From a virus: DNA of 44,220 bases. Position 1 is the first letter of the stretch. Every line of letters starts with the position of its first letter. The stretch spans positions 1 through 44,220 of IMG/VR virus record IMGVR_UViG_3300031857_000399. The stretch is one strand, 5' to 3'. The position numbers and the translations under genes are program-made. Below, piece by piece: positions 1 through 44,220 of this stretch. The notes beneath the pieces are model-generated. The model did not search any database, was not told the DNA's origin, and worked only from the letters and a program-made list of their open reading frames with translations.

Positions 1-128
1 CGGATTTTCTGCTCCGTACTATCATTGACGCTCTTCCTTAACACTCGTCATGCCACTTCGATAGTCTCCCGTTGTATGGCGATATTATTGCGACCCAACC
101 GTTGTATTATTCCCGAAAAAACCGCAAT

Positions 129-160
129 AAAAAAACCCCTACAGTAAGCGGCTGTAAGGG
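129..160 (-). terminator. Intrinsic terminator of the late operon
   Basis: Read on the minus strand, CCCTTACAG (160-152) pairs over 9 bp with CTGTAGGGG (144-136), loop of 7, followed by a T run at 135-129. It lies 119 bp past the stop of the last late gene (279-836) and so closes the leftward structural operon. Confidence 0.85.
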
Positions 161-194
161 TTAATTTAAAAGGGTTTCCTCCTTAAAGATTAAC

Positions 195-223
195 CCGATT
201 ACGTACCGCTTATACCTAATCGG
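195..223. repeat. Inverted repeat between the last late gene and its terminator
   Basis: CCGATTA (195-201) and TAATCGG (217-223) are perfect inverted arms around 15 nt. It could be an RNA hairpin in the late 3' UTR or a protein site. The rest of 1-278 holds no gene. CCGTTGTAT occurs twice (68-76 and about 98-106), and the decamer starting at base 1 recurs at 221-230. I see nothing else there. Confidence 0.5.
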
Positions 224-278
224 ATTTTCTAACAGCAAAACTAAACAGTATTGTTTATTCTACCAAATTTATTTTAAA

Positions 279-836
279 TTATTTTCTAAGACTAAATCTT
301 GGGTTAGTTGCAGCAGGTGCTGGCTGTTGTACAATTGGATTAAAACCTACCCTTCCTGCTACTTCACGACTATTTAACTTAGACATAAACTCAGAAGAGA
401 ACTTAGTGCTTGTAGTGAACTGGCCAGGGAATTTATCAATGCTAGTCTTCTTAATCTTCCCCATATAGTTCTCATCTACATCCTTCTGTTGTTCTGGTGT
501 CAAGTCCTTATAAAACATCTCCCTTCCGGCATAGCTTATCTTTGTCTTATTCTCTTTTATATTACCAATAGAAAAATCACGATACTCCTGTAGCTTTTGC
601 TGTATTGACCCTATATCGTCTTTTGTTAGCTTAAATGACGGGTTCTCTTTTCTGTACTGCTCCATCATCTTAAACCCTGTATCGCCTTTATCAAGCTCAG
701 GACTGCCTTTCATGCCCTTAGACTCCAACCAATCAACATATCCGTTCCATTGCTGCATAACAGCTGGATTGACATTGCTGGTAGGGTTTTCATTGTCCCC
801 ACCAGTCTTCATGTTACTTTTCTTTATCATTGCCAT
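279..836 (-). CDS. Putative virion-associated protein, 185 aa
   Basis: No family recognised. It is the last gene of the leftward late operon, 11 bp after the 510-aa protein, so a minor virion or internal protein is the likeliest role. The protein is hydrophilic, with helical charged stretches in the middle (residues about 60-130) and a Pro/Ala-rich tail (QQPAPAATNPRFSLRK). The N-terminus MAMIKKSN resembles the starts of two small basic late proteins (MPFIKKDS at 13375 and MPLIKKKN at 13778), which may mark a shared sorting signal. No signal peptide or membrane segment. Function is inferred from position only. Confidence 0.65.
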   Translation of the reverse strand: MAMIKKSNMKTGGDNENPTSNVNPAVMQQWNGYVDWLESKGMKGSPELDKGDTGFKMMEQYRKENPSFKLTKDDIGSIQQKLQEYRDFSIGNIKENKTKISYAGREMFYKDLTPEQQKDVDENYMGKIKKTSIDKFPGQFTTSTKFSSEFMSKLNSREVAGRVGFNPIVQQPAPAATNPRFSLRK

Positions 837-847
837 AGTTGTATATT

Positions 848-2380
848 TTATCTTCTCATCGCTCCCTCAACAGTAGTTTCTGTAGTTCTTTGCTTAAGGT
901 ATCTGTCAATAAACACCTTGTTGTCTTGATTAAATTGAGCCTGCTTCATATCTTGCCAATACCTTGCTGCATCTGCTTTCCAAGTTTGGTTTGTACTAGG
1001 ATTAAAATCATACTCTTTCTTTTCTTGCAAATAATAAACGCCTGATTTTTCATCCTTGAATACATTTTGATTTCGCCCTCTTTCTGTTATACCATATCTT
1101 GAAGCTTCATCAGGGTCTGTTATGAACTCTGATTCTCCTTGTCCAACAACAGCTTTTCTTAGTGGTTTTCTAACTAAAACAGTAGCTGTTTTATTAGACC
1201 TGATTTGACCTGCCCAAGGAAGTATATCAGTAAGTGAAGGGTCTACTGCGCCACCCATATTATTAGACACATCAGACCATGTTCTAGGATTAAATCTACC
1301 GCTTTCAATATCACTTATCATTTTAGCATCAATAGGTTGGTCTTGAAGTTCTTGCTCAAACTTCCTAAACCTTAAACCAAGTCCTCTTGCGCTAATCTGT
1401 AAATTAGCTAATTGAGTAGATATTTTATCTCCCAAATCTTGAGGAAGATTAGACTTTAAATTCCTATAAATAGCATACTCAACCTCATTTGTAATCCCAG
1501 CATTTCCATCATTATCAAAATTAACAAATTGACTAAAACCTGCTCCCCTGTAAATAGAGTTAAGCATGTCCATATCGTATGATGCGTTCTGTAATGACGA
1601 AGAAGTTTCTTTGTTAAACATTTCTTTATAATACCTGACAGCATCTGGTTTGCTAGATAATGTTCCTGTAACAGCTTGAGCTATTTCAATTGGGTCTTTT
1701 AATTCTGTTGTCCCAGTAACAAGTATAGGGAAACCGCCACCAACACCCCATTTCCCACTTGGCTCTACTTTAAGGTCAGTTACCTTTTTAGCCTTAACTG
1801 TAGTCTCAATGTCCTTCATTAAGTCTATCTCATTAAACTTAGTGTACTTATCAATGTCTGTAACATTAAGCTCGTCAATGCCGTGGTCTAATCCATCAGA
1901 GCCTTTATAAGTAAAATTCTTTCTTTCTGGATGATTATAAGGTAAATTAAATATTCTCATTAAATTTTCAGACTCTTGAGACAAACCCTCTTTGTCTATT
2001 TTAAGCTTAAAGAAAGGAGATAACTGCTTATCCCTTTCCTTTCTTAAATTAGCCGCATCTGCCTCAAATATGAACTCGGAACGCTTTTTCTGAAATTCTA
2101 AAAACTCTTTACCTCCAGCCATTATAGCAGAGCCATTATTTATGTAATAGTTTTGTAGCTCATTATATTGCTTCTCAAGCTCTGGCATATCCTGTAGTCT
2201 GCCCTTGCCTTTAGCGGCATAGGCATTAACCATCATTTTATCCAACTCTTTCTTTTGGTCTGATTGGGCTTTTCTCTGCGCAGCAGCCTGCGTCATTATT
2301 GTCCTGTAAGTCTTGCCCATATCAAAGACCTGAGCTTCAAATGCGCCTACTGCGGATGGTATCTGTCTTACTTCTGCCAT
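848..2380 (-). CDS. Putative internal virion / ejection protein, 510 aa
   Basis: Long hydrophilic protein between a hydrophobic-N-terminus virion protein (2409-3107) and the terminal 185-aa protein. Residues about 25-60 are Gln/Lys-rich and likely coiled coil (TQAAAQRKAQSDQKKELDKM), and a further charged helical region follows (about 80-130). No enzymatic motif seen. In podoviruses and crAss-like phages the genes downstream of the tail proteins often encode proteins packed in the capsid and ejected with DNA. That role is inferred here from position and composition. It starts at ATG 2380, 28 bp after the preceding stop. Confidence 0.6.
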   Translation of the reverse strand: MAEVRQIPSAVGAFEAQVFDMGKTYRTIMTQAAAQRKAQSDQKKELDKMMVNAYAAKGKGRLQDMPELEKQYNELQNYYINNGSAIMAGGKEFLEFQKKRSEFIFEADAANLRKERDKQLSPFFKLKIDKEGLSQESENLMRIFNLPYNHPERKNFTYKGSDGLDHGIDELNVTDIDKYTKFNEIDLMKDIETTVKAKKVTDLKVEPSGKWGVGGGFPILVTGTTELKDPIEIAQAVTGTLSSKPDAVRYYKEMFNKETSSSLQNASYDMDMLNSIYRGAGFSQFVNFDNDGNAGITNEVEYAIYRNLKSNLPQDLGDKISTQLANLQISARGLGLRFRKFEQELQDQPIDAKMISDIESGRFNPRTWSDVSNNMGGAVDPSLTDILPWAGQIRSNKTATVLVRKPLRKAVVGQGESEFITDPDEASRYGITERGRNQNVFKDEKSGVYYLQEKKEYDFNPSTNQTWKADAARYWQDMKQAQFNQDNKVFIDRYLKQRTTETTVEGAMRR

Positions 2381-2408
2381 ACTAATTAGTTTGTTTTATT
2401 TTATCGTA

Positions 2409-3107
2409 TTAGACTTGTATTAGACTTGGTATAGATGTATTATATTGAATTGAACTAGGAATGCCCATTAGCGTAGAGGAAGCTGGCTTAAATTTAAACA
2501 TATTCCCAAAAGAAGAGGGGCGTGAAACAGAAGCGGTAGTTCCTGTTGTTGTAGTAGTGGTTGTAGGAGTAGTTGTTCCACCTGCGCCTCTCATGGCATA
2601 CATAGAGCCGAATAAATCAATACCTCCCATTATATTCTGCATTCCAGCACCTATTAATGCTCTTCTCTGTTGCTCTTTATTCATCCAAGACTGCCATTGA
2701 TTAGCAAACGCCTTGTCTTTATATTGAGCCTGCGTCATTAATGCCTGCTGTGCAAAACGTTGATTCTGCTGTCTCATTGAAGCGTCTTGAGCTGCAATAG
2801 CTAAATTAGTTCTATCAAGTCCTGCTTGAATATTACCTGCCATAGCAAGACCAGCACGTCTGTCTTGCGCACCTCTTCCTAATAATACAGCAGACTGTAA
2901 TGCAGCCTGAGAAGCCTGCACACGAGAAGCCTCTGGCATACCCGTCTGAGCCATCTCCTGAGCTTGTTGAGTAGCTTGAAACACCTCTTGTGGTATTTCA
3001 TATTTAGGCTCTGGTTTTGGTTTAGGAGCAAATAACATTTGTCCTATACCGGAAAGAGCTTTTACTCCTCCTAAAATTCCTCCTATAGCTAATGCGCCTA
3101 GTGCCAT
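2409..3107 (-). CDS. Putative ejection/internal core protein with glycine-rich hydrophobic N-terminus, 232 aa
   Basis: The N-terminal 27 residues are hydrophobic and glycine-rich (MALGALAIGGILGGVKALSG), like a membrane-inserting glycine zipper. The middle (about 40-150) is Ala/Gln-rich helix with repeated QQ and AQ pairs, typical of internal core proteins such as T7 gp14-like proteins in podoviruses. A Thr-rich linker (about 177-190, TTTPTTTTTTTG) separates a C-terminal tail. It starts 1 bp after the 1165-aa tail gene, so it is tightly coupled. Membrane-channel or ejection function is inferred from composition and position; no family match is claimed. Confidence 0.6.
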   Translation of the reverse strand: MALGALAIGGILGGVKALSGIGQMLFAPKPKPEPKYEIPQEVFQATQQAQEMAQTGMPEASRVQASQAALQSAVLLGRGAQDRRAGLAMAGNIQAGLDRTNLAIAAQDASMRQQNQRFAQQALMTQAQYKDKAFANQWQSWMNKEQQRRALIGAGMQNIMGGIDLFGSMYAMRGAGGTTTPTTTTTTTGTTASVSRPSSFGNMFKFKPASSTLMGIPSSIQYNTSIPSLIQV

Positions 3108-3108
3108 A

Positions 3109-6100
3109 TCATGTATTTGTTAAAGGTGATGGAATATATTTCAAAGATACAGAAATTAATCTCTGCTCCGTTGTCAATGAATTAGTTAATTCTACCTGTG
3201 CATATAATCCTTTCATTGATATGCCCAAGTATTTACCTCCGCTACTATTAGTATCCCTCTTTATCGTAGCATTAAACTTGTTCTCCTTACTGTTAATAGT
3301 AAACACTCCAACGGTCTTTTCAAAGTCTGCGCTGGTCAAATTTGTTAACTGATTAGTTAACGGACCAGTAGATACAAACCCTGTCCACAACCCATTTGCC
3401 AATTCTTCAATAGCTGTATAAGTCTTTTTGACCTGCACATTACCATTAAATACAGTATGAACAGAAGAGCTCTGTTGCTCACCGAAGAAGTTATTCCTTG
3501 TCAGGTTATCGTGCTTATATACGTGCCATCCCTGGTTTACCTGAGCCGTTGTGTCAACATACAAGCTGTAAATAAAGCCATTAATAAACAATATGGCTTG
3601 TGCTTTAGTAAATCCATAAAAGCTATGGAACTTTTTAGCAGGCTCGCTATATGCGATTATATTGTTAGTAATAGCATTTGTATCCTGGTCGATACTTCCT
3701 ATCAGCATAATAACATTCCTGTTCTCGTAGTTAAAGCACCCGTATCCGTAGCTATTGATATTTATGTTGTCATTTACCCATGAAGACATATTAAAGGTGT
3801 CGCTGATGTTGGTTATTCCATCAAGACTTACCCTAACAATTGCCTTATTAAGAGTATCAATAAAGTAGTCACCATAATCAGTAGACACAAGGCTGCTTCC
3901 GTATTTATCTATACCATACTCACCGGAGTAGTAGTTTGGTTTATTTAACAGCTTCTCCGACAAGGATACCTGCGTAGATGTAGCGTTATCAACAATGATG
4001 CTTCTATAAATAGGTATCATCGCTGTCTTGAACCGCTGGAACATACGTATAAAGTTCTCCCTTGTCTTTAACCTTAATATATCTCCGAAGCTAGCATCTG
4101 CCTCCTCAAAGTTTTCAGGATAAAATCTGTTAAGGTTGTTTATGTTAGTTCCGTAAATGTAGGACTGAGAGAAGCGAAGCATTGCCGGGAAATACTGCGT
4201 CTTAGCAGATTCATCTATAACCAATGTCCTGCCCTGCCCCCAAACAGCACTTTCCCAAGTGTCGCTAAAATGAGAGTCAATACAAACATATTGAGTAATG
4301 TCAGTTGCCGCATTAGTTACGAGCTTTCTTCTTCTTGCGTAATAATCGCCGTCTATACTTCTTATAATTGCAGGTCTAACTCCGGCCCCAATAATTTGAC
4401 TTTGTATAGCACCTAAATGCACCTTATTGCCATTTGTATCAAACCCTATTTGATAGCTTTCCCCTATTTCGTAGTATACATTTTCTGTCTCTTGAGAAAT
4501 AACAGGAGCAGGCCTTAATATCTCAATTAAAAAACTATGGCTTGCGTTGGATAAATAAGACATGCTAGCAGCCACATAAACTATTTTAATATACGTATCA
4601 GAACCCTTTGTTACAACTCCAAGTATTTCATAATCATCATGAGATGCAAGTACACTATTTGTTGTCTGATTTTTAATAAAACGTATCCTGTCGCCCTTTA
4701 CAAAAGATGTTGGTCCATAATTTATTATTGTAGCAGACGTAGGAAACTGCTGGCCATGCAAGAATATATTCTGAATATTAATATATATGTATGGAGCAGA
4801 ATTTGATATTTCACTTAAGTCGTTGCTTGGCTTTGTAATAAAAAATTTAGAGAATGAAGACGTTAACTCTTTTGTCCTAGCTAAATGGTAATAACTCGCC
4901 CATGAAGGAGGTGCATGATTTATGGAAAAATCAATGCTTGTAATAAATGGAACTTGAAATGAATCTTGGCTGTATTTAGGTATGTCGATAGTAAGATTCT
5001 TATTATCTCCTATAAATACGCCATTTGTTTTACCATCTTTGCTGTAATATGCTATTCCATACTTGTATCTTCCAAGCCATTTTAAGCAAGATATTGTATC
5101 GTTACCAGTAGAAGTTGTTGGTGTTGTGCTTGTATATATTACATCCAAACCAAGAGTTGGGTCTCCTGGATAAGAAGCAAAACCAATCGTTCCTCCAATT
5201 GTATTAAATCTTATAGTTACGCTAAGATTTGATGAGCTGACTAATATAGCTCCAACCTGCGCAGAAGATGCGTTAATACCTGATACTATTGAATTTCCTA
5301 CATTTAATAAGTTTTGTCCAGCAGTTACAGTATAATTAAATATTGGCTCTGCAACAGGTATACCTGTATTTCTGTTGATTATATTAAACTCTAATGAAAA
5401 AGTATCTCCGGTTGCAACATTGCCTGTTAAATCAAGAGTGTAAGATAGTGAATAGTATTCGTCTTCATTATCTGTTGGTCTTGGTGTGCTAGGGGTAGTG
5501 GTAAAAGAAACATTCCCTGTTACAGAGGATATTAACCTTTGCGTAAGAGATGTTGTTACATTAAAATTTGTCAATCGTTCTAAGCCTTCTTTTATTCCTG
5601 CAAAAACTAACGTATTACCATTAGCTAACTCCAAAGCATTTGCCTCGTCAGGTACATAATCATATAAAAGATTAGACTCTTCTATATCTACAACCAAGTA
5701 TGAGCCATCATTAAAAAACTCATACGTATAAGATACGTTATTTGAAATACTGGTAATTGACTTAGTAATTGTTTCTACCAAAAAATAATCACTCCATACA
5801 GATTCTATATTTACCCTTCCGGCTATTTCAATTTTCTTTACATTAGCCTCCCCTGAATTAATAGCAATATATATTCCGTTTGATTTTGTCCCATCAGCGT
5901 AATAAGCGTCATCTATTGCTATAGGTGGTATAGGAGGCTTGCTTACTGCGCTCCATACACTTTTCTCTTCGTCGTCGTATACAAATCTATATCTGAACTC
6001 AAATAACTTCTTTCTGAGATTATTTACATTTCTCCCTGGTGCATTAAAATATTGGCAAGATGGCTGACTTGTAGGAGGCGCTTTTATTACCTTAAAATAG

Positions 6101-6606
6101 TCAAACTGAACATTGTTCGCAGCGGATAAAATCGGAAGATTAGTAGTGTTGAACTTTAAAGGCCTTTTCAATGGGTCAATAAAGTATACCAAATCACCTC
6201 CATTATCCCTGTAAATAATCTTAATATCCTTAATTATCTTATTAGGATTGTATTGAGAGTCTGTCCCCCAATTAAGTACAGTTGAACCGCCAGTATCTAC
6301 TCTATCCTCAAAGAGTACGGTATGTACGTTTGTCTGTACATCCACTGATATAATCCGGTGATTCTGTACAGCATTAAAAGTAAAGTAGATTATCTTTTGC
6401 CTTGTTCTGTCAAAGTGAGCACCACATACCCATTCAGAGCCATTGGCAGGAGGGGGAGCACCTTGCAAAAGCGTATTGCCAAGCATATTGGTAATCCCAT
6501 CAGGGCCATTCTCAACATTCATAGCATAGATATAATCGCCTGATGGCAACAACTCTTTGCTTGCATCCTGATTCAACCCACCATTGTAACCTCTTACATC
6601 TACCAT
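3109..6606 (-). CDS. Large tail / stabilisation structural protein, 1165 aa
   Basis: Largest protein in the window. The N-terminus (VDVRGYNGGLNQDASKELL, then P-x-G-x-Y and a GNT motif) resembles the large beta-rich stabilisation/tail protein of crAss-like podoviruses, which closes the portal and neck. Most of the chain is beta-rich with many Tyr/Asn/Thr, consistent with propeller and Ig-like domains. Residues about 350-500 look like a separate beta-sandwich insertion (Thr/Ser-rich). It follows the three neck proteins (spacing 2 bp) and precedes the ejection-type proteins, the expected place for a tail hub or nozzle protein. Family assignment is by eye. Confidence 0.65.
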   Translation of the reverse strand: MVDVRGYNGGLNQDASKELLPSGDYIYAMNVENGPDGITNMLGNTLLQGAPPPANGSEWVCGAHFDRTRQKIIYFTFNAVQNHRIISVDVQTNVHTVLFEDRVDTGGSTVLNWGTDSQYNPNKIIKDIKIIYRDNGGDLVYFIDPLKRPLKFNTTNLPILSAANNVQFDYFKVIKAPPTSQPSCQYFNAPGRNVNNLRKKLFEFRYRFVYDDEEKSVWSAVSKPPIPPIAIDDAYYADGTKSNGIYIAINSGEANVKKIEIAGRVNIESVWSDYFLVETITKSITSISNNVSYTYEFFNDGSYLVVDIEESNLLYDYVPDEANALELANGNTLVFAGIKEGLERLTNFNVTTSLTQRLISSVTGNVSFTTTPSTPRPTDNEDEYYSLSYTLDLTGNVATGDTFSLEFNIINRNTGIPVAEPIFNYTVTAGQNLLNVGNSIVSGINASSAQVGAILVSSSNLSVTIRFNTIGGTIGFASYPGDPTLGLDVIYTSTTPTTSTGNDTISCLKWLGRYKYGIAYYSKDGKTNGVFIGDNKNLTIDIPKYSQDSFQVPFITSIDFSINHAPPSWASYYHLARTKELTSSFSKFFITKPSNDLSEISNSAPYIYINIQNIFLHGQQFPTSATIINYGPTSFVKGDRIRFIKNQTTNSVLASHDDYEILGVVTKGSDTYIKIVYVAASMSYLSNASHSFLIEILRPAPVISQETENVYYEIGESYQIGFDTNGNKVHLGAIQSQIIGAGVRPAIIRSIDGDYYARRRKLVTNAATDITQYVCIDSHFSDTWESAVWGQGRTLVIDESAKTQYFPAMLRFSQSYIYGTNINNLNRFYPENFEEADASFGDILRLKTRENFIRMFQRFKTAMIPIYRSIIVDNATSTQVSLSEKLLNKPNYYSGEYGIDKYGSSLVSTDYGDYFIDTLNKAIVRVSLDGITNISDTFNMSSWVNDNININSYGYGCFNYENRNVIMLIGSIDQDTNAITNNIIAYSEPAKKFHSFYGFTKAQAILFINGFIYSLYVDTTAQVNQGWHVYKHDNLTRNNFFGEQQSSSVHTVFNGNVQVKKTYTAIEELANGLWTGFVSTGPLTNQLTNLTSADFEKTVGVFTINSKENKFNATIKRDTNSSGGKYLGISMKGLYAQVELTNSLTTEQRLISVSLKYIPSPLTNT

Positions 6607-6608
6607 AA

Positions 6609-7379
6609 TTATCCTTTAACGGCTAATACTTCGCCTGCTCTAATAATATCGTTAATCTCCCAAATCCTTACAGGATTGATTCTGAACTTAGCTTTCTTTT
6701 TCTCTCTAACGTAGTTAATCCTGCGTTGCTCCTTGCTCATCTCCTGGAATCTTCTGCCCATTGGCTTATACTCGTGGTCCTTCCAGGCAATCCAGGCAAT
6801 CAATGCCTCCTTAATAAGAATAGGGACTTTATACTCTTCATCATCTCTTGGAGATGACAGATACTCTAAAATCACATACTCATAAGGGAAGTTGTTATCC
6901 AAAAAGATAATCCCCTTCTCCTCGTCAATACCGAACTGCCCGGCACTCATCAGAAACCCTCCAAGTCCGTATAGGTTAAATAAAGCTCCGTTGTTATCAT
7001 AGTTCAGATACACAAAGTCTCTAATGTTAGTAGGGTCAACAGGAGCATCAGTATTATTATCTACCCTTGTCTGGAAGTCTACCTGATAACTGGTAAGGTT
7101 AGGGTTCTTGCTTAATGTAGCAATCTCTCCTTCGCTGTTAAGAACACCAACCTTTACATAAGAAACATAGTCAGATGGAAGCTTTACCGTCTTGTTTGAC
7201 AGCACGGTTAACTTCTGCGTTTTAGGCATCTGATAAATATTAAACAGCATATCCTCCAAGCCTCTGAATGCAATATTCCATAGCCTTCTATAGTGTGCCA
7301 TGTTCAGCTCAGCTTGGGAGATATACTCCTTAACTACTTCGTCGAGATGCACCCATCTCGCTGTTTTCATTGTATCCAT
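6609..7379 (-). CDS. Neck/ring (tail tubular-like) protein, 256 aa
   Basis: Third of three overlapping genes between the capsid region and the 1165-aa tail protein. It carries an LPSDYVSYVKVGVLN stretch at about residues 68-82, a pattern I associate with tail-tubular/ring proteins of crAss-like and T7-like podoviruses (a beta strand following a helical N-terminus). A basic C-terminal segment (MSKEQRRINYVREKKKAKFR, about 211-230) could contact DNA or the portal. Start ATG 7379 overlaps the preceding stop. Role as a ring below the portal is inferred from position and the motif. Confidence 0.65.
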   Translation of the reverse strand: MDTMKTARWVHLDEVVKEYISQAELNMAHYRRLWNIAFRGLEDMLFNIYQMPKTQKLTVLSNKTVKLPSDYVSYVKVGVLNSEGEIATLSKNPNLTSYQVDFQTRVDNNTDAPVDPTNIRDFVYLNYDNNGALFNLYGLGGFLMSAGQFGIDEEKGIIFLDNNFPYEYVILEYLSSPRDDEEYKVPILIKEALIAWIAWKDHEYKPMGRRFQEMSKEQRRINYVREKKKAKFRINPVRIWEINDIIRAGEVLAVKG

Positions 7380-7996
7380 TACTTAATGTCGTTGCCGTCG
7401 TTACTAATGTCCTGAATACCCATTCTTGACTTCAACCTTCTTATTACTAAGTCAGTTGCAGCAAGACCAATGTTATCAGGAATATCTACATCATCAGGAG
7501 TGGCCTCCGAAGTCACCATCCTGACAATGGCTTTTAAGTCTTTTAAATTCTTGTAGCTCATCATGTAAAAGCAAGAACCCTCAGTCCACCCAAATATCTT
7601 GTTCTTAGGCATCGGAAGAACTCTCATAACATCTATCTCTTGTGGAGCTATCTGTATAACAGTATCCGTCAGCTGACCTTCACCACTCTTAAAATATACC
7701 CCTGCAATAGCAATACCTCTTGGAAGACCAAGTGGAACTTGTGGCAGAGACAGATAATAGTACCCGGTATCAGTATCCTTAGATACAACACGATTCTTAA
7801 ACGTAGCATAGTACATGTCGTTCATGTACGTAATGCTTTCCATTTCGGAAGAGGTCTTATATCTCTCCTCCATTACGGTAGCTATCGCCTGACCAAGCCA
7901 AAGCGAAATCTCGTTATCCGTAATCTGGGCATCATCAAACGGAAGCCCGTTATTGATGTCTCTTTGTATAAGTTCAACTAATTGTGCTCTTGTCAT
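7379..7996 (-). CDS. Neck/ring protein, 205 aa
   Basis: Sits between two similarly sized proteins with overlapping ends (4 bp at 7993-7996, 1 bp at 7379), so the three are translationally coupled and probably form stacked neck rings. The N-terminus is helical (TRAQLVELIQRDINNGLPFDD), followed by a mixed region with an LPxVPLGLPRG loop and a C-terminal helix (LAATDLVIRRLKSRMG). No catalytic motif. Head-tail connector or ring function follows the crAss-like podovirus gene order and is an inference. Confidence 0.6.
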   Translation of the reverse strand: MTRAQLVELIQRDINNGLPFDDAQITDNEISLWLGQAIATVMEERYKTSSEMESITYMNDMYYATFKNRVVSKDTDTGYYYLSLPQVPLGLPRGIAIAGVYFKSGEGQLTDTVIQIAPQEIDVMRVLPMPKNKIFGWTEGSCFYMMSYKNLKDLKAIVRMVTSEATPDDVDIPDNIGLAATDLVIRRLKSRMGIQDISNDGNDIK

Positions 7997-8679
7997 TCAC
8001 CTTGCATTTTTGCTGTTTGAGAAACGCGAACCAAATCAGCATCTTTAAGATTAATACCTATCAAACCAAGCTGTATAAAGATTAGTTCATTTATCTCCTG
8101 GTCTCTCCACTCCGGATTAACCAGAGCAGGGTCAGCAGGATTAAATGTAGGAACACCACCTGATATAGTAAATGGCCATGTAATATTTGCTGGCTTTCTT
8201 ACATACGTCATTATCATTCTGTCCACGTCATCTGCTCCTGTAATCATTCTGAAGCCACCATCATATTCGTAGTAGTAAGGATTGGTAGCAGAAGGGGGGT
8301 CTATAACAGAGCTGATAGCACTATGTATCTGCTCGTGCTTTACCCTTCTTACTCTCCTACCATCCTCCGTATTCAAACTTAACAGCTTTAAATAATCAGG
8401 GAACTGCGTCTTTACAGTTGACAGCTCATTAACCGACTTTAAAATTACCCTTTTGGTAAAAGGAGCCAGCTTCTCTTCAACCACCTGCGTCATGTGACCG
8501 CCTGTGCGAGCCACTGGTCTGCCGGGTGTATACTCCTGCACCTGACCTAAAATTCTATTAATGAATATTCTTTGGGCTGTATTGAACGTATTTACAAACT
8601 CATCAGGGGCTAAATACCCGTGATGGTACTTGTTACAAAGGAATTGAACATCCTCGTATACGGTATTAGAAGTAGCCAT
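7993..8679 (-). CDS. Head-tail adaptor / ring protein, 228 aa
   Basis: First gene of the neck-tail unit. The N-terminal helices (residues about 1-50, with FNTAQRIFINRILGQVQEYT) precede a beta-rich core and a C-terminal helical tail (EWRDQEINELIFIQLGLIGI), an arrangement seen in adaptor/ring proteins that bind the portal clip. The ATG at 8679 lies only 4 nt from a TAnnTTTG promoter box (8691-8684 on the minus strand), which itself follows a terminator. This gene therefore appears to open a new transcription unit for the tail module with almost no leader. Confidence 0.6.
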   Translation of the reverse strand: MATSNTVYEDVQFLCNKYHHGYLAPDEFVNTFNTAQRIFINRILGQVQEYTPGRPVARTGGHMTQVVEEKLAPFTKRVILKSVNELSTVKTQFPDYLKLLSLNTEDGRRVRRVKHEQIHSAISSVIDPPSATNPYYYEYDGGFRMITGADDVDRMIMTYVRKPANITWPFTISGGVPTFNPADPALVNPEWRDQEINELIFIQLGLIGINLKDADLVRVSQTAKMQGE

Positions 8680-8683
8680 ACAC

Positions 8684-8691
8684 CAAAGATA
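8684..8691 (-). promoter_or_regulatory. TAnnTTTG promoter box for the neck-tail operon
   Basis: Minus strand TATCTTTG matches the Bacteroidota -7 element. It is fused to the T run of the upstream terminator and ends 4 nt before the ATG at 8679. No clear -33 TTTG is present; the upstream space is the terminator hairpin. If used, the transcript would be leaderless or nearly so. Confidence 0.5.
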
Positions 8692-8720
8692 AAAAAAAGG
8701 CCGCTGTAAAAACAGCAGCC
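8691..8720 (-). terminator. Intrinsic terminator after the 323-aa virion protein gene
   Basis: On the minus strand GGCTGCTGT pairs with ACAGCGGCC around a TTTT loop (8720-8699), followed by eight T (8698-8691). It lies 41 bp past the stop of the gene at 8762-9730 and directly abuts the next promoter box. Confidence 0.88.
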
Positions 8721-8761
8721 GTTAACCTAAACTATGAAAAAAGCTAATTTTATATCAACAC

Positions 8762-9730
8762 TTAAAGAACCTCTTTTAAGCGTTTGTAGAAATCATTGGC
8801 ATCATCTGTAGCAGAAAGGATAAAGTTCGCAATAGTTTCTACCGCTGATTTACCAAAAGGAATTTCAGTGATAACCTTGTCAGAATCCTTCCATGTCAAA
8901 TAACCCTTTTTAGAGGCTACATCAAGCACCCCGGCATCAAGACCTTTCTTTACGAAATACTGAGCTTTAGCAGCAGGACTACCAGATGTACTCATAAAGT
9001 ATTCCGGCTTCTCAGCAGCCTTATTAGCGTAGTCTACACGCACTTTAGCAAGAGACTTCTGCTCTCCGTACTGATTAATCATTTGAATACCTAAGAACTC
9101 AGCATGGATAAGCATATCCTCTACTTCAGCATTCATAGCTGTATTGATAGCTCTAAGCTTAGTCTCTTCCTTAATAAGCTCTTTGTTCTCAACATCTGCG
9201 CTGTTAACAAGGGTATATTTAGGCTTCTTGCCTTTTAATCTCTCCTCTTTCTTGTCGTAGTCATCGCTGGTAAGAAGAAACTTTAACAGCGTCTTGTTAG
9301 TTCTTGGAACACGTAAGAACCCATTGTTAAACACGATGTCAAGCTTGTTTCTCTGCAAATACTGCGGAGTGTAGCCTTCTTGCTCATCCATGTATATAGA
9401 ACTTGCACCACGTACCAAACGGATAGTTCTTACTGACTGAGACTCGCTGTCAAATACAGGCATCTCATTAACTACAGACTCATACGTCTTAGGCTTAACT
9501 CCTTCCGGAATCAACAGCTTAAAAACGTACATCTCAGGCTCTCTTTGCTGAGCCTTGATTTTAAATTCTGTCTTGTTAATCATTTGCTTGATTTTGTCCG
9601 AGTCTTCATCGAACTCTTTAATCTCTTTTTTAGGCTTTTCGATGACCTTTTCTTTAACTACTGGCGCATCGGACAGCGCATTTAATACCGGTAGTTGCGG
9701 CTCTTGATTGACTTGTTTTGTTGGAGGCAT
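8762..9730 (-). CDS. Conserved virion protein between capsid and neck genes, 323 aa
   Basis: Function not recognised. I chose the ATG at 9730 (MPPTKQVNQEPQLPV) because upstream in-frame codons run through a terminator hairpin. The N-terminus is Pro/Lys/Glu-rich and disordered (about 1-60); the rest is mixed alpha/beta with many charged residues. It forms a single-gene unit: promoter box at 9745-9752, terminator at 8691-8720. Placement directly downstream of the major capsid gene suggests a head auxiliary or head-completion protein. Strong dedicated signals on both sides suggest high expression. Confidence 0.65.
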   Translation of the reverse strand: MPPTKQVNQEPQLPVLNALSDAPVVKEKVIEKPKKEIKEFDEDSDKIKQMINKTEFKIKAQQREPEMYVFKLLIPEGVKPKTYESVVNEMPVFDSESQSVRTIRLVRGASSIYMDEQEGYTPQYLQRNKLDIVFNNGFLRVPRTNKTLLKFLLTSDDYDKKEERLKGKKPKYTLVNSADVENKELIKEETKLRAINTAMNAEVEDMLIHAEFLGIQMINQYGEQKSLAKVRVDYANKAAEKPEYFMSTSGSPAAKAQYFVKKGLDAGVLDVASKKGYLTWKDSDKVITEIPFGKSAVETIANFILSATDDANDFYKRLKEVL

Positions 9731-9744
9731 AAAATATGTTTGTA

Positions 9745-9752
9745 CAAATATA
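9745..9752 (-). promoter_or_regulatory. TAnnTTTG promoter box for the 323-aa virion protein
   Basis: Minus strand TATATTTG directly after the terminator at 9755-9785, 14 nt before the ATG at 9730. Matches the Bacteroidota -7 consensus; no obvious -33 TTTG because the terminator hairpin occupies that space. Confidence 0.55.
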
Positions 9753-9754
9753 AT

Positions 9755-9785
9755 AAAAAGCCCCCGAATATGAATAGTCAGGGGG
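9755..9785 (-). terminator. Intrinsic terminator (third of a tandem set)
   Basis: Minus strand CCCCC (9785-9781) pairs with GGGGG (9765-9761) around 15 nt, followed by a T-rich run (9759-9751). It ends the very short unit that would start at the promoter box 9821-9828. Confidence 0.8.
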
Positions 9786-9820
9786 TATTTATTCACTTTA
9801 CACAAAAAAAACAAACCATG

Positions 9821-9828
9821 CAAATGTA
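9821..9828 (-). promoter_or_regulatory. TAnnTTTG promoter box inside the terminator cluster
   Basis: Minus strand TACATTTG immediately downstream of the terminator at 9831-9860. A transcript from here would be only about 60 nt before the next terminator at 9755. It contains an 8-codon frame beginning at the ATG 1 nt past the box (M V C F F C V K). Either a tiny RNA or a remnant. Confidence 0.4.
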
Positions 9829-9830
9829 AT

Positions 9831-9860
9831 AAAAAACCCCCAAAGTAAAAACAATGGGGG
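9831..9860 (-). terminator. Intrinsic terminator (second of a tandem set)
   Basis: Minus strand CCCCC (9860-9856) pairs with GGGGG (9841-9837) around a T-rich loop, then six T (9836-9831). There is no gene between this and the first capsid terminator at 9946-9972, so it probably backs up that one. Confidence 0.82.
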
Positions 9861-9945
9861 AGTAATAGAAAACAGAGTCAATCCAAGAGCTCAAAAATAC
9901 TTTATTAATTCATTCATCTTCTATCGTTGTATCAACACTATTAAA

Positions 9946-9972
9946 TAAAAAACCCCCCGAAAATCGAGGGGC
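9946..9972 (-). terminator. Intrinsic terminator after the major capsid gene
   Basis: Minus strand CCCCTCG pairs with CGGGGGG (9971-9953) around ATTTT, then TTTTTT. It starts 21 bp past the capsid stop. This is the first of three terminators within 220 bp downstream of the capsid gene. Confidence 0.88.
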
Positions 9973-9992
9973 TTTATTATGCTTATTTAAGA

Positions 9993-11357
9993 TTAAGCAC
10001 TCAGGCGCACGAAGCGGTTTGCAGCGAACACGCGCAGACCTGCATAGCACAGGTGGTGTACGTTCAGCTCAGCAACATCGCTTGTAGGACTCTTAGCGAA
10101 AGCACCAGTTTCCCAAATGTGCAGGTCTTTACCATTCACATTGTTGTAGGTAACTTCGATAGAGTTGTAACGCTCTCCAGTTTGAGGGTCACGACCTTGA
10201 GCCATCGGAACTACGATACCGTAGTTTTTGTACTGATGGTCAGTAGGAGTAGCACCGTATACAGCTTCAGGAGAGAAAGGCAGATACTTCTTAATGTGGA
10301 AAGTATAGCCATCCATAGTGATAGAACCGAAACCATACATAGCAGCAGCTTCTTTGCTACCACCTACAGTACCCCAAAGGATAGCACCGGCATCGTACAG
10401 GTCAAACAGTTCGTCATCCAACTCTTGACGTAAGAACACGTCAGCGAGAAGGTGATTCTCCATAGAACCTCCGTTGAAGTCAAGAGCACGAGTTACTTCG
10501 TGTAATTTAGCTCTGTCTAAAGAACCAGCAGTATAAGATACGCCAGTACCACGGCTTTCGATTTGATTCAAAAGACCGATAGTATTCTTAGAAGTAGCAG
10601 AAGCGTTGGTGTTGGTAATTTGATTACCGAACATAAGAGTAAACTCTTTGTTGTTCATATAACGCTTAACAGCATCTTCCAGACCTTTGTAAGAGTAGTT
10701 CTCACCAAACCAGATTTCTTCAATCATAGCACGGTCAGTAACTCTCCAGTCTTCACGAATTTCAGAAACGTAGTTCAGAACTTCTTCAACGCGAGGAATC
10801 AAAGCATCTCCTTTAGAAGAAGCTTCACCTACCGCAGCTTGTCCACGGAAGAGAATCCACTCGTTAGCATCCAAACGACCATCTACAGCAGCAGACTCAA
10901 ATTGTTGAGTAGAGCTAAGAGGGCGTACAGTTGCAGTGTGAGCACCAGCAGAAGTCTTGTCAACGCTGATAACTTTACCTTGGATACCAGTAGAAGCGAT
11001 TTCAACTACTTCACCTACACGGATAGGGGATTTAGTTCCGTCGTCGTAGTGAGAACCGGAAGTCAAAGTGAAAGTAACGGCAGAACCATTGGTTGCGCCA
11101 GTTACGTTAGCTTGTACTTGAACAGCTTGGTGTAATTTACCCAAATCTTCCCAGTGACGGATAGTTTGAGATTTCACCTGTCCTTTGAACCCAAGCATTT
11201 CCAACAGCATAGTGTAGTTTTGAGCACCATACTTGCTGATGAATTTAGGGTAGTATTGAGGCTTTAAGATACTAAGGTCACTAACGATGCCTCTCGTTAG
11301 GCCTGCACCAGGATTTACAAACGCTGATGGTTTCTCTGAGGCTGAATTGTATGCCAT
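9993..11357 (-). CDS. Major capsid protein, 454 aa
   Basis: Length, position directly downstream of a scaffold-like gene, and the dedicated triple terminator all point to the major capsid protein of an HK97-fold head. The N-terminus has an unstructured arm (MAYNSASEKPSAFVNPGAGL), then a helix with ILKPQYYPKFISKYG (about 30-44). A beta-rich inserted domain at about 85-160 (VTFTLTSGSHYDDGTK) may be a surface insertion. The C-terminus ends in VHHLCYAGLRVFAANRFVRL, a strand typical of a capsid P-domain. Composition and size resemble crAss-like capsids, but fold assignment is by inspection. Confidence 0.82.
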   Translation of the reverse strand: MAYNSASEKPSAFVNPGAGLTRGIVSDLSILKPQYYPKFISKYGAQNYTMLLEMLGFKGQVKSQTIRHWEDLGKLHQAVQVQANVTGATNGSAVTFTLTSGSHYDDGTKSPIRVGEVVEIASTGIQGKVISVDKTSAGAHTATVRPLSSTQQFESAAVDGRLDANEWILFRGQAAVGEASSKGDALIPRVEEVLNYVSEIREDWRVTDRAMIEEIWFGENYSYKGLEDAVKRYMNNKEFTLMFGNQITNTNASATSKNTIGLLNQIESRGTGVSYTAGSLDRAKLHEVTRALDFNGGSMENHLLADVFLRQELDDELFDLYDAGAILWGTVGGSKEAAAMYGFGSITMDGYTFHIKKYLPFSPEAVYGATPTDHQYKNYGIVVPMAQGRDPQTGERYNSIEVTYNNVNGKDLHIWETGAFAKSPTSDVAELNVHHLCYAGLRVFAANRFVRLSA

Positions 11358-11381
11358 TTGTTGAGATTTTAATTGTTAATA

Positions 11382-12506
11382 TTACGTGTTACCAAAGAAA
11401 AAGTTAACCATTTCATCCTGTTTAGCTTTTTGCTCGTCTGGAACAGACCTACTTACCGATTCCTGGAAGTTGGCATTTTTCAGACCTTTAACGAACATGG
11501 CCTTCGCCTGATTAACAGCTTGACTTACGTGTGCTTCTACGATTTTATCGAAGTTCTCAAGCACATACAAATCATGAGCTATTGATTCAGTATCAAAGTT
11601 TCCTTCGTCGTTAATATAGCGTGGCACAAAGTAGTCCTGCAATGTGAAGTTTTCCATCTTGTCCTTTAACGCTTGCTTTTCATTAGCGTCAATAACATAC
11701 GTAGTGTTAAACTCCAACTCGCTGTCCTTGTACTTACTTTCAAACCCTACAATCTCATCAATGGTTTTCGGGATTGAACTTATGTACTTGTCTCTGTACT
11801 CTTTAATTGCCACCTCATCAACTTCTTGGCCTTGTGCCTCCTGTTGCTGAGTCTTGCTACTTTGAATATCTGGAAGAACTATTTCCTGTTTCTTTTCTTG
11901 TAAGAAGCTTTTAGCCTCTTTCAAATCTTTCTTTTTGAGACGCTCCATTGCCGATACCTCTCTTTCATATCTCTTCTTAGCCTTTTCAATATCAGCAGGG
12001 TCATCCAAGTCCTCATCTATATCCGGCTGTTCTACGCCATATCTGCTATCAAACTCATCTTGTAGTTCAGCATCGGTAAGGTCAGGGTTTTCAAACTTTA
12101 ATTTGAGTTTTAAAACATTGTCAGAATCCAGCTTGTCAACACTTTCAAGTTGCTTCTGTTGCTGATAGACGCTCATAAACTCATCTACCTTTCCTTCCTT
12201 CAAATATTCAAAGACCTTCTTACTCGTTTCATTAGCAAAATTAATTTCCTGAGCAACAGGTTTATCAGCTAATTGTAGTATTTCATCAACACTTTTAAAT
12301 TTTCCTCCTGTTCTCTCTGCTAAAAGAGCTTCAAAGTCTATTTGTGTTGATTGATTTGTTTCCTGTGGAACATTGTTGTTACCGGAAATGGCTTCTTCTG
12401 CTGCATTATTAGGTGCTTGCGTTTGATTAGAACTTTGCCCACCCTCTTGCTGCATTTCACCAGATTCGATTAGTTCCTCGAACATTGATGCGTTAGGATT
12501 ACTCAT
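11382..12506 (-). CDS. Scaffolding-type protein, 374 aa
   Basis: Acidic, Gln/Glu/Lys-rich and almost wholly helical, with a long disordered N-terminus rich in Gln/Asn/Ser (residues about 18-55) and charged coiled-coil segments (about 165-215). It ends 24 bp before the capsid start, the classic position of a scaffold. The C-terminal basic-amphipathic helix (about 335-374) would suit capsid binding as in other scaffolds. No protease motif, so processing is unknown. Identity is inferred from position and composition. Confidence 0.72.
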   Translation of the reverse strand: MSNPNASMFEELIESGEMQQEGGQSSNQTQAPNNAAEEAISGNNNVPQETNQSTQIDFEALLAERTGGKFKSVDEILQLADKPVAQEINFANETSKKVFEYLKEGKVDEFMSVYQQQKQLESVDKLDSDNVLKLKLKFENPDLTDAELQDEFDSRYGVEQPDIDEDLDDPADIEKAKKRYEREVSAMERLKKKDLKEAKSFLQEKKQEIVLPDIQSSKTQQQEAQGQEVDEVAIKEYRDKYISSIPKTIDEIVGFESKYKDSELEFNTTYVIDANEKQALKDKMENFTLQDYFVPRYINDEGNFDTESIAHDLYVLENFDKIVEAHVSQAVNQAKAMFVKGLKNANFQESVSRSVPDEQKAKQDEMVNFFFGNT

Positions 12507-12527
12507 TGTTTTCTGTTTTAATTGTTA

Positions 12528-12659
12528 TTAATACTTGGCTTTACCTTTCATCTTAGCCATAGCAGTGTTTGCTTTTTTGGATACAGGTGAGGCTTTACCT
12601 TGCTTTTTTGCCATTTTCTCTTGCATTGCTTTAAATGCTTCGTTCTTTTTTGCTTTCAT
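12528..12659 (-). CDS. Very small lysine-rich late protein, 43 aa
   Basis: Starting at the ATG at 12659 (MKAKKNEAFKAMQEKMAKKQ) gives a 43-residue protein with about one third Lys/Arg. An earlier in-frame start at 12719 exists but overlaps the upstream gene, so I prefer the shorter form. It belongs to a run of five small basic genes between portal and scaffold. A DNA-condensing or packaged cargo role is plausible from charge and neighbours only. Confidence 0.55.
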   Translation of the reverse strand: MKAKKNEAFKAMQEKMAKKQGKASPVSKKANTAMAKMKGKAKY

Positions 12660-12690
12660 TTTATTTGATTTTAATTGATTACGAAGATAG

Positions 12691-13080
12691 TTATTTTCTG
12701 AATCTTGCTGTCTTTTTTGCAACAGATTTTGGTTGACTTACAAATTGCTCCCCCTTTTTAGCACCTTCAGCTTTTGCTTTATTGGTAGATGCTTTTTCTG
12801 ATGATGACAATGCAGCCCAAGCAGCTTTAGGTAAATACCTACGCTTACCTTCTGATGGCTTTCCTGATGATGTAGTCCACTCCTGCTTACTCCATTTAGA
12901 TAAGCTGTTAGAAGATGACTTAGCACCTTTGTAACCACCACCTGCATCCTTGTATTTCTTAACAGCTAACTGAGCCTTTCTTGCAGACCACTCCCCTGCA
13001 TCTCCACCTTTACTTCCTGCCTTAACGCTTGATACCACCCTCTTCCATAATCCAGGGTTAGTTTTTGTGGCTGTACTCAT
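12691..13080 (-). CDS. DUF5872-like basic protein, 129 aa
   Basis: The sequence pattern (NPGLWKRVVSSVKAGSKGG, SARKAQLAVKKYK, a GGGYKG turn, SLSKWSKQEW, KRRYLPKAAW) matches what I know as DUF5872, a small basic protein found in many phages and large DNA viruses. Function is not established. Very rich in Lys/Ser/Gly/Trp, pI clearly basic, with no membrane segment. It lies 2 bp upstream-coupled to the DUF6321-like gene and within the portal-to-scaffold run, so packaging inside the head or binding of DNA is a reasonable guess. Domain naming is from memory. Confidence 0.75.
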   Translation of the reverse strand: MSTATKTNPGLWKRVVSSVKAGSKGGDAGEWSARKAQLAVKKYKDAGGGYKGAKSSSNSLSKWSKQEWTTSSGKPSEGKRRYLPKAAWAALSSSEKASTNKAKAEGAKKGEQFVSQPKSVAKKTARFRK

Positions 13081-13081
13081 A

Positions 13082-13375
13082 TTACCATTTTACTCTATTT
13101 GCCCAATATGCTGCACTCATCTTTCCTTTATTTATATTACGTGCGTGTCTTGCTTTAAACGAAGCTCTCTTCTTCTTCATGCGCTCAGACTCTCCAGCCT
13201 TAGGTTTACCAGCAGTTTCTGCACCTTGCTCCCCGAATCGTATTGTCTTTACCTGACTGCCTTCTTTGGCAACTACAATATGCGATTTCTTTGGATGGCT
13301 AGGGGTACGCTTAGGCTTATTATAACCACTTACTCCTGCTCTTTCTAATCGTGAATCTTTTTTTATAAATGGCAT
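13082..13375 (-). CDS. DUF6321-like basic protein, 97 aa
   Basis: Contains the linear motifs KRTPSHPKKSHIVVAKEG (about 22-39), VKTIRFGEQG and the C-terminal block FKARHARNINKGKMSAAYWA, characteristic of the small viral family I know as DUF6321. That family often occurs with DUF5872, as here (adjacent gene, 1 bp gap). Highly basic. N-terminus MPFIKKDS is nearly the same as that of the next gene (MPLIKKKN). Function unknown; a nucleic-acid-binding virion component is inferred from charge and context. Confidence 0.75.
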   Translation of the reverse strand: MPFIKKDSRLERAGVSGYNKPKRTPSHPKKSHIVVAKEGSQVKTIRFGEQGAETAGKPKAGESERMKKKRASFKARHARNINKGKMSAAYWANRVKW

Positions 13376-13376
13376 A

Positions 13377-13778
13377 TTACTTAGATTTTTTTACAAACTT
13401 TGACTTTTTTATTTTAGGATTAGTCATAGCTTCATATAATTCCCCTTTTTGCTTTTCTTTTGGGATTATCTTTTCTGCAACTCCAGCCATTGCTGACATA
13501 AGTGACGGAATTATTGGAGTGGCTATTGCAGCCATAGGGGCAGCGCTTAATAATCCGCCAGCAACACCAACACCAATAGACCTTGCTAACCTTTCTTTTC
13601 TTTTACTTGATTGTTCTTGCAAGTATTGTGGAGTATCAAAATCTGCTCCTTCGCCTTCTTCTTTTTTCTTTCTAGCTTCAAATAATGCTTTAGCCTTAGC
13701 TTTTTCTGCCAATGTTCTATTGTCTTGGCTTATTGAAGCCATTCTGCTACCATTATTTTTCTTCTTAATTAATGGCAT
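13377..13778 (-). CDS. Small basic late protein with a hydrophobic middle, 133 aa
   Basis: Starts MPLIKKKNNG, followed by a charged helix (about 20-65) and a hydrophobic Ala/Gly/Pro segment (about 67-103, with VGVAGGLLSAAPMAAIATPI) that could insert in a membrane or form an oligomer core. The C-terminus is lysine-rich (KIKKSKFVKKSK). Not recognised. Spaced 1 bp from the DUF6321-like gene and 4 bp from the next, so it is part of a coupled run. A membrane-active virion protein delivered with DNA is one possibility. Confidence 0.6.
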   Translation of the reverse strand: MPLIKKKNNGSRMASISQDNRTLAEKAKAKALFEARKKKEEGEGADFDTPQYLQEQSSKRKERLARSIGVGVAGGLLSAAPMAAIATPIIPSLMSAMAGVAEKIIPKEKQKGELYEAMTNPKIKKSKFVKKSK

Positions 13779-13782
13779 ATTA

Positions 13783-14046
13783 TTATTTTTTTAAATAAGC
13801 TTTATTTGTCTTCCTGTCGTACACAAAATCACTTGGACTTCTGTCTTGCTCTTTTGCTGCCCTATCCTTTGCTCTCTCCTCAGCTGTCATTGCATTTCGC
13901 TTTCTTCCTTCCTTCGTCAGCGTCTTCCCATCAGACATTAAATGGCCCCTTTTAATTAATAACTTAATAGCAAGAGCCTTACTTCCTACCTGGGCCGTTA
14001 GTCTTTTTACCAACTGATTACGACCCATATATTGTTGCGTCTCCAT
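13783..14046 (-). CDS. Small basic phage protein, 87 aa
   Basis: Two halves: an N-terminal helical part with MGRNQLVKRLTAQVGSKALA (residues 6-25) and an LLIKRGH motif, then a charged linker (NAMTAEERAKDRAAKEQDRS) and a short beta-like tail. Similar small proteins occur beside portal genes in other phages, but no function is known to me. It lies 13 bp downstream of the portal stop and begins the run of small basic genes. Could be DNA-binding. Confidence 0.6.
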   Translation of the reverse strand: METQQYMGRNQLVKRLTAQVGSKALAIKLLIKRGHLMSDGKTLTKEGRKRNAMTAEERAKDRAAKEQDRSPSDFVYDRKTNKAYLKK

Positions 14047-14059
14047 GCTTTAGTAATGC

Positions 14060-16417
14060 TTATTGTTCTCCAACAATTCTATCCATCATCTCCTGCTGAT
14101 TTCTGCCCTCTTCCATTACCTCGTTAGGGTCAATTCCTTGTGCAGCTAATTGCTCCATCATAGCCTGCTGCTGCTGTTGTGCAGCTGCTTCAGCTTCCAT
14201 CTGAGCCTGCTGTGCTTTACCAGCAAAGTAGCTGTCAACTATCTCTTTTACATATCCTTCAAGAGGCTTGCCATTTTGGAAAGACATTTTTAATATCTCA
14301 TGCACAAACGTCTGTGTATTCTCTTCCTCTTTTGATTTTGACATTTCCTTGTCAATAGCCATTTTAGACTGAGCTTTTAACTGCTCTATCTGAGCATCTG
14401 CCTGAGCCTTAGCCATTGCTGACCTTTCCTGCACCTGTGCGTTCATCTCGGAGTTCTGCTGCGCCTTTTGCATCTCTACTTCCATTTTCTTTGTTTTGGC
14501 ACGAACAAGAAACATCTCTTGCAACTTCACATTATCAATCCTGCGAATCTTAAAGGCATCGTCAAAGTCAATAAGATTATTCTGCATGGCAGTATTAATC
14601 AGCGATTCTACGTATGCTTTTTCTACGTCATCAGGAAGCATTTCAAGTTTAAAGTCAAAGTACATACCTGCAAGGTCTGCATTGCTAAAATACTCTCTAT
14701 AAGCCTTACCTCCATACACAACAGAGTCGTGCAGAAGGATGCCTATTTTCGTAATCGTTTGCTCACATATCTCCAAATAAGAGTCATAGATAAAATCAGT
14801 AGCATTGTTAGATTCACGTATTTGAGATTGTAAAACGCCTAATCCCATCTTAGGATTAACGCTTGAACCTTCTCTGTATTCGTTGATACCAACCTCGTCT
14901 CTAATCTTTCCTATGTAGAAGTTATATACAGTAATAGCTGCTTGAAGCTGAGATACGTTACCCATATTAGGTAACTCATTCATCGGTATATTCTTGCGCT
15001 CTCCATCCTCATCTACACTATTATAGTAAATATTACCTGTCTGGTCGTATATTCTCTGTAACTCCAAAGGCTTAATATTGCCTTGCCCAAGGTCTACTTC
15101 TTTAAGTCCTGATATATCCACAGCAATACCAGCAGGCCTCATCTTGGCGATAAGCTGCTGTATCTTCATGTGTGTAAGCGTAATCATACGCACAGAAGAG
15201 CTAATCCTTTCAGCAAGAGGCGTATTATTCATGCCTATATTGTTAGGCATATATACCGAGTAGCTGAAGTAAGCTTTTGACAACTCCTTTGGATTGGATG
15301 GCCTAATCATTCTGTTATTAGGAGCAAACTCCAAAAGCATATTTGCATTCGTTACGAAAGCACCTTTATAGATTACCTCCATCTGCTTTTCGATAACCAG
15401 CTTATCTTCGCCAACACCCTCCGGTCTCCCTTTCTTCTTTTCTACGTACTTTCTGTTCTCCTTATTCTTCTCTACCCAGTACATCGGTCTTACTGTCTTG
15501 GCTTCAAAGAACAGCACCTCAATAGCATACTCATCGTAAGGTCTGGAGCCTGGATTAATGTACTCGTTCTTCCACTTAAACGTATATGGGTTTTGACAAT
15601 CCTTTGAAGTCTTAGCTATTTCAAATACCTTCTCTTCGGAAAGATTGTACATCTTTCGTAACTCATATATTTTCATTGACTTACGATGCCCCATAATAGC
15701 AGAATCACCCAAATCATTCTTTTCTGAATATGAGCTGAAATAATCTATTGGATTAATATACTCTACAATTATTGACCCGTCGCTGTCTGCTCTTGTGTGG
15801 GTAACTCCGTATCCTGCGTCTCTGATACTACAGAGGAGGTTTCGTTTAATATCGTTCCAAGAGTTGGTGTGCATGACCATTGAAACACCTCGTTCCATGA
15901 GGATTTCTTCAGGTGTTCTGTAGTCAATGTTGAAGAAGATGTCCAGTTCATCATAACTTTGTGGTTCAAAATCGTTTCGTTGTTTCATCTTACCAAGCAC
16001 CTCATCAGCCATTTTGGTAAGCTCCGGCTCAAGCATTCTAAACTCAGCCATATCCCTATCGTACTTTTTACGCTTTACACTAACAGGGTCAACAGCGGTA
16101 CACTTAGGTTTCTCAGCCCTTTTCATAAACCCACCTATCAATACCTCCATAAACTTAGGGGCAATCATTGGTGGAGTCCAGTCAAGGTTTACATAAGACT
16201 GCTTACCGTCGATATTAAGAAACTGCATATAGTCTCTCATATCTTGCTTACCATAAGACAGCTTTATATTCTTTGAAATCTCTACATTCCTTCTCTCGAA
16301 GTATTCATTACTCACAATGGAATGAATATATCTGGCCATCTTCTGGCCAAGCTCTGCATCTGTTACGCCTTCAATATTGAGGTGAAACTGCAATGTCGGG
16401 TTGTACGTGGGAGTCAA
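14060..16417 (-). CDS. Portal protein, 785 aa
   Basis: Directly downstream of TerL and of typical length for a crAss-like portal. The N-terminal block (IHSIVSNEYFERRNVEISKN, then KLSYGKQ) and the YVNLDWTPPMIAPKFMEVLI stretch (about 75-94, followed by GGFMKRAEKP) are the pattern I associate with these portals, which form the dodecameric DNA channel at the head vertex. The long C-terminus (about 630-785) is coiled coil and Gln-rich (AEAAAQQQQQAMMEQLAAQG), resembling a barrel extending into the capsid. Start ATG 16417 follows the TerL stop by 30 bp. Assignment is by eye but consistent with context. Confidence 0.85.
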   Translation of the reverse strand: MTPTYNPTLQFHLNIEGVTDAELGQKMARYIHSIVSNEYFERRNVEISKNIKLSYGKQDMRDYMQFLNIDGKQSYVNLDWTPPMIAPKFMEVLIGGFMKRAEKPKCTAVDPVSVKRKKYDRDMAEFRMLEPELTKMADEVLGKMKQRNDFEPQSYDELDIFFNIDYRTPEEILMERGVSMVMHTNSWNDIKRNLLCSIRDAGYGVTHTRADSDGSIIVEYINPIDYFSSYSEKNDLGDSAIMGHRKSMKIYELRKMYNLSEEKVFEIAKTSKDCQNPYTFKWKNEYINPGSRPYDEYAIEVLFFEAKTVRPMYWVEKNKENRKYVEKKKGRPEGVGEDKLVIEKQMEVIYKGAFVTNANMLLEFAPNNRMIRPSNPKELSKAYFSYSVYMPNNIGMNNTPLAERISSSVRMITLTHMKIQQLIAKMRPAGIAVDISGLKEVDLGQGNIKPLELQRIYDQTGNIYYNSVDEDGERKNIPMNELPNMGNVSQLQAAITVYNFYIGKIRDEVGINEYREGSSVNPKMGLGVLQSQIRESNNATDFIYDSYLEICEQTITKIGILLHDSVVYGGKAYREYFSNADLAGMYFDFKLEMLPDDVEKAYVESLINTAMQNNLIDFDDAFKIRRIDNVKLQEMFLVRAKTKKMEVEMQKAQQNSEMNAQVQERSAMAKAQADAQIEQLKAQSKMAIDKEMSKSKEEENTQTFVHEILKMSFQNGKPLEGYVKEIVDSYFAGKAQQAQMEAEAAAQQQQQAMMEQLAAQGIDPNEVMEEGRNQQEMMDRIVGEQ

Positions 16418-16447
16418 CTTAATACAATTTTATCAAAAATACAAAAA

Positions 16448-18484
16448 CTATCTTACGTTACTTATGTCAAAGGTCTGTATATAGGATGCTGACTCCTTCT
16501 TTTCTTTCAACACATTCCTGACGTCTCCTGCTGCTGCAACAAGCGCAATCATAAAAGCAACGGTAATATCCGACTTTGTTCTGTTGAAATGGTCGTACTC
16601 CATCATGTCTTCCAGTATCTCCTTAAAGAACATCTTATGCGAGTAGTTGTCAATCCAAAACTGAGCAAGTTCAAGTTGCTTGTTAAGCGAGAATGGGTCT
16701 TTTGGTGATACGCCCCACGTCTGTACAGTCTTTGCTTTTCTGTTAGGGTCTATAACAGACTTAGGTGTCTTGGTAATATAATTCCTATAACCCTTATCAA
16801 TAAACCACTCAAAGTAATCGTCATTCGCATTTTCGTATGTAGCCTTGCATCCGTAATAAAAAGCTGCCATCTGCACTTCGGTATGAAACTGATTCTTTGT
16901 TTTAGGTCTTCCTACATACAGCGCAACTGGTAGTCCGGTATTCTCAGGGTCGGTTGGGTCCTGCTGTTCGTAGACCACAATAACTCCGTTAGAACCTTTC
17001 CCTACGATAATGGTTGATGCGAACGGGTCAACCCCTATCTTGTACATGTGGCTATTGCTTGGTGTCTTTCCGCTGTCTCCCCAGTGCATAGCATTAGGGT
17101 CTTTGGGCTGTTTAAGTATCAACCACTTACCATTATTGTCATCCCGGTAGTCCACCTTATTTTCTGCCGACCATCCAAATGTAACCCTACGAAGTGGAGC
17201 TGGGTTGTCTTTCAAGTAGTCTATCTGCTCACGGATTAACCCTACGTTGAAAAACGATTCAGAGTCGTCAGCAGCAAATGCTTCCTCTTCACTAAATGGC
17301 ATCATCCTCTTTTCCTCCAACCTCATCTCGTCATCTTCAATAGCGTCTATTTTTCTTCTAAGGTATTCTTTTGCGCCCAGTTTTATTTCTTCCTTTGTAA
17401 GCGTGGTAGTTTCCAAAAGATAAGCCTCTTGTTCTCTACTAGGCTTTTCTATTACGCTCATACCGAACTTGTCAATAAATCCTTCGTACCCATCGTATGC
17501 CGGCTTGAAGTATCTGAAAAGTCCTGATGGGGTGGTGGCATGGGTGAACTGATTAGACTCGTTCCACAGCACCTTAAACCCTGCTCCTCCGTCTTTTAGT
17601 TTGTTTACGGTGGATGGCATTTCGGCAAACCCTACCTTTCTACTACCTTTCTCCAGCGTCTTTCTAACGATGGACCAGTATCTCTGTACTGGTACGTCAG
17701 GAGGGAACTTACCTCCCTCGTCTATTAACAGCCTTGTATTTCTTTTAGAGTCATAGCTGTTCAGCTTTGTATTTTTGAAATCTATCTGGGAGTTAAGACC
17801 TTCCGGCTTTTCTTTAATAGACGTCTGCTGTTTCTTTTTAACCCTGGATACCTGCTTCATAAAGCGAAGTATCTTTTCCGGGTCATCCCCTGCTGAAATA
17901 TCCGGCTTTAAAAATAGTGCCAGGTTACGGAAACCATATACCACCATCTCCTTAAATACAGACTTGGCATCCTCTCCCGTCTTGGAAACAATACCGCACT
18001 TAGCCTGCTCGGTCGTAGTAGCTGTATAGATTAGATTGGATGATGCCTGAGAGGTAGCACCCTCACGACGTGACTTAACCCTTATTACTCCAAGTACGTT
18101 ATTTGACTTTTCGCAGTGGTCAAGGAACAAATAATACCTTCTGTCACAATCCCTGTATTGTGGCCGGTCGCCATTCTCAAGTGTAAAAAAGTTAAGGAAA
18201 TAATAGTATTTTCCTGTAATAAAAGTGGGATAACCGTTATTCATAAACCAGTACCCATCCCTGCATCTTGTCAGCTCTTGCATGATAAACTCCCACTGCT
18301 CTTCGCTCCATATAGGATTACCGTCAGCATCATATTCAAGCTCCTCAAAGTAACTCGGTATTTCGGTATATTCAAAATACTGAAGACTATGGGGCTTGTT
18401 GCTGTTCGGGAGCTGCGACGGATGCGGCTGCTCTGGAAACTGATACGTTATTCCGTATATATTTAGGCCTGATTTTTTTGACAA
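16448..18484 (-). CDS. Terminase large subunit, 678 aa
   Basis: The packaging motor ATPase/nuclease. The ATPase half carries a Walker A-like VKSRREGATS (about 136-145) and a Walker B RLLIDEGGKF (251-260, catalytic Glu 256). The nuclease half has an RNase-H-like acidic strand (YKIGVDPFAS), a second acidic region (DYFEWFIDKGYRNYI) and a C-terminal FNRTKSDITVAFMIAL helix with Asp. Order and motifs fit crAss-like TerL. The start at 18484 (MSKKSGLNIYG) overlaps the upstream gene by 98 nt in another frame. A later start would lose conserved-looking N-terminal sequence, so the overlap appears real. Confidence 0.92.
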   Translation of the reverse strand: MSKKSGLNIYGITYQFPEQPHPSQLPNSNKPHSLQYFEYTEIPSYFEELEYDADGNPIWSEEQWEFIMQELTRCRDGYWFMNNGYPTFITGKYYYFLNFFTLENGDRPQYRDCDRRYYLFLDHCEKSNNVLGVIRVKSRREGATSQASSNLIYTATTTEQAKCGIVSKTGEDAKSVFKEMVVYGFRNLALFLKPDISAGDDPEKILRFMKQVSRVKKKQQTSIKEKPEGLNSQIDFKNTKLNSYDSKRNTRLLIDEGGKFPPDVPVQRYWSIVRKTLEKGSRKVGFAEMPSTVNKLKDGGAGFKVLWNESNQFTHATTPSGLFRYFKPAYDGYEGFIDKFGMSVIEKPSREQEAYLLETTTLTKEEIKLGAKEYLRRKIDAIEDDEMRLEEKRMMPFSEEEAFAADDSESFFNVGLIREQIDYLKDNPAPLRRVTFGWSAENKVDYRDDNNGKWLILKQPKDPNAMHWGDSGKTPSNSHMYKIGVDPFASTIIVGKGSNGVIVVYEQQDPTDPENTGLPVALYVGRPKTKNQFHTEVQMAAFYYGCKATYENANDDYFEWFIDKGYRNYITKTPKSVIDPNRKAKTVQTWGVSPKDPFSLNKQLELAQFWIDNYSHKMFFKEILEDMMEYDHFNRTKSDITVAFMIALVAAAGDVRNVLKEKKESASYIQTFDISNVR

Positions 18485-19211
18485 CTGTCTTTTCTTTTTT
18501 TACGAAGTTAAGAATACTATTAGCAAATGTCCAACCTCTTTCTGTAAGGAAGTATGTATACCTTGTTCCGGCAGGGTTCTTCTCTCTTCCTACGATACCA
18601 TAGCTGACAAGCCTTTTGGTAAACTCATTCAACTTGGCGTGCTGTAGTTGGGTATCTCTTTTGAACATGATAGACGTAGCTCCGTTTTCATGCTGTGATA
18701 AGAATAGTATGGAGATAATGTCTCTTGGGGTCATCTTGGTCTTTCTCTTTACCATACTCAGCTTGGCGTATATCCTTGCCCATGCAAGCACGTTTATGTA
18801 ATTGGTATTGATGCTTTGGTTGGGGTCGTAGAACTTAAACTTAGCTTTCAGCTCTTTATATATCTTCTTTCTAAGTGTAGACCTAAACTCTTTCTGCTGT
18901 TGCTTATGTCTTATCTTCAGGTTCTCTATCCTCTTTTTGTATCCTTTGACGGAAACGCGGTGGTTGCCACGCTCCCTTCCAATCTTAAACCAAACCTTCT
19001 TGTTCGTTTTCTTTACGCTCTCTCTTACTCTTATGTACCTTGCCCATGTCTTTTCATACAGCTTCTTGTACTTATTGGCTTTAGAATTATCTTCTCTGCT
19101 GCGTTTCTTATACTCTTTAATCATCCTTTCGACAGCGGCTTTTGAGTACCGCTTTCCGGTGCGTACGAGTATTCTTCCTCTTGGTTGTTCTTGTTCTGTT
19201 TTCTGTTCCAT
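18387..19211 (-). CDS. Terminase small subunit candidate, winged-helix protein, 274 aa
   Basis: The N-terminal half (about 15-130) is extremely basic and helical, probably coiled coil (AAVERMIKEYKKRSREDNSK). The C-terminal part (about 155-240) reads as a winged helix: PRDIISILFLSQHENGATSI, then LQHAKLNEFTKRLVSYGIVG and a wing RYTYFLTERGW. DNA binding plus position immediately upstream of TerL suggest TerS. It could instead be a late regulator. The last 98 nt overlap TerL; the overlapping tail here is Ala/Gln/Pro-rich and likely disordered, so TerL is probably the constrained frame. Confidence 0.6.
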   Translation of the reverse strand: MEQKTEQEQPRGRILVRTGKRYSKAAVERMIKEYKKRSREDNSKANKYKKLYEKTWARYIRVRESVKKTNKKVWFKIGRERGNHRVSVKGYKKRIENLKIRHKQQQKEFRSTLRKKIYKELKAKFKFYDPNQSINTNYINVLAWARIYAKLSMVKRKTKMTPRDIISILFLSQHENGATSIMFKRDTQLQHAKLNEFTKRLVSYGIVGREKNPAGTRYTYFLTERGWTFANSILNFVKKEKTVVKKIRPKYIRNNVSVSRAAASVAAPEQQQAP

Positions 19212-19534
19212 TACTTTCTTATAAAGTGTTCAAGTGGGTTTTTAGATACTCCTGGCTTATCCTCTTCCTTATCATTGCCTACCTTAAGTTCTTTTTTGAG
19301 CCATAGTAGGTTTTGTGCTACGTCTTTGCTGTCAACCATAGCCTTCCATACCCTTTCAAATGTCTTATCGTTCTTTGACTTAAAAGACACGTACTCTCCG
19401 TTAAGCTCTTCTGCCAGTTTAACGAGCTGGTAGTTTAGGGCATGATACAGCCCTTGAAGACCATCTGCTTTGTAGGCTTGCAGTTCTTTTTCGAGTTCCT
19501 CAATCCTCTGCTTTAGTTTCGGTATGTCTGTCAT
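19211..19534 (-). CDS. Small coiled-coil protein upstream of the terminase genes, 107 aa
   Basis: Residues 1-25 form a clear heptad coiled coil (DIPKLKQRIEELEKELQAYK), followed by a helical middle and a charged tail ending NPLEHFIRK. Its stop overlaps the ATG of the winged-helix gene by 1 nt. No known family. It could be a terminase accessory or small terminase component. Start ATG 19534 lies inside the end of the upstream 65-aa gene (35-nt overlap). Confidence 0.6.
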   Translation of the reverse strand: MTDIPKLKQRIEELEKELQAYKADGLQGLYHALNYQLVKLAEELNGEYVSFKSKNDKTFERVWKAMVDSKDVAQNLLWLKKELKVGNDKEEDKPGVSKNPLEHFIRK

Positions 19535-19697
19535 TTGATTTAGGTTTTACTTCCCAATAATAATTACAACTGCCATCTTCATTCATTGGAGGGTTTACAA
19601 AATACGATTGCATGAAATGGTATGGGTCTGATACATACCTATAACAGGTATGTCTTCTCTCACATTCTGTTGATTTACACTTCGTTATGTCGGGCAT
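19500..19697 (-). CDS. Small cysteine-containing protein, 65 aa
   Basis: N-terminal half has three cysteines with even spacing (C7, C12, C18 in TKCKSTECERRHTCYRYV) and another at about 43 (GSCNYY), suggesting a small zinc-binding knuckle. Similar small cysteine proteins occur in Bacteroidota phages, but the function is unknown to me. The gene overlaps the next by 35 nt and begins 1 bp after the co-chaperonin-like gene. Confidence 0.6.
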   Translation of the reverse strand: MPDITKCKSTECERRHTCYRYVSDPYHFMQSYFVNPPMNEDGSCNYYWEVKPKSNDRHTETKAED

Positions 19698-19698
19698 T

Positions 19699-20349
19699 TT
19701 AAACTCCTGTTTTATGGTTTTCTGTCAATTCATATCCGTGGTCGACGGCAATGATGTCTTCTTCTTTTACACGTATCAAACGGCTCTCTCTGCCTTTATC
19801 TGCATATACAACCTCGTAGTCTGCCATTGTCTCAATGATGACAATATCGCCTTTTTTAAATGAACAATCTGTCACATTATTTGCAATATTTGTGACAACG
19901 ACCCTGTTGTTTTCCTTCTCATCGCTAAGGTCGGTAAGCAGGAGTGCGGATGTTTTAGCCTTTTTATATATTCTTTCTGCAAGGATATATCCCGGCATAG
20001 GGGTAGGATTTCCATCATCATCAAAGTAGAAGAATATGTTCTTAGGTCTTACGGTGTAGATATACACTTTCTTATTCCCTCCGTATACAGAATCCTCTAA
20101 TGTTGTAATCGTATTTACCAGATTGTGGTCTGCGAAGGAGTTATGCCAACATACAATCCGTGTACCCTCTTTTAGACCTGTTTGGTTGTCGGCATAGACG
20201 GTGGCGTTAACGGCATTCTTTTCTCTTTCGTTCCAGCCAAAGTCTTTATCGATAAATAGTTTGATGTCTGTTCCTTCGATTTGGTGGGAGTATTTGTCTT
20301 CTTTGTCTACAACAACGACAATCTCACCTCGTAGTGGTTTGTAGTTCAT
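19699..20349 (-). CDS. Tandem GroES-like co-chaperonin, 216 aa
   Basis: I start at ATG 20349 (MNYKPLRGEIVVVV), which resembles the GroES start MNIRPLHDRVIV. The first domain then shows LKEGTRIVCWHNS (GroES VKVGDIVIFN-like). A second copy begins at about residue 121 (GYILAERIYKKAKTSALLL) and continues with FKKGDIVIIETMADYEVVY and a C-terminal VKEEDIIAVD resembling GroES SESDILAI. Two Cpn10-type domains in tandem recall chloroplast Cpn20. Expected role: capping host GroEL to fold a capsid or tail protein, as T4 gp31 does. Single-gene promoter box and upstream terminator sit at 20369-20417. Assigned from motif spacing, not a search. Confidence 0.6.
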   Translation of the reverse strand: MNYKPLRGEIVVVVDKEDKYSHQIEGTDIKLFIDKDFGWNEREKNAVNATVYADNQTGLKEGTRIVCWHNSFADHNLVNTITTLEDSVYGGNKKVYIYTVRPKNIFFYFDDDGNPTPMPGYILAERIYKKAKTSALLLTDLSDEKENNRVVVTNIANNVTDCSFKKGDIVIIETMADYEVVYADKGRESRLIRVKEEDIIAVDHGYELTENHKTGV

Positions 20350-20368
20350 GCTGTTTTCTATTATGATA

Positions 20369-20376
20369 CAAATATA
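20369..20376 (-). promoter_or_regulatory. TAnnTTTG promoter box for the co-chaperonin unit
   Basis: Minus strand TATATTTG, 19 nt upstream of the ATG at 20349 and 15 nt downstream of the terminator at 20392-20417. Matches the Bacteroidota -7 element; no clear -33 TTTG. Confidence 0.5.
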
Positions 20377-20391
20377 GGAAAAATTAGTAAT

Positions 20392-20417
20392 AAAAAAGCC
20401 CCTCTGAAAAGAGGAGC
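20392..20417 (-). terminator. Intrinsic terminator after the fibre-like genes
   Basis: Minus strand GCTCCTCTTTTCAGAGGGGC forms an 8-bp hairpin with a TTTT-type loop, followed by TTTTTT. It lies 41 bp past the stop of the gene at 20458-20997. Confidence 0.9.
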
Positions 20418-20457
20418 TTGTTAACCAAACCAAACCGTATGAAAAACCAAAACTATG

Positions 20458-20997
20458 TTATGGGTAAACCAAGATTTCGATTGGGTGATTAAATAAATAA
20501 TCATCTCCAAAACTTCCTCCAGTACCTGTATTTATTTCTACTACATTTGCAGAATTTCTAAATACTACTGCTGTATAAGGAGAAGCTATAGTTCCTCCGG
20601 TTGATGTAGTCATAATAAATGTCTTATCTAATGTAAATGCTCCATTTAAAGTCAATGTGTATTTACCAGAAGTTGTTCTTGCTAATGTAACTGTACCTCC
20701 TAATGTATTTTCAATGACAGTTGCTGTAGGGGCTGATGTTCCAGTTTGATTTAAAATAGCTCTATATGTCTTAATAACAACACCACCTACAGGAGCTGAA
20801 TTTGTAATTAAAGACCAGTAGCCTGTTTTACCAGCAAAAATATCAATGCTGTTAGCTGTTCCTGTACCATTCCATTCAAAAATTCCATAGTCTTTTACTA
20901 GAACGGTATAATTTTCACGACCATCTATTGCAGCGAGGTCAGCTGTTGTGTCCACAAGTCCTTGCTTGTTAGAACGAGGTTTTAATTGTACTGCCAT
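20458..20997 (-). CDS. Fibre-like protein A, 179 aa (paralogue of B)
   Basis: The first 65 residues (MAVQLKPRSNKQGLVDTTAD, then GRENYTVLVKD and IFAGKTGYWSLI) are closely similar to the neighbouring gene, while the remainder differs completely and is Thr/Gly/Val-rich beta sequence. A conserved anchor with a variable distal part is typical of head fibres or short tail fibres. The gene lies 14 bp after its paralogue and before a strong terminator. It is probably displayed on the virion and may bind the host surface; this is inferred from domain layout. Confidence 0.65.
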   Translation of the reverse strand: MAVQLKPRSNKQGLVDTTADLAAIDGRENYTVLVKDYGIFEWNGTGTANSIDIFAGKTGYWSLITNSAPVGGVVIKTYRAILNQTGTSAPTATVIENTLGGTVTLARTTSGKYTLTLNGAFTLDKTFIMTTSTGGTIASPYTAVVFRNSANVVEINTGTGGSFGDDYLFNHPIEILVYP

Positions 20998-21011
20998 TGT
21001 TTATTGTTTTA

Positions 21012-21554
21012 TTAGTTAAATACTTTTACTTCAAAATATTCATTAGTAAATGAAAGGTCTAAACCTGGTGTATCATTCATAAATATCTGAAGTCTTATTT
21101 CATTATCAGATTGTCTAGAAATAATAAACCAGTATGAATCAGTTCCTGTATCATAAATAAACTTTTTTTGATTTGGAACTTTTCCAGAAGGAAATAATCC
21201 TGTGCCTGTGCCGCTAAGTAATCCAGCTGAAACTTTAGTCCAAGTAATTGCTCCTCCTAATTCATTAGCATGAACAGTGTTTGTAATTGTTGTCCCATTA
21301 TATGTCATGGAAAAAGCGTATAGTTTAAAACTATTAGCTGATACGGTTGACGCATCTTTTATTATTAAACTCCAGTATCCGTTCTTACCTGCGAAGATAT
21401 TTGTGCTGTCAACAGTACCAGTTGGAACCCACTCAAACAATCCCAGGTCTTTTACGAGTACTGTATAATTCTCTCTGCCCTCTATTTTAACGAGGTCAGC
21501 AGAAGTATCTACGATACCCTGCTTATTACTTCTAGGCTTTAATATAACTGCCAT
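21012..21554 (-). CDS. Fibre-like protein B, 180 aa (paralogue of A)
   Basis: Shares the N-terminal block with protein A (MAVILKPRSNKQGIVDTSAD, GRENYTVLVKD, IFAGKNGYWSLI) up to about residue 65, then diverges into a different beta-rich C-terminus ending LSFTNEYFEVKVFN. A tandem duplication with distal divergence is the simplest explanation. Same proposed role: capsid- or tail-anchored fibre with a variable tip. Spacing of 21 bp from the secreted-protein gene upstream suggests cotranscription from the promoter near 21977. Confidence 0.65.
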   Translation of the reverse strand: MAVILKPRSNKQGIVDTSADLVKIEGRENYTVLVKDLGLFEWVPTGTVDSTNIFAGKNGYWSLIIKDASTVSANSFKLYAFSMTYNGTTITNTVHANELGGAITWTKVSAGLLSGTGTGLFPSGKVPNQKKFIYDTGTDSYWFIISRQSDNEIRLQIFMNDTPGLDLSFTNEYFEVKVFN

Positions 21555-21575
21555 TGTTTATTTGTTTATTTGTTA

Positions 21576-21974
21576 TTACTTATTTTTTCTTTGAAAGTAC
21601 CATAATTGTGGAACAAGAACAGTAGTTCCTGAGCTGATAAACTCTATTCTGTAGTAGGGAGCTACCGGACCAGCCTTACTGATAAATGCTGTATTAGTCA
21701 CCACATTAGACAAAGAAATACTATCGGTTCTGATGAAATTCACCCCATTAATGCTTTGAGTAAGTACTACTCTGCCGGCAGCAGTACCCGACACACGGGT
21801 AAGTACAGGCTGTAAAATAACACCATCCAATATATTGGAGAGGGTAAGATTTACTATAACCGTATCTGCATTGGTGAGGGTATCTGCTCCTGTAAAGGGA
21901 ACAGAATATGATGGCTGGGCGTAGGCGCAAGTAACACCTAACAGCATAGCCAAAGACATTAAAACTTTCTTCAT
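21576..21974 (-). CDS. Small secreted protein with signal peptide, 132 aa
   Basis: I use the ATG at 21974 (MKKVLMSLAMLLGVTCAYAQ), a textbook Sec signal peptide with predicted cleavage after AYA. The mature part is beta-rich (Thr/Val/Ser), about 112 residues, without cysteine pairs or catalytic motifs. An exported protein at the head of a fibre operon is unusual. It could act in the periplasm or on the cell surface, for example in superinfection exclusion, or be a virion component acquired from a host envelope protein. Upstream in-frame codons to 22064 run through a terminator and are rejected. Confidence 0.65.
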   Translation of the reverse strand: MKKVLMSLAMLLGVTCAYAQPSYSVPFTGADTLTNADTVIVNLTLSNILDGVILQPVLTRVSGTAAGRVVLTQSINGVNFIRTDSISLSNVVTNTAFISKAGPVAPYYRIEFISSGTTVLVPQLWYFQRKNK

Positions 21975-21976
21975 TA

Positions 21977-21984
21977 CAAATATT
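21977..21984 (-). promoter_or_regulatory. Weak promoter-like box before the secreted-protein gene
   Basis: Minus strand AATATTTG, one base off the TAnnTTTG consensus, ends 2 nt before the ATG at 21974. The placement matches the other terminator-promoter junctions of the late strand, but the match is weaker. Confidence 0.3.
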
Positions 21985-22038
21985 TTTGTAAATGTAAGCT
22001 TATTAGCTGTTATTAGTACCCAATAATATAAACACTTT

Positions 22039-22070
22039 AAAAAAAGCCCAACAAGTAGACACAAGTCGGG
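22039..22070 (-). terminator. Intrinsic terminator at the left end of the divergent region
   Basis: Minus strand CCCGAC pairs with GTTGGG (22070-22047; one G-U pair) around 12 nt, followed by CTTTTTTT. No protein gene lies upstream of it on the minus strand within the divergent region, so it must end some leftward transcript coming from 22071-23100, possibly the structured RNA. Confidence 0.72.
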
Positions 22071-22108
22071 AATGGTTTAAGAATACCTCAAATTTACAAC
22101 ATCGTTGC

Positions 22109-22139
<31 letters not shown>

Positions 22140-22153
22140 ATCTGTATACCATA

Positions 22154-22511
22154 ACTTTGAAGTAGTCTAGGAACAAGTCCAGACATACGCACTACTCCTC
22201 AAAGTAGTTACGGCTTAACAGAGATAGAGGTTTACCCTATCAATCCTAAGCCCAGAAGTCGGGTAGTAGCTGTCACCATAGACAGCAATGTGTCCCCGAT
22301 AGCGTAGCAAATGGTTTAAGAACATAAAGACCCTTAGAGGTAACAGCTGTTAACCAGATGAGTAAGGTTACAGGAACACAGGGCTGTTACGAAGGTGTAC
22401 CACTACGGTGGCAACGTACGGTCTAAGGCATAAATCTTAAACTAATGTAAGCGAAATTCATCCCGCACTTAAGGGGACTCTTGACTCTTGTAAGTAACAA
22501 TGCTCGCTATC
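22154..22511. ncRNA. Candidate large structured RNA, about 358 nt, strand undecided
   Basis: Protein-free stretch full of nested, mutually compatible helices. Helix 1: 22154-22166 with 22191-22205 (13 bp, 2-nt bulge). Helix 2: 22212-22217 with 22247-22252, enclosing hairpin 22223-22241. Helix 3: 22269-22274 with 22281-22286. Closing helix: 22298-22309 with 22501-22511 (11 bp, one bulge). Inside it: 22314-22321 with 22435-22442 (8 bp), 22332-22338 with 22422-22428 (7 bp), 22340-22346 with 22384-22390 (7 bp), 22347-22355 with 22366-22373, and hairpin 22400-22411, which on the plus strand has a UACG tetraloop closed by C-G. The tetraloop favours plus; the terminator at 22039-22070 favours minus. 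No known RNA family recognised. Confidence 0.7.
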
Positions 22512-23061
22512 CCAATCCCACACCACATGACGCTCGCACTATATATTTAGTACTTAATTAGATACCTAACAGATTAGCTGTTAATATACTGATTGATTGA
22601 GTTTAGTTATAATGTATGAATGCTGAGGGTTATCTGAAATACATAAAGGCTGAGGGTTCCCCCCTCCCCCTCGTATGGTCCCGACCCGGGGGAAGTCGAT
22701 TGCTGCTACTGAGTACCCTCCGTTTTCGTTTGTGCGACTCCGTTAGTCGTTTGCTTCCTTACTTTTATTTTTCTGTCATAAGGTTAACTAACTTTTTATA
22801 TTTGTATATATTATTATGTAGTTATGTTATGTCGGGATGATGTGCTTTCCCCTACCTCCTTTCCTTTACTTTCCTTATTCGCTAAATTTCCACTAACTTT
22901 TTTTTATTGCATCATGTAACTAATTTTTTATGTGATGTGATTAGATAGTTTTAAATGTCACGGGATATTGTGTTAATTCATCTGTTTTAATATAGGTGTG
23001 TTTTCTTTGGTTTGCCTTTCCTTTTCTTATTAGATATTATTCAATGCCTTATAAACAGCAT
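22512..23061. other. Protein-free part of the divergent control region
   Basis: No credible gene. It begins with AT-rich spacer containing GCTCGC repeats (about 22502 and 22532). A GC-rich island at 22650-22760 carries C runs (22659-22687), a hairpin CGAC...GTCG (22681-22698 region) and a second CGACT/AGTCG hairpin near 22734-22749. AT-rich sequence follows with a TATATTTG box at about 22798-22805 (plus). The rest is T-rich without clear structure. Confidence 0.5.
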
Positions 23062-23106
23062 TTAGATATTTTCTAATAAATCAGCTTTAAATTAGATGTT
23101 TTCTAA
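23062..23106. promoter_or_regulatory. Two palindromic operator sites TTAGA-N5-TCTAA
   Basis: Two perfect 15-bp inverted repeats, 23062-23076 and 23092-23106, with identical arms and spaced 30 bp start to start. They lie just upstream of the -33 element of the rightward promoter at 23131-23163. A degenerate third copy is at 23030-23044. The phase of about three helical turns suggests cooperative binding of a dimeric regulator, repressor or activator. Confidence 0.6.
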
Positions 23107-23130
23107 ATTTTCAACAATTGGTAATTTTTA

Positions 23131-23163
23131 TTTGGAAATATAGTTTTATTTGTAGTACATTTG
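23131..23163 (+). promoter_or_regulatory. Main rightward early promoter, Bacteroidota type
   Basis: TTTG at 23131-23134 and TACATTTG at 23156-23163 with a 21-nt gap match the -33/-7 consensus of Bacteroidota housekeeping promoters. Predicted start near 23170 gives a 30-nt leader to the ATG at 23200. Preceded by the paired operators, it is the best candidate for the promoter of the early region. Confidence 0.75.
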
Positions 23164-23199
23164 TATTGTTCTTTATTTATTCACTCAAAACACAAAACA

Positions 23200-23673
23200 A
23201 TGAACACACAAAACAATGCCACACCAGGTACACAGTTACCAGGAACAAAAGAAACGAAAACAGTAATTAATCTGACAGGCAAAAACTCTAACATGTCAGG
23301 CAAGGGACTAGAAGCCAAACAGGAAAGGGATGCAAAAAAATTACTACGCAAAGAAACGAACGAAGCTCGTAAAGATGCCATAAAGGAGCGCAAAGATGAA
23401 CAAAAGACGTTATCTTATCATTTCAAGGAGCTTCAAAAGTACGGGCAAACATACGCGGATAAACTAAGCAAAGAAACGGGCACAAATATCACCCTTTCAA
23501 ACATTCAGACGTTAAAATATCGGGATTTTTTACCATTCCTTACGATGTCCGAAGATTATTCAAACACCGCAAACGGTTGGACATTTGCCCGTCTGTTGTC
23601 TGTTGTTGCCCGTTACTACAGAAATGAGGCTAAAAAGCAAATAAACGATTCTATATTATTAGATATAGAATAA
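23200..23673 (+). CDS. First early gene, charged protein of unknown function, 157 aa
   Basis: Starts at ATG 23200 (MNTQNNATPGTQLPGTKETK), 37 nt past the promoter. Residues 1-35 look disordered; 36-80 are strongly charged and helical (KQERDAKKLLRKETNEARKD); the C-terminal half (about 85-157) looks like a folded helical domain with aromatic residues (YRDFLPFLTMSEDY, FARLLSVVARYYR). No family recognised. Being the only gene before the RNA-rich stretch and next to the early promoter, it could be a host-takeover or RNA-binding protein, but that is a guess. Confidence 0.7.
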   Translation: MNTQNNATPGTQLPGTKETKTVINLTGKNSNMSGKGLEAKQERDAKKLLRKETNEARKDAIKERKDEQKTLSYHFKELQKYGQTYADKLSKETGTNITLSNIQTLKYRDFLPFLTMSEDYSNTANGWTFARLLSVVARYYRNEAKKQINDSILLDIE

Positions 23674-23682
23674 GACAATTTA

Positions 23683-23732
23683 CACCCATATACGTAAAAA
23701 CGTACGGACAAAATTTTGCTTGTCTATGGGTG
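23683..23732. ncRNA. 50-nt three-way-junction RNA element
   Basis: CACCCATA (23683-23690) pairs with TATGGGTG (23725-23732), 8 bp. Directly inside are hairpin TACGT-AAAA-ACGTA (23691-23704), a 2-nt CG linker, and hairpin GACAA-N8-TTGTC (23707-23724). The junction is gapless apart from the linker, and all pairs are Watson-Crick. It begins 10 nt past the stop of the first early gene, so it would be in the early transcript 3' UTR or be a processed RNA. Resembles a small riboswitch or stability element; no family recognised. Confidence 0.65.
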
Positions 23733-23789
23733 CGATATGTCGACAACAAACGAAGATAGTCGACAAACATAGGCAAAAAATAGCCATAT

Positions 23790-24167
23790 ATGAGGGTAAA
23801 AAATTCAGTGAATTTCCTCATGTAGCTTTCAACAGTGTTGAAACGGGCAAAGATATGTCAATGTTATCTTCAGTTCTTTGACATAACGGAAATTATTTTG
23901 TATTGTAACCATATCCGGTTATTGATATAAAGATAGGTTATTTTTCCGGCTATTTTTAGCCATCCAATTTAACCGACCAAACGAACGGCAAAAATATATC
24001 TATATTATTGCGGAAAGTAAGACCGAACGTCGACCCGCACCTTAAATAAGTGCGCTAAGTCTAAGGCAAAGTAAATTTAATTTATTCGTTTCTTTATTCG
24101 TAGCCAATGGATAGAAAAACATACACGTGTATACGGGCCGACCTGTATACATGGCTTATGGCATTGG
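23790..24167. ncRNA. Run of hairpins in the early intergenic region
   Basis: No credible gene between 23674 and 24447. Consecutive hairpins: 23790-23821 (6+6 bp, bulge, AGT loop), 23827-23843 (7 bp, AGT loop), 23854-23885 (8 bp), 23906-23921 (5 bp), 23948-23961 (5 bp), 23988-24011 (4+6 bp), 24036-24054 (5 bp), and 24104-24167 (6 bp closing, 7-bp inner TGTATAC/GTATACA). The density suggests a structured transcript running from the three-way junction to the tRNA-like element, though some short AT-rich hairpins may be chance. Confidence 0.45.
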
Positions 24168-24362
24168 ACAAGGTCTAAGCATGTCGCATGGGAACGGGGA
24201 AATTGCGACATAAAAAGATAATTAATAAGCGTGCAAACAAACCAACAATATTAACTTAACATAATTAGCAAAACAGAACTGTTATGGCTATACTCGCCCT
24301 GATGTTAAACAAAGGGTTAATTGTGCAAAGTTTACAAATATATTGTTTTTATAAACTCTCAA

Positions 24363-24419
24363 GGGAAAGTGCAAAGTGTGGGCGGTACGTGTGTCCAGGT
24401 TCGATTCCTGGCTTTCCCC
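24363..24419 (+). tRNA. tRNA-like element: acceptor and T arm only
   Basis: GGGAAAG (24363-24369) pairs perfectly with CTTTCCC (24412-24418). The T arm is canonical: CCAGG TTCGATT CCTGG (24395-24411). Only 25 nt lie between acceptor and T arm, where a tRNA has about 41, and I find no D or anticodon stem. It is either a decayed tRNA or a minimal tRNA-mimic, for instance a processing signal for RNase P/Z. The early gene leader follows directly after the 3' end. No 3' CCA is encoded. Confidence 0.55.
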
Positions 24420-24447
24420 TATTTATTCACCACTAAACAAAACAAAC

Positions 24448-24648
24448 ATGAAAACCAATTATGTAAAAGTATGCTCAGCTAAAAATGGCAGAGTAAGACG
24501 GTCTAATCAAAAGCCGGTAACTACGCATCAGCGTATTGTAATCGCCCTGACAGAACTGGGCGAAGACGTAAAACAATACAGACGTGAAGCATGTACACGT
24601 ATGTACAACCGGATGTTAGCAAACCCAAACCTAAACCCAATAAACTAA
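24448..24648 (+). CDS. Small basic early protein, 66 aa
   Basis: I start at ATG 24448 (MKTNYVKVCSAKNGRVRRSN); upstream in-frame codons run through the tRNA-like element. Rich in Arg/Lys with a helical centre (HQRIVIALTELGEDVKQYRR). Not recognised. The start is preceded by the A-rich leader ATTCACCACTAAACAAAACA found at several early genes. Confidence 0.6.
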   Translation: MKTNYVKVCSAKNGRVRRSNQKPVTTHQRIVIALTELGEDVKQYRREACTRMYNRMLANPNLNPIN

Positions 24649-24653
24649 ACGCA

Positions 24654-24758
24654 ATGCAAAACAAAAAATGTACTGACGCTGAATTACAGCGCAGAGTCGA
24701 ACTGGCTGTTGTATTATTCATAAGCCTAGTTGTTATCTCCTTCCTTCAAAAAATATAA
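24654..24758 (+). CDS. Small single-pass membrane protein, 34 aa
   Basis: MQNKKCTDAELQRRVELAVV opens a 34-residue protein with a charged N-terminus and one hydrophobic helix (about 17-31), likely N-in. It begins 5 bp after the previous stop and is followed by a lipoprotein gene 10 bp on. Small envelope proteins like this in early phage regions often modulate host membrane functions; this one is unrecognised. Confidence 0.5.
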   Translation: MQNKKCTDAELQRRVELAVVLFISLVVISFLQKI

Positions 24759-24768
24759 ACAAAACACA

Positions 24769-24930
24769 ATGAAAAAACTTACCATTATTATCATCATCGG
24801 ACTATTTATGTCATCATGTAGTAGATATGTAAACGCTGGGGGCGGTGGATGTGGTGTATGGCATCCAAAGAAATATTCAGGAGCTGCACCTAAGATGCGC
24901 TCAGGTGCTAGACTTGTATCCATTCACTAA
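24769..24930 (+). CDS. Small lipoprotein A, 53 aa
   Basis: Starts at ATG 24769 with the lipoprotein signal MKKLTIIIIIGLFMSSC (lipobox MSSC, lipidated Cys 17). The mature peptide is about 37 residues with a GGGGCGVWHPKK motif seen in small Bacteroidota lipoproteins. Its signal is almost the same as that of lipoprotein B (25163-25288), so the two are probably duplicates with diverged mature parts. Expected to sit in the inner or outer membrane; may have been acquired from a host. Confidence 0.65.
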   Translation: MKKLTIIIIIGLFMSSCSRYVNAGGGGCGVWHPKKYSGAAPKMRSGARLVSIH

Positions 24931-24947
24931 TCATAAAAACTAAACAC

Positions 24948-25157
24948 ATGAAAATTCAAATGTATATTGACGAATCAATGCTTCTGTATTTAATGGCTAA
25001 TCATCTAAACGTAGAAGTTATTGATGATGAAATAACAGACGGACAGGTACATGTAGAAATTGAAATAGAAAACTCTTATGACGCATCAAACCTATTTTAC
25101 GCAGGTGCGTGCTGGGGAGTAAATAGAAAAAAACTAATTGATAACCCATCAATCTAA
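24948..25157 (+). CDS. Small acidic early protein, 69 aa
   Basis: Unrecognised. Acidic, with an N-terminal strand (MKIQMYIDESMLLYLMANHL) and a repeated VEIEIEN-type strand, ending after GACWGVNRKKLI. It lies between the two lipoprotein genes with short A-rich spacers, so it is part of the same early transcript. Confidence 0.6.
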   Translation: MKIQMYIDESMLLYLMANHLNVEVIDDEITDGQVHVEIEIENSYDASNLFYAGACWGVNRKKLIDNPSI

Positions 25158-25162
25158 ACACA

Positions 25163-25288
25163 ATGAAACAATTAATCTTTATCATCATCATTGGGCTGTT
25201 TATGTCCTCATGTAACAAGTACTACACACCATATCAAGCGGCTAGTACCGGAGGTAAAAAGTGTAGTAAATGGAACAACATTCGATAA
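25163..25288 (+). CDS. Small lipoprotein B, 41 aa
   Basis: MKQLIFIIIIGLFMSSC is a lipoprotein signal (lipidated Cys 17) followed by a 25-residue mature peptide rich in Tyr/Lys/Ser. The signal closely matches lipoprotein A upstream while the mature parts differ, suggesting duplication followed by divergence. Start 5 bp after the preceding stop. Confidence 0.55.
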   Translation: MKQLIFIIIIGLFMSSCNKYYTPYQAASTGGKKCSKWNNIR

Positions 25289-25307
25289 ACAATAAAAACT
25301 AAACACA

Positions 25308-25433
25308 ATGAAAAGACTATTAAAAGAAGACAAGACAACTCTGGTGACTGTATTATTTGCCGGAGTATTTCTAACCGTGCATGTCATACTTGTAATAAGT
25401 AAGACAGTTTACATTTTGAACGTAATAAAGTGA
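25308..25433 (+). CDS. Small membrane protein, 41 aa
   Basis: MKRLLKEDKTTLVTVLFAGV begins a 41-residue protein with a basic N-terminus and one long hydrophobic helix (about 11-32). Last gene before a strong terminator at 25454-25490, so it ends the first early transcript. Confidence 0.5.
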   Translation: MKRLLKEDKTTLVTVLFAGVFLTVHVILVISKTVYILNVIK

Positions 25434-25453
25434 TGTTTGTTTTGTGTGTGAAT

Positions 25454-25490
25454 AGCCCGTAACAGGTAAAGCTGACGGGCTTTTTTATTT
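25454..25490 (+). terminator. Intrinsic terminator closing the first early unit
   Basis: AGCCCGT (25454-25460) pairs with ACGGGCT (25475-25481) around 14 nt, followed by TTTTTATTTT. Confidence 0.88.
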
Positions 25491-25536
25491 TACAAAATTA
25501 GACAAATCTATTTTACAAAAATTAAAACTAAATAAA

Positions 25537-25776
25537 ATGGAATTTAAAGCACATGGATATTATACAGTTTCTAACTGTGGGGGATTTGAAGTAATGCTAT
25601 CTGACTGCGGAACGATGGCAAAAGTAAGGGGCGCATTCGGGTCTGACAAGCCAGAAACTTCTGATTGGCTGCCAATAGAATACGTAACAAATGAGGATGA
25701 TGGAGATTTGCATCCAGTAATTGACCCAACAGGATACGACATCCCATTAAACTTAGTAATAAGAATTAATCGATAA
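25537..25776 (+). CDS. Unknown early protein, 79 aa
   Basis: Beta-rich acidic protein (MEFKAHGYYTVSNCGGFEVM; SDWLPIEYVTNEDDG). Unrecognised. First gene after the terminator at 25490; no clear TAnnTTTG promoter lies between, so read-through or a divergent promoter is needed. Confidence 0.6.
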   Translation: MEFKAHGYYTVSNCGGFEVMLSDCGTMAKVRGAFGSDKPETSDWLPIEYVTNEDDGDLHPVIDPTGYDIPLNLVIRINR

Positions 25777-25836
25777 ACCTAAAACTTTACAAATGGTACA
25801 GATACCATGCAAATTAATCACACTAAAAACAAACAC

Positions 25837-26046
25837 ATGAACACAGAAACACAATGGGGTATTAACCTACGTGCTTTGCTCGAATCTGAGATAGCAATAA
25901 AACTAAAAGACGCAGACCTTAGCAGCTACAAATTGAGGAATGAGTTCGTAGATTATATTGAGAGTAGGATAATGGAATGCGACTGGGTATCAATGAGCGA
26001 TGGAACTACATACAAAAAAACATTTTCGCCAACACTAAACAAATAA
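25837..26046 (+). CDS. Unknown early protein, 69 aa
   Basis: Start ATG 25837 chosen (MNTETQWGINLRALLESEIA) because it follows the usual A-rich leader; a longer frame starts at 25807. Helical N-terminal two thirds (RALLESEIAIKLKDADLSSY), no known motif. Confidence 0.6.
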   Translation: MNTETQWGINLRALLESEIAIKLKDADLSSYKLRNEFVDYIESRIMECDWVSMSDGTTYKKTFSPTLNK

Positions 26047-26063
26047 AACAAAAACAAAAACGT

Positions 26064-26381
26064 ATGCAACAAGGTCAAACAGCAAGAGAGCAATTTGAAG
26101 AAGAAATTATAGGTCCAGTTTCATGTGCTTGGTTAGAACTAAATATTAATGGGAAAAGTAAAACACTAAAACTTAGACAAGGATATACAGAAGATGAGTA
26201 TCAAGATTTCTTGTCAAACTTGGAATTTGATAATGGCAATGCCAAAGATGGGTTCAACTATGTAAAAGGGACAATATGGTGTAATGAAACAGAATGGTAT
26301 GAAAGAGCCGAAGCTTTGTATGGAGACTATTGGGTTCACTGCTATGCACCACAGATACCACTAGAATTAATTAACCAATAA
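26064..26381 (+). CDS. Unknown early protein, 105 aa
   Basis: Start ATG 26064 (MQQGQTAREQFEEEIIGPVS), after an A-rich spacer; an upstream start at 25977 would overlap the previous gene. Aromatic-rich beta sequence (WCNETEWYERAEALYGDYWV) suggests a compact fold. Unrecognised, acidic, cytoplasmic. Confidence 0.6.
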   Translation: MQQGQTAREQFEEEIIGPVSCAWLELNINGKSKTLKLRQGYTEDEYQDFLSNLEFDNGNAKDGFNYVKGTIWCNETEWYERAEALYGDYWVHCYAPQIPLELINQ

Positions 26382-26392
26382 AACAAAACAAC

Positions 26393-26686
26393 ATGGATAT
26401 TTATTTAGTATTTGAAATGCCGTTTGAGTATTACGATTGGGAAATACCAAGATACGAAGGAGTATTTAAAACTTTAGAAGAGGCAAATGATTATGCAGAT
26501 AAACTTGCTGAGACATATAAAGGCAGATTAAATTACCCTAAAACACAAAAAGTAAAAAACATAGGGCTAATTGAATCTTATTTTGTATTAGGAGGTAAGC
26601 CGCGTGATGTTGAATATCCTTCGTGCGACGAGAATGGAGAAACTATGTACAAATATATTACTTTCATAATTAAACAATCACTCTAA
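26393..26686 (+). CDS. Unknown early protein, 97 aa
   Basis: Begins MDIYLVFEMPFEYYDWEIPR; the layout strand - FKTLEEANDYADKLAETYKG helix - strands suggests a small alpha/beta fold of the kind seen in many phage orphan proteins that respond to or bind small ligands. Unrecognised; 11 bp from the upstream stop. Confidence 0.6.
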   Translation: MDIYLVFEMPFEYYDWEIPRYEGVFKTLEEANDYADKLAETYKGRLNYPKTQKVKNIGLIESYFVLGGKPRDVEYPSCDENGETMYKYITFIIKQSL

Positions 26687-26697
26687 AAACAAAACGC

Positions 26698-27129
26698 ATG
26701 AGTACAATCAACCTGCTATGCAAGTTCGTGTCTCAGAGACCTGGACTTGACTTCCACAACTACGGAGACTGGAAAGCATACAACTCCGAAAGGCGTGAGA
26801 TAACTAAGGACATGGGAGACTTCCATGAACTCCTTAACCATGCACGTCTGAGAGTAAACAACCTTGATGATAAGATAAAAGCGTACCTTGAAAGGTCATC
26901 AGGCAGGCTTACAATAAATGAGGATGGTCAGCTGCAATACATCACAGGACAATACTTCCCTACTGAATACAGACCAGCAGCATCGAGAGTAGTCGCTGAT
27001 ATTATATGGTCAGACTACAGAGACGAGAAGCATGCGGATGGGCGTGACGTGTACGAAACAGGACACGATATAAGGAAAGCACTACGCACCTACTTCGGCA
27101 GGCGTATAATGAAATACTATTTTAATTAA
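26698..27129 (+). CDS. Unknown early protein, 143 aa
   Basis: Helical, basic/acidic mix with YNSERREITKDMGDFHELLN and TGHDIRKALRTYFGRRIMKY. The C-terminal basic helix could bind nucleic acid. No family recognised. 11 bp after the preceding stop; the gene after it starts 8 bp downstream. Confidence 0.6.
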   Translation: MSTINLLCKFVSQRPGLDFHNYGDWKAYNSERREITKDMGDFHELLNHARLRVNNLDDKIKAYLERSSGRLTINEDGQLQYITGQYFPTEYRPAASRVVADIIWSDYRDEKHADGRDVYETGHDIRKALRTYFGRRIMKYYFN

Positions 27130-27137
27130 TATAGTAC

Positions 27138-27347
27138 ATGCAATACATATTCCTTATCTTAGCAATAGTATTATTCGGATATGCTGATGAGCAACCTAAC
27201 TGCATAATAGGTGGGGTATTATGCCTCGCCTTCTCTGTATGGATGGTTGCAATTCCGCATGAAGAAACCAATAAACGCAAACGTAAACGTAGGGTAGCTA
27301 GCAACCTGCCAAAAGCTAGCAGTCTTAAGCACTGTTCTAAGGACTAA
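27138..27347 (+). CDS. Two-pass small membrane protein, 69 aa
   Basis: Two hydrophobic helices (MQYIFLILAIVLFGYA and CIIGGVLCLAFSVWMVAIP, about 1-16 and 22-40) are followed by a very basic cytoplasmic tail (NKRKRKRRVA). Topology with the tail inside is expected. Function unknown; another of the small envelope proteins of the early region. Confidence 0.6.
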   Translation: MQYIFLILAIVLFGYADEQPNCIIGGVLCLAFSVWMVAIPHEETNKRKRKRRVASNLPKASSLKHCSKD

Positions 27348-27389
27348 AGAACGTGGCAAAACATTCACAAACATTTAAAAACAAAAACT

Positions 27390-27779
27390 ATGTCACAGAC
27401 AACTATCTCCAACGACTTACTGAAAGCTATTTATGACAACGGCAATGATGCTGTAAAGGACTACGTATTGTCAGCAGTACCTGACCTACTGGCTACATCA
27501 ATTGATGGCTTCGTGCTTGACATTGACTCGGACTCACTCTCACGCTTTATTGACACGCTGGATGTCTCCGATTACAATGACACACGCCTTATAGAAGTAA
27601 TCCAAAAGACCGCATCTGGTGCCGAAGCAGGACATGGATTCTACCTTCACAGACAAGATGGTGGTGTTCAATGGTTTGCATCTCCCACTAAAAAGCAAAA
27701 AGCAGTTCGTATTGTGCCTGTATTTGCAGGTAGCGATGCGGAGAGACATCTTATTGACCTCGGATACACACAGCTCTAA
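27390..27779 (+). CDS. Unknown early protein, 129 aa
   Basis: Acidic N-terminal half rich in Asp (FVLDIDSDSLSRFIDTLDVS), then a beta-rich part with HRQDGGVQWFASPTKKQKAV and a final AERHLIDLGY. Not recognised. It ends 15 bp before a strong terminator (27795-27825). Confidence 0.6.
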   Translation: MSQTTISNDLLKAIYDNGNDAVKDYVLSAVPDLLATSIDGFVLDIDSDSLSRFIDTLDVSDYNDTRLIEVIQKTASGAEAGHGFYLHRQDGGVQWFASPTKKQKAVRIVPVFAGSDAERHLIDLGYTQL

Positions 27780-27794
27780 TATCTTTCACAAATC

Positions 27795-27825
27795 AGCAGG
27801 GTAGTACATCTGCCCTGCTTTTTAT
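27795..27825 (+). terminator. Intrinsic terminator before the 512-aa gene
   Basis: GCAGGG (27796-27801) pairs with CCCTGC (27813-27818), loop 11, then TTTTTATT. The next gene's leader (ATTCACTTAAAACAAAACCA) follows immediately. Confidence 0.88.
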
Positions 27826-27844
27826 TCACTTAAAACAAAACCAC

Positions 27845-29383
27845 ATGTTTACTTACAACACAAGAGAGTTATTGCGTAAAGCAAATTGTTACTATGACGT
27901 AACGCTGGAAGGTATTGAAAACGTGCACCTGAGGGGTGCTATGTTTGGCTACTACAAATCAGGTAGCGATAAAGAAAGAGACGATAATGACAGGTGGCCG
28001 GATGATGGTCGTATGTTTATAAAGCCAGGTAAACTGCTCAAGAAAATGGCTGAAGTGGCACAATCTGACCTAACCGACCACGACATCGAGCAAGCTGTCA
28101 ACAGACTAAAGAATGTCATCTCTATACATGGGGATGAGCATGGCGAAGGCGCAGAATCTCCTACGCTATGTGTAGTAAAGGGAGAGCTGATAGGCGCTTA
28201 CTATCTGGAAGATAACTACGTTGCAACTGTAGGTAATCTAGGCAGTAGTTGTATGCGGTACGAAAGCTGTCTTCCTGCATTTAGAATATACGAGGACAAT
28301 CAGGATTCTATATCCATGCTGGTACTCAAATCACACACAAATAAGGTATTTGCAAGGGCTTTACTATGGAAGCTCAATGCAGAGTACTACATGGATACTG
28401 TTTACAGCATCAAGGACAACTACAGAGACATGCTTATTGACTATGCCAAGCGTCATGATTTCTACTACAAATCCTATCAGTCCTGCCATCACAATGTATT
28501 TGACATGAAAGGTAGCGAGCGTGTAACTCCTTTCATCATCAGCGTACCAATCAACTTCGACCCGTCATGGAAAGTACCATACATGGATACTATGTTCTTT
28601 GCTGTCAAGCGTGAAGACCAATGGTATGCTACAAATTGTGCTGTTGCAACAGATACGGAGATACACCGGATGAGAAGTACGAGTGTTAGACCTGGGGATA
28701 GATGGATACCTGCTGAAAACTATCTGCTCCACATGGAGGTATCATTCTCACTTCTGCATAAAACATTCGTTTCTGATGCCGCTAAGAAGTGGATAGATGA
28801 TAACGACACAAGTGATATATCTAACAGCTTGATGAAGGATGTCATTAAGGATGACGAAAGCGGAAACTCTGACTACAAAAGATACTTCTTATTTGAAGAA
28901 GAAGAGGAAGACGACCACGATGGAGAGGTATGGTCTGAATGGCATGGATGCTATATTGACGAATACGATGCTGTTTACTCAGATGCGTATAATGACTATA
29001 TAAGATGCGATTGTAGCGTAGATGTTAACGGAATATACTACCATGAGGATGACGACGACATCAGATATGTAGAGTCAAGAGGAAGATATTATCACGTTGA
29101 TGAGACTGTGTACTGCGAGTACAACAGCGATGACATCCACATTAATGACGCCACACACGTAGAAGACTATGGATATGTACACGATGATGACGTAAATGAG
29201 GTAGCTGTTGATATTGATGGTACATGGTACAACAAAAACAACTGCGTTCAGTGTGAAATCAGCGATGTATGGATGCAAGAAGGTGATGAGCAAGAGCTTC
29301 CAGATGGTAGATTGGTAACGAAGGAAGAGTACGACAAGTTCATGGCAGAGAATAAAGAAGAGGAAGAAGAAGAAAGACCTTAA
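27845..29383 (+). CDS. Large acidic protein of unknown function, 512 aa
   Basis: Two parts. Residues 1-330 look like a folded domain with a conserved-looking SSCMRYESC (about 134-142) and SCHHNVFD (about 213-220), suggesting a metal or thiol site. Residues 340-512 are very acidic and built of irregular repeats pairing a Cys/Trp/Tyr with Asp runs (GCYIDEYDAVYSDAYNDYIR; YHEDDDDIRYVESRGRYYHV; NNCVQCEISDVW), ending in a Glu run. Proteins of this kind occur in large phages without known role. It begins its own unit after a terminator and is followed 24 bp later by a metallopeptidase gene. DNA mimicry by the acidic tail is a possibility, not shown. Confidence 0.65.
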   Translation: MFTYNTRELLRKANCYYDVTLEGIENVHLRGAMFGYYKSGSDKERDDNDRWPDDGRMFIKPGKLLKKMAEVAQSDLTDHDIEQAVNRLKNVISIHGDEHGEGAESPTLCVVKGELIGAYYLEDNYVATVGNLGSSCMRYESCLPAFRIYEDNQDSISMLVLKSHTNKVFARALLWKLNAEYYMDTVYSIKDNYRDMLIDYAKRHDFYYKSYQSCHHNVFDMKGSERVTPFIISVPINFDPSWKVPYMDTMFFAVKREDQWYATNCAVATDTEIHRMRSTSVRPGDRWIPAENYLLHMEVSFSLLHKTFVSDAAKKWIDDNDTSDISNSLMKDVIKDDESGNSDYKRYFLFEEEEEDDHDGEVWSEWHGCYIDEYDAVYSDAYNDYIRCDCSVDVNGIYYHEDDDDIRYVESRGRYYHVDETVYCEYNSDDIHINDATHVEDYGYVHDDDVNEVAVDIDGTWYNKNNCVQCEISDVWMQEGDEQELPDGRLVTKEEYDKFMAENKEEEEEERP

Positions 29384-29407
29384 TCATTAACAATTAAAAC
29401 AAATAAC

Positions 29408-30667
29408 ATGATAGACAATTTATTCAAAAGCATCCTTGAGGTGCAGTCATGCTCCGGCAGAGTCGAACGTATGACACAACTGATAACCAATTTAGCCAAG
29501 TCATTCGGTGCTAATGTAAGAATCGACAAAGGCAATGTGTATGTAACCAAAGGTAAGCCGAAAGCCAATGGCTACCCATGTATGGTGGCTCATACAGATA
29601 CTGTCCACGACATTGTACCTGACAATGAATACTCCGTAGGATATGACACTACAAACGGCATCATCTATGCTTACAACCCTGTCAAGCGTAACTTCACAGG
29701 TATCGGTGGCGATGACAAGGTAGGCATCTATATTGCACTGGCTGCTGTGCGTGACTTCGACAGCATCAAGGCAGTGTTCTTTCGGGATGAGGAGATAGGG
29801 TGCGTAGGCAGTGGGATTGCCGACCTGACATTCTTCTCCGATTGTACGTATGCCTTGCAGTGCGACAGGCGCGGGTATGGTGACTTCATCAACAATATCA
29901 ATGGTAATGACATATCATCTCAGGACTTCCAAAATGATATTTCATCCATCATCAGCAGGTACAAGTACACGTTTACTAAGGGTGCTACCACTGACGTAGG
30001 TAAGCTGACATCACTTGGCGTAGGCATCAGCTGTGCTAACATGAGTTGCGGTTACTACAATCCACATCAGCCGGAAGAGATTATAGTAGTAGATGACGTG
30101 CTTGATTGCAAGGATATGGTGTATGAAATACTATATAGCATCGACAAGAAGTATCCGCACACACCACCACCAAAGCCTGTATACTCCGGCAGAGATTACT
30201 ATGGTAACCCTTACAATCATGGTAGCTTCTACGATAAGGCTTATGTCGAGCCTAAGTCTTACAAGCTATATGATGACAATGAGTTCGCAGGCATTAGCTT
30301 CCCGTTCGATGATGAGCTGGTTAAGATGACAGATGAGGACATATACGAATACTGCATCGCTGTAATGTTCGGGTATGAGTATGTAGGGAAGGATATGTAT
30401 ATGTATCACGACAATGAAACGCTCGACTGCGTGTATCAGAGCAAGCAGGATATAGGTATTGATACCCTTGAATCACTACTTGATGACGAGGAGTTGTATG
30501 ACGTGTATGAGCAGGCTTCATTGGTAGAACAGCAGAGAGACTACCTGATTAACAAAGACAAGCAGGGATGTGTATGCTGTGGTACTAAAAAAATAAGCGA
30601 AGACAGCAAGCTGTATTATGAAGGGATGTGCTACCCTTGCTACAACCAAAAAGTGTTTGGGTGGTAG
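29408..30667 (+). CDS. Peptidase T / M20-M42-like metallopeptidase, 419 aa
   Basis: All expected di-zinc ligands appear in order: H62 in MVAHTDTVHD, D102 in GIGGDDKVGIY, E128-E129 in FFRDEEIGCVGS, D153 in QCDRRG and H220 in YYNPHQPEE. This is the layout of co-catalytic aminopeptidases (peptidase T, M42). Such enzymes release N-terminal residues from short peptides in the cytoplasm. The C-terminal third (about 260-419) is an unusual extension, Tyr/Asp-rich, ending in a zinc-knuckle-like CVCCGTKK...CYPCYNQK. A phage copy could recycle peptides or disarm a host peptide-dependent defence; that is speculative. Confidence 0.75.
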   Translation: MIDNLFKSILEVQSCSGRVERMTQLITNLAKSFGANVRIDKGNVYVTKGKPKANGYPCMVAHTDTVHDIVPDNEYSVGYDTTNGIIYAYNPVKRNFTGIGGDDKVGIYIALAAVRDFDSIKAVFFRDEEIGCVGSGIADLTFFSDCTYALQCDRRGYGDFINNINGNDISSQDFQNDISSIISRYKYTFTKGATTDVGKLTSLGVGISCANMSCGYYNPHQPEEIIVVDDVLDCKDMVYEILYSIDKKYPHTPPPKPVYSGRDYYGNPYNHGSFYDKAYVEPKSYKLYDDNEFAGISFPFDDELVKMTDEDIYEYCIAVMFGYEYVGKDMYMYHDNETLDCVYQSKQDIGIDTLESLLDDEELYDVYEQASLVEQQRDYLINKDKQGCVCCGTKKISEDSKLYYEGMCYPCYNQKVFGW

Positions 30668-30676
30668 GTTTCACTC

Positions 30677-30943
30677 TCACGCTTTTTTGGTCGACTTGCC
30701 GTTCGCACCCTGCCTTGCCCGGTTCTTCGACTTATGCTCCTTTACGAGCTTACCACTCTTGGTATGGCTCATATCCATGTCATCTCCGTTTCCGTAAGTA
30801 CCGGCTTTTCTGTTAGCTTTATTCAGCTCAGAACGGTACTTGCGTTGCTTCGGGTCTTTATTGTAGAGGGCATCGTAAGCCAGCTTACGCTTTTTAGCAT
30901 CCGGGTTCTTATCGTAGTATTGTTGAGTTTTAGACTTTGCCAT
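30677..30943 (-). CDS. Small basic protein, minus strand inside the early region, 88 aa
   Basis: Starts at ATG 30943 (MAKSKTQQYYDKNPDAKKRK). Pattern YRSELNKANRKAGTYGNGDD, then DMSHTKSGKLV and NRARQGANGKS, is one I know from small basic proteins of many tailed phages, of unknown function. It is the only minus-strand gene between 22000 and 40370 and has its own TATATTTG box 3 nt from the ATG. That is the style of the late promoters, so it is probably expressed late and may be a virion or DNA-binding protein like the basic set at 12528-14046. Confidence 0.7.
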   Translation of the reverse strand: MAKSKTQQYYDKNPDAKKRKLAYDALYNKDPKQRKYRSELNKANRKAGTYGNGDDMDMSHTKSGKLVKEHKSKNRARQGANGKSTKKA

Positions 30944-30946
30944 AGG

Positions 30947-30975
30947 CAAATATAACAATTTTTAATAATCACAAA
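30947..30975 (-). promoter_or_regulatory. Promoter of the embedded minus-strand gene
   Basis: Minus strand TTTG (30975-30972), 17-nt gap, TATATTTG (30954-30947); an alternative TTTG gives a 23-nt gap. The box ends 3 nt before the ATG at 30943, implying a leaderless or near-leaderless mRNA. Confidence 0.55.
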
Positions 30976-30986
30976 AACAAATCAAC

Positions 30987-31208
30987 ATGAGAAATTTATG
31001 GGACAGACTCAAGCCTGAGTTAAAGGAAGAGATGGGAAAAGAATATAAAAACCACCCTAACATTTTAGATGGTATAAAGGATGAGTTATCAAAGGAATTT
31101 TATTACACTAATGTTCGATACTTTACGTACAAAGAGCTGTATTGGATGACTAAAAGAGCTTTCGGTGAGTACGAACACAACCTAAATGGCTTTTTTTTAC
31201 CTGAGTAA
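30987..31208 (+). CDS. Unknown small protein, 73 aa
   Basis: Charged helical protein (MRNLWDRLKPELKEEMGKEY; FTYKELYWMTKRAFGEYEHN). Unrecognised. Start lies in the divergent gap with the embedded minus-strand gene. Confidence 0.6.
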   Translation: MRNLWDRLKPELKEEMGKEYKNHPNILDGIKDELSKEFYYTNVRYFTYKELYWMTKRAFGEYEHNLNGFFLPE

Positions 31209-31245
31209 AACTGAAACAAAACACTCAATATTAAAAATACGACAC

Positions 31246-31413
31246 ATGAAAGGCATAATCAAAAAGCTGATGAGGGTAGCTAAAAGAAAATCTACCAGGC
31301 ATAACAAAGAATCTTGGGCCGATATAATGTACAGATATAAGGACTTCTCGGATGGTGAGTTCATCGACACGCTTATAGACAAGTACCATCCTCCAAGAAG
31401 GAAGTCAAAATAA
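31246..31413 (+). CDS. Unknown small basic protein, 55 aa
   Basis: Start ATG 31246 (MKGIIKKLMRVAKRKSTRHN) after an A-rich spacer. Basic N-terminus, acidic aromatic centre (YRYKDFSDGEFIDTLIDKYH) and a PPRRKSK tail. The tail pattern (FLxxxYxPPxxKS) recurs in the 78-aa protein at 32071-32307 (FLFENYQPPAKKS), hinting at a shared family. Confidence 0.55.
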   Translation: MKGIIKKLMRVAKRKSTRHNKESWADIMYRYKDFSDGEFIDTLIDKYHPPRRKSK

Positions 31414-31414
31414 A

Positions 31415-31448
31415 TTTGGAGGAATAATTATTATGTACTATATTGCAT
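31415..31448 (+). promoter_or_regulatory. Promoter TTTG-N20-TATATTGCAT
   Basis: TTTG at 31415-31418 and TATATTGCAT at 31439-31448, 20-nt gap. The same arrangement and spacing occur at 38479-38512. It precedes the 31-aa membrane protein gene. Confidence 0.55.
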
Positions 31449-31461
31449 TAAAACAAACTAT

Positions 31462-31557
31462 ATGGGTAAACTATTATTAATACTCGGCATATTTAGCGCA
31501 GCCTGTTACATCTGGGCACTTGTGCTAGAACTCAAAGAATATAATCAAAATTGTTGA
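31462..31557 (+). CDS. Very small membrane protein, 31 aa
   Basis: MGKLLLILGIFSAACYIWAL then a charged tail; a single hydrophobic helix (about 3-22) with C-terminus ELKEYNQNC. It has its own promoter (31415-31448) and terminator (31575-31607), which supports a real product despite the size. Confidence 0.5.
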   Translation: MGKLLLILGIFSAACYIWALVLELKEYNQNC

Positions 31558-31574
31558 TTAGTCCATAAGCTAAA

Positions 31575-31607
31575 CAGGTGGCGTTTCTACGTCTGCCTGG
31601 ATTTTTT
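31575..31607 (+). terminator. Intrinsic terminator after the 31-aa gene
   Basis: CAGGTGG (31575-31581) pairs with TCTGCCTG-type arm (31593-31599, with G-U pairs), followed by ATTTTTT. The next gene leader (AACCACTAAACAAAACAAC) follows directly. Confidence 0.65.
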
Positions 31608-31626
31608 AACCACTAAACAAAACAAC

Positions 31627-31917
31627 ATGAAAGGGATACTAATATCAGTAAACAGCATACCACACGCATACTCGGAGATTCTATGTGCAGCATTTGAGCT
31701 GTCAATACAAGACCGGAACGAACTAAAAGACGACTGGCAGGGAAGCGGATGCCTATTCGATACAGAACTTGGCTACGCTAAGATTGTACCAGGAAGTATA
31801 ATACCGGCAGGTAAAAAAGCGGAGATGTGGCACATTATGAACCTTCTTAGCTACGATGATATGGATAGCGATGACAAGGTTCTTGCTGTAAAAGATTACA
31901 TAGCAAATCATTTCTAA
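31627..31917 (+). CDS. Unknown protein, 96 aa
   Basis: Mixed alpha/beta, acidic (MKGILISVNSIPHAYSEILC; GSGCLFDTELGYAKIVPGSI). Unrecognised. Stop TAA overlaps the next ATG (TAATG at 31914-31919), so the pair is translationally coupled. Start follows the repeated A-rich leader. Confidence 0.6.
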   Translation: MKGILISVNSIPHAYSEILCAAFELSIQDRNELKDDWQGSGCLFDTELGYAKIVPGSIIPAGKKAEMWHIMNLLSYDDMDSDDKVLAVKDYIANHF

Positions 31918-32105
31918 TGTCATATAAAGAAATAACTGAAAGATACTATCAAAGGCTTCTTAGTAAATCACTTAAACGCCATGCCAAGGCTGTAAAGAGC
32001 AAGCCAATGAATACATTCGTAAAGGAAATAGACTGGAGTAAATTAGATAACTTTTTAAAAACCAAACAAAATGAATATCGCAGAACAAATGATTCAAATA
32101 GTTGA
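31917..32105 (+). CDS. Small basic protein, 62 aa
   Basis: MSYKEITERYYQRLLSKSLK starts a strongly basic helical protein, possibly nucleic-acid binding. Coupled to the upstream gene by a TAATG overlap and overlaps the next gene by 35 nt. Confidence 0.55.
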   Translation: MSYKEITERYYQRLLSKSLKRHAKAVKSKPMNTFVKEIDWSKLDNFLKTKQNEYRRTNDSNS

Positions 32106-32307
32106 GTCAAACGCAGTAGACAACAAGGCTGTCATCCCCGATGTAGAGACATGGGCAATAGCATGGAGGGAAGAGTTATCTAAATTAGAGACAACCGGAT
32201 GGTCAGATATATGGTCTGATTGGTCAAGGAGACCAAGCAAATCAAGGGCAATAGACCTGCTTGACTTTCTATTTGAAAATTACCAACCACCAGCTAAAAA
32301 ATCATGA
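32071..32307 (+). CDS. Unknown small protein, 78 aa
   Basis: MNIAEQMIQIVESNAVDNKA; Trp-rich centre (WAIAWREELSKL, WSDIWSDWSRRP) and tail FLFENYQPPAKKS, similar to the end of the 55-aa protein at 31246. The 35-nt overlap with the preceding gene and 4-nt ATGA overlap with the regulator gene indicate one coupled unit. Confidence 0.55.
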   Translation: MNIAEQMIQIVESNAVDNKAVIPDVETWAIAWREELSKLETTGWSDIWSDWSRRPSKSRAIDLLDFLFENYQPPAKKS

Positions 32308-32576
32308 TACATAAAGTAAACGAACAGGATAAGACAATAGAGTACAATGGTGAAAAGTATCAGATTACCAGGATGGAGTTCGAGCTGTTTAAATACCTTA
32401 TAAACAATAATAGGATAGTAAGCAGGGAAGAACTAATCAGCGAGGTATGGAAGTACGATAACCACGTAGGAAGTAACAGAACTATAGACGTACACATACG
32501 CAGGATAAGAAAGAAGATACCTGACTGCCCGATAGTTACCAGAAAATGTTTCGGATACATGATTAAATATAATTAA
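32304..32576 (+). CDS. Stand-alone OmpR/PhoB-type winged-helix regulator, 90 aa
   Basis: The whole protein is one output domain of OmpR/PhoB type: YQITRMEFELFKYLINNNRI (beta then helix 1-2), VSREELISEVW, the recognition helix region RTIDVHIRRIRKKI and the C-terminal wing IVTRKCFGYMIKYN. No receiver domain, so it is not phosphorylation-controlled in the usual way. This family binds direct repeats as tandem dimers. The pair of direct repeats at 33785-33845 is a possible target. Overlaps the upstream gene by 4 nt. Confidence 0.8.
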   Translation: MIHKVNEQDKTIEYNGEKYQITRMEFELFKYLINNNRIVSREELISEVWKYDNHVGSNRTIDVHIRRIRKKIPDCPIVTRKCFGYMIKYN

Positions 32577-32586
32577 TAAAAAATAT

Positions 32587-32901
32587 ATGTATCAAGCAAA
32601 GAGAAATAATGGAGCAACATTCTTTACAAGTCGCAACCCTAACCCATCAATGTCAGACAGGGTTAAAATGTTTCTGCTTGATAAATGGTGGTGGTTGCTC
32701 AGCTTCAATAGACCTCCTGAAATCACCATCAATCAGGATATAGTAGGATACGAAGGAGAGCCACACGTTATTGAGGTTGATGGCAGACTTACATTAACTA
32801 TCAATGGTAATTTAATATTGAAAAAGAAAAAACCAATACACAATGACAAAGAAAGACTATTTAATGTACAAAAAGAACGACCAGATGGCTATTCTGTATG
32901 A
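32587..32901 (+). CDS. Unknown protein, 104 aa
   Basis: Contains a hydrophobic WWWLLSF patch (residues about 34-40) and a beta-rich second half (VIEVDGRLTLTINGNLILKK). Could be membrane-associated. Overlaps the next gene by 59 nt in another frame; both frames look plausible, the downstream one having the cleaner helix pattern. Confidence 0.5.
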   Translation: MYQAKRNNGATFFTSRNPNPSMSDRVKMFLLDKWWWLLSFNRPPEITINQDIVGYEGEPHVIEVDGRLTLTINGNLILKKKKPIHNDKERLFNVQKERPDGYSV

Positions 32902-33088
32902 GTTCTACAAGGAAAGATTCGATAAGAATAAGCACAGACCTTTCCTCCAAAGACAAGAGTTTGATACCTTTGCTCACATGGTAATGGATGTCGATAGAGC
33001 ATACAGAAATGCCACAGAGCATTACGACAAGGAACTTAACATAACAGAGCTGAGAGATAAAGATGGTAAACCAATAATGATATTATAA
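32843..33088 (+). CDS. Unknown small protein, 81 aa
   Basis: Charged, helical (MTKKDYLMYKKNDQMAILYE; FAHMVMDVDRAYRNATEHYD). Unrecognised. Last gene before the regulatory gap preceding the Erf gene. Confidence 0.55.
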   Translation: MTKKDYLMYKKNDQMAILYEFYKERFDKNKHRPFLQRQEFDTFAHMVMDVDRAYRNATEHYDKELNITELRDKDGKPIMIL

Positions 33089-33122
33089 ATCATCAGCCTC
33101 CTGATTTATTTATTAATCTAAA

Positions 33123-33139
33123 TTACTAATCGTTAGTAA
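33123..33139. promoter_or_regulatory. Palindromic operator-like site upstream of Erf gene
   Basis: TTACTAA-TCG-TTAGTAA is a perfect 7-bp inverted repeat in the 114-nt gap before the recombination genes; a CTAATTAG palindrome follows at about 33142. Likely binding site for a dimeric regulator. Confidence 0.5.
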
Positions 33140-33202
33140 GCTAATTAGTGCTTAAATGGGGAACAGGGGGCTGTATCTTTTTAACAACTAAACCAAATAC
33201 AA

Positions 33203-33727
33203 ATGAAACAGTTAATCGCAATTCAAAGCGAGCTGAAAGCTCCAAAGAATCAATTCAATTCCTTCGGCAAGTACCACTACCGTAATGCCGAGGACATCCT
33301 TGAAGCATTGAAGCCTATCCTTAAGAAGCAAGGATGCACCCTTACTATTTCGGATGAGATAAAGACAGCCGGAGACATTATGTATGTACAATCTACGGCT
33401 ACGTTATCACATGAAGGAGAGAGCGTATCTGTAACGGCACAAGCAGGCATTGACCCCAACCGCAAGGGGATGGATATAGCGCAGGCTTTCGGAGCGTCGG
33501 CAAGCTATGCGAGGAAGTATGCACTTGGGGGACTATTCCTTCTTGATGATAGCAAAGACCCGGATGCTACCAATACGCATGGCAAAGATTCCAGTTCTTT
33601 ACAAGACGCATTAAATAAGCTGTCCGGCATGAGCAGTAAGGCAGAAGCTATCGAGTGGGCTAAGACGCTACCCGACAGCGTTAAGACACACGACTCATTC
33701 AGACAGGCATTCAGTAAGAAGTTCTGA
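33203..33727 (+). CDS. erf: ERF-family single-strand annealing protein, 174 aa
   Basis: The N-terminal two thirds match the ERF superfamily: IAIQSELKAPKNQFNSFGKY then HYRNAEDILEALKPILKKQG, VSVTAQAGIDPNRKGMDIAQ and GASASYARKYALGGLFLLDD (the conserved YARKYAL...D block). ERF proteins pair complementary single strands in phage recombination and end repair. The C-terminal 45 residues are a helical tail. A RecE-like nuclease gene lies 146 bp downstream, giving a classical nuclease/annealase pair. Start ATG 33203 follows the common A-rich leader. Confidence 0.88.
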   Translation: MKQLIAIQSELKAPKNQFNSFGKYHYRNAEDILEALKPILKKQGCTLTISDEIKTAGDIMYVQSTATLSHEGESVSVTAQAGIDPNRKGMDIAQAFGASASYARKYALGGLFLLDDSKDPDATNTHGKDSSSLQDALNKLSGMSSKAEAIEWAKTLPDSVKTHDSFRQAFSKKF

Positions 33728-33746
33728 TTTACTCAATACGCTGAGT

Positions 33747-33786
33747 AAAAATGTCAAGTTTATTGCTTAAAAAACTGGACATTTTT
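33747..33786 (+). terminator. Hairpin/terminator between Erf and RecE-like genes
   Basis: AAAAATGTC (33747-33755) pairs with GACATTTTT (33778-33786) and continues inward with AGTTT/AAACT, about 14 bp in all, U-rich 3' arm. Low GC but long; acts in both directions. A smaller hairpin TTTACTCA/TGAGTAAA lies just upstream (33728-33749). Confidence 0.6.
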
Positions 33787-33845
33787 ATACCCGATAACGT
33801 ATAAAATATCCATCACTAACCTATATTATACCCGATAACGTATAA
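33785..33845. repeat. Two 20-bp direct repeats, probable operators of the RecE-like gene
   Basis: TTATACCCGATAACGTATAA occurs exactly at 33785-33804 and 33826-33845, 41 bp apart (about four helical turns). Each copy has inverted ends TTATAC/GTATAA around 8 nt. They lie immediately upstream of the leader of the gene at 33874. Either a twin operator for a regulator (possibly the OmpR-type protein) or a replication iteron. Confidence 0.65.
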
Positions 33846-33873
33846 TTTTTCATTCACTTAAAACAAAACAGTT

Positions 33874-34662
33874 ATGCAAGTAACACGCGAACTACTACAG
33901 CACAGACCGCTGTCATTCTCATCCCTTAAGGAGTTCATGCGCTCCCCAAAGCATTACGTCAAGTATCTGACGACAGACAAAAAGCCCACCGAAGCTATGC
34001 TATTCGGGTCCATCTGCCACAAGCTAATTCTTGAACCGCAGGAATTTGACAAGGAGTTTATCGTAGAGCCGGAGTTCAACAAGCGCACCAATCAAGGTAA
34101 GGAAGACTATCAGGCATTCCTCACCAAGATTGCAGAGCAAGGGCTTACGGCAATTCCTCCTGCCACCTACGAGAAGGCGGTGGAGCTTGTAGCCGCACTA
34201 AAAGACAGCCATACCTACAATATGGTTAAGTTGTTGTCGAAAACAGAGGAAAGATTCGACATGACGCATGAAACGGGGCTACCTGTATGCGGATACATTG
34301 ATGGAGTAGGTAAAGACTTCAACCTGGAGATTAAGATTGTGTCATCGGCAGATGCCGAAGACATCATGCGAGACTTCCATAAGATGAAGTACCACATGCA
34401 GGCTGCCATCTACAACTGGGTAAACAACAAGCCTATTTACTATTTGGTGGTAGAGAACAACTACCCATTCCTTAGTCGAATATTCAAGGCCTCCGATGAC
34501 TACATTAGCGCAGGCAAGAAGCTGTTTGATAAATCAATGACAGACTTCAACTTCTGCCTTGACATCGACAACTTCACAGCAGGCTACGAGTTCTATACAG
34601 GCATTGAGCCAATCAGTTTAACGCTTCCTCCTTGGGCAAAGAAGGGAGGGGGAGATGATTAA
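33874..34662 (+). CDS. RecE-like / PDDEXK exonuclease, 262 aa
   Basis: Motifs of RecB-family nucleases in order: LSFSSLKEFMRSPKHYVKYL (residues 13-32), LFGSICHKLILEP (43-55, His of motif I), VCGYIDGVG with catalytic Asp (about 136-144), LEIKIV with Glu and Lys (about 149-154) and MQAAIYNW, the Q-x-x-x-Y helix (about 173-180). These match RecE/exodeoxyribonuclease VIII-type 5'-3' exonucleases that feed single strands to annealases, here the Erf protein. The last 8 nt overlap a small membrane protein gene. Start ATG 33874 follows the repeats and common leader. Confidence 0.85.
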   Translation: MQVTRELLQHRPLSFSSLKEFMRSPKHYVKYLTTDKKPTEAMLFGSICHKLILEPQEFDKEFIVEPEFNKRTNQGKEDYQAFLTKIAEQGLTAIPPATYEKAVELVAALKDSHTYNMVKLLSKTEERFDMTHETGLPVCGYIDGVGKDFNLEIKIVSSADAEDIMRDFHKMKYHMQAAIYNWVNNKPIYYLVVENNYPFLSRIFKASDDYISAGKKLFDKSMTDFNFCLDIDNFTAGYEFYTGIEPISLTLPPWAKKGGGDD

Positions 34663-34798
34663 GACGATAGTGTGCCTTACCTATAAGATAGGGTTCGCAA
34701 TAACATTCATCTACGTATTATGTGTCATTATAGTAAACATGGCTGTATTAATAAATAAAATATCAAATTGGTTATTATGGAGAAAGAACAAGATTTAG
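34655..34798 (+). CDS. Small membrane protein overlapping the nuclease gene end, 47 aa
   Basis: MIKTIVCLTYKIGFAITFIY begins a 47-residue protein with a hydrophobic helix (about 12-33) and a basic tail (WLLWRKNKI). It overlaps the nuclease stop by 8 nt and the next gene start by 22 nt, so it is embedded in the operon. Function unknown. Confidence 0.5.
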   Translation: MIKTIVCLTYKIGFAITFIYVLCVIIVNMAVLINKISNWLLWRKNKI

Positions 34799-35166
34799 TA
34801 AAAGTACCTGCCGAATGGCTACCACTCAATGCCCTTGAGCTATTCTCATCTGGGAACTTCAAAAGTTTACAATCAGCAAACTTCTTTACCGAAGACCTCA
34901 AGATGAATGGGGAGACATTCTACATTAACAAAGATGGATACCTCATACACGAGGACAGCAGGATGTCGGTAGTTATAGGTGAGCCGGAGCTTAACAATGG
35001 GCAGGTATGCCTTGTGGTAGACACATCACATCGGCCAATGCTTGAGCACAGACTTAAAAAACTTTATTCCATTGTTTGGGATAAAATGTGTATCTTAGTG
35101 CTCAGTTTTAATGAAAGCAGAGTAATAGAAGCACAATCAATCATCAGACATGTACACAATCGGTAA
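34777..35166 (+). CDS. Unknown protein in the replication region, 129 aa
   Basis: Start ATG 34777 (MEKEQDLVKVPAEWLPLNAL). Beta-rich acidic middle (GETFYINKDGYLIHEDSRMS) and helical C-terminus. Unrecognised. Its end overlaps the next gene by 17 nt. Confidence 0.6.
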   Translation: MEKEQDLVKVPAEWLPLNALELFSSGNFKSLQSANFFTEDLKMNGETFYINKDGYLIHEDSRMSVVIGEPELNNGQVCLVVDTSHRPMLEHRLKKLYSIVWDKMCILVLSFNESRVIEAQSIIRHVHNR

Positions 35167-35587
35167 CGCCATCGAAGCAGTTCTGTCAGAATTAAAGGGC
35201 AAGACAGGGCTACACTGGTCAGCGCAACTCACCTCCAAAGGCTTTATAGTCTACAGAAAACCACGCATAGACGAATACGTCGTTAGCGAATACAACAAAT
35301 GGAGGGATGCCTGCTGCTCAGTATTTAACGTAGACTACAACGACCTTGACAATGACGACAAGAGTAACAGCTTCGTAGGCCCCAGGCATTGGTGCTGGTA
35401 CATGATGACATCTGTATCTATGCTTAACGTAGACAGCATTGTAAAAATGCTGAACAATCAAAAGAATAGAACATCGGTGCTACATGCCATCCGTAAGATT
35501 CACTTCTATATCCACCGAAAGAACCCAGACAAGAAGTCCCTTGAAACGTTCAATCAATTATTAAACCATTATCAAAACTCAAATTAA
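35150..35587 (+). CDS. DnaA domain-IV-like DNA-binding protein 1, 145 aa
   Basis: The C-terminal part (about 75-118) shows the DnaA C-terminal helix-turn-helix layout: FVGPRHWCWYMMTSVSML, then VDSIVKMLNNQKNRTSVLHA, comparable to the DnaA R-x-x-x-M ... S-x-x-x-I-G-x-x-F ... H-(S/T)-x-V-x-H-A signature, though with N-R-T-S in place of the usual D-H-(S/T). The N-terminal half is unrelated to DnaA and lacks an ATPase. Likely recognises origin-like sites or host DnaA boxes. A second such protein lies at 37779. Divergent, so moderately sure. Confidence 0.55.
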   Translation: MYTIGNAIEAVLSELKGKTGLHWSAQLTSKGFIVYRKPRIDEYVVSEYNKWRDACCSVFNVDYNDLDNDDKSNSFVGPRHWCWYMMTSVSMLNVDSIVKMLNNQKNRTSVLHAIRKIHFYIHRKNPDKKSLETFNQLLNHYQNSN

Positions 35588-35592
35588 AATTT

Positions 35593-35865
35593 ATGTCAAA
35601 GTACGACAACTCAAACAGCGCAGCGTTATTCCAAAACGACAAGAAAGGAAATGAAAAAGCCCCCGACTACAAAGGTAAAGGCCAGGTAAACGGAAAAGAC
35701 GTAGAGCTTGCTGCATGGGTAAGAAAATCTGAGAAAGGTACAAACTTCCTTTCCATATCATTCTCTGAGCCATTTAAACAAGATGGCAGTAAAACATTCA
35801 CCAAGTCAGCAGAGAAACCAGCATATAAGCAATCTAAACCCGACGAAGACGGACTTCCGTTCTAA
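35593..35865 (+). CDS. SSB-like protein with acidic GLPF tail, 90 aa
   Basis: Small protein with a beta-barrel-like centre (GKDVELAAWVRKSEKGTNFL, SISFSEPF) and a disordered C-terminus ending PDEDGLPF, closely resembling the D-D-I-P-F tip by which SSB recruits replication partners. Too short for a canonical SSB of about 170 aa; it may be a minimal OB-fold or DUF736-type protein. Position directly before the primase-helicase gene supports a replication role. Confidence 0.6.
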   Translation: MSKYDNSNSAALFQNDKKGNEKAPDYKGKGQVNGKDVELAAWVRKSEKGTNFLSISFSEPFKQDGSKTFTKSAEKPAYKQSKPDEDGLPF

Positions 35866-35880
35866 ACCCACAGAGTCAAT

Positions 35881-35920
35881 GCAGATATGAGGCCTGCCTA
35901 GTGCAGGCTTCTTCGTCTGC
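35881..35920 (+). other. Nested hairpin upstream of the primase-helicase gene
   Basis: GCAGA...TCTGC (35881-35885 with 35916-35920) encloses GCCTGC-CTAGT-GCAGGC (35892-35908). No U-tract at the 3' side, so more likely a transcript-stability or regulatory hairpin than a strong terminator. It sits in the 84-nt gap before the ATG at 35950. Confidence 0.5.
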
Positions 35921-35949
35921 AATCGTAAAGCATTAATTCACTATCACGC

Positions 35950-37767
35950 ATGCCAAATGTAACGCTGTTCAAGAACATCACCGATACGACCAATCCGGTC
36001 ATCCAATCGGTAGATAAGGTGCTTGGCTTCATTCGTGATGGCAGATGGAAAGACAAGGTTGAGGCGATTAGAAATGCACATACGGACCAGCAAGACGAAC
36101 TTAAACTTGCACTTCCCTGCATACTTTACTCTGGCGAGTTCACTATTAAGTTAACAACCGATAAGGGAGTAGAGACCTGCCGTAAGGATGAGTGTCTGTC
36201 AAAACACAGCCACCTTGTGCCCATCGACATTGACGATGTTGACAACATAGACGAAATAATCGAAACACTTAGACAAGACCAATTTATACATGCCTTATGG
36301 AAATCTCCTACAGGGAAAGGCTGTCATGGACTGATTAAGATAGGAGATGGGAAATCACACCGCAGGCACTATACAGCTCTGCTTAAAAGGTATCCTTTCC
36401 TTGACACTACAGCAAGGAATGAGTCAAGGATTCTGTTTGCTTCATACGACCCTGACATGTATTATAACCCACGAAGCAGCACGTTCTATCAGGTTGAGGA
36501 TGAGCCTAAGCCTGCTGGCGAAGGAGGACTTGCCATCAATGGTCAGGGTAATACAGACTACAGAAAGGTTGATGTCGCCGCTAAGATGGTAAGGTGCGCT
36601 CCTGATGGGGAGAAGCATAATATACTTCTAAAAGCATCTGTCCTTCTTGGGGGATACGTAGCTGCCGGAAAGGTAGAAAGAGAGGTGGCGGAGACGCTTC
36701 TGTACCATGAGATAGGCAAGCGAAACGTAGACAATCTGAATACAGCTCAAAAGACTATCAGCGATGGCATTACTTATGGGATGCTGATGCCGATACATGA
36801 AACAGAGCAGGCATTTAGTGAAGCTGTAGATATGATTTCTGCTGCGGATGACGAGCTTAAGTTCCTAAGTAATACGGATGATGATGAGATTTACATCAGG
36901 AGGTTCAGGCAGGGGCTTATAGAGTCTGGTAAAGGCTTTGGGTATGATGAGCTGGACAAGTATTTTGTGCTCAAGGAAGCCGAGTTCTATGCCTTTGTAG
37001 CACACTCTAACGTAGGTAAGACGACCAGTATCCTTTGGTTTATGCTTGTATCTGCTGTAAATCATGGGTGGAACTGGATGGTATATACCGGAGAGAATAC
37101 GCCTGCTTCTATTAAGATGAAGCTGATAGAGTATCTATTAGGCAGGAAGATAAAAGAGGTTCCTGAGCATTGGTTAAAGTATGCTATCTCATTCATTAAT
37201 GACCACTTCTACCTGATAACGAATGATAAGACATACGAGTACAGCGAACTTTTAGGGTTTGCTGAAACGCTGTCAAGAAGGAAGAGCCTTAAAGGTATAT
37301 TCATTGACCCTTACAACTCGCTGAAAGCTAACGTAACCATGTCAAAAAGCAAGTATCAGTATGACTACGAAGCCTATAGTGATATGCTGGCATTTACTAA
37401 CAGAACAAAGATTACGCTGTTCCTAAGTGCCCATACTAATACGGAGGCTCAAAGGCTGCTAGATAATGATGGCAACCAGAAGATGCCTCATGCTACGATG
37501 GTTGAGGGTGGTGTTGCATTGTATAATAAGTGTCACAACTTCATCGTATTCCATCGGAAGATTAAGGATGAGAACAACTGGATGTTTACGGAAATAAGCG
37601 TAGACAAGGTAAGGAACAAGGATACCGGAGGTCAGCCTACTGTCAAGGGTAAGCCGATTAGATTAAAGATGGAGAGAGGTGTTGAGTTCGTAGATGAACA
37701 TGGTATGCTGCCATTTAACAGAGACTTCCTGCCTACTTATGAAGAGAAAGCAGATAATTACTTTTAA
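35950..37767 (+). CDS. VirE_N primase-like / RecA-fold helicase fusion, 605 aa
   Basis: N-terminal residues about 50-185 match the VirE_N (BT4734-like) domain: HLVPIDIDDVDNIDEIIETL and WKSPTGKGCHGLIKIG, with acidic metal-binding strand and K-S-P-(S/T)-G-K-G motif. The C-terminal part (about 320-560) is a RecA-type ATPase: Walker A AHSNVGKTTS (351-360), Walker B GIFIDPYNSL (449-458) and a sensor strand TLFLSAHTNTEA (489-500). This primase-helicase layout is common in Bacteroidota phages and elements and would load the host polymerase. No separate DNA polymerase is present in the window. Confidence 0.85.
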   Translation: MPNVTLFKNITDTTNPVIQSVDKVLGFIRDGRWKDKVEAIRNAHTDQQDELKLALPCILYSGEFTIKLTTDKGVETCRKDECLSKHSHLVPIDIDDVDNIDEIIETLRQDQFIHALWKSPTGKGCHGLIKIGDGKSHRRHYTALLKRYPFLDTTARNESRILFASYDPDMYYNPRSSTFYQVEDEPKPAGEGGLAINGQGNTDYRKVDVAAKMVRCAPDGEKHNILLKASVLLGGYVAAGKVEREVAETLLYHEIGKRNVDNLNTAQKTISDGITYGMLMPIHETEQAFSEAVDMISAADDELKFLSNTDDDEIYIRRFRQGLIESGKGFGYDELDKYFVLKEAEFYAFVAHSNVGKTTSILWFMLVSAVNHGWNWMVYTGENTPASIKMKLIEYLLGRKIKEVPEHWLKYAISFINDHFYLITNDKTYEYSELLGFAETLSRRKSLKGIFIDPYNSLKANVTMSKSKYQYDYEAYSDMLAFTNRTKITLFLSAHTNTEAQRLLDNDGNQKMPHATMVEGGVALYNKCHNFIVFHRKIKDENNWMFTEISVDKVRNKDTGGQPTVKGKPIRLKMERGVEFVDEHGMLPFNRDFLPTYEEKADNYF

Positions 37768-37778
37768 AACAAATAACA

Positions 37779-38218
37779 TGACGAACAAGGATTTTTTGAG
37801 GGAGCTGAAAAGTTATTTCCCGGACATTGATTGGACAGATGGAGCAGAGTCAAGGGTGCTATTGCTTGTTGACAGGTATCGCTCTACTATAAAGCATAAG
37901 ACTGTTGTGAAGCAGATATATGTAGACAGAGAAGTTGTTCTTCCGGCTACATCAGCTAAAGATGAGGACTATGTAGAGATAGCTCAGGAGGTATGCGAGA
38001 ATCATAAGATTACGCTTGAGCAACTAAGAGCTAATAGTCCCAAGTGGGCGTATGAAAGAGGTGAGATTAGAACAAGACCTTTGGTTGATGCCAGGTGCGA
38101 GTTCGTAAAGAAAGTCTTTGCAAGATTCCCACATACAAGTCAGGTACAAGCAGCAAGGTGGCTCGGTTACAGAGACCACTCATCTATTTATCACTTACTA
38201 TTAAAACGCAAATCATGA
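37779..38218 (+). CDS. DnaA domain-IV-like DNA-binding protein 2, 146 aa
   Basis: Start ATG 37779 (MTNKDFLRELKSYFPDIDWT), 11 bp after the helicase stop. Residues about 98-143 give the DnaA C-terminal signature: RTRPLVDARCEFVKKVFARF, HTSQVQAARWLGYRDHSSIY, with the R-D-H-S core that reads DnaA boxes. The N-terminus is not an AAA+ domain. It probably binds the phage origin or competes with host DnaA. Two such proteins flank the primase-helicase in this operon. Confidence 0.75.
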
Positions 38219-38240
38219 AAGAACAATTAAAGAAGAGAAA

Positions 38241-38468
38241 ATGAAGTATAAAAGATGTTATTCGTGCAGGATAACTTACCCTTTATTTATGTTCAGTAAA
38301 GCTGTTAGATTTCTTATAGCAACAGACTTAGGTAAAGTAAGGTGTTGCCGGATATGCACATTCAAGGCATCCAAACATCCTGTTGTAAGATGGGATGCTG
38401 CCAATAAAGATTTTAAAATAGTTAAATTGACACCCAAGCAGCGTATTAAAGAATTTTTTAAGTTATGA
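38241..38468 (+). CDS. Small zinc-ribbon-like protein, 75 aa
   Basis: Two cysteine pairs, CYSC (residues 6-9) and CCRIC (about 35-39), spaced as in a zinc ribbon, within a basic protein (MKYKRCYSCRITYPLFMFSK). Likely nucleic-acid binding. Unrecognised family; 22 bp after the DnaA-like gene. Confidence 0.6.
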   Translation: MKYKRCYSCRITYPLFMFSKAVRFLIATDLGKVRCCRICTFKASKHPVVRWDAANKDFKIVKLTPKQRIKEFFKL

Positions 38469-38478
38469 AAAGAAAATA

Positions 38479-38512
38479 TTTGACAATTCAACACTAATGT
38501 AGTATATTGCAT
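38479..38512 (+). promoter_or_regulatory. Promoter TTTG-N20-TATATTGCAT
   Basis: TTTG at 38479-38482 and TATATTGCAT at 38503-38512, 20-nt gap, the same architecture as at 31415. It also reads as TTGACA-N17-TATATT, a sigma70-like pair. Precedes the gene at 38533. Confidence 0.6.
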
Positions 38513-38532
38513 CATAATTAAACCAAATCACA

Positions 38533-38745
38533 ATGACACAAGAGCAAATCCAAAAGTTAGTCGTATCGTCAGCGACTCCTATTAATGACGAAAATGGTAA
38601 CAGTAATTACTTTGTAATTACAAATGCAGCTATGCAGGACTTAATCAAGTCCCTCCATCAAGGCATCCACGATTATAGCTGTTATGCCTACAATACCGGA
38701 CTTATAGATGGTAAAGACTGCGGCAGATTAGACAATAGATATTAA
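38533..38745 (+). CDS. Unknown small protein, 70 aa
   Basis: MTQEQIQKLVVSSATPINDE; no family recognised. It follows the promoter at 38479-38512 directly and begins the last plus-strand unit. Acidic, cytoplasmic, with a final GLIDGKDCGRLDNRY. Confidence 0.6.
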   Translation: MTQEQIQKLVVSSATPINDENGNSNYFVITNAAMQDLIKSLHQGIHDYSCYAYNTGLIDGKDCGRLDNRY

Positions 38746-38764
38746 ATAATTAAACCAAATCAAT

Positions 38765-39166
38765 ATGTACAAATTTGAAAATGAGGCTTACAACAAGAAG
38801 ATGCAGGAGTGCATCAGCGAGTATGAGGAATACCGTAAGATGAGGCTGGAGAAGACAGACTTCCATATCCCAACAGAGATTATAGGCAGACTACAAAAGA
38901 TAGTGGCATATAACGCATCTGTAGGTAGGTTAAAGGCATCTCTTGATTTCCTGGTAGAGAAGGCCACTGCAATAGAGATGCGCAGAATAGACCACGACGC
39001 AATGCCTGCCAAGAAGTTTGAGGCACTTGTAAGGGACTCTGTAGGCCTTGTAATCATATTCCCTAAAGCATTGGAGCAGATGATTAAAGAGTCGCACTAC
39101 GAGATAGAGTGCCTACGTTCTGTTCTATCTTATCTTAAAACAGAAGCTCAGCATATTAACCACTAA
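38765..39166 (+). CDS. Helical protein of unknown function, 133 aa
   Basis: Almost entirely helical with charged heptads (NKKMQECISEYEEYRKMRLE; SLDFLVEKATAIEMRRIDHD), likely a coiled-coil dimer. Not recognised. 19 bp after the preceding stop; the ribbon-helix-helix gene follows 10 bp later. Confidence 0.6.
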   Translation: MYKFENEAYNKKMQECISEYEEYRKMRLEKTDFHIPTEIIGRLQKIVAYNASVGRLKASLDFLVEKATAIEMRRIDHDAMPAKKFEALVRDSVGLVIIFPKALEQMIKESHYEIECLRSVLSYLKTEAQHINH

Positions 39167-39176
39167 AAGTATAGAA

Positions 39177-39350
39177 ATGACAAAGCAGAGAAAAGACCCA
39201 AGACAAAGATTAGGTAGTTCACAGAAAGATAAAGTGATGACGGTATCTATTAGGCTGAATAAGCCACAATATCAGGTACTTGTTGATAAATGTAAGAATG
39301 ATGGTATCACCCTTTCTAACTATATTCGTCTTGTATTATTCAGACAATAA
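39177..39350 (+). CDS. Ribbon-helix-helix-like DNA-binding protein, 57 aa
   Basis: The core KVMTVSIRLNKPQYQVLVDK (about 19-38) followed by GITLSNYIRLVLF has the strand-helix-helix pattern of CopG/Arc/MobC-type proteins: a beta ribbon V-S-I-R-L, helix A, turn with G-x-(S/T)-x-S-x-Y-I-R. These bind palindromic operators as dimers. A candidate regulator for the palindromes at 23062-23106 or 33123-33139. Confidence 0.7.
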   Translation: MTKQRKDPRQRLGSSQKDKVMTVSIRLNKPQYQVLVDKCKNDGITLSNYIRLVLFRQ

Positions 39351-39360
39351 AACTAATACT

Positions 39361-39654
39361 ATGACGACTAAATTACCTCCATCATTAGTAAAGATAATCA
39401 TGCCTGTTGTGCTTGATGATAACCACTTTTCTGTAAATATTAAAATTCACAGACCCGAAACTAATCGTGGAGAAACGACTACAAAGTGGGACATATACGC
39501 CTTCTGTAATCACAACTCAGGCAGGCTTTGGGATGCAAAGGAAGCTCCTATCCTTCACAATAGACTACGTGCAAAGATTAAGTCAATGAAAGACTTCGAT
39601 GCAGAATACACTTACTACAAAACATTAGCCGATGAATTACAAGAGCGACTTTGA
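39361..39654 (+). CDS. Unknown protein, 97 aa
   Basis: Start ATG 39361 (MTTKLPPSLVKIIMPVVLDD); a longer frame from 39280 overlaps the ribbon-helix-helix gene. Beta-rich first half, helical C-terminus (KIKSMKDFDAEYTYYKTLAD). Overlaps the nuclease gene by 23 nt. Unrecognised. Confidence 0.55.
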   Translation: MTTKLPPSLVKIIMPVVLDDNHFSVNIKIHRPETNRGETTTKWDIYAFCNHNSGRLWDAKEAPILHNRLRAKIKSMKDFDAEYTYYKTLADELQERL

Positions 39655-39985
39655 TTTAGACCTCTCTACTGGAGAGCAAGGTGAGGTACTTGTACATGAT
39701 ATGCTTCAACTATCCACCATAGAAGTAAAGACAGACTTCATAGCAGACAGAACAGGTAATATAGCTGTTGAATACGAGTCATGGGGTAAACCATCCGGAA
39801 TAGCTGTAACAAAAGCAAGGCATTGGGTGTTTGTTATCCCCAACAAAATAGCACTTTTTGTTGAAACTAACCGACTAAAGGACATTGCTAGACGTTTATA
39901 CAATGAAGGTAAGGTGACAACAGGAGGAGACTTAAACAAATCTAAGATGGTACTCATACCTATAACAGAACTTATTCATGGGTGA
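39632..39985 (+). CDS. PDDEXK-type nuclease, 117 aa
   Basis: Layout of a small PDDEXK resolvase-like nuclease: helix with Glu GEQGEVLVHDML (about 13-24), strand IEVKTDFIADRTGNIAVEYE carrying Glu/Lys and Asp/Glu (about 30-49), then SWGKPSGIAVTKARHWVFVI (50-69), typical of phage nucleases that cut recombination or branched DNA. Adjacent to RusA with an 8-nt overlap, so both probably act in DNA end processing and debranching before packaging. Confidence 0.7.
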   Translation: MNYKSDFDLDLSTGEQGEVLVHDMLQLSTIEVKTDFIADRTGNIAVEYESWGKPSGIAVTKARHWVFVIPNKIALFVETNRLKDIARRLYNEGKVTTGGDLNKSKMVLIPITELIHG

Positions 39986-40394
39986 TATAATACAACATAT
40001 CAAATGCGAGGATGTACCTTCCAGCATGACGATAGGTAAGAAGAAATACTACCTTACCAACAATATCTTTTACGGAGGTGTGCATTGGGCAATAAGGAAA
40101 AAGCTGGTAGAGATGTGTAAGCTGTACCTTATGAGTAAGATTAGCAAAAGAGTGGTTATCAAAGAGGAGAAGTTTCCTATTCAGATAGAGATAATCTACC
40201 ACTCACCTAAACACACCTTCGATATTGATAACAAGGCAGGATATTGGCTGAAGGTACTACTTGATTTGATTAAACAGAACGGTACTGTTCCTGATGACAA
40301 TGTAAAGTATATATCCTCCATTAAGTCATCCTACGTAAGACTTCCTGCTAAGTCAGAAGATATACTAGAGATTATTATTCAGCCTCATCCTTAA
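39978..40394 (+). CDS. rusA: RusA-family Holliday junction resolvase, 138 aa
   Basis: The diagnostic RusA block is present: HTFDIDNKAGYWLKVLLDLI followed by GTVPDDNVKYI (about 78-110), giving the conserved acidic residues D-x-D-N...D...D-D that bind metal and cleave four-way junctions as a dimer. Length fits the family (about 120-140 aa). It resolves recombination intermediates made by the Erf/RecE-like pair. Its end overlaps the convergent minus-strand gene by 20 nt. Confidence 0.85.
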   Translation: MGDIIQHIKCEDVPSSMTIGKKKYYLTNNIFYGGVHWAIRKKLVEMCKLYLMSKISKRVVIKEEKFPIQIEIIYHSPKHTFDIDNKAGYWLKVLLDLIKQNGTVPDDNVKYISSIKSSYVRLPAKSEDILEIIIQPHP

Positions 40395-40629
40395 TAACGT
40401 CAAGCTGAGCCAGCATCTCTACAAAGTATTCAGTAGACTTATCAAGCATATACATGCACCTTTCCATTATACGTTGCTTAATCTGCTTCTCCTGCTTCGT
40501 CATGGCATCCATTGACTCAAGATTAGATAAAGTCTCATTGGCTACCATATTGGCATTGTAGAACAGGTCTATCTCCTCATTGAGCCCCCATTCATTGATT
40601 TCCAATTGTTCTTCACTATCACGTTCCAT
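40375..40629 (-). CDS. Acidic helical protein downstream of the exonuclease, 84 aa
   Basis: MERDSEEQLEINEWGLNEEI opens a wholly helical acidic protein (NETLSNLESMDAMTKQEKQI, RIMERCMYMLDKSTEYF). Unrecognised. It follows the exonuclease gene by 6 bp on the minus strand and ends convergently over RusA. Confidence 0.55.
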   Translation of the reverse strand: MERDSEEQLEINEWGLNEEIDLFYNANMVANETLSNLESMDAMTKQEKQIKQRIMERCMYMLDKSTEYFVEMLAQLDVIKDEAE

Positions 40630-40635
40630 AATAGC

Positions 40636-41682
40636 TTATTTTGGTGAGCTTGATAATATATGCCTTCTTTCCTTGATGTTTAAATCAGATGTACGCTTCC
40701 TTCCAATAGCTCCACAATTAGTGCATCGGAATTGGCTGTAAGCATTTACCGTAGTGTAATACTTCTTACCCTCATCTTCCAGCTTATTGCTACCGCACGT
40801 AGGGCATCTGTACTCATGCTCGTCAAGGATAAAGAGTGCTGTATTAGGATGAGGCTTAATCCAGGGTCTTAACCTAAGATAAGTCTCCTCCAGGATTACA
40901 ACATCGTTTACGTTATAATCCAGCATTTTCTTTAATGCTTCTTCATCCCCGGCATAACACTTGCTCCATAGTTCAAAACCATCATGCTTAGACTTCCTCG
41001 GCAGACCTAACATTCTGTTTACGAACTCTAACTTATTAGAAGTGAAAGCGAAGTTTCTCTTTATATGCTTTAAAGTATCTATGGACTGATAAGGTAATGG
41101 AGGGTTCATCTTGTTAAGCAAGAACCTTGTATTCAGCTTAGGTAAGTCAAACTTATCTCCGTTGTGAGCAACAACAATGTCGGCCTCATTTAGCATCTCC
41201 CATATCCCTTTCATTATCCTGCTGTCATCCTGTGCAACAGCTTCTTTAGCTGTCAATGCAGCAGAATAGGTCTTCTCTTCAAACAGCCATTTAGCAGCCC
41301 AGGTAAGGATAAACCAATCGCTTTCTATTTGGTCTATTGATATATTCTGATTCCATATCCCCCACACTTTAGCTCTTATAGGTGCTGTTTCAATGTCAAG
41401 TATCAGTATCTTAGCTCCTGTCTCTATCTCTTCCTTGAATGGTTTATAGTTGTTTGTATTGTAGGTGAGTGGCTTCAGAGTCTCTTGAACTAATTCAGAG
41501 ATTCTTTTATTTTTTCCTTTATGGCCTCTAAAGTGTCTTATTTTATTCCTTGCATCTTCTATGCTACTGAAGACACCTTTATTCTCCTCGTACATCTTCT
41601 TAGCTAGCGTAAGGTCTGGTAGTTTTTGGTTAGCCTTGCAATAATCTATTGCCAGCTGTCCCTTGATGGTTAGTTTTCCCAT
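40636..41682 (-). CDS. DEDDy 3'-5' exonuclease with C-terminal zinc ribbon, 348 aa
   Basis: Exo I motif ILILDIETAP (about 92-101, D-x-E), Exo II VVAHNGDKFDLPKLNTR (about 170-186) and Exo III DYNVNDVVILEE (about 254-265, Y-x-x-x-D) identify a DEDDy RNase H-like 3'-5' exonuclease. The C-terminus carries CPTCG and CTNCG pairs (about 292-333), a zinc ribbon for DNA or RNA binding. The N-terminal 80 residues are a basic helical region with RNKIRHFRGHKGKNK. No polymerase domain follows, so it is a stand-alone proofreader or nucleic-acid degrader, transcribed apart from the replication operon. Confidence 0.8.
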   Translation of the reverse strand: MGKLTIKGQLAIDYCKANQKLPDLTLAKKMYEENKGVFSSIEDARNKIRHFRGHKGKNKRISELVQETLKPLTYNTNNYKPFKEEIETGAKILILDIETAPIRAKVWGIWNQNISIDQIESDWFILTWAAKWLFEEKTYSAALTAKEAVAQDDSRIMKGIWEMLNEADIVVAHNGDKFDLPKLNTRFLLNKMNPPLPYQSIDTLKHIKRNFAFTSNKLEFVNRMLGLPRKSKHDGFELWSKCYAGDEEALKKMLDYNVNDVVILEETYLRLRPWIKPHPNTALFILDEHEYRCPTCGSNKLEDEGKKYYTTVNAYSQFRCTNCGAIGRKRTSDLNIKERRHILSSSPK

Positions 41683-41694
41683 TGTTTATTTTTG

Positions 41695-41784
41695 AAGCCT
41701 CTATGGGACTCGAACCCATATCTCCCTGACCAATCAGGGGCGCTATCCCAAGGTGGTATTCATTCCCACTTACGCCAAGAGACT
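41695..41784 (-). tRNA. tRNA-like gene with a hairpin inserted in its D loop
   Basis: Read on the minus strand: acceptor AGTCTCT...AGAGGCT (7 bp, one T-G), then TG, D stem GCG/CGC, T arm ATGGG TTCGAGT CCCAT. The D loop contains 17 extra nt, GTGGGAATGAATACCAC, forming a GTGG/CCAC hairpin; without them it would be a normal-length D loop. The anticodon arm is CCCTG-ATTGGT-CAGGG with only six loop nt in the simplest fold, so the isotype is uncertain. No encoded CCA. Either a decaying tRNA or a modified tRNA-like RNA. Confidence 0.6.
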
Positions 41785-41833
41785 TTCCATAACTTTTGCG
41801 TGTCAGTAGGCGTTATTGACCTATCCAGCTTAC

Positions 41834-41878
41834 GTTCTGGCTCTTATGGCAACCTATTATAATAGGCAAAAGAGGAAC
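41834..41878. other. Long interrupted hairpin between amidase and tRNA-like gene
   Basis: GTTC/GAAC, CTCTT/AAGAG and CCTATTATAATAGG (a perfect 14-nt palindrome, 41853-41866) stack into one rod. It lies in the 3' UTR of the lysis operon, 5' of the tRNA-like gene. It could protect or process the transcript; 41785-41909 holds no gene. Confidence 0.5.
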
Positions 41879-41909
41879 TACGACTCCGTGTACTTAGGAG
41901 ACATTATCT

Positions 41910-42335
41910 TCAAATATCTTTATACTCTTCTTTAGCATCAAAACAAGGACACGCCTTAGATACACCTGGGAAATCGGTATGACCTTGGATGATGGGGAAG
42001 AATCTCTGTTTTAACACTATCTCGTTTCTGACCTTCTTAATTGTATCAAGTAAAGCCTTCTTCTGCTCGTCTGTTCTGTTATCTACCGGCTTACCATCCT
42101 TGTCTACGCCTCCTATGTAGGAGATATGGATTGACTTTGTATTGTATCCAGCCACTCCATTAGTAGGGTTAGCAATATCAGACAACTGCGTTACCTTCCC
42201 ATTAGCCTCTACTATGAAATGATACCCTACACTCTTCCACTTCAGTATATTCTTCCAGTAATTACGTATAGACTGTATCTTGGTAGTCTGCGGAGTAGCA
42301 GTGCAATGAATTACGATATAGTCAATCTTTCTCAT
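41910..42335 (-). CDS. N-acetylmuramoyl-L-alanine amidase endolysin, 141 aa
   Basis: Amidase_2 / T7 lysozyme family. Zinc ligands: H10 in DYIVIHCTATP, H119 in IQGHTDFPG and C129 in KACPCF; the K127-x-C129 spacing equals K128-x-C130 of T7 lysozyme, and Y38 in GYHF fits the catalytic Tyr. It cleaves the bond between muramic acid and L-alanine in peptidoglycan. No signal peptide, so it needs a holin. It starts in an ATGA overlap with the 33-aa membrane gene and ends the lysis operon. Confidence 0.92.
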   Translation of the reverse strand: MRKIDYIVIHCTATPQTTKIQSIRNYWKNILKWKSVGYHFIVEANGKVTQLSDIANPTNGVAGYNTKSIHISYIGGVDKDGKPVDNRTDEQKKALLDTIKKVRNEIVLKQRFFPIIQGHTDFPGVSKACPCFDAKEEYKDI

Positions 42336-42433
42336 TTACGCTTATCTTTTAGCAGATTTATGAGCATCATTACAGCCCAAAACACAAGTAGTATTAATAA
42401 GTCCCTTGCGCCTTGCGTAGTAAAGTTATCCAT
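42332..42433 (-). CDS. Very small membrane protein, holin/antiholin candidate, 33 aa
   Basis: MDNFTTQGARDLLILLVFWA continues to a basic end LKDKRK: one hydrophobic helix (about 11-27), charged tail, 33 residues. Its stop overlaps the amidase ATG (ATGA) and its start lies 40 nt inside the end of the 140-aa membrane protein gene. Tight coupling to the endolysin makes a pinholin or holin-modulator role plausible. Confidence 0.55.
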   Translation of the reverse strand: MDNFTTQGARDLLILLVFWAVMMLINLLKDKRK

Positions 42434-42816
42434 ATAAATCCAGATATTAAAGCAATTGCTAAATAAATAATTCTTAATACCCAGAAATTGACTCTGTTTC
42501 CTACTGCTCTATCTATTATGCTGTTAGTTGACTTCGATGTGTAGCCTACTGATAAACCTCTTAACAAATTAAGCAATGGGTCGTATATTACCCCTCTTAC
42601 GGATGCGAAGTGTATCATATAACACATTACATCAAGTGGCCATATCTCATCGTAATACCCTACGCTTAAAGCCAAACAAACCCCAAACATACAGAAGCCT
42701 ATTGTATATGTCCAAAGTTTGTTTATGTTATCTACCTTACCCTTTGACAGCTTAATCCTTAAAGCCTCAATTAGTGCGGAGATTATAGCCGCAAATATGC
42801 AGTAAATAAACGTCAT
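42394..42816 (-). CDS. Multi-pass membrane protein in the lysis cassette, 140 aa
   Basis: Three or four hydrophobic helices (TFIYCIFAAIISALIEALRI at the start; WTYTIGFCMFGVCLALSVGY; FWVLRIIYLAIALISGFIWI near the end). Unrecognised; could be a holin of an unusual class or an accessory. Start overlaps the upstream stop (ATGA). Confidence 0.6.
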   Translation of the reverse strand: MTFIYCIFAAIISALIEALRIKLSKGKVDNINKLWTYTIGFCMFGVCLALSVGYYDEIWPLDVMCYMIHFASVRGVIYDPLLNLLRGLSVGYTSKSTNSIIDRAVGNRVNFWVLRIIYLAIALISGFIWITLLRKAQGTY

Positions 42817-43109
42817 TTAGATACTGGTTCAAACCAAATGTCATGATGGTCCGGCCATAATGCACCGAAGAAAAACAAACTTCCAAGTATCAGCCATACA
42901 ATAGCAAACTGAAACCATCCTGTTTTGTTTATTGGAACGTTAATGTCAGACTTTACCCATTCGTAAAGATGCGGAGCTGTGCCAGGCTTATGCTGTTTTA
43001 CCATGCTACCTGACTTAGACGACTTGTAAGCTAGAATCAAAAGAAAGATAACAGGAAAAAAGCAGAAAGCTATCGCAATCCACATGTCGAAATTGTTTTC
43101 GTTTATCAT
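42813..43109 (-). CDS. Two-pass membrane protein in the lysis cassette, 98 aa
   Basis: Start ATG 43109 (MINENNFDMWIAIAFCFFPV), inside an ATGA overlap with the spanin gene. Helices at about 9-26 and 66-84 (FQFAIVWLILGSLFFFGALW), with a charged loop between. Unknown; candidate holin or accessory. Confidence 0.6.
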   Translation of the reverse strand: MINENNFDMWIAIAFCFFPVIFLLILAYKSSKSGSMVKQHKPGTAPHLYEWVKSDINVPINKTGWFQFAIVWLILGSLFFFGALWPDHHDIWFEPVSK

Positions 43110-43639
43110 ATTATTAATTTTGCGATTTGACGACGGAAGGCAAAGATGGTAAGACAGACAATAACAAACCACATCCACCTGTTACGGGTTTTCAGCTTCT
43201 CATTTTTTAGTTCCAATTTCTGTAAATCTGCAACAATTTTCGTATTAATTTGCGACAAACTTTTGATTGTTTTCTCGCAGTCATTCTTTAATACCTCTAA
43301 CTTAGCTGTACTTTCCTGCGTTCTCACTACAACTTTAGTATTTGTTTTTGCAGGCAACGTTTTGACTACTTCTTTAATCTTCTCCCTGACTATCGTGTCG
43401 CAACCCTTATTCATCAGGTCGTTAAGCATTAACAGAACACGAAGATATTCCTCCTCGTAAGCTTTAACCAATGCTGTATCTGTAACGGTTAATGTATCAG
43501 TAGTTTCCTTAATTGGAAACCTTTGGTCGCACTCCTTAGCAGTTGCTTCCGGCAGTTTATCCATCATCTTGTGCAACTTCTTGGGATTAGCGCAGCCAAT
43601 AATCGAAAATAAACCGATAATTAAAAGAATATTTTTCAT
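43106..43639 (-). CDS. Unimolecular spanin candidate, 177 aa
   Basis: N-terminal lipoprotein signal MKNILLIIGLFSIIGC (lipobox IIGC, Cys 16), a long helical periplasmic region with heptads (about 55-150; LEVLKNDCEKTIKSLSQINT) and a C-terminal transmembrane helix (WMWFVIVCLTIFAF, about 154-167) with a short basic tail. This is the signature of a u-spanin as in phage T1: lipid anchor in the outer membrane, coiled-coil bridge, inner-membrane helix. It would fuse the two membranes in the last step of lysis. Confidence 0.75.
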   Translation of the reverse strand: MKNILLIIGLFSIIGCANPKKLHKMMDKLPEATAKECDQRFPIKETTDTLTVTDTALVKAYEEEYLRVLLMLNDLMNKGCDTIVREKIKEVVKTLPAKTNTKVVVRTQESTAKLEVLKNDCEKTIKSLSQINTKIVADLQKLELKNEKLKTRNRWMWFVIVCLTIFAFRRQIAKLII

Positions 43640-43674
43640 TTCAAAAGAATATTAAAAGGTAATATTTACTCGTT

Positions 43675-43917
43675 TTAAAAGAACGAGAGTAAAACTCCGG
43701 ACAATCCGCCCACGATTGTATAAACCGCATCCCTCCAGTCAAATTTGCCGTAATCCATTAAATCCTTAACTTCCTTACCAATGGCAGCCGTAACTACAGC
43801 CGTCAGTACCCACAGCCAACAATGCTGTACCTCAACAGCTTTGAACAACACAAGGGCAGCAATGCTAACTGATACTCCTGCCCAAAAGTGCATTTCTTTA
43901 TCCTTTTTAATTTCCAT
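43675..43917 (-). CDS. Membrane protein of YfiM-like pattern, holin candidate, 80 aa
   Basis: DKEMHFWAGVSVSIAALVLF near the start, AAIGKEVKDLMDYGKFDWRD in the middle and a glycine-rich last helix YTIVGGLSGVLLSFF fit the D-K-x-x-H-F-x-x-G ... G-x-x-K-E-x-x-D pattern of small phage/bacterial YfiM-type membrane proteins. Three hydrophobic helices in 80 residues are also holin-like. Its ATG overlaps the end of the protease gene by 11 nt. Confidence 0.6.
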   Translation of the reverse strand: MEIKKDKEMHFWAGVSVSIAALVLFKAVEVQHCWLWVLTAVVTAAIGKEVKDLMDYGKFDWRDAVYTIVGGLSGVLLSFF

Positions 43918-44220
43918 AACCTACCAAATTTCTAATTATTAAACTATCATTTTGTATAGTTGTGCAACCGAAAGAATTAGCACCCACCCACCAATAACCA
44001 ATCCTTGCGTTCGAATTTCCCATTATAGGCGCACTTGATGTTGAGCCTGTGCCGATGCCTGAATTATACGGCGCTATATAGGTTGTACTATCGCATTTTA
44101 TTTGATGATACAATCCTAACGTATGCCCCGATTCGTGCGAAATAGCTTCGGCTATAGATTTTTGTTTGTATGCAAGTGCTTTGCTAAATACAAAGCAGGC
44201 TACATCTAACCCCCATTTTA
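43907..44220 (-). CDS. Metzincin-type zinc metalloprotease, C-terminal part (cut by window edge)
   Basis: Reading on the minus strand from the edge: KWGLDVACFVFSKALAYKQK, then ISHESGHTLGLYHQ, a complete H-E-x-x-H-x-x-G-x-x-H zinc motif, then SSAPIMGNS, which fits the metzincin Met-turn, and a C-terminus ending IIRNLVGYGN. This is a secreted-type metalloprotease family rare in phages. The N-terminal part lies beyond 44220. Likely role: cleaving host surface or envelope protein at entry or lysis; it sits upstream of the lysis genes on the same strand. Confidence 0.78.
   Translation of the reverse strand, partial: KWGLDVACFVFSKALAYKQKSIAEAISHESGHTLGLYHQIKCDSTTYIAPYNSGIGTGSTSSAPIMGNSNARIGYWWVGANSFGCTTIQNDSLIIRNLVGYGN

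Follow-up and report, generated by a model that had tools for sequence, protein, structure and literature searches.

The phage genome analyzed here encodes a structured RNA whose fold is supported by covariation among relatives and which constitutes a previously uncatalogued, free-standing phage RNA family of ~320 nt. The predicted RNA spans positions 22164-22480 (~317 nt), most likely on the plus strand; its 3' end is approximate, conservation ceasing soon after GGGGA, and a conserved terminator was not found there. We give an even chance to the reading that it represents a new family of free-standing, stable and probably trans-acting noncoding RNA, functioning alone or in an RNP, in a clade of Bacteroidota phages. 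A sequence-only reading of the same DNA had described a large, highly nested phage RNA at this site. The covariation supports that interpretation; the underlying observation was confirmed in part, as several of the drawn helices proved wrong.

The analyzed DNA, referred to as the window, is the whole virus record IMGVR_UViG_3300031857_000399 of 44,220 bases. It carries a structural module with terminase, portal and virion proteins, and also encodes a GroES-like protein, an ERF recombinase and a primase/helicase. At its end, the virion protein encoded at 3109-6606 on the minus strand carries a crAssvirus muzzle C-terminal domain (PF25729); the phages that have this RNA family possess a muzzle domain of the crAss type. 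Since the closest named relatives of the terminase (~28%) are from Flavobacterium, Cellulophaga and Maribacter phages, the host is probably a member of the Bacteroidota, and the phages of the clade probably infect freshwater Bacteroidota. Some cultured Flavobacteriia phages are distantly related to the clade, so a host system may be reachable.

A terminase search of IMG/VR gave 11 related contigs, and the RNA region was present in 10. All 10 relatives with enough sequence have a single copy of the RNA, oriented alike with respect to the late genes. The terminases of these relatives are 80-94% identical, and the alignment comprises 8 distinct sequences including the window, all from one clade. 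DNA identity in the RNA core (73-92%) is about equal to that of the terminase gene (74-86%). The RNA is flanked by the late operon, which lies on the minus strand with its 5' side near 22064, and by a rightward operon starting near 23200. This location, divergent from the late operon, is kept across the 8 distinct genomes. DNA patterns taken from several parts of the RNA returned the same contigs plus a few extras with at most a chance model match. These extras (L014 and L049-L056) were rejected as homologues: L014 gave no model score, and L053 alone gave an R2 match, at chance level (E 9.5). No homologues were found in the plasmids, bacterial genomes and terminase kin of 43% identity or less that were searched. 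As far as these collections show, the RNA is restricted to one phage clade.

The case for structure rests on covariation. In the named structure of 73 pairs, 96.9% of cells pair in the 8 sequences, against 32-39% with slid partners, and compensatory changes occur in 35 of the 73 pairs, where shuffles give 17.1 ± 2.6. RNAalifold predicted 77 pairs from the same 8 sequences, 37 of them with double changes. A tree-aware null, in which the inferred substitutions were replayed on the tree at random sites, left 9 pairs of the structure with E<0.05, and p≤0.01 was reached by 22 of 75 structure pairs compared to 0.57% of all other pairs. The covariation thus extends beyond phylogeny, the criterion of a structured noncoding RNA, and the check on homologues that the sequence-only reading had proposed was passed strongly. 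Single-sequence folding is a modest signal. The RNA strand beats shuffles in all 8 genomes (z -1.9 to -3.9), and for 22140-22520 of the window the plus strand gave z=-2.4 with 3 of 100 shuffles equally good; the unusual order claimed earlier is present in this sense, but as a single-sequence signal it is modest.

The RNA starts with a 5'-terminal hairpin, GUCU-A-GGA ACAAG UCC-AGAC (22165-22184), which was read from the sequences and not formally counted; by eye, the relatives have hairpins of differing sequence at this position. The 5' domain (22186-22306) is a four-way junction supported by covariation. It is closed by the 5-bp P1 (22186-22190/22302-22306), within which lie the arms P2 (22191-22195/22204-22208), P3-P4 (22212-22217/22247-22252 and 22223-22230/22235-22241) and P5-P6 (22258-22263/22295-22300 and 22269-22274/22281-22286). 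With the full P1 this domain has 35 pairs, of which 17 show compensatory changes, and 94.3% of cells are paired versus 34-38% when slid. For P1 itself, 4 of the 5 pairs covary and 95% of cells in the 8-genome alignment are paired. Two helices drawn by the sequence-only reading do not survive here. In the window, the 11-bp closing helix (22298-22309/22501-22511) is a strong one, with 0 of 300 shuffles as good, but in most relatives it is absent or at chance level; it excludes P1 because it uses bases of that conserved helix. The conserved P2 hairpin (22191-22208) competes with the 13-bp helix at 22154-22205, which in addition overlaps the box of the -7 promoter element.

The 3' domain (22312-22444), likewise supported by covariation, contains a three-way junction. 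P7, a helix of ~10 bp (22312-22321/22435-22444) with 6 covarying pairs, closes the domain and is separated from P8 by a conserved internal loop, ACAUAAAGAC/GCAUAAA. The inner 8-bp helix proposed earlier (22314-22321/22435-22442) is part of P7, pairs in all 8 genomes and shows double compensatory changes in 6 of its 8 pairs. P8 (22332-22338/22422-22428; 3 covarying pairs) encloses the arm P9-P10, formed by P9 (22340-22347/22383-22390; 3 covarying pairs) and P10 (22348-22355/22366-22372; 4 covarying pairs), and the arm P11 (22397-22403/22408-22419; 4 covarying pairs) with a conserved CAACG bulge. The hairpin at 22400-22411 for which a C(UACG)G tetraloop had been noted belongs to P11; its stem is real, whereas the loop sequence varies among relatives. 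Mimicry of 23S rRNA, suggested by the look-alikes GGUCUAAGG and GCGAAAUUC, was rejected: blastn against E. coli genomes gave nothing, and GGUCUAAGG is a part of the covarying P8 that is not kept in relatives.

Downstream of P7 the RNA is closed off by an H-type pseudoknot (22447-22478). A blind search for extra stems returned 22451-22453/22464-22466 with the variants GCG/CGC, ACG/CGU and GAG/CUC; this stem, S1 (GU-AA-GCG, 22447-22453/22464-22468), is paired in 8 of 8 genomes and was confirmed on a separate alignment of its own. The secondary structure obtained by computation includes both P1 and the pseudoknot stem. The second stem, S2 (CC/GG, 22462-22463/22475-22476), is a putative one because it is invariant among relatives. 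With two multi-way junctions, invariant loops and a pseudoknot, the RNA resembles stable structural or catalytic RNAs more closely than simple cis hairpins, and its secondary structure is good enough for mutant design, SHAPE and cryo-EM. The pseudoknot and the highly conserved single-stranded segments ACAUAAAGACC and GUAARMGAAAUUCA would also suit a ribozyme or a replication-primer RNA, with a catalytic core or as an origin transcript. We regard this as improbable, since Rfam 15 gave no match to a ribozyme or intron family, no interrupted gene was found and the locus showed no evidence of an origin.

Several observations point to the plus strand as the RNA strand. G-U cells outnumber A-C cells by 18 to 6, as fits this strand, with 8 of the 18 contributed by one invariant pair. 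A predicted promoter -7 box, TAACTTTG, lies at 22152-22159 on the plus strand. It follows TAnnTTTG, the flavobacterial/Bacteroidota sigma-A -7 consensus at position -12 to -5 (PMC9723704), and would place the transcription start at ~22164. This motif occurs 31-41 nt upstream of P1 in 6 of 8 genomes, with no perfect box in L002 and L004. That the stretch lacks a gene, as had been stated, holds: there is no ORF of at least 60 aa between 22064 and 22616 of the window. The longest ORFs inside the RNA are 14-60 aa and not common to relatives, and protein coding was rejected because the ORF is not shared and indels do not come in threes.

The free position, the own promoter, the elaborate fold and the strong conservation favor a stable trans-acting RNA. 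In this reading, host RNA polymerase with sigma-A would start transcription at the RNA's own promoter, which points away from the late operon. The transcript would adopt a compact fold of two domains with the 3' pseudoknot closing it off, and in the infected cell it could function as a stable RNA, either by itself or within an RNP.

The region downstream bears on a different reading, in which the RNA would be a cis-acting, riboswitch- or attenuator-like leader of the rightward operon. The RNA is on the same strand as the conserved first gene of this operon (142-167 aa, starting near 23200) and always ~700 nt upstream of it. Conservation continues past the RNA with a separate noncoding element at 22630-22720 (plus strand; GAGGGU...ACCCUC, CCCCC/GGGGG), which folds no better than shuffles (z -0.8) and possibly belongs to the same transcript, and the noncoding stretch runs on to ~23160, allowing a long leader. 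However, ~700 nt separate the RNA from the gene, and the gene has its own -7 box TACATTTG immediately upstream (23156-23163), so that a simple 5' leader is disfavored; moreover, no plus-strand terminator was found in the region. On balance we consider a leader function unlikely.

Further noncoding elements occur on the plus strand beyond this region. The stretch 23674-24100 folds strongly (z -4.4), with a long stem that is also visible by eye in relatives, and may be another structured RNA. The motif CTATACTCGCCCTGATGTTAAACAAAGGGTTAATTGTG (24286-24322) is near-invariant in 7 genomes and directly precedes a truncated tRNA-like element (24363-24419) with an acceptor GGGAAAG/CTTTCCC and a T-arm CCAGG-TTCGATT-CCTGG. 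The ~25 nt between acceptor and T-arm leave no room for a D arm and an anticodon arm, and ARAGORN did not call the element; it is kept in L002, L005, L010 and L012 with compensatory changes in the T-stem. More distant kin have long stretches upstream of terminase that are noncoding and fold well (L033, 3572-4368; L040, 6903-7346; z about -3 to -4); these are possibly other large RNAs.

On the late-operon side, a divergent -7 box, TAAATTTG (22089-22096, minus strand), conforms to TAnnTTTG in 8 of 8 genomes and would drive a predicted short leader RNA (22039-22084, minus strand) that precedes the first late gene. Inspection by eye places a terminator hairpin (22046-22070) and a T-run at the end of this leader. 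The large RNA could pair with the leader, alter termination before the first late gene and control the late operon. Complementarity of the leader to the large RNA extends over 13 nt (window), 14 nt (L002) and 12 nt (L007). Yet in most genomes matched leader/RNA pairs were no better than mismatched ones. Only L002 (0.1%) and L007 (0.25%) stood out from background windows, the others falling at 1-5% with ~40 leader windows tried; the pairing site in the large RNA varies between genomes, and a second promoter-like box is seen by eye closer to the first late gene. Because matched pairs were not superior and background was exceeded only weakly, the pairing is kept as a weak lead, and we judge such control of termination to be unlikely. 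The same low standing applies to a two-RNA control unit in which the ~320-nt ornate RNA, of catalytic-type complexity, would engage the divergent short terminator RNA and govern late transcription.

Two repeated sequences were also noted. An exact 13-nt direct repeat, AATGGTTTAAGAA, is present in the late-strand leader (22071-22083) and in P7 (22310-22322); inspection of the relatives' leaders by eye did not reveal it. The motif TTAGCTGTTA recurs in the window at 22003 and 22574 (plus strand) and 12960 (minus strand), with 17 copies at no more than one mismatch versus 5.4 expected. In several relatives, copies or variants were seen by eye around the intergenic region and in the promoter of the large RNA; the motif is a possible operator.

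The RNA gene adjoins the late operon, in which terminase and portal are encoded. As it is also structure-conserved and clade-restricted, like phi29 pRNA, the RNA might be a packaging RNA forming part of the terminase motor. Against this, the RNA is divergent from the late operon and not inside it, distant kin with a 43% identical terminase show no RNA homologue, and the variable hairpin loops show by eye no sign of an inter-subunit kissing loop. We regard a packaging role as improbable. The pRNA of phi29 is ~170 nt long, conserved in structure, found in a small clade only and encoded near late genes. The RNA described here is similarly conserved in structure, confined to a small clade and near late genes, but differs in architecture and is longer.

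The earlier view that the RNA is neither GOLLD, ROOL, tmRNA, RNase P nor a group I intron was borne out: Rfam 15 gave no match for the window or 6 relatives, even at a permissive threshold. This includes the covariance models of GOLLD (gathering and permissive thresholds), ROOL, group I and group II introns, RNase P, tmRNA and 6S RNA, and ARAGORN found no tmRNA. Elemovirus and Cellulophaga podoviruses share with the window phage a terminase (~28%) and a GroES-type gene; they are listed here as kin of the phage, not of the RNA, and a search of the elemovirus record and of MW202828 with the RNA model gave no match. Many GOLLD members exceed 800 nt and often occur near tRNA islands, and ROOL RNAs, of ~660 nt, come from many different kinds of phage (PMC12286853). 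Like GOLLD, the RNA described here is a phage-encoded, ornate, multi-junction noncoding RNA. Unlike GOLLD (~800 nt with a conserved 3' region), it is ~317 nt long, has another fold and has no tRNA nearby; the sequence-only reading had placed it near tRNAs, but the only tRNA in the window (Lys, by ARAGORN) is 19 kb away at 41694, though the truncated tRNA-like element lies at 24363-24419. With ROOL, which is phage- or prophage-encoded, it shares large size, structure and pseudoknots, but no sequence or model match. The likeness to both is loose: it is an ornate phage RNA in kind and a member of neither family. GOLLD and ROOL, as phage-conserved large structured RNAs without a known job, are a standing puzzle, to which the present RNA adds a further, smaller family.
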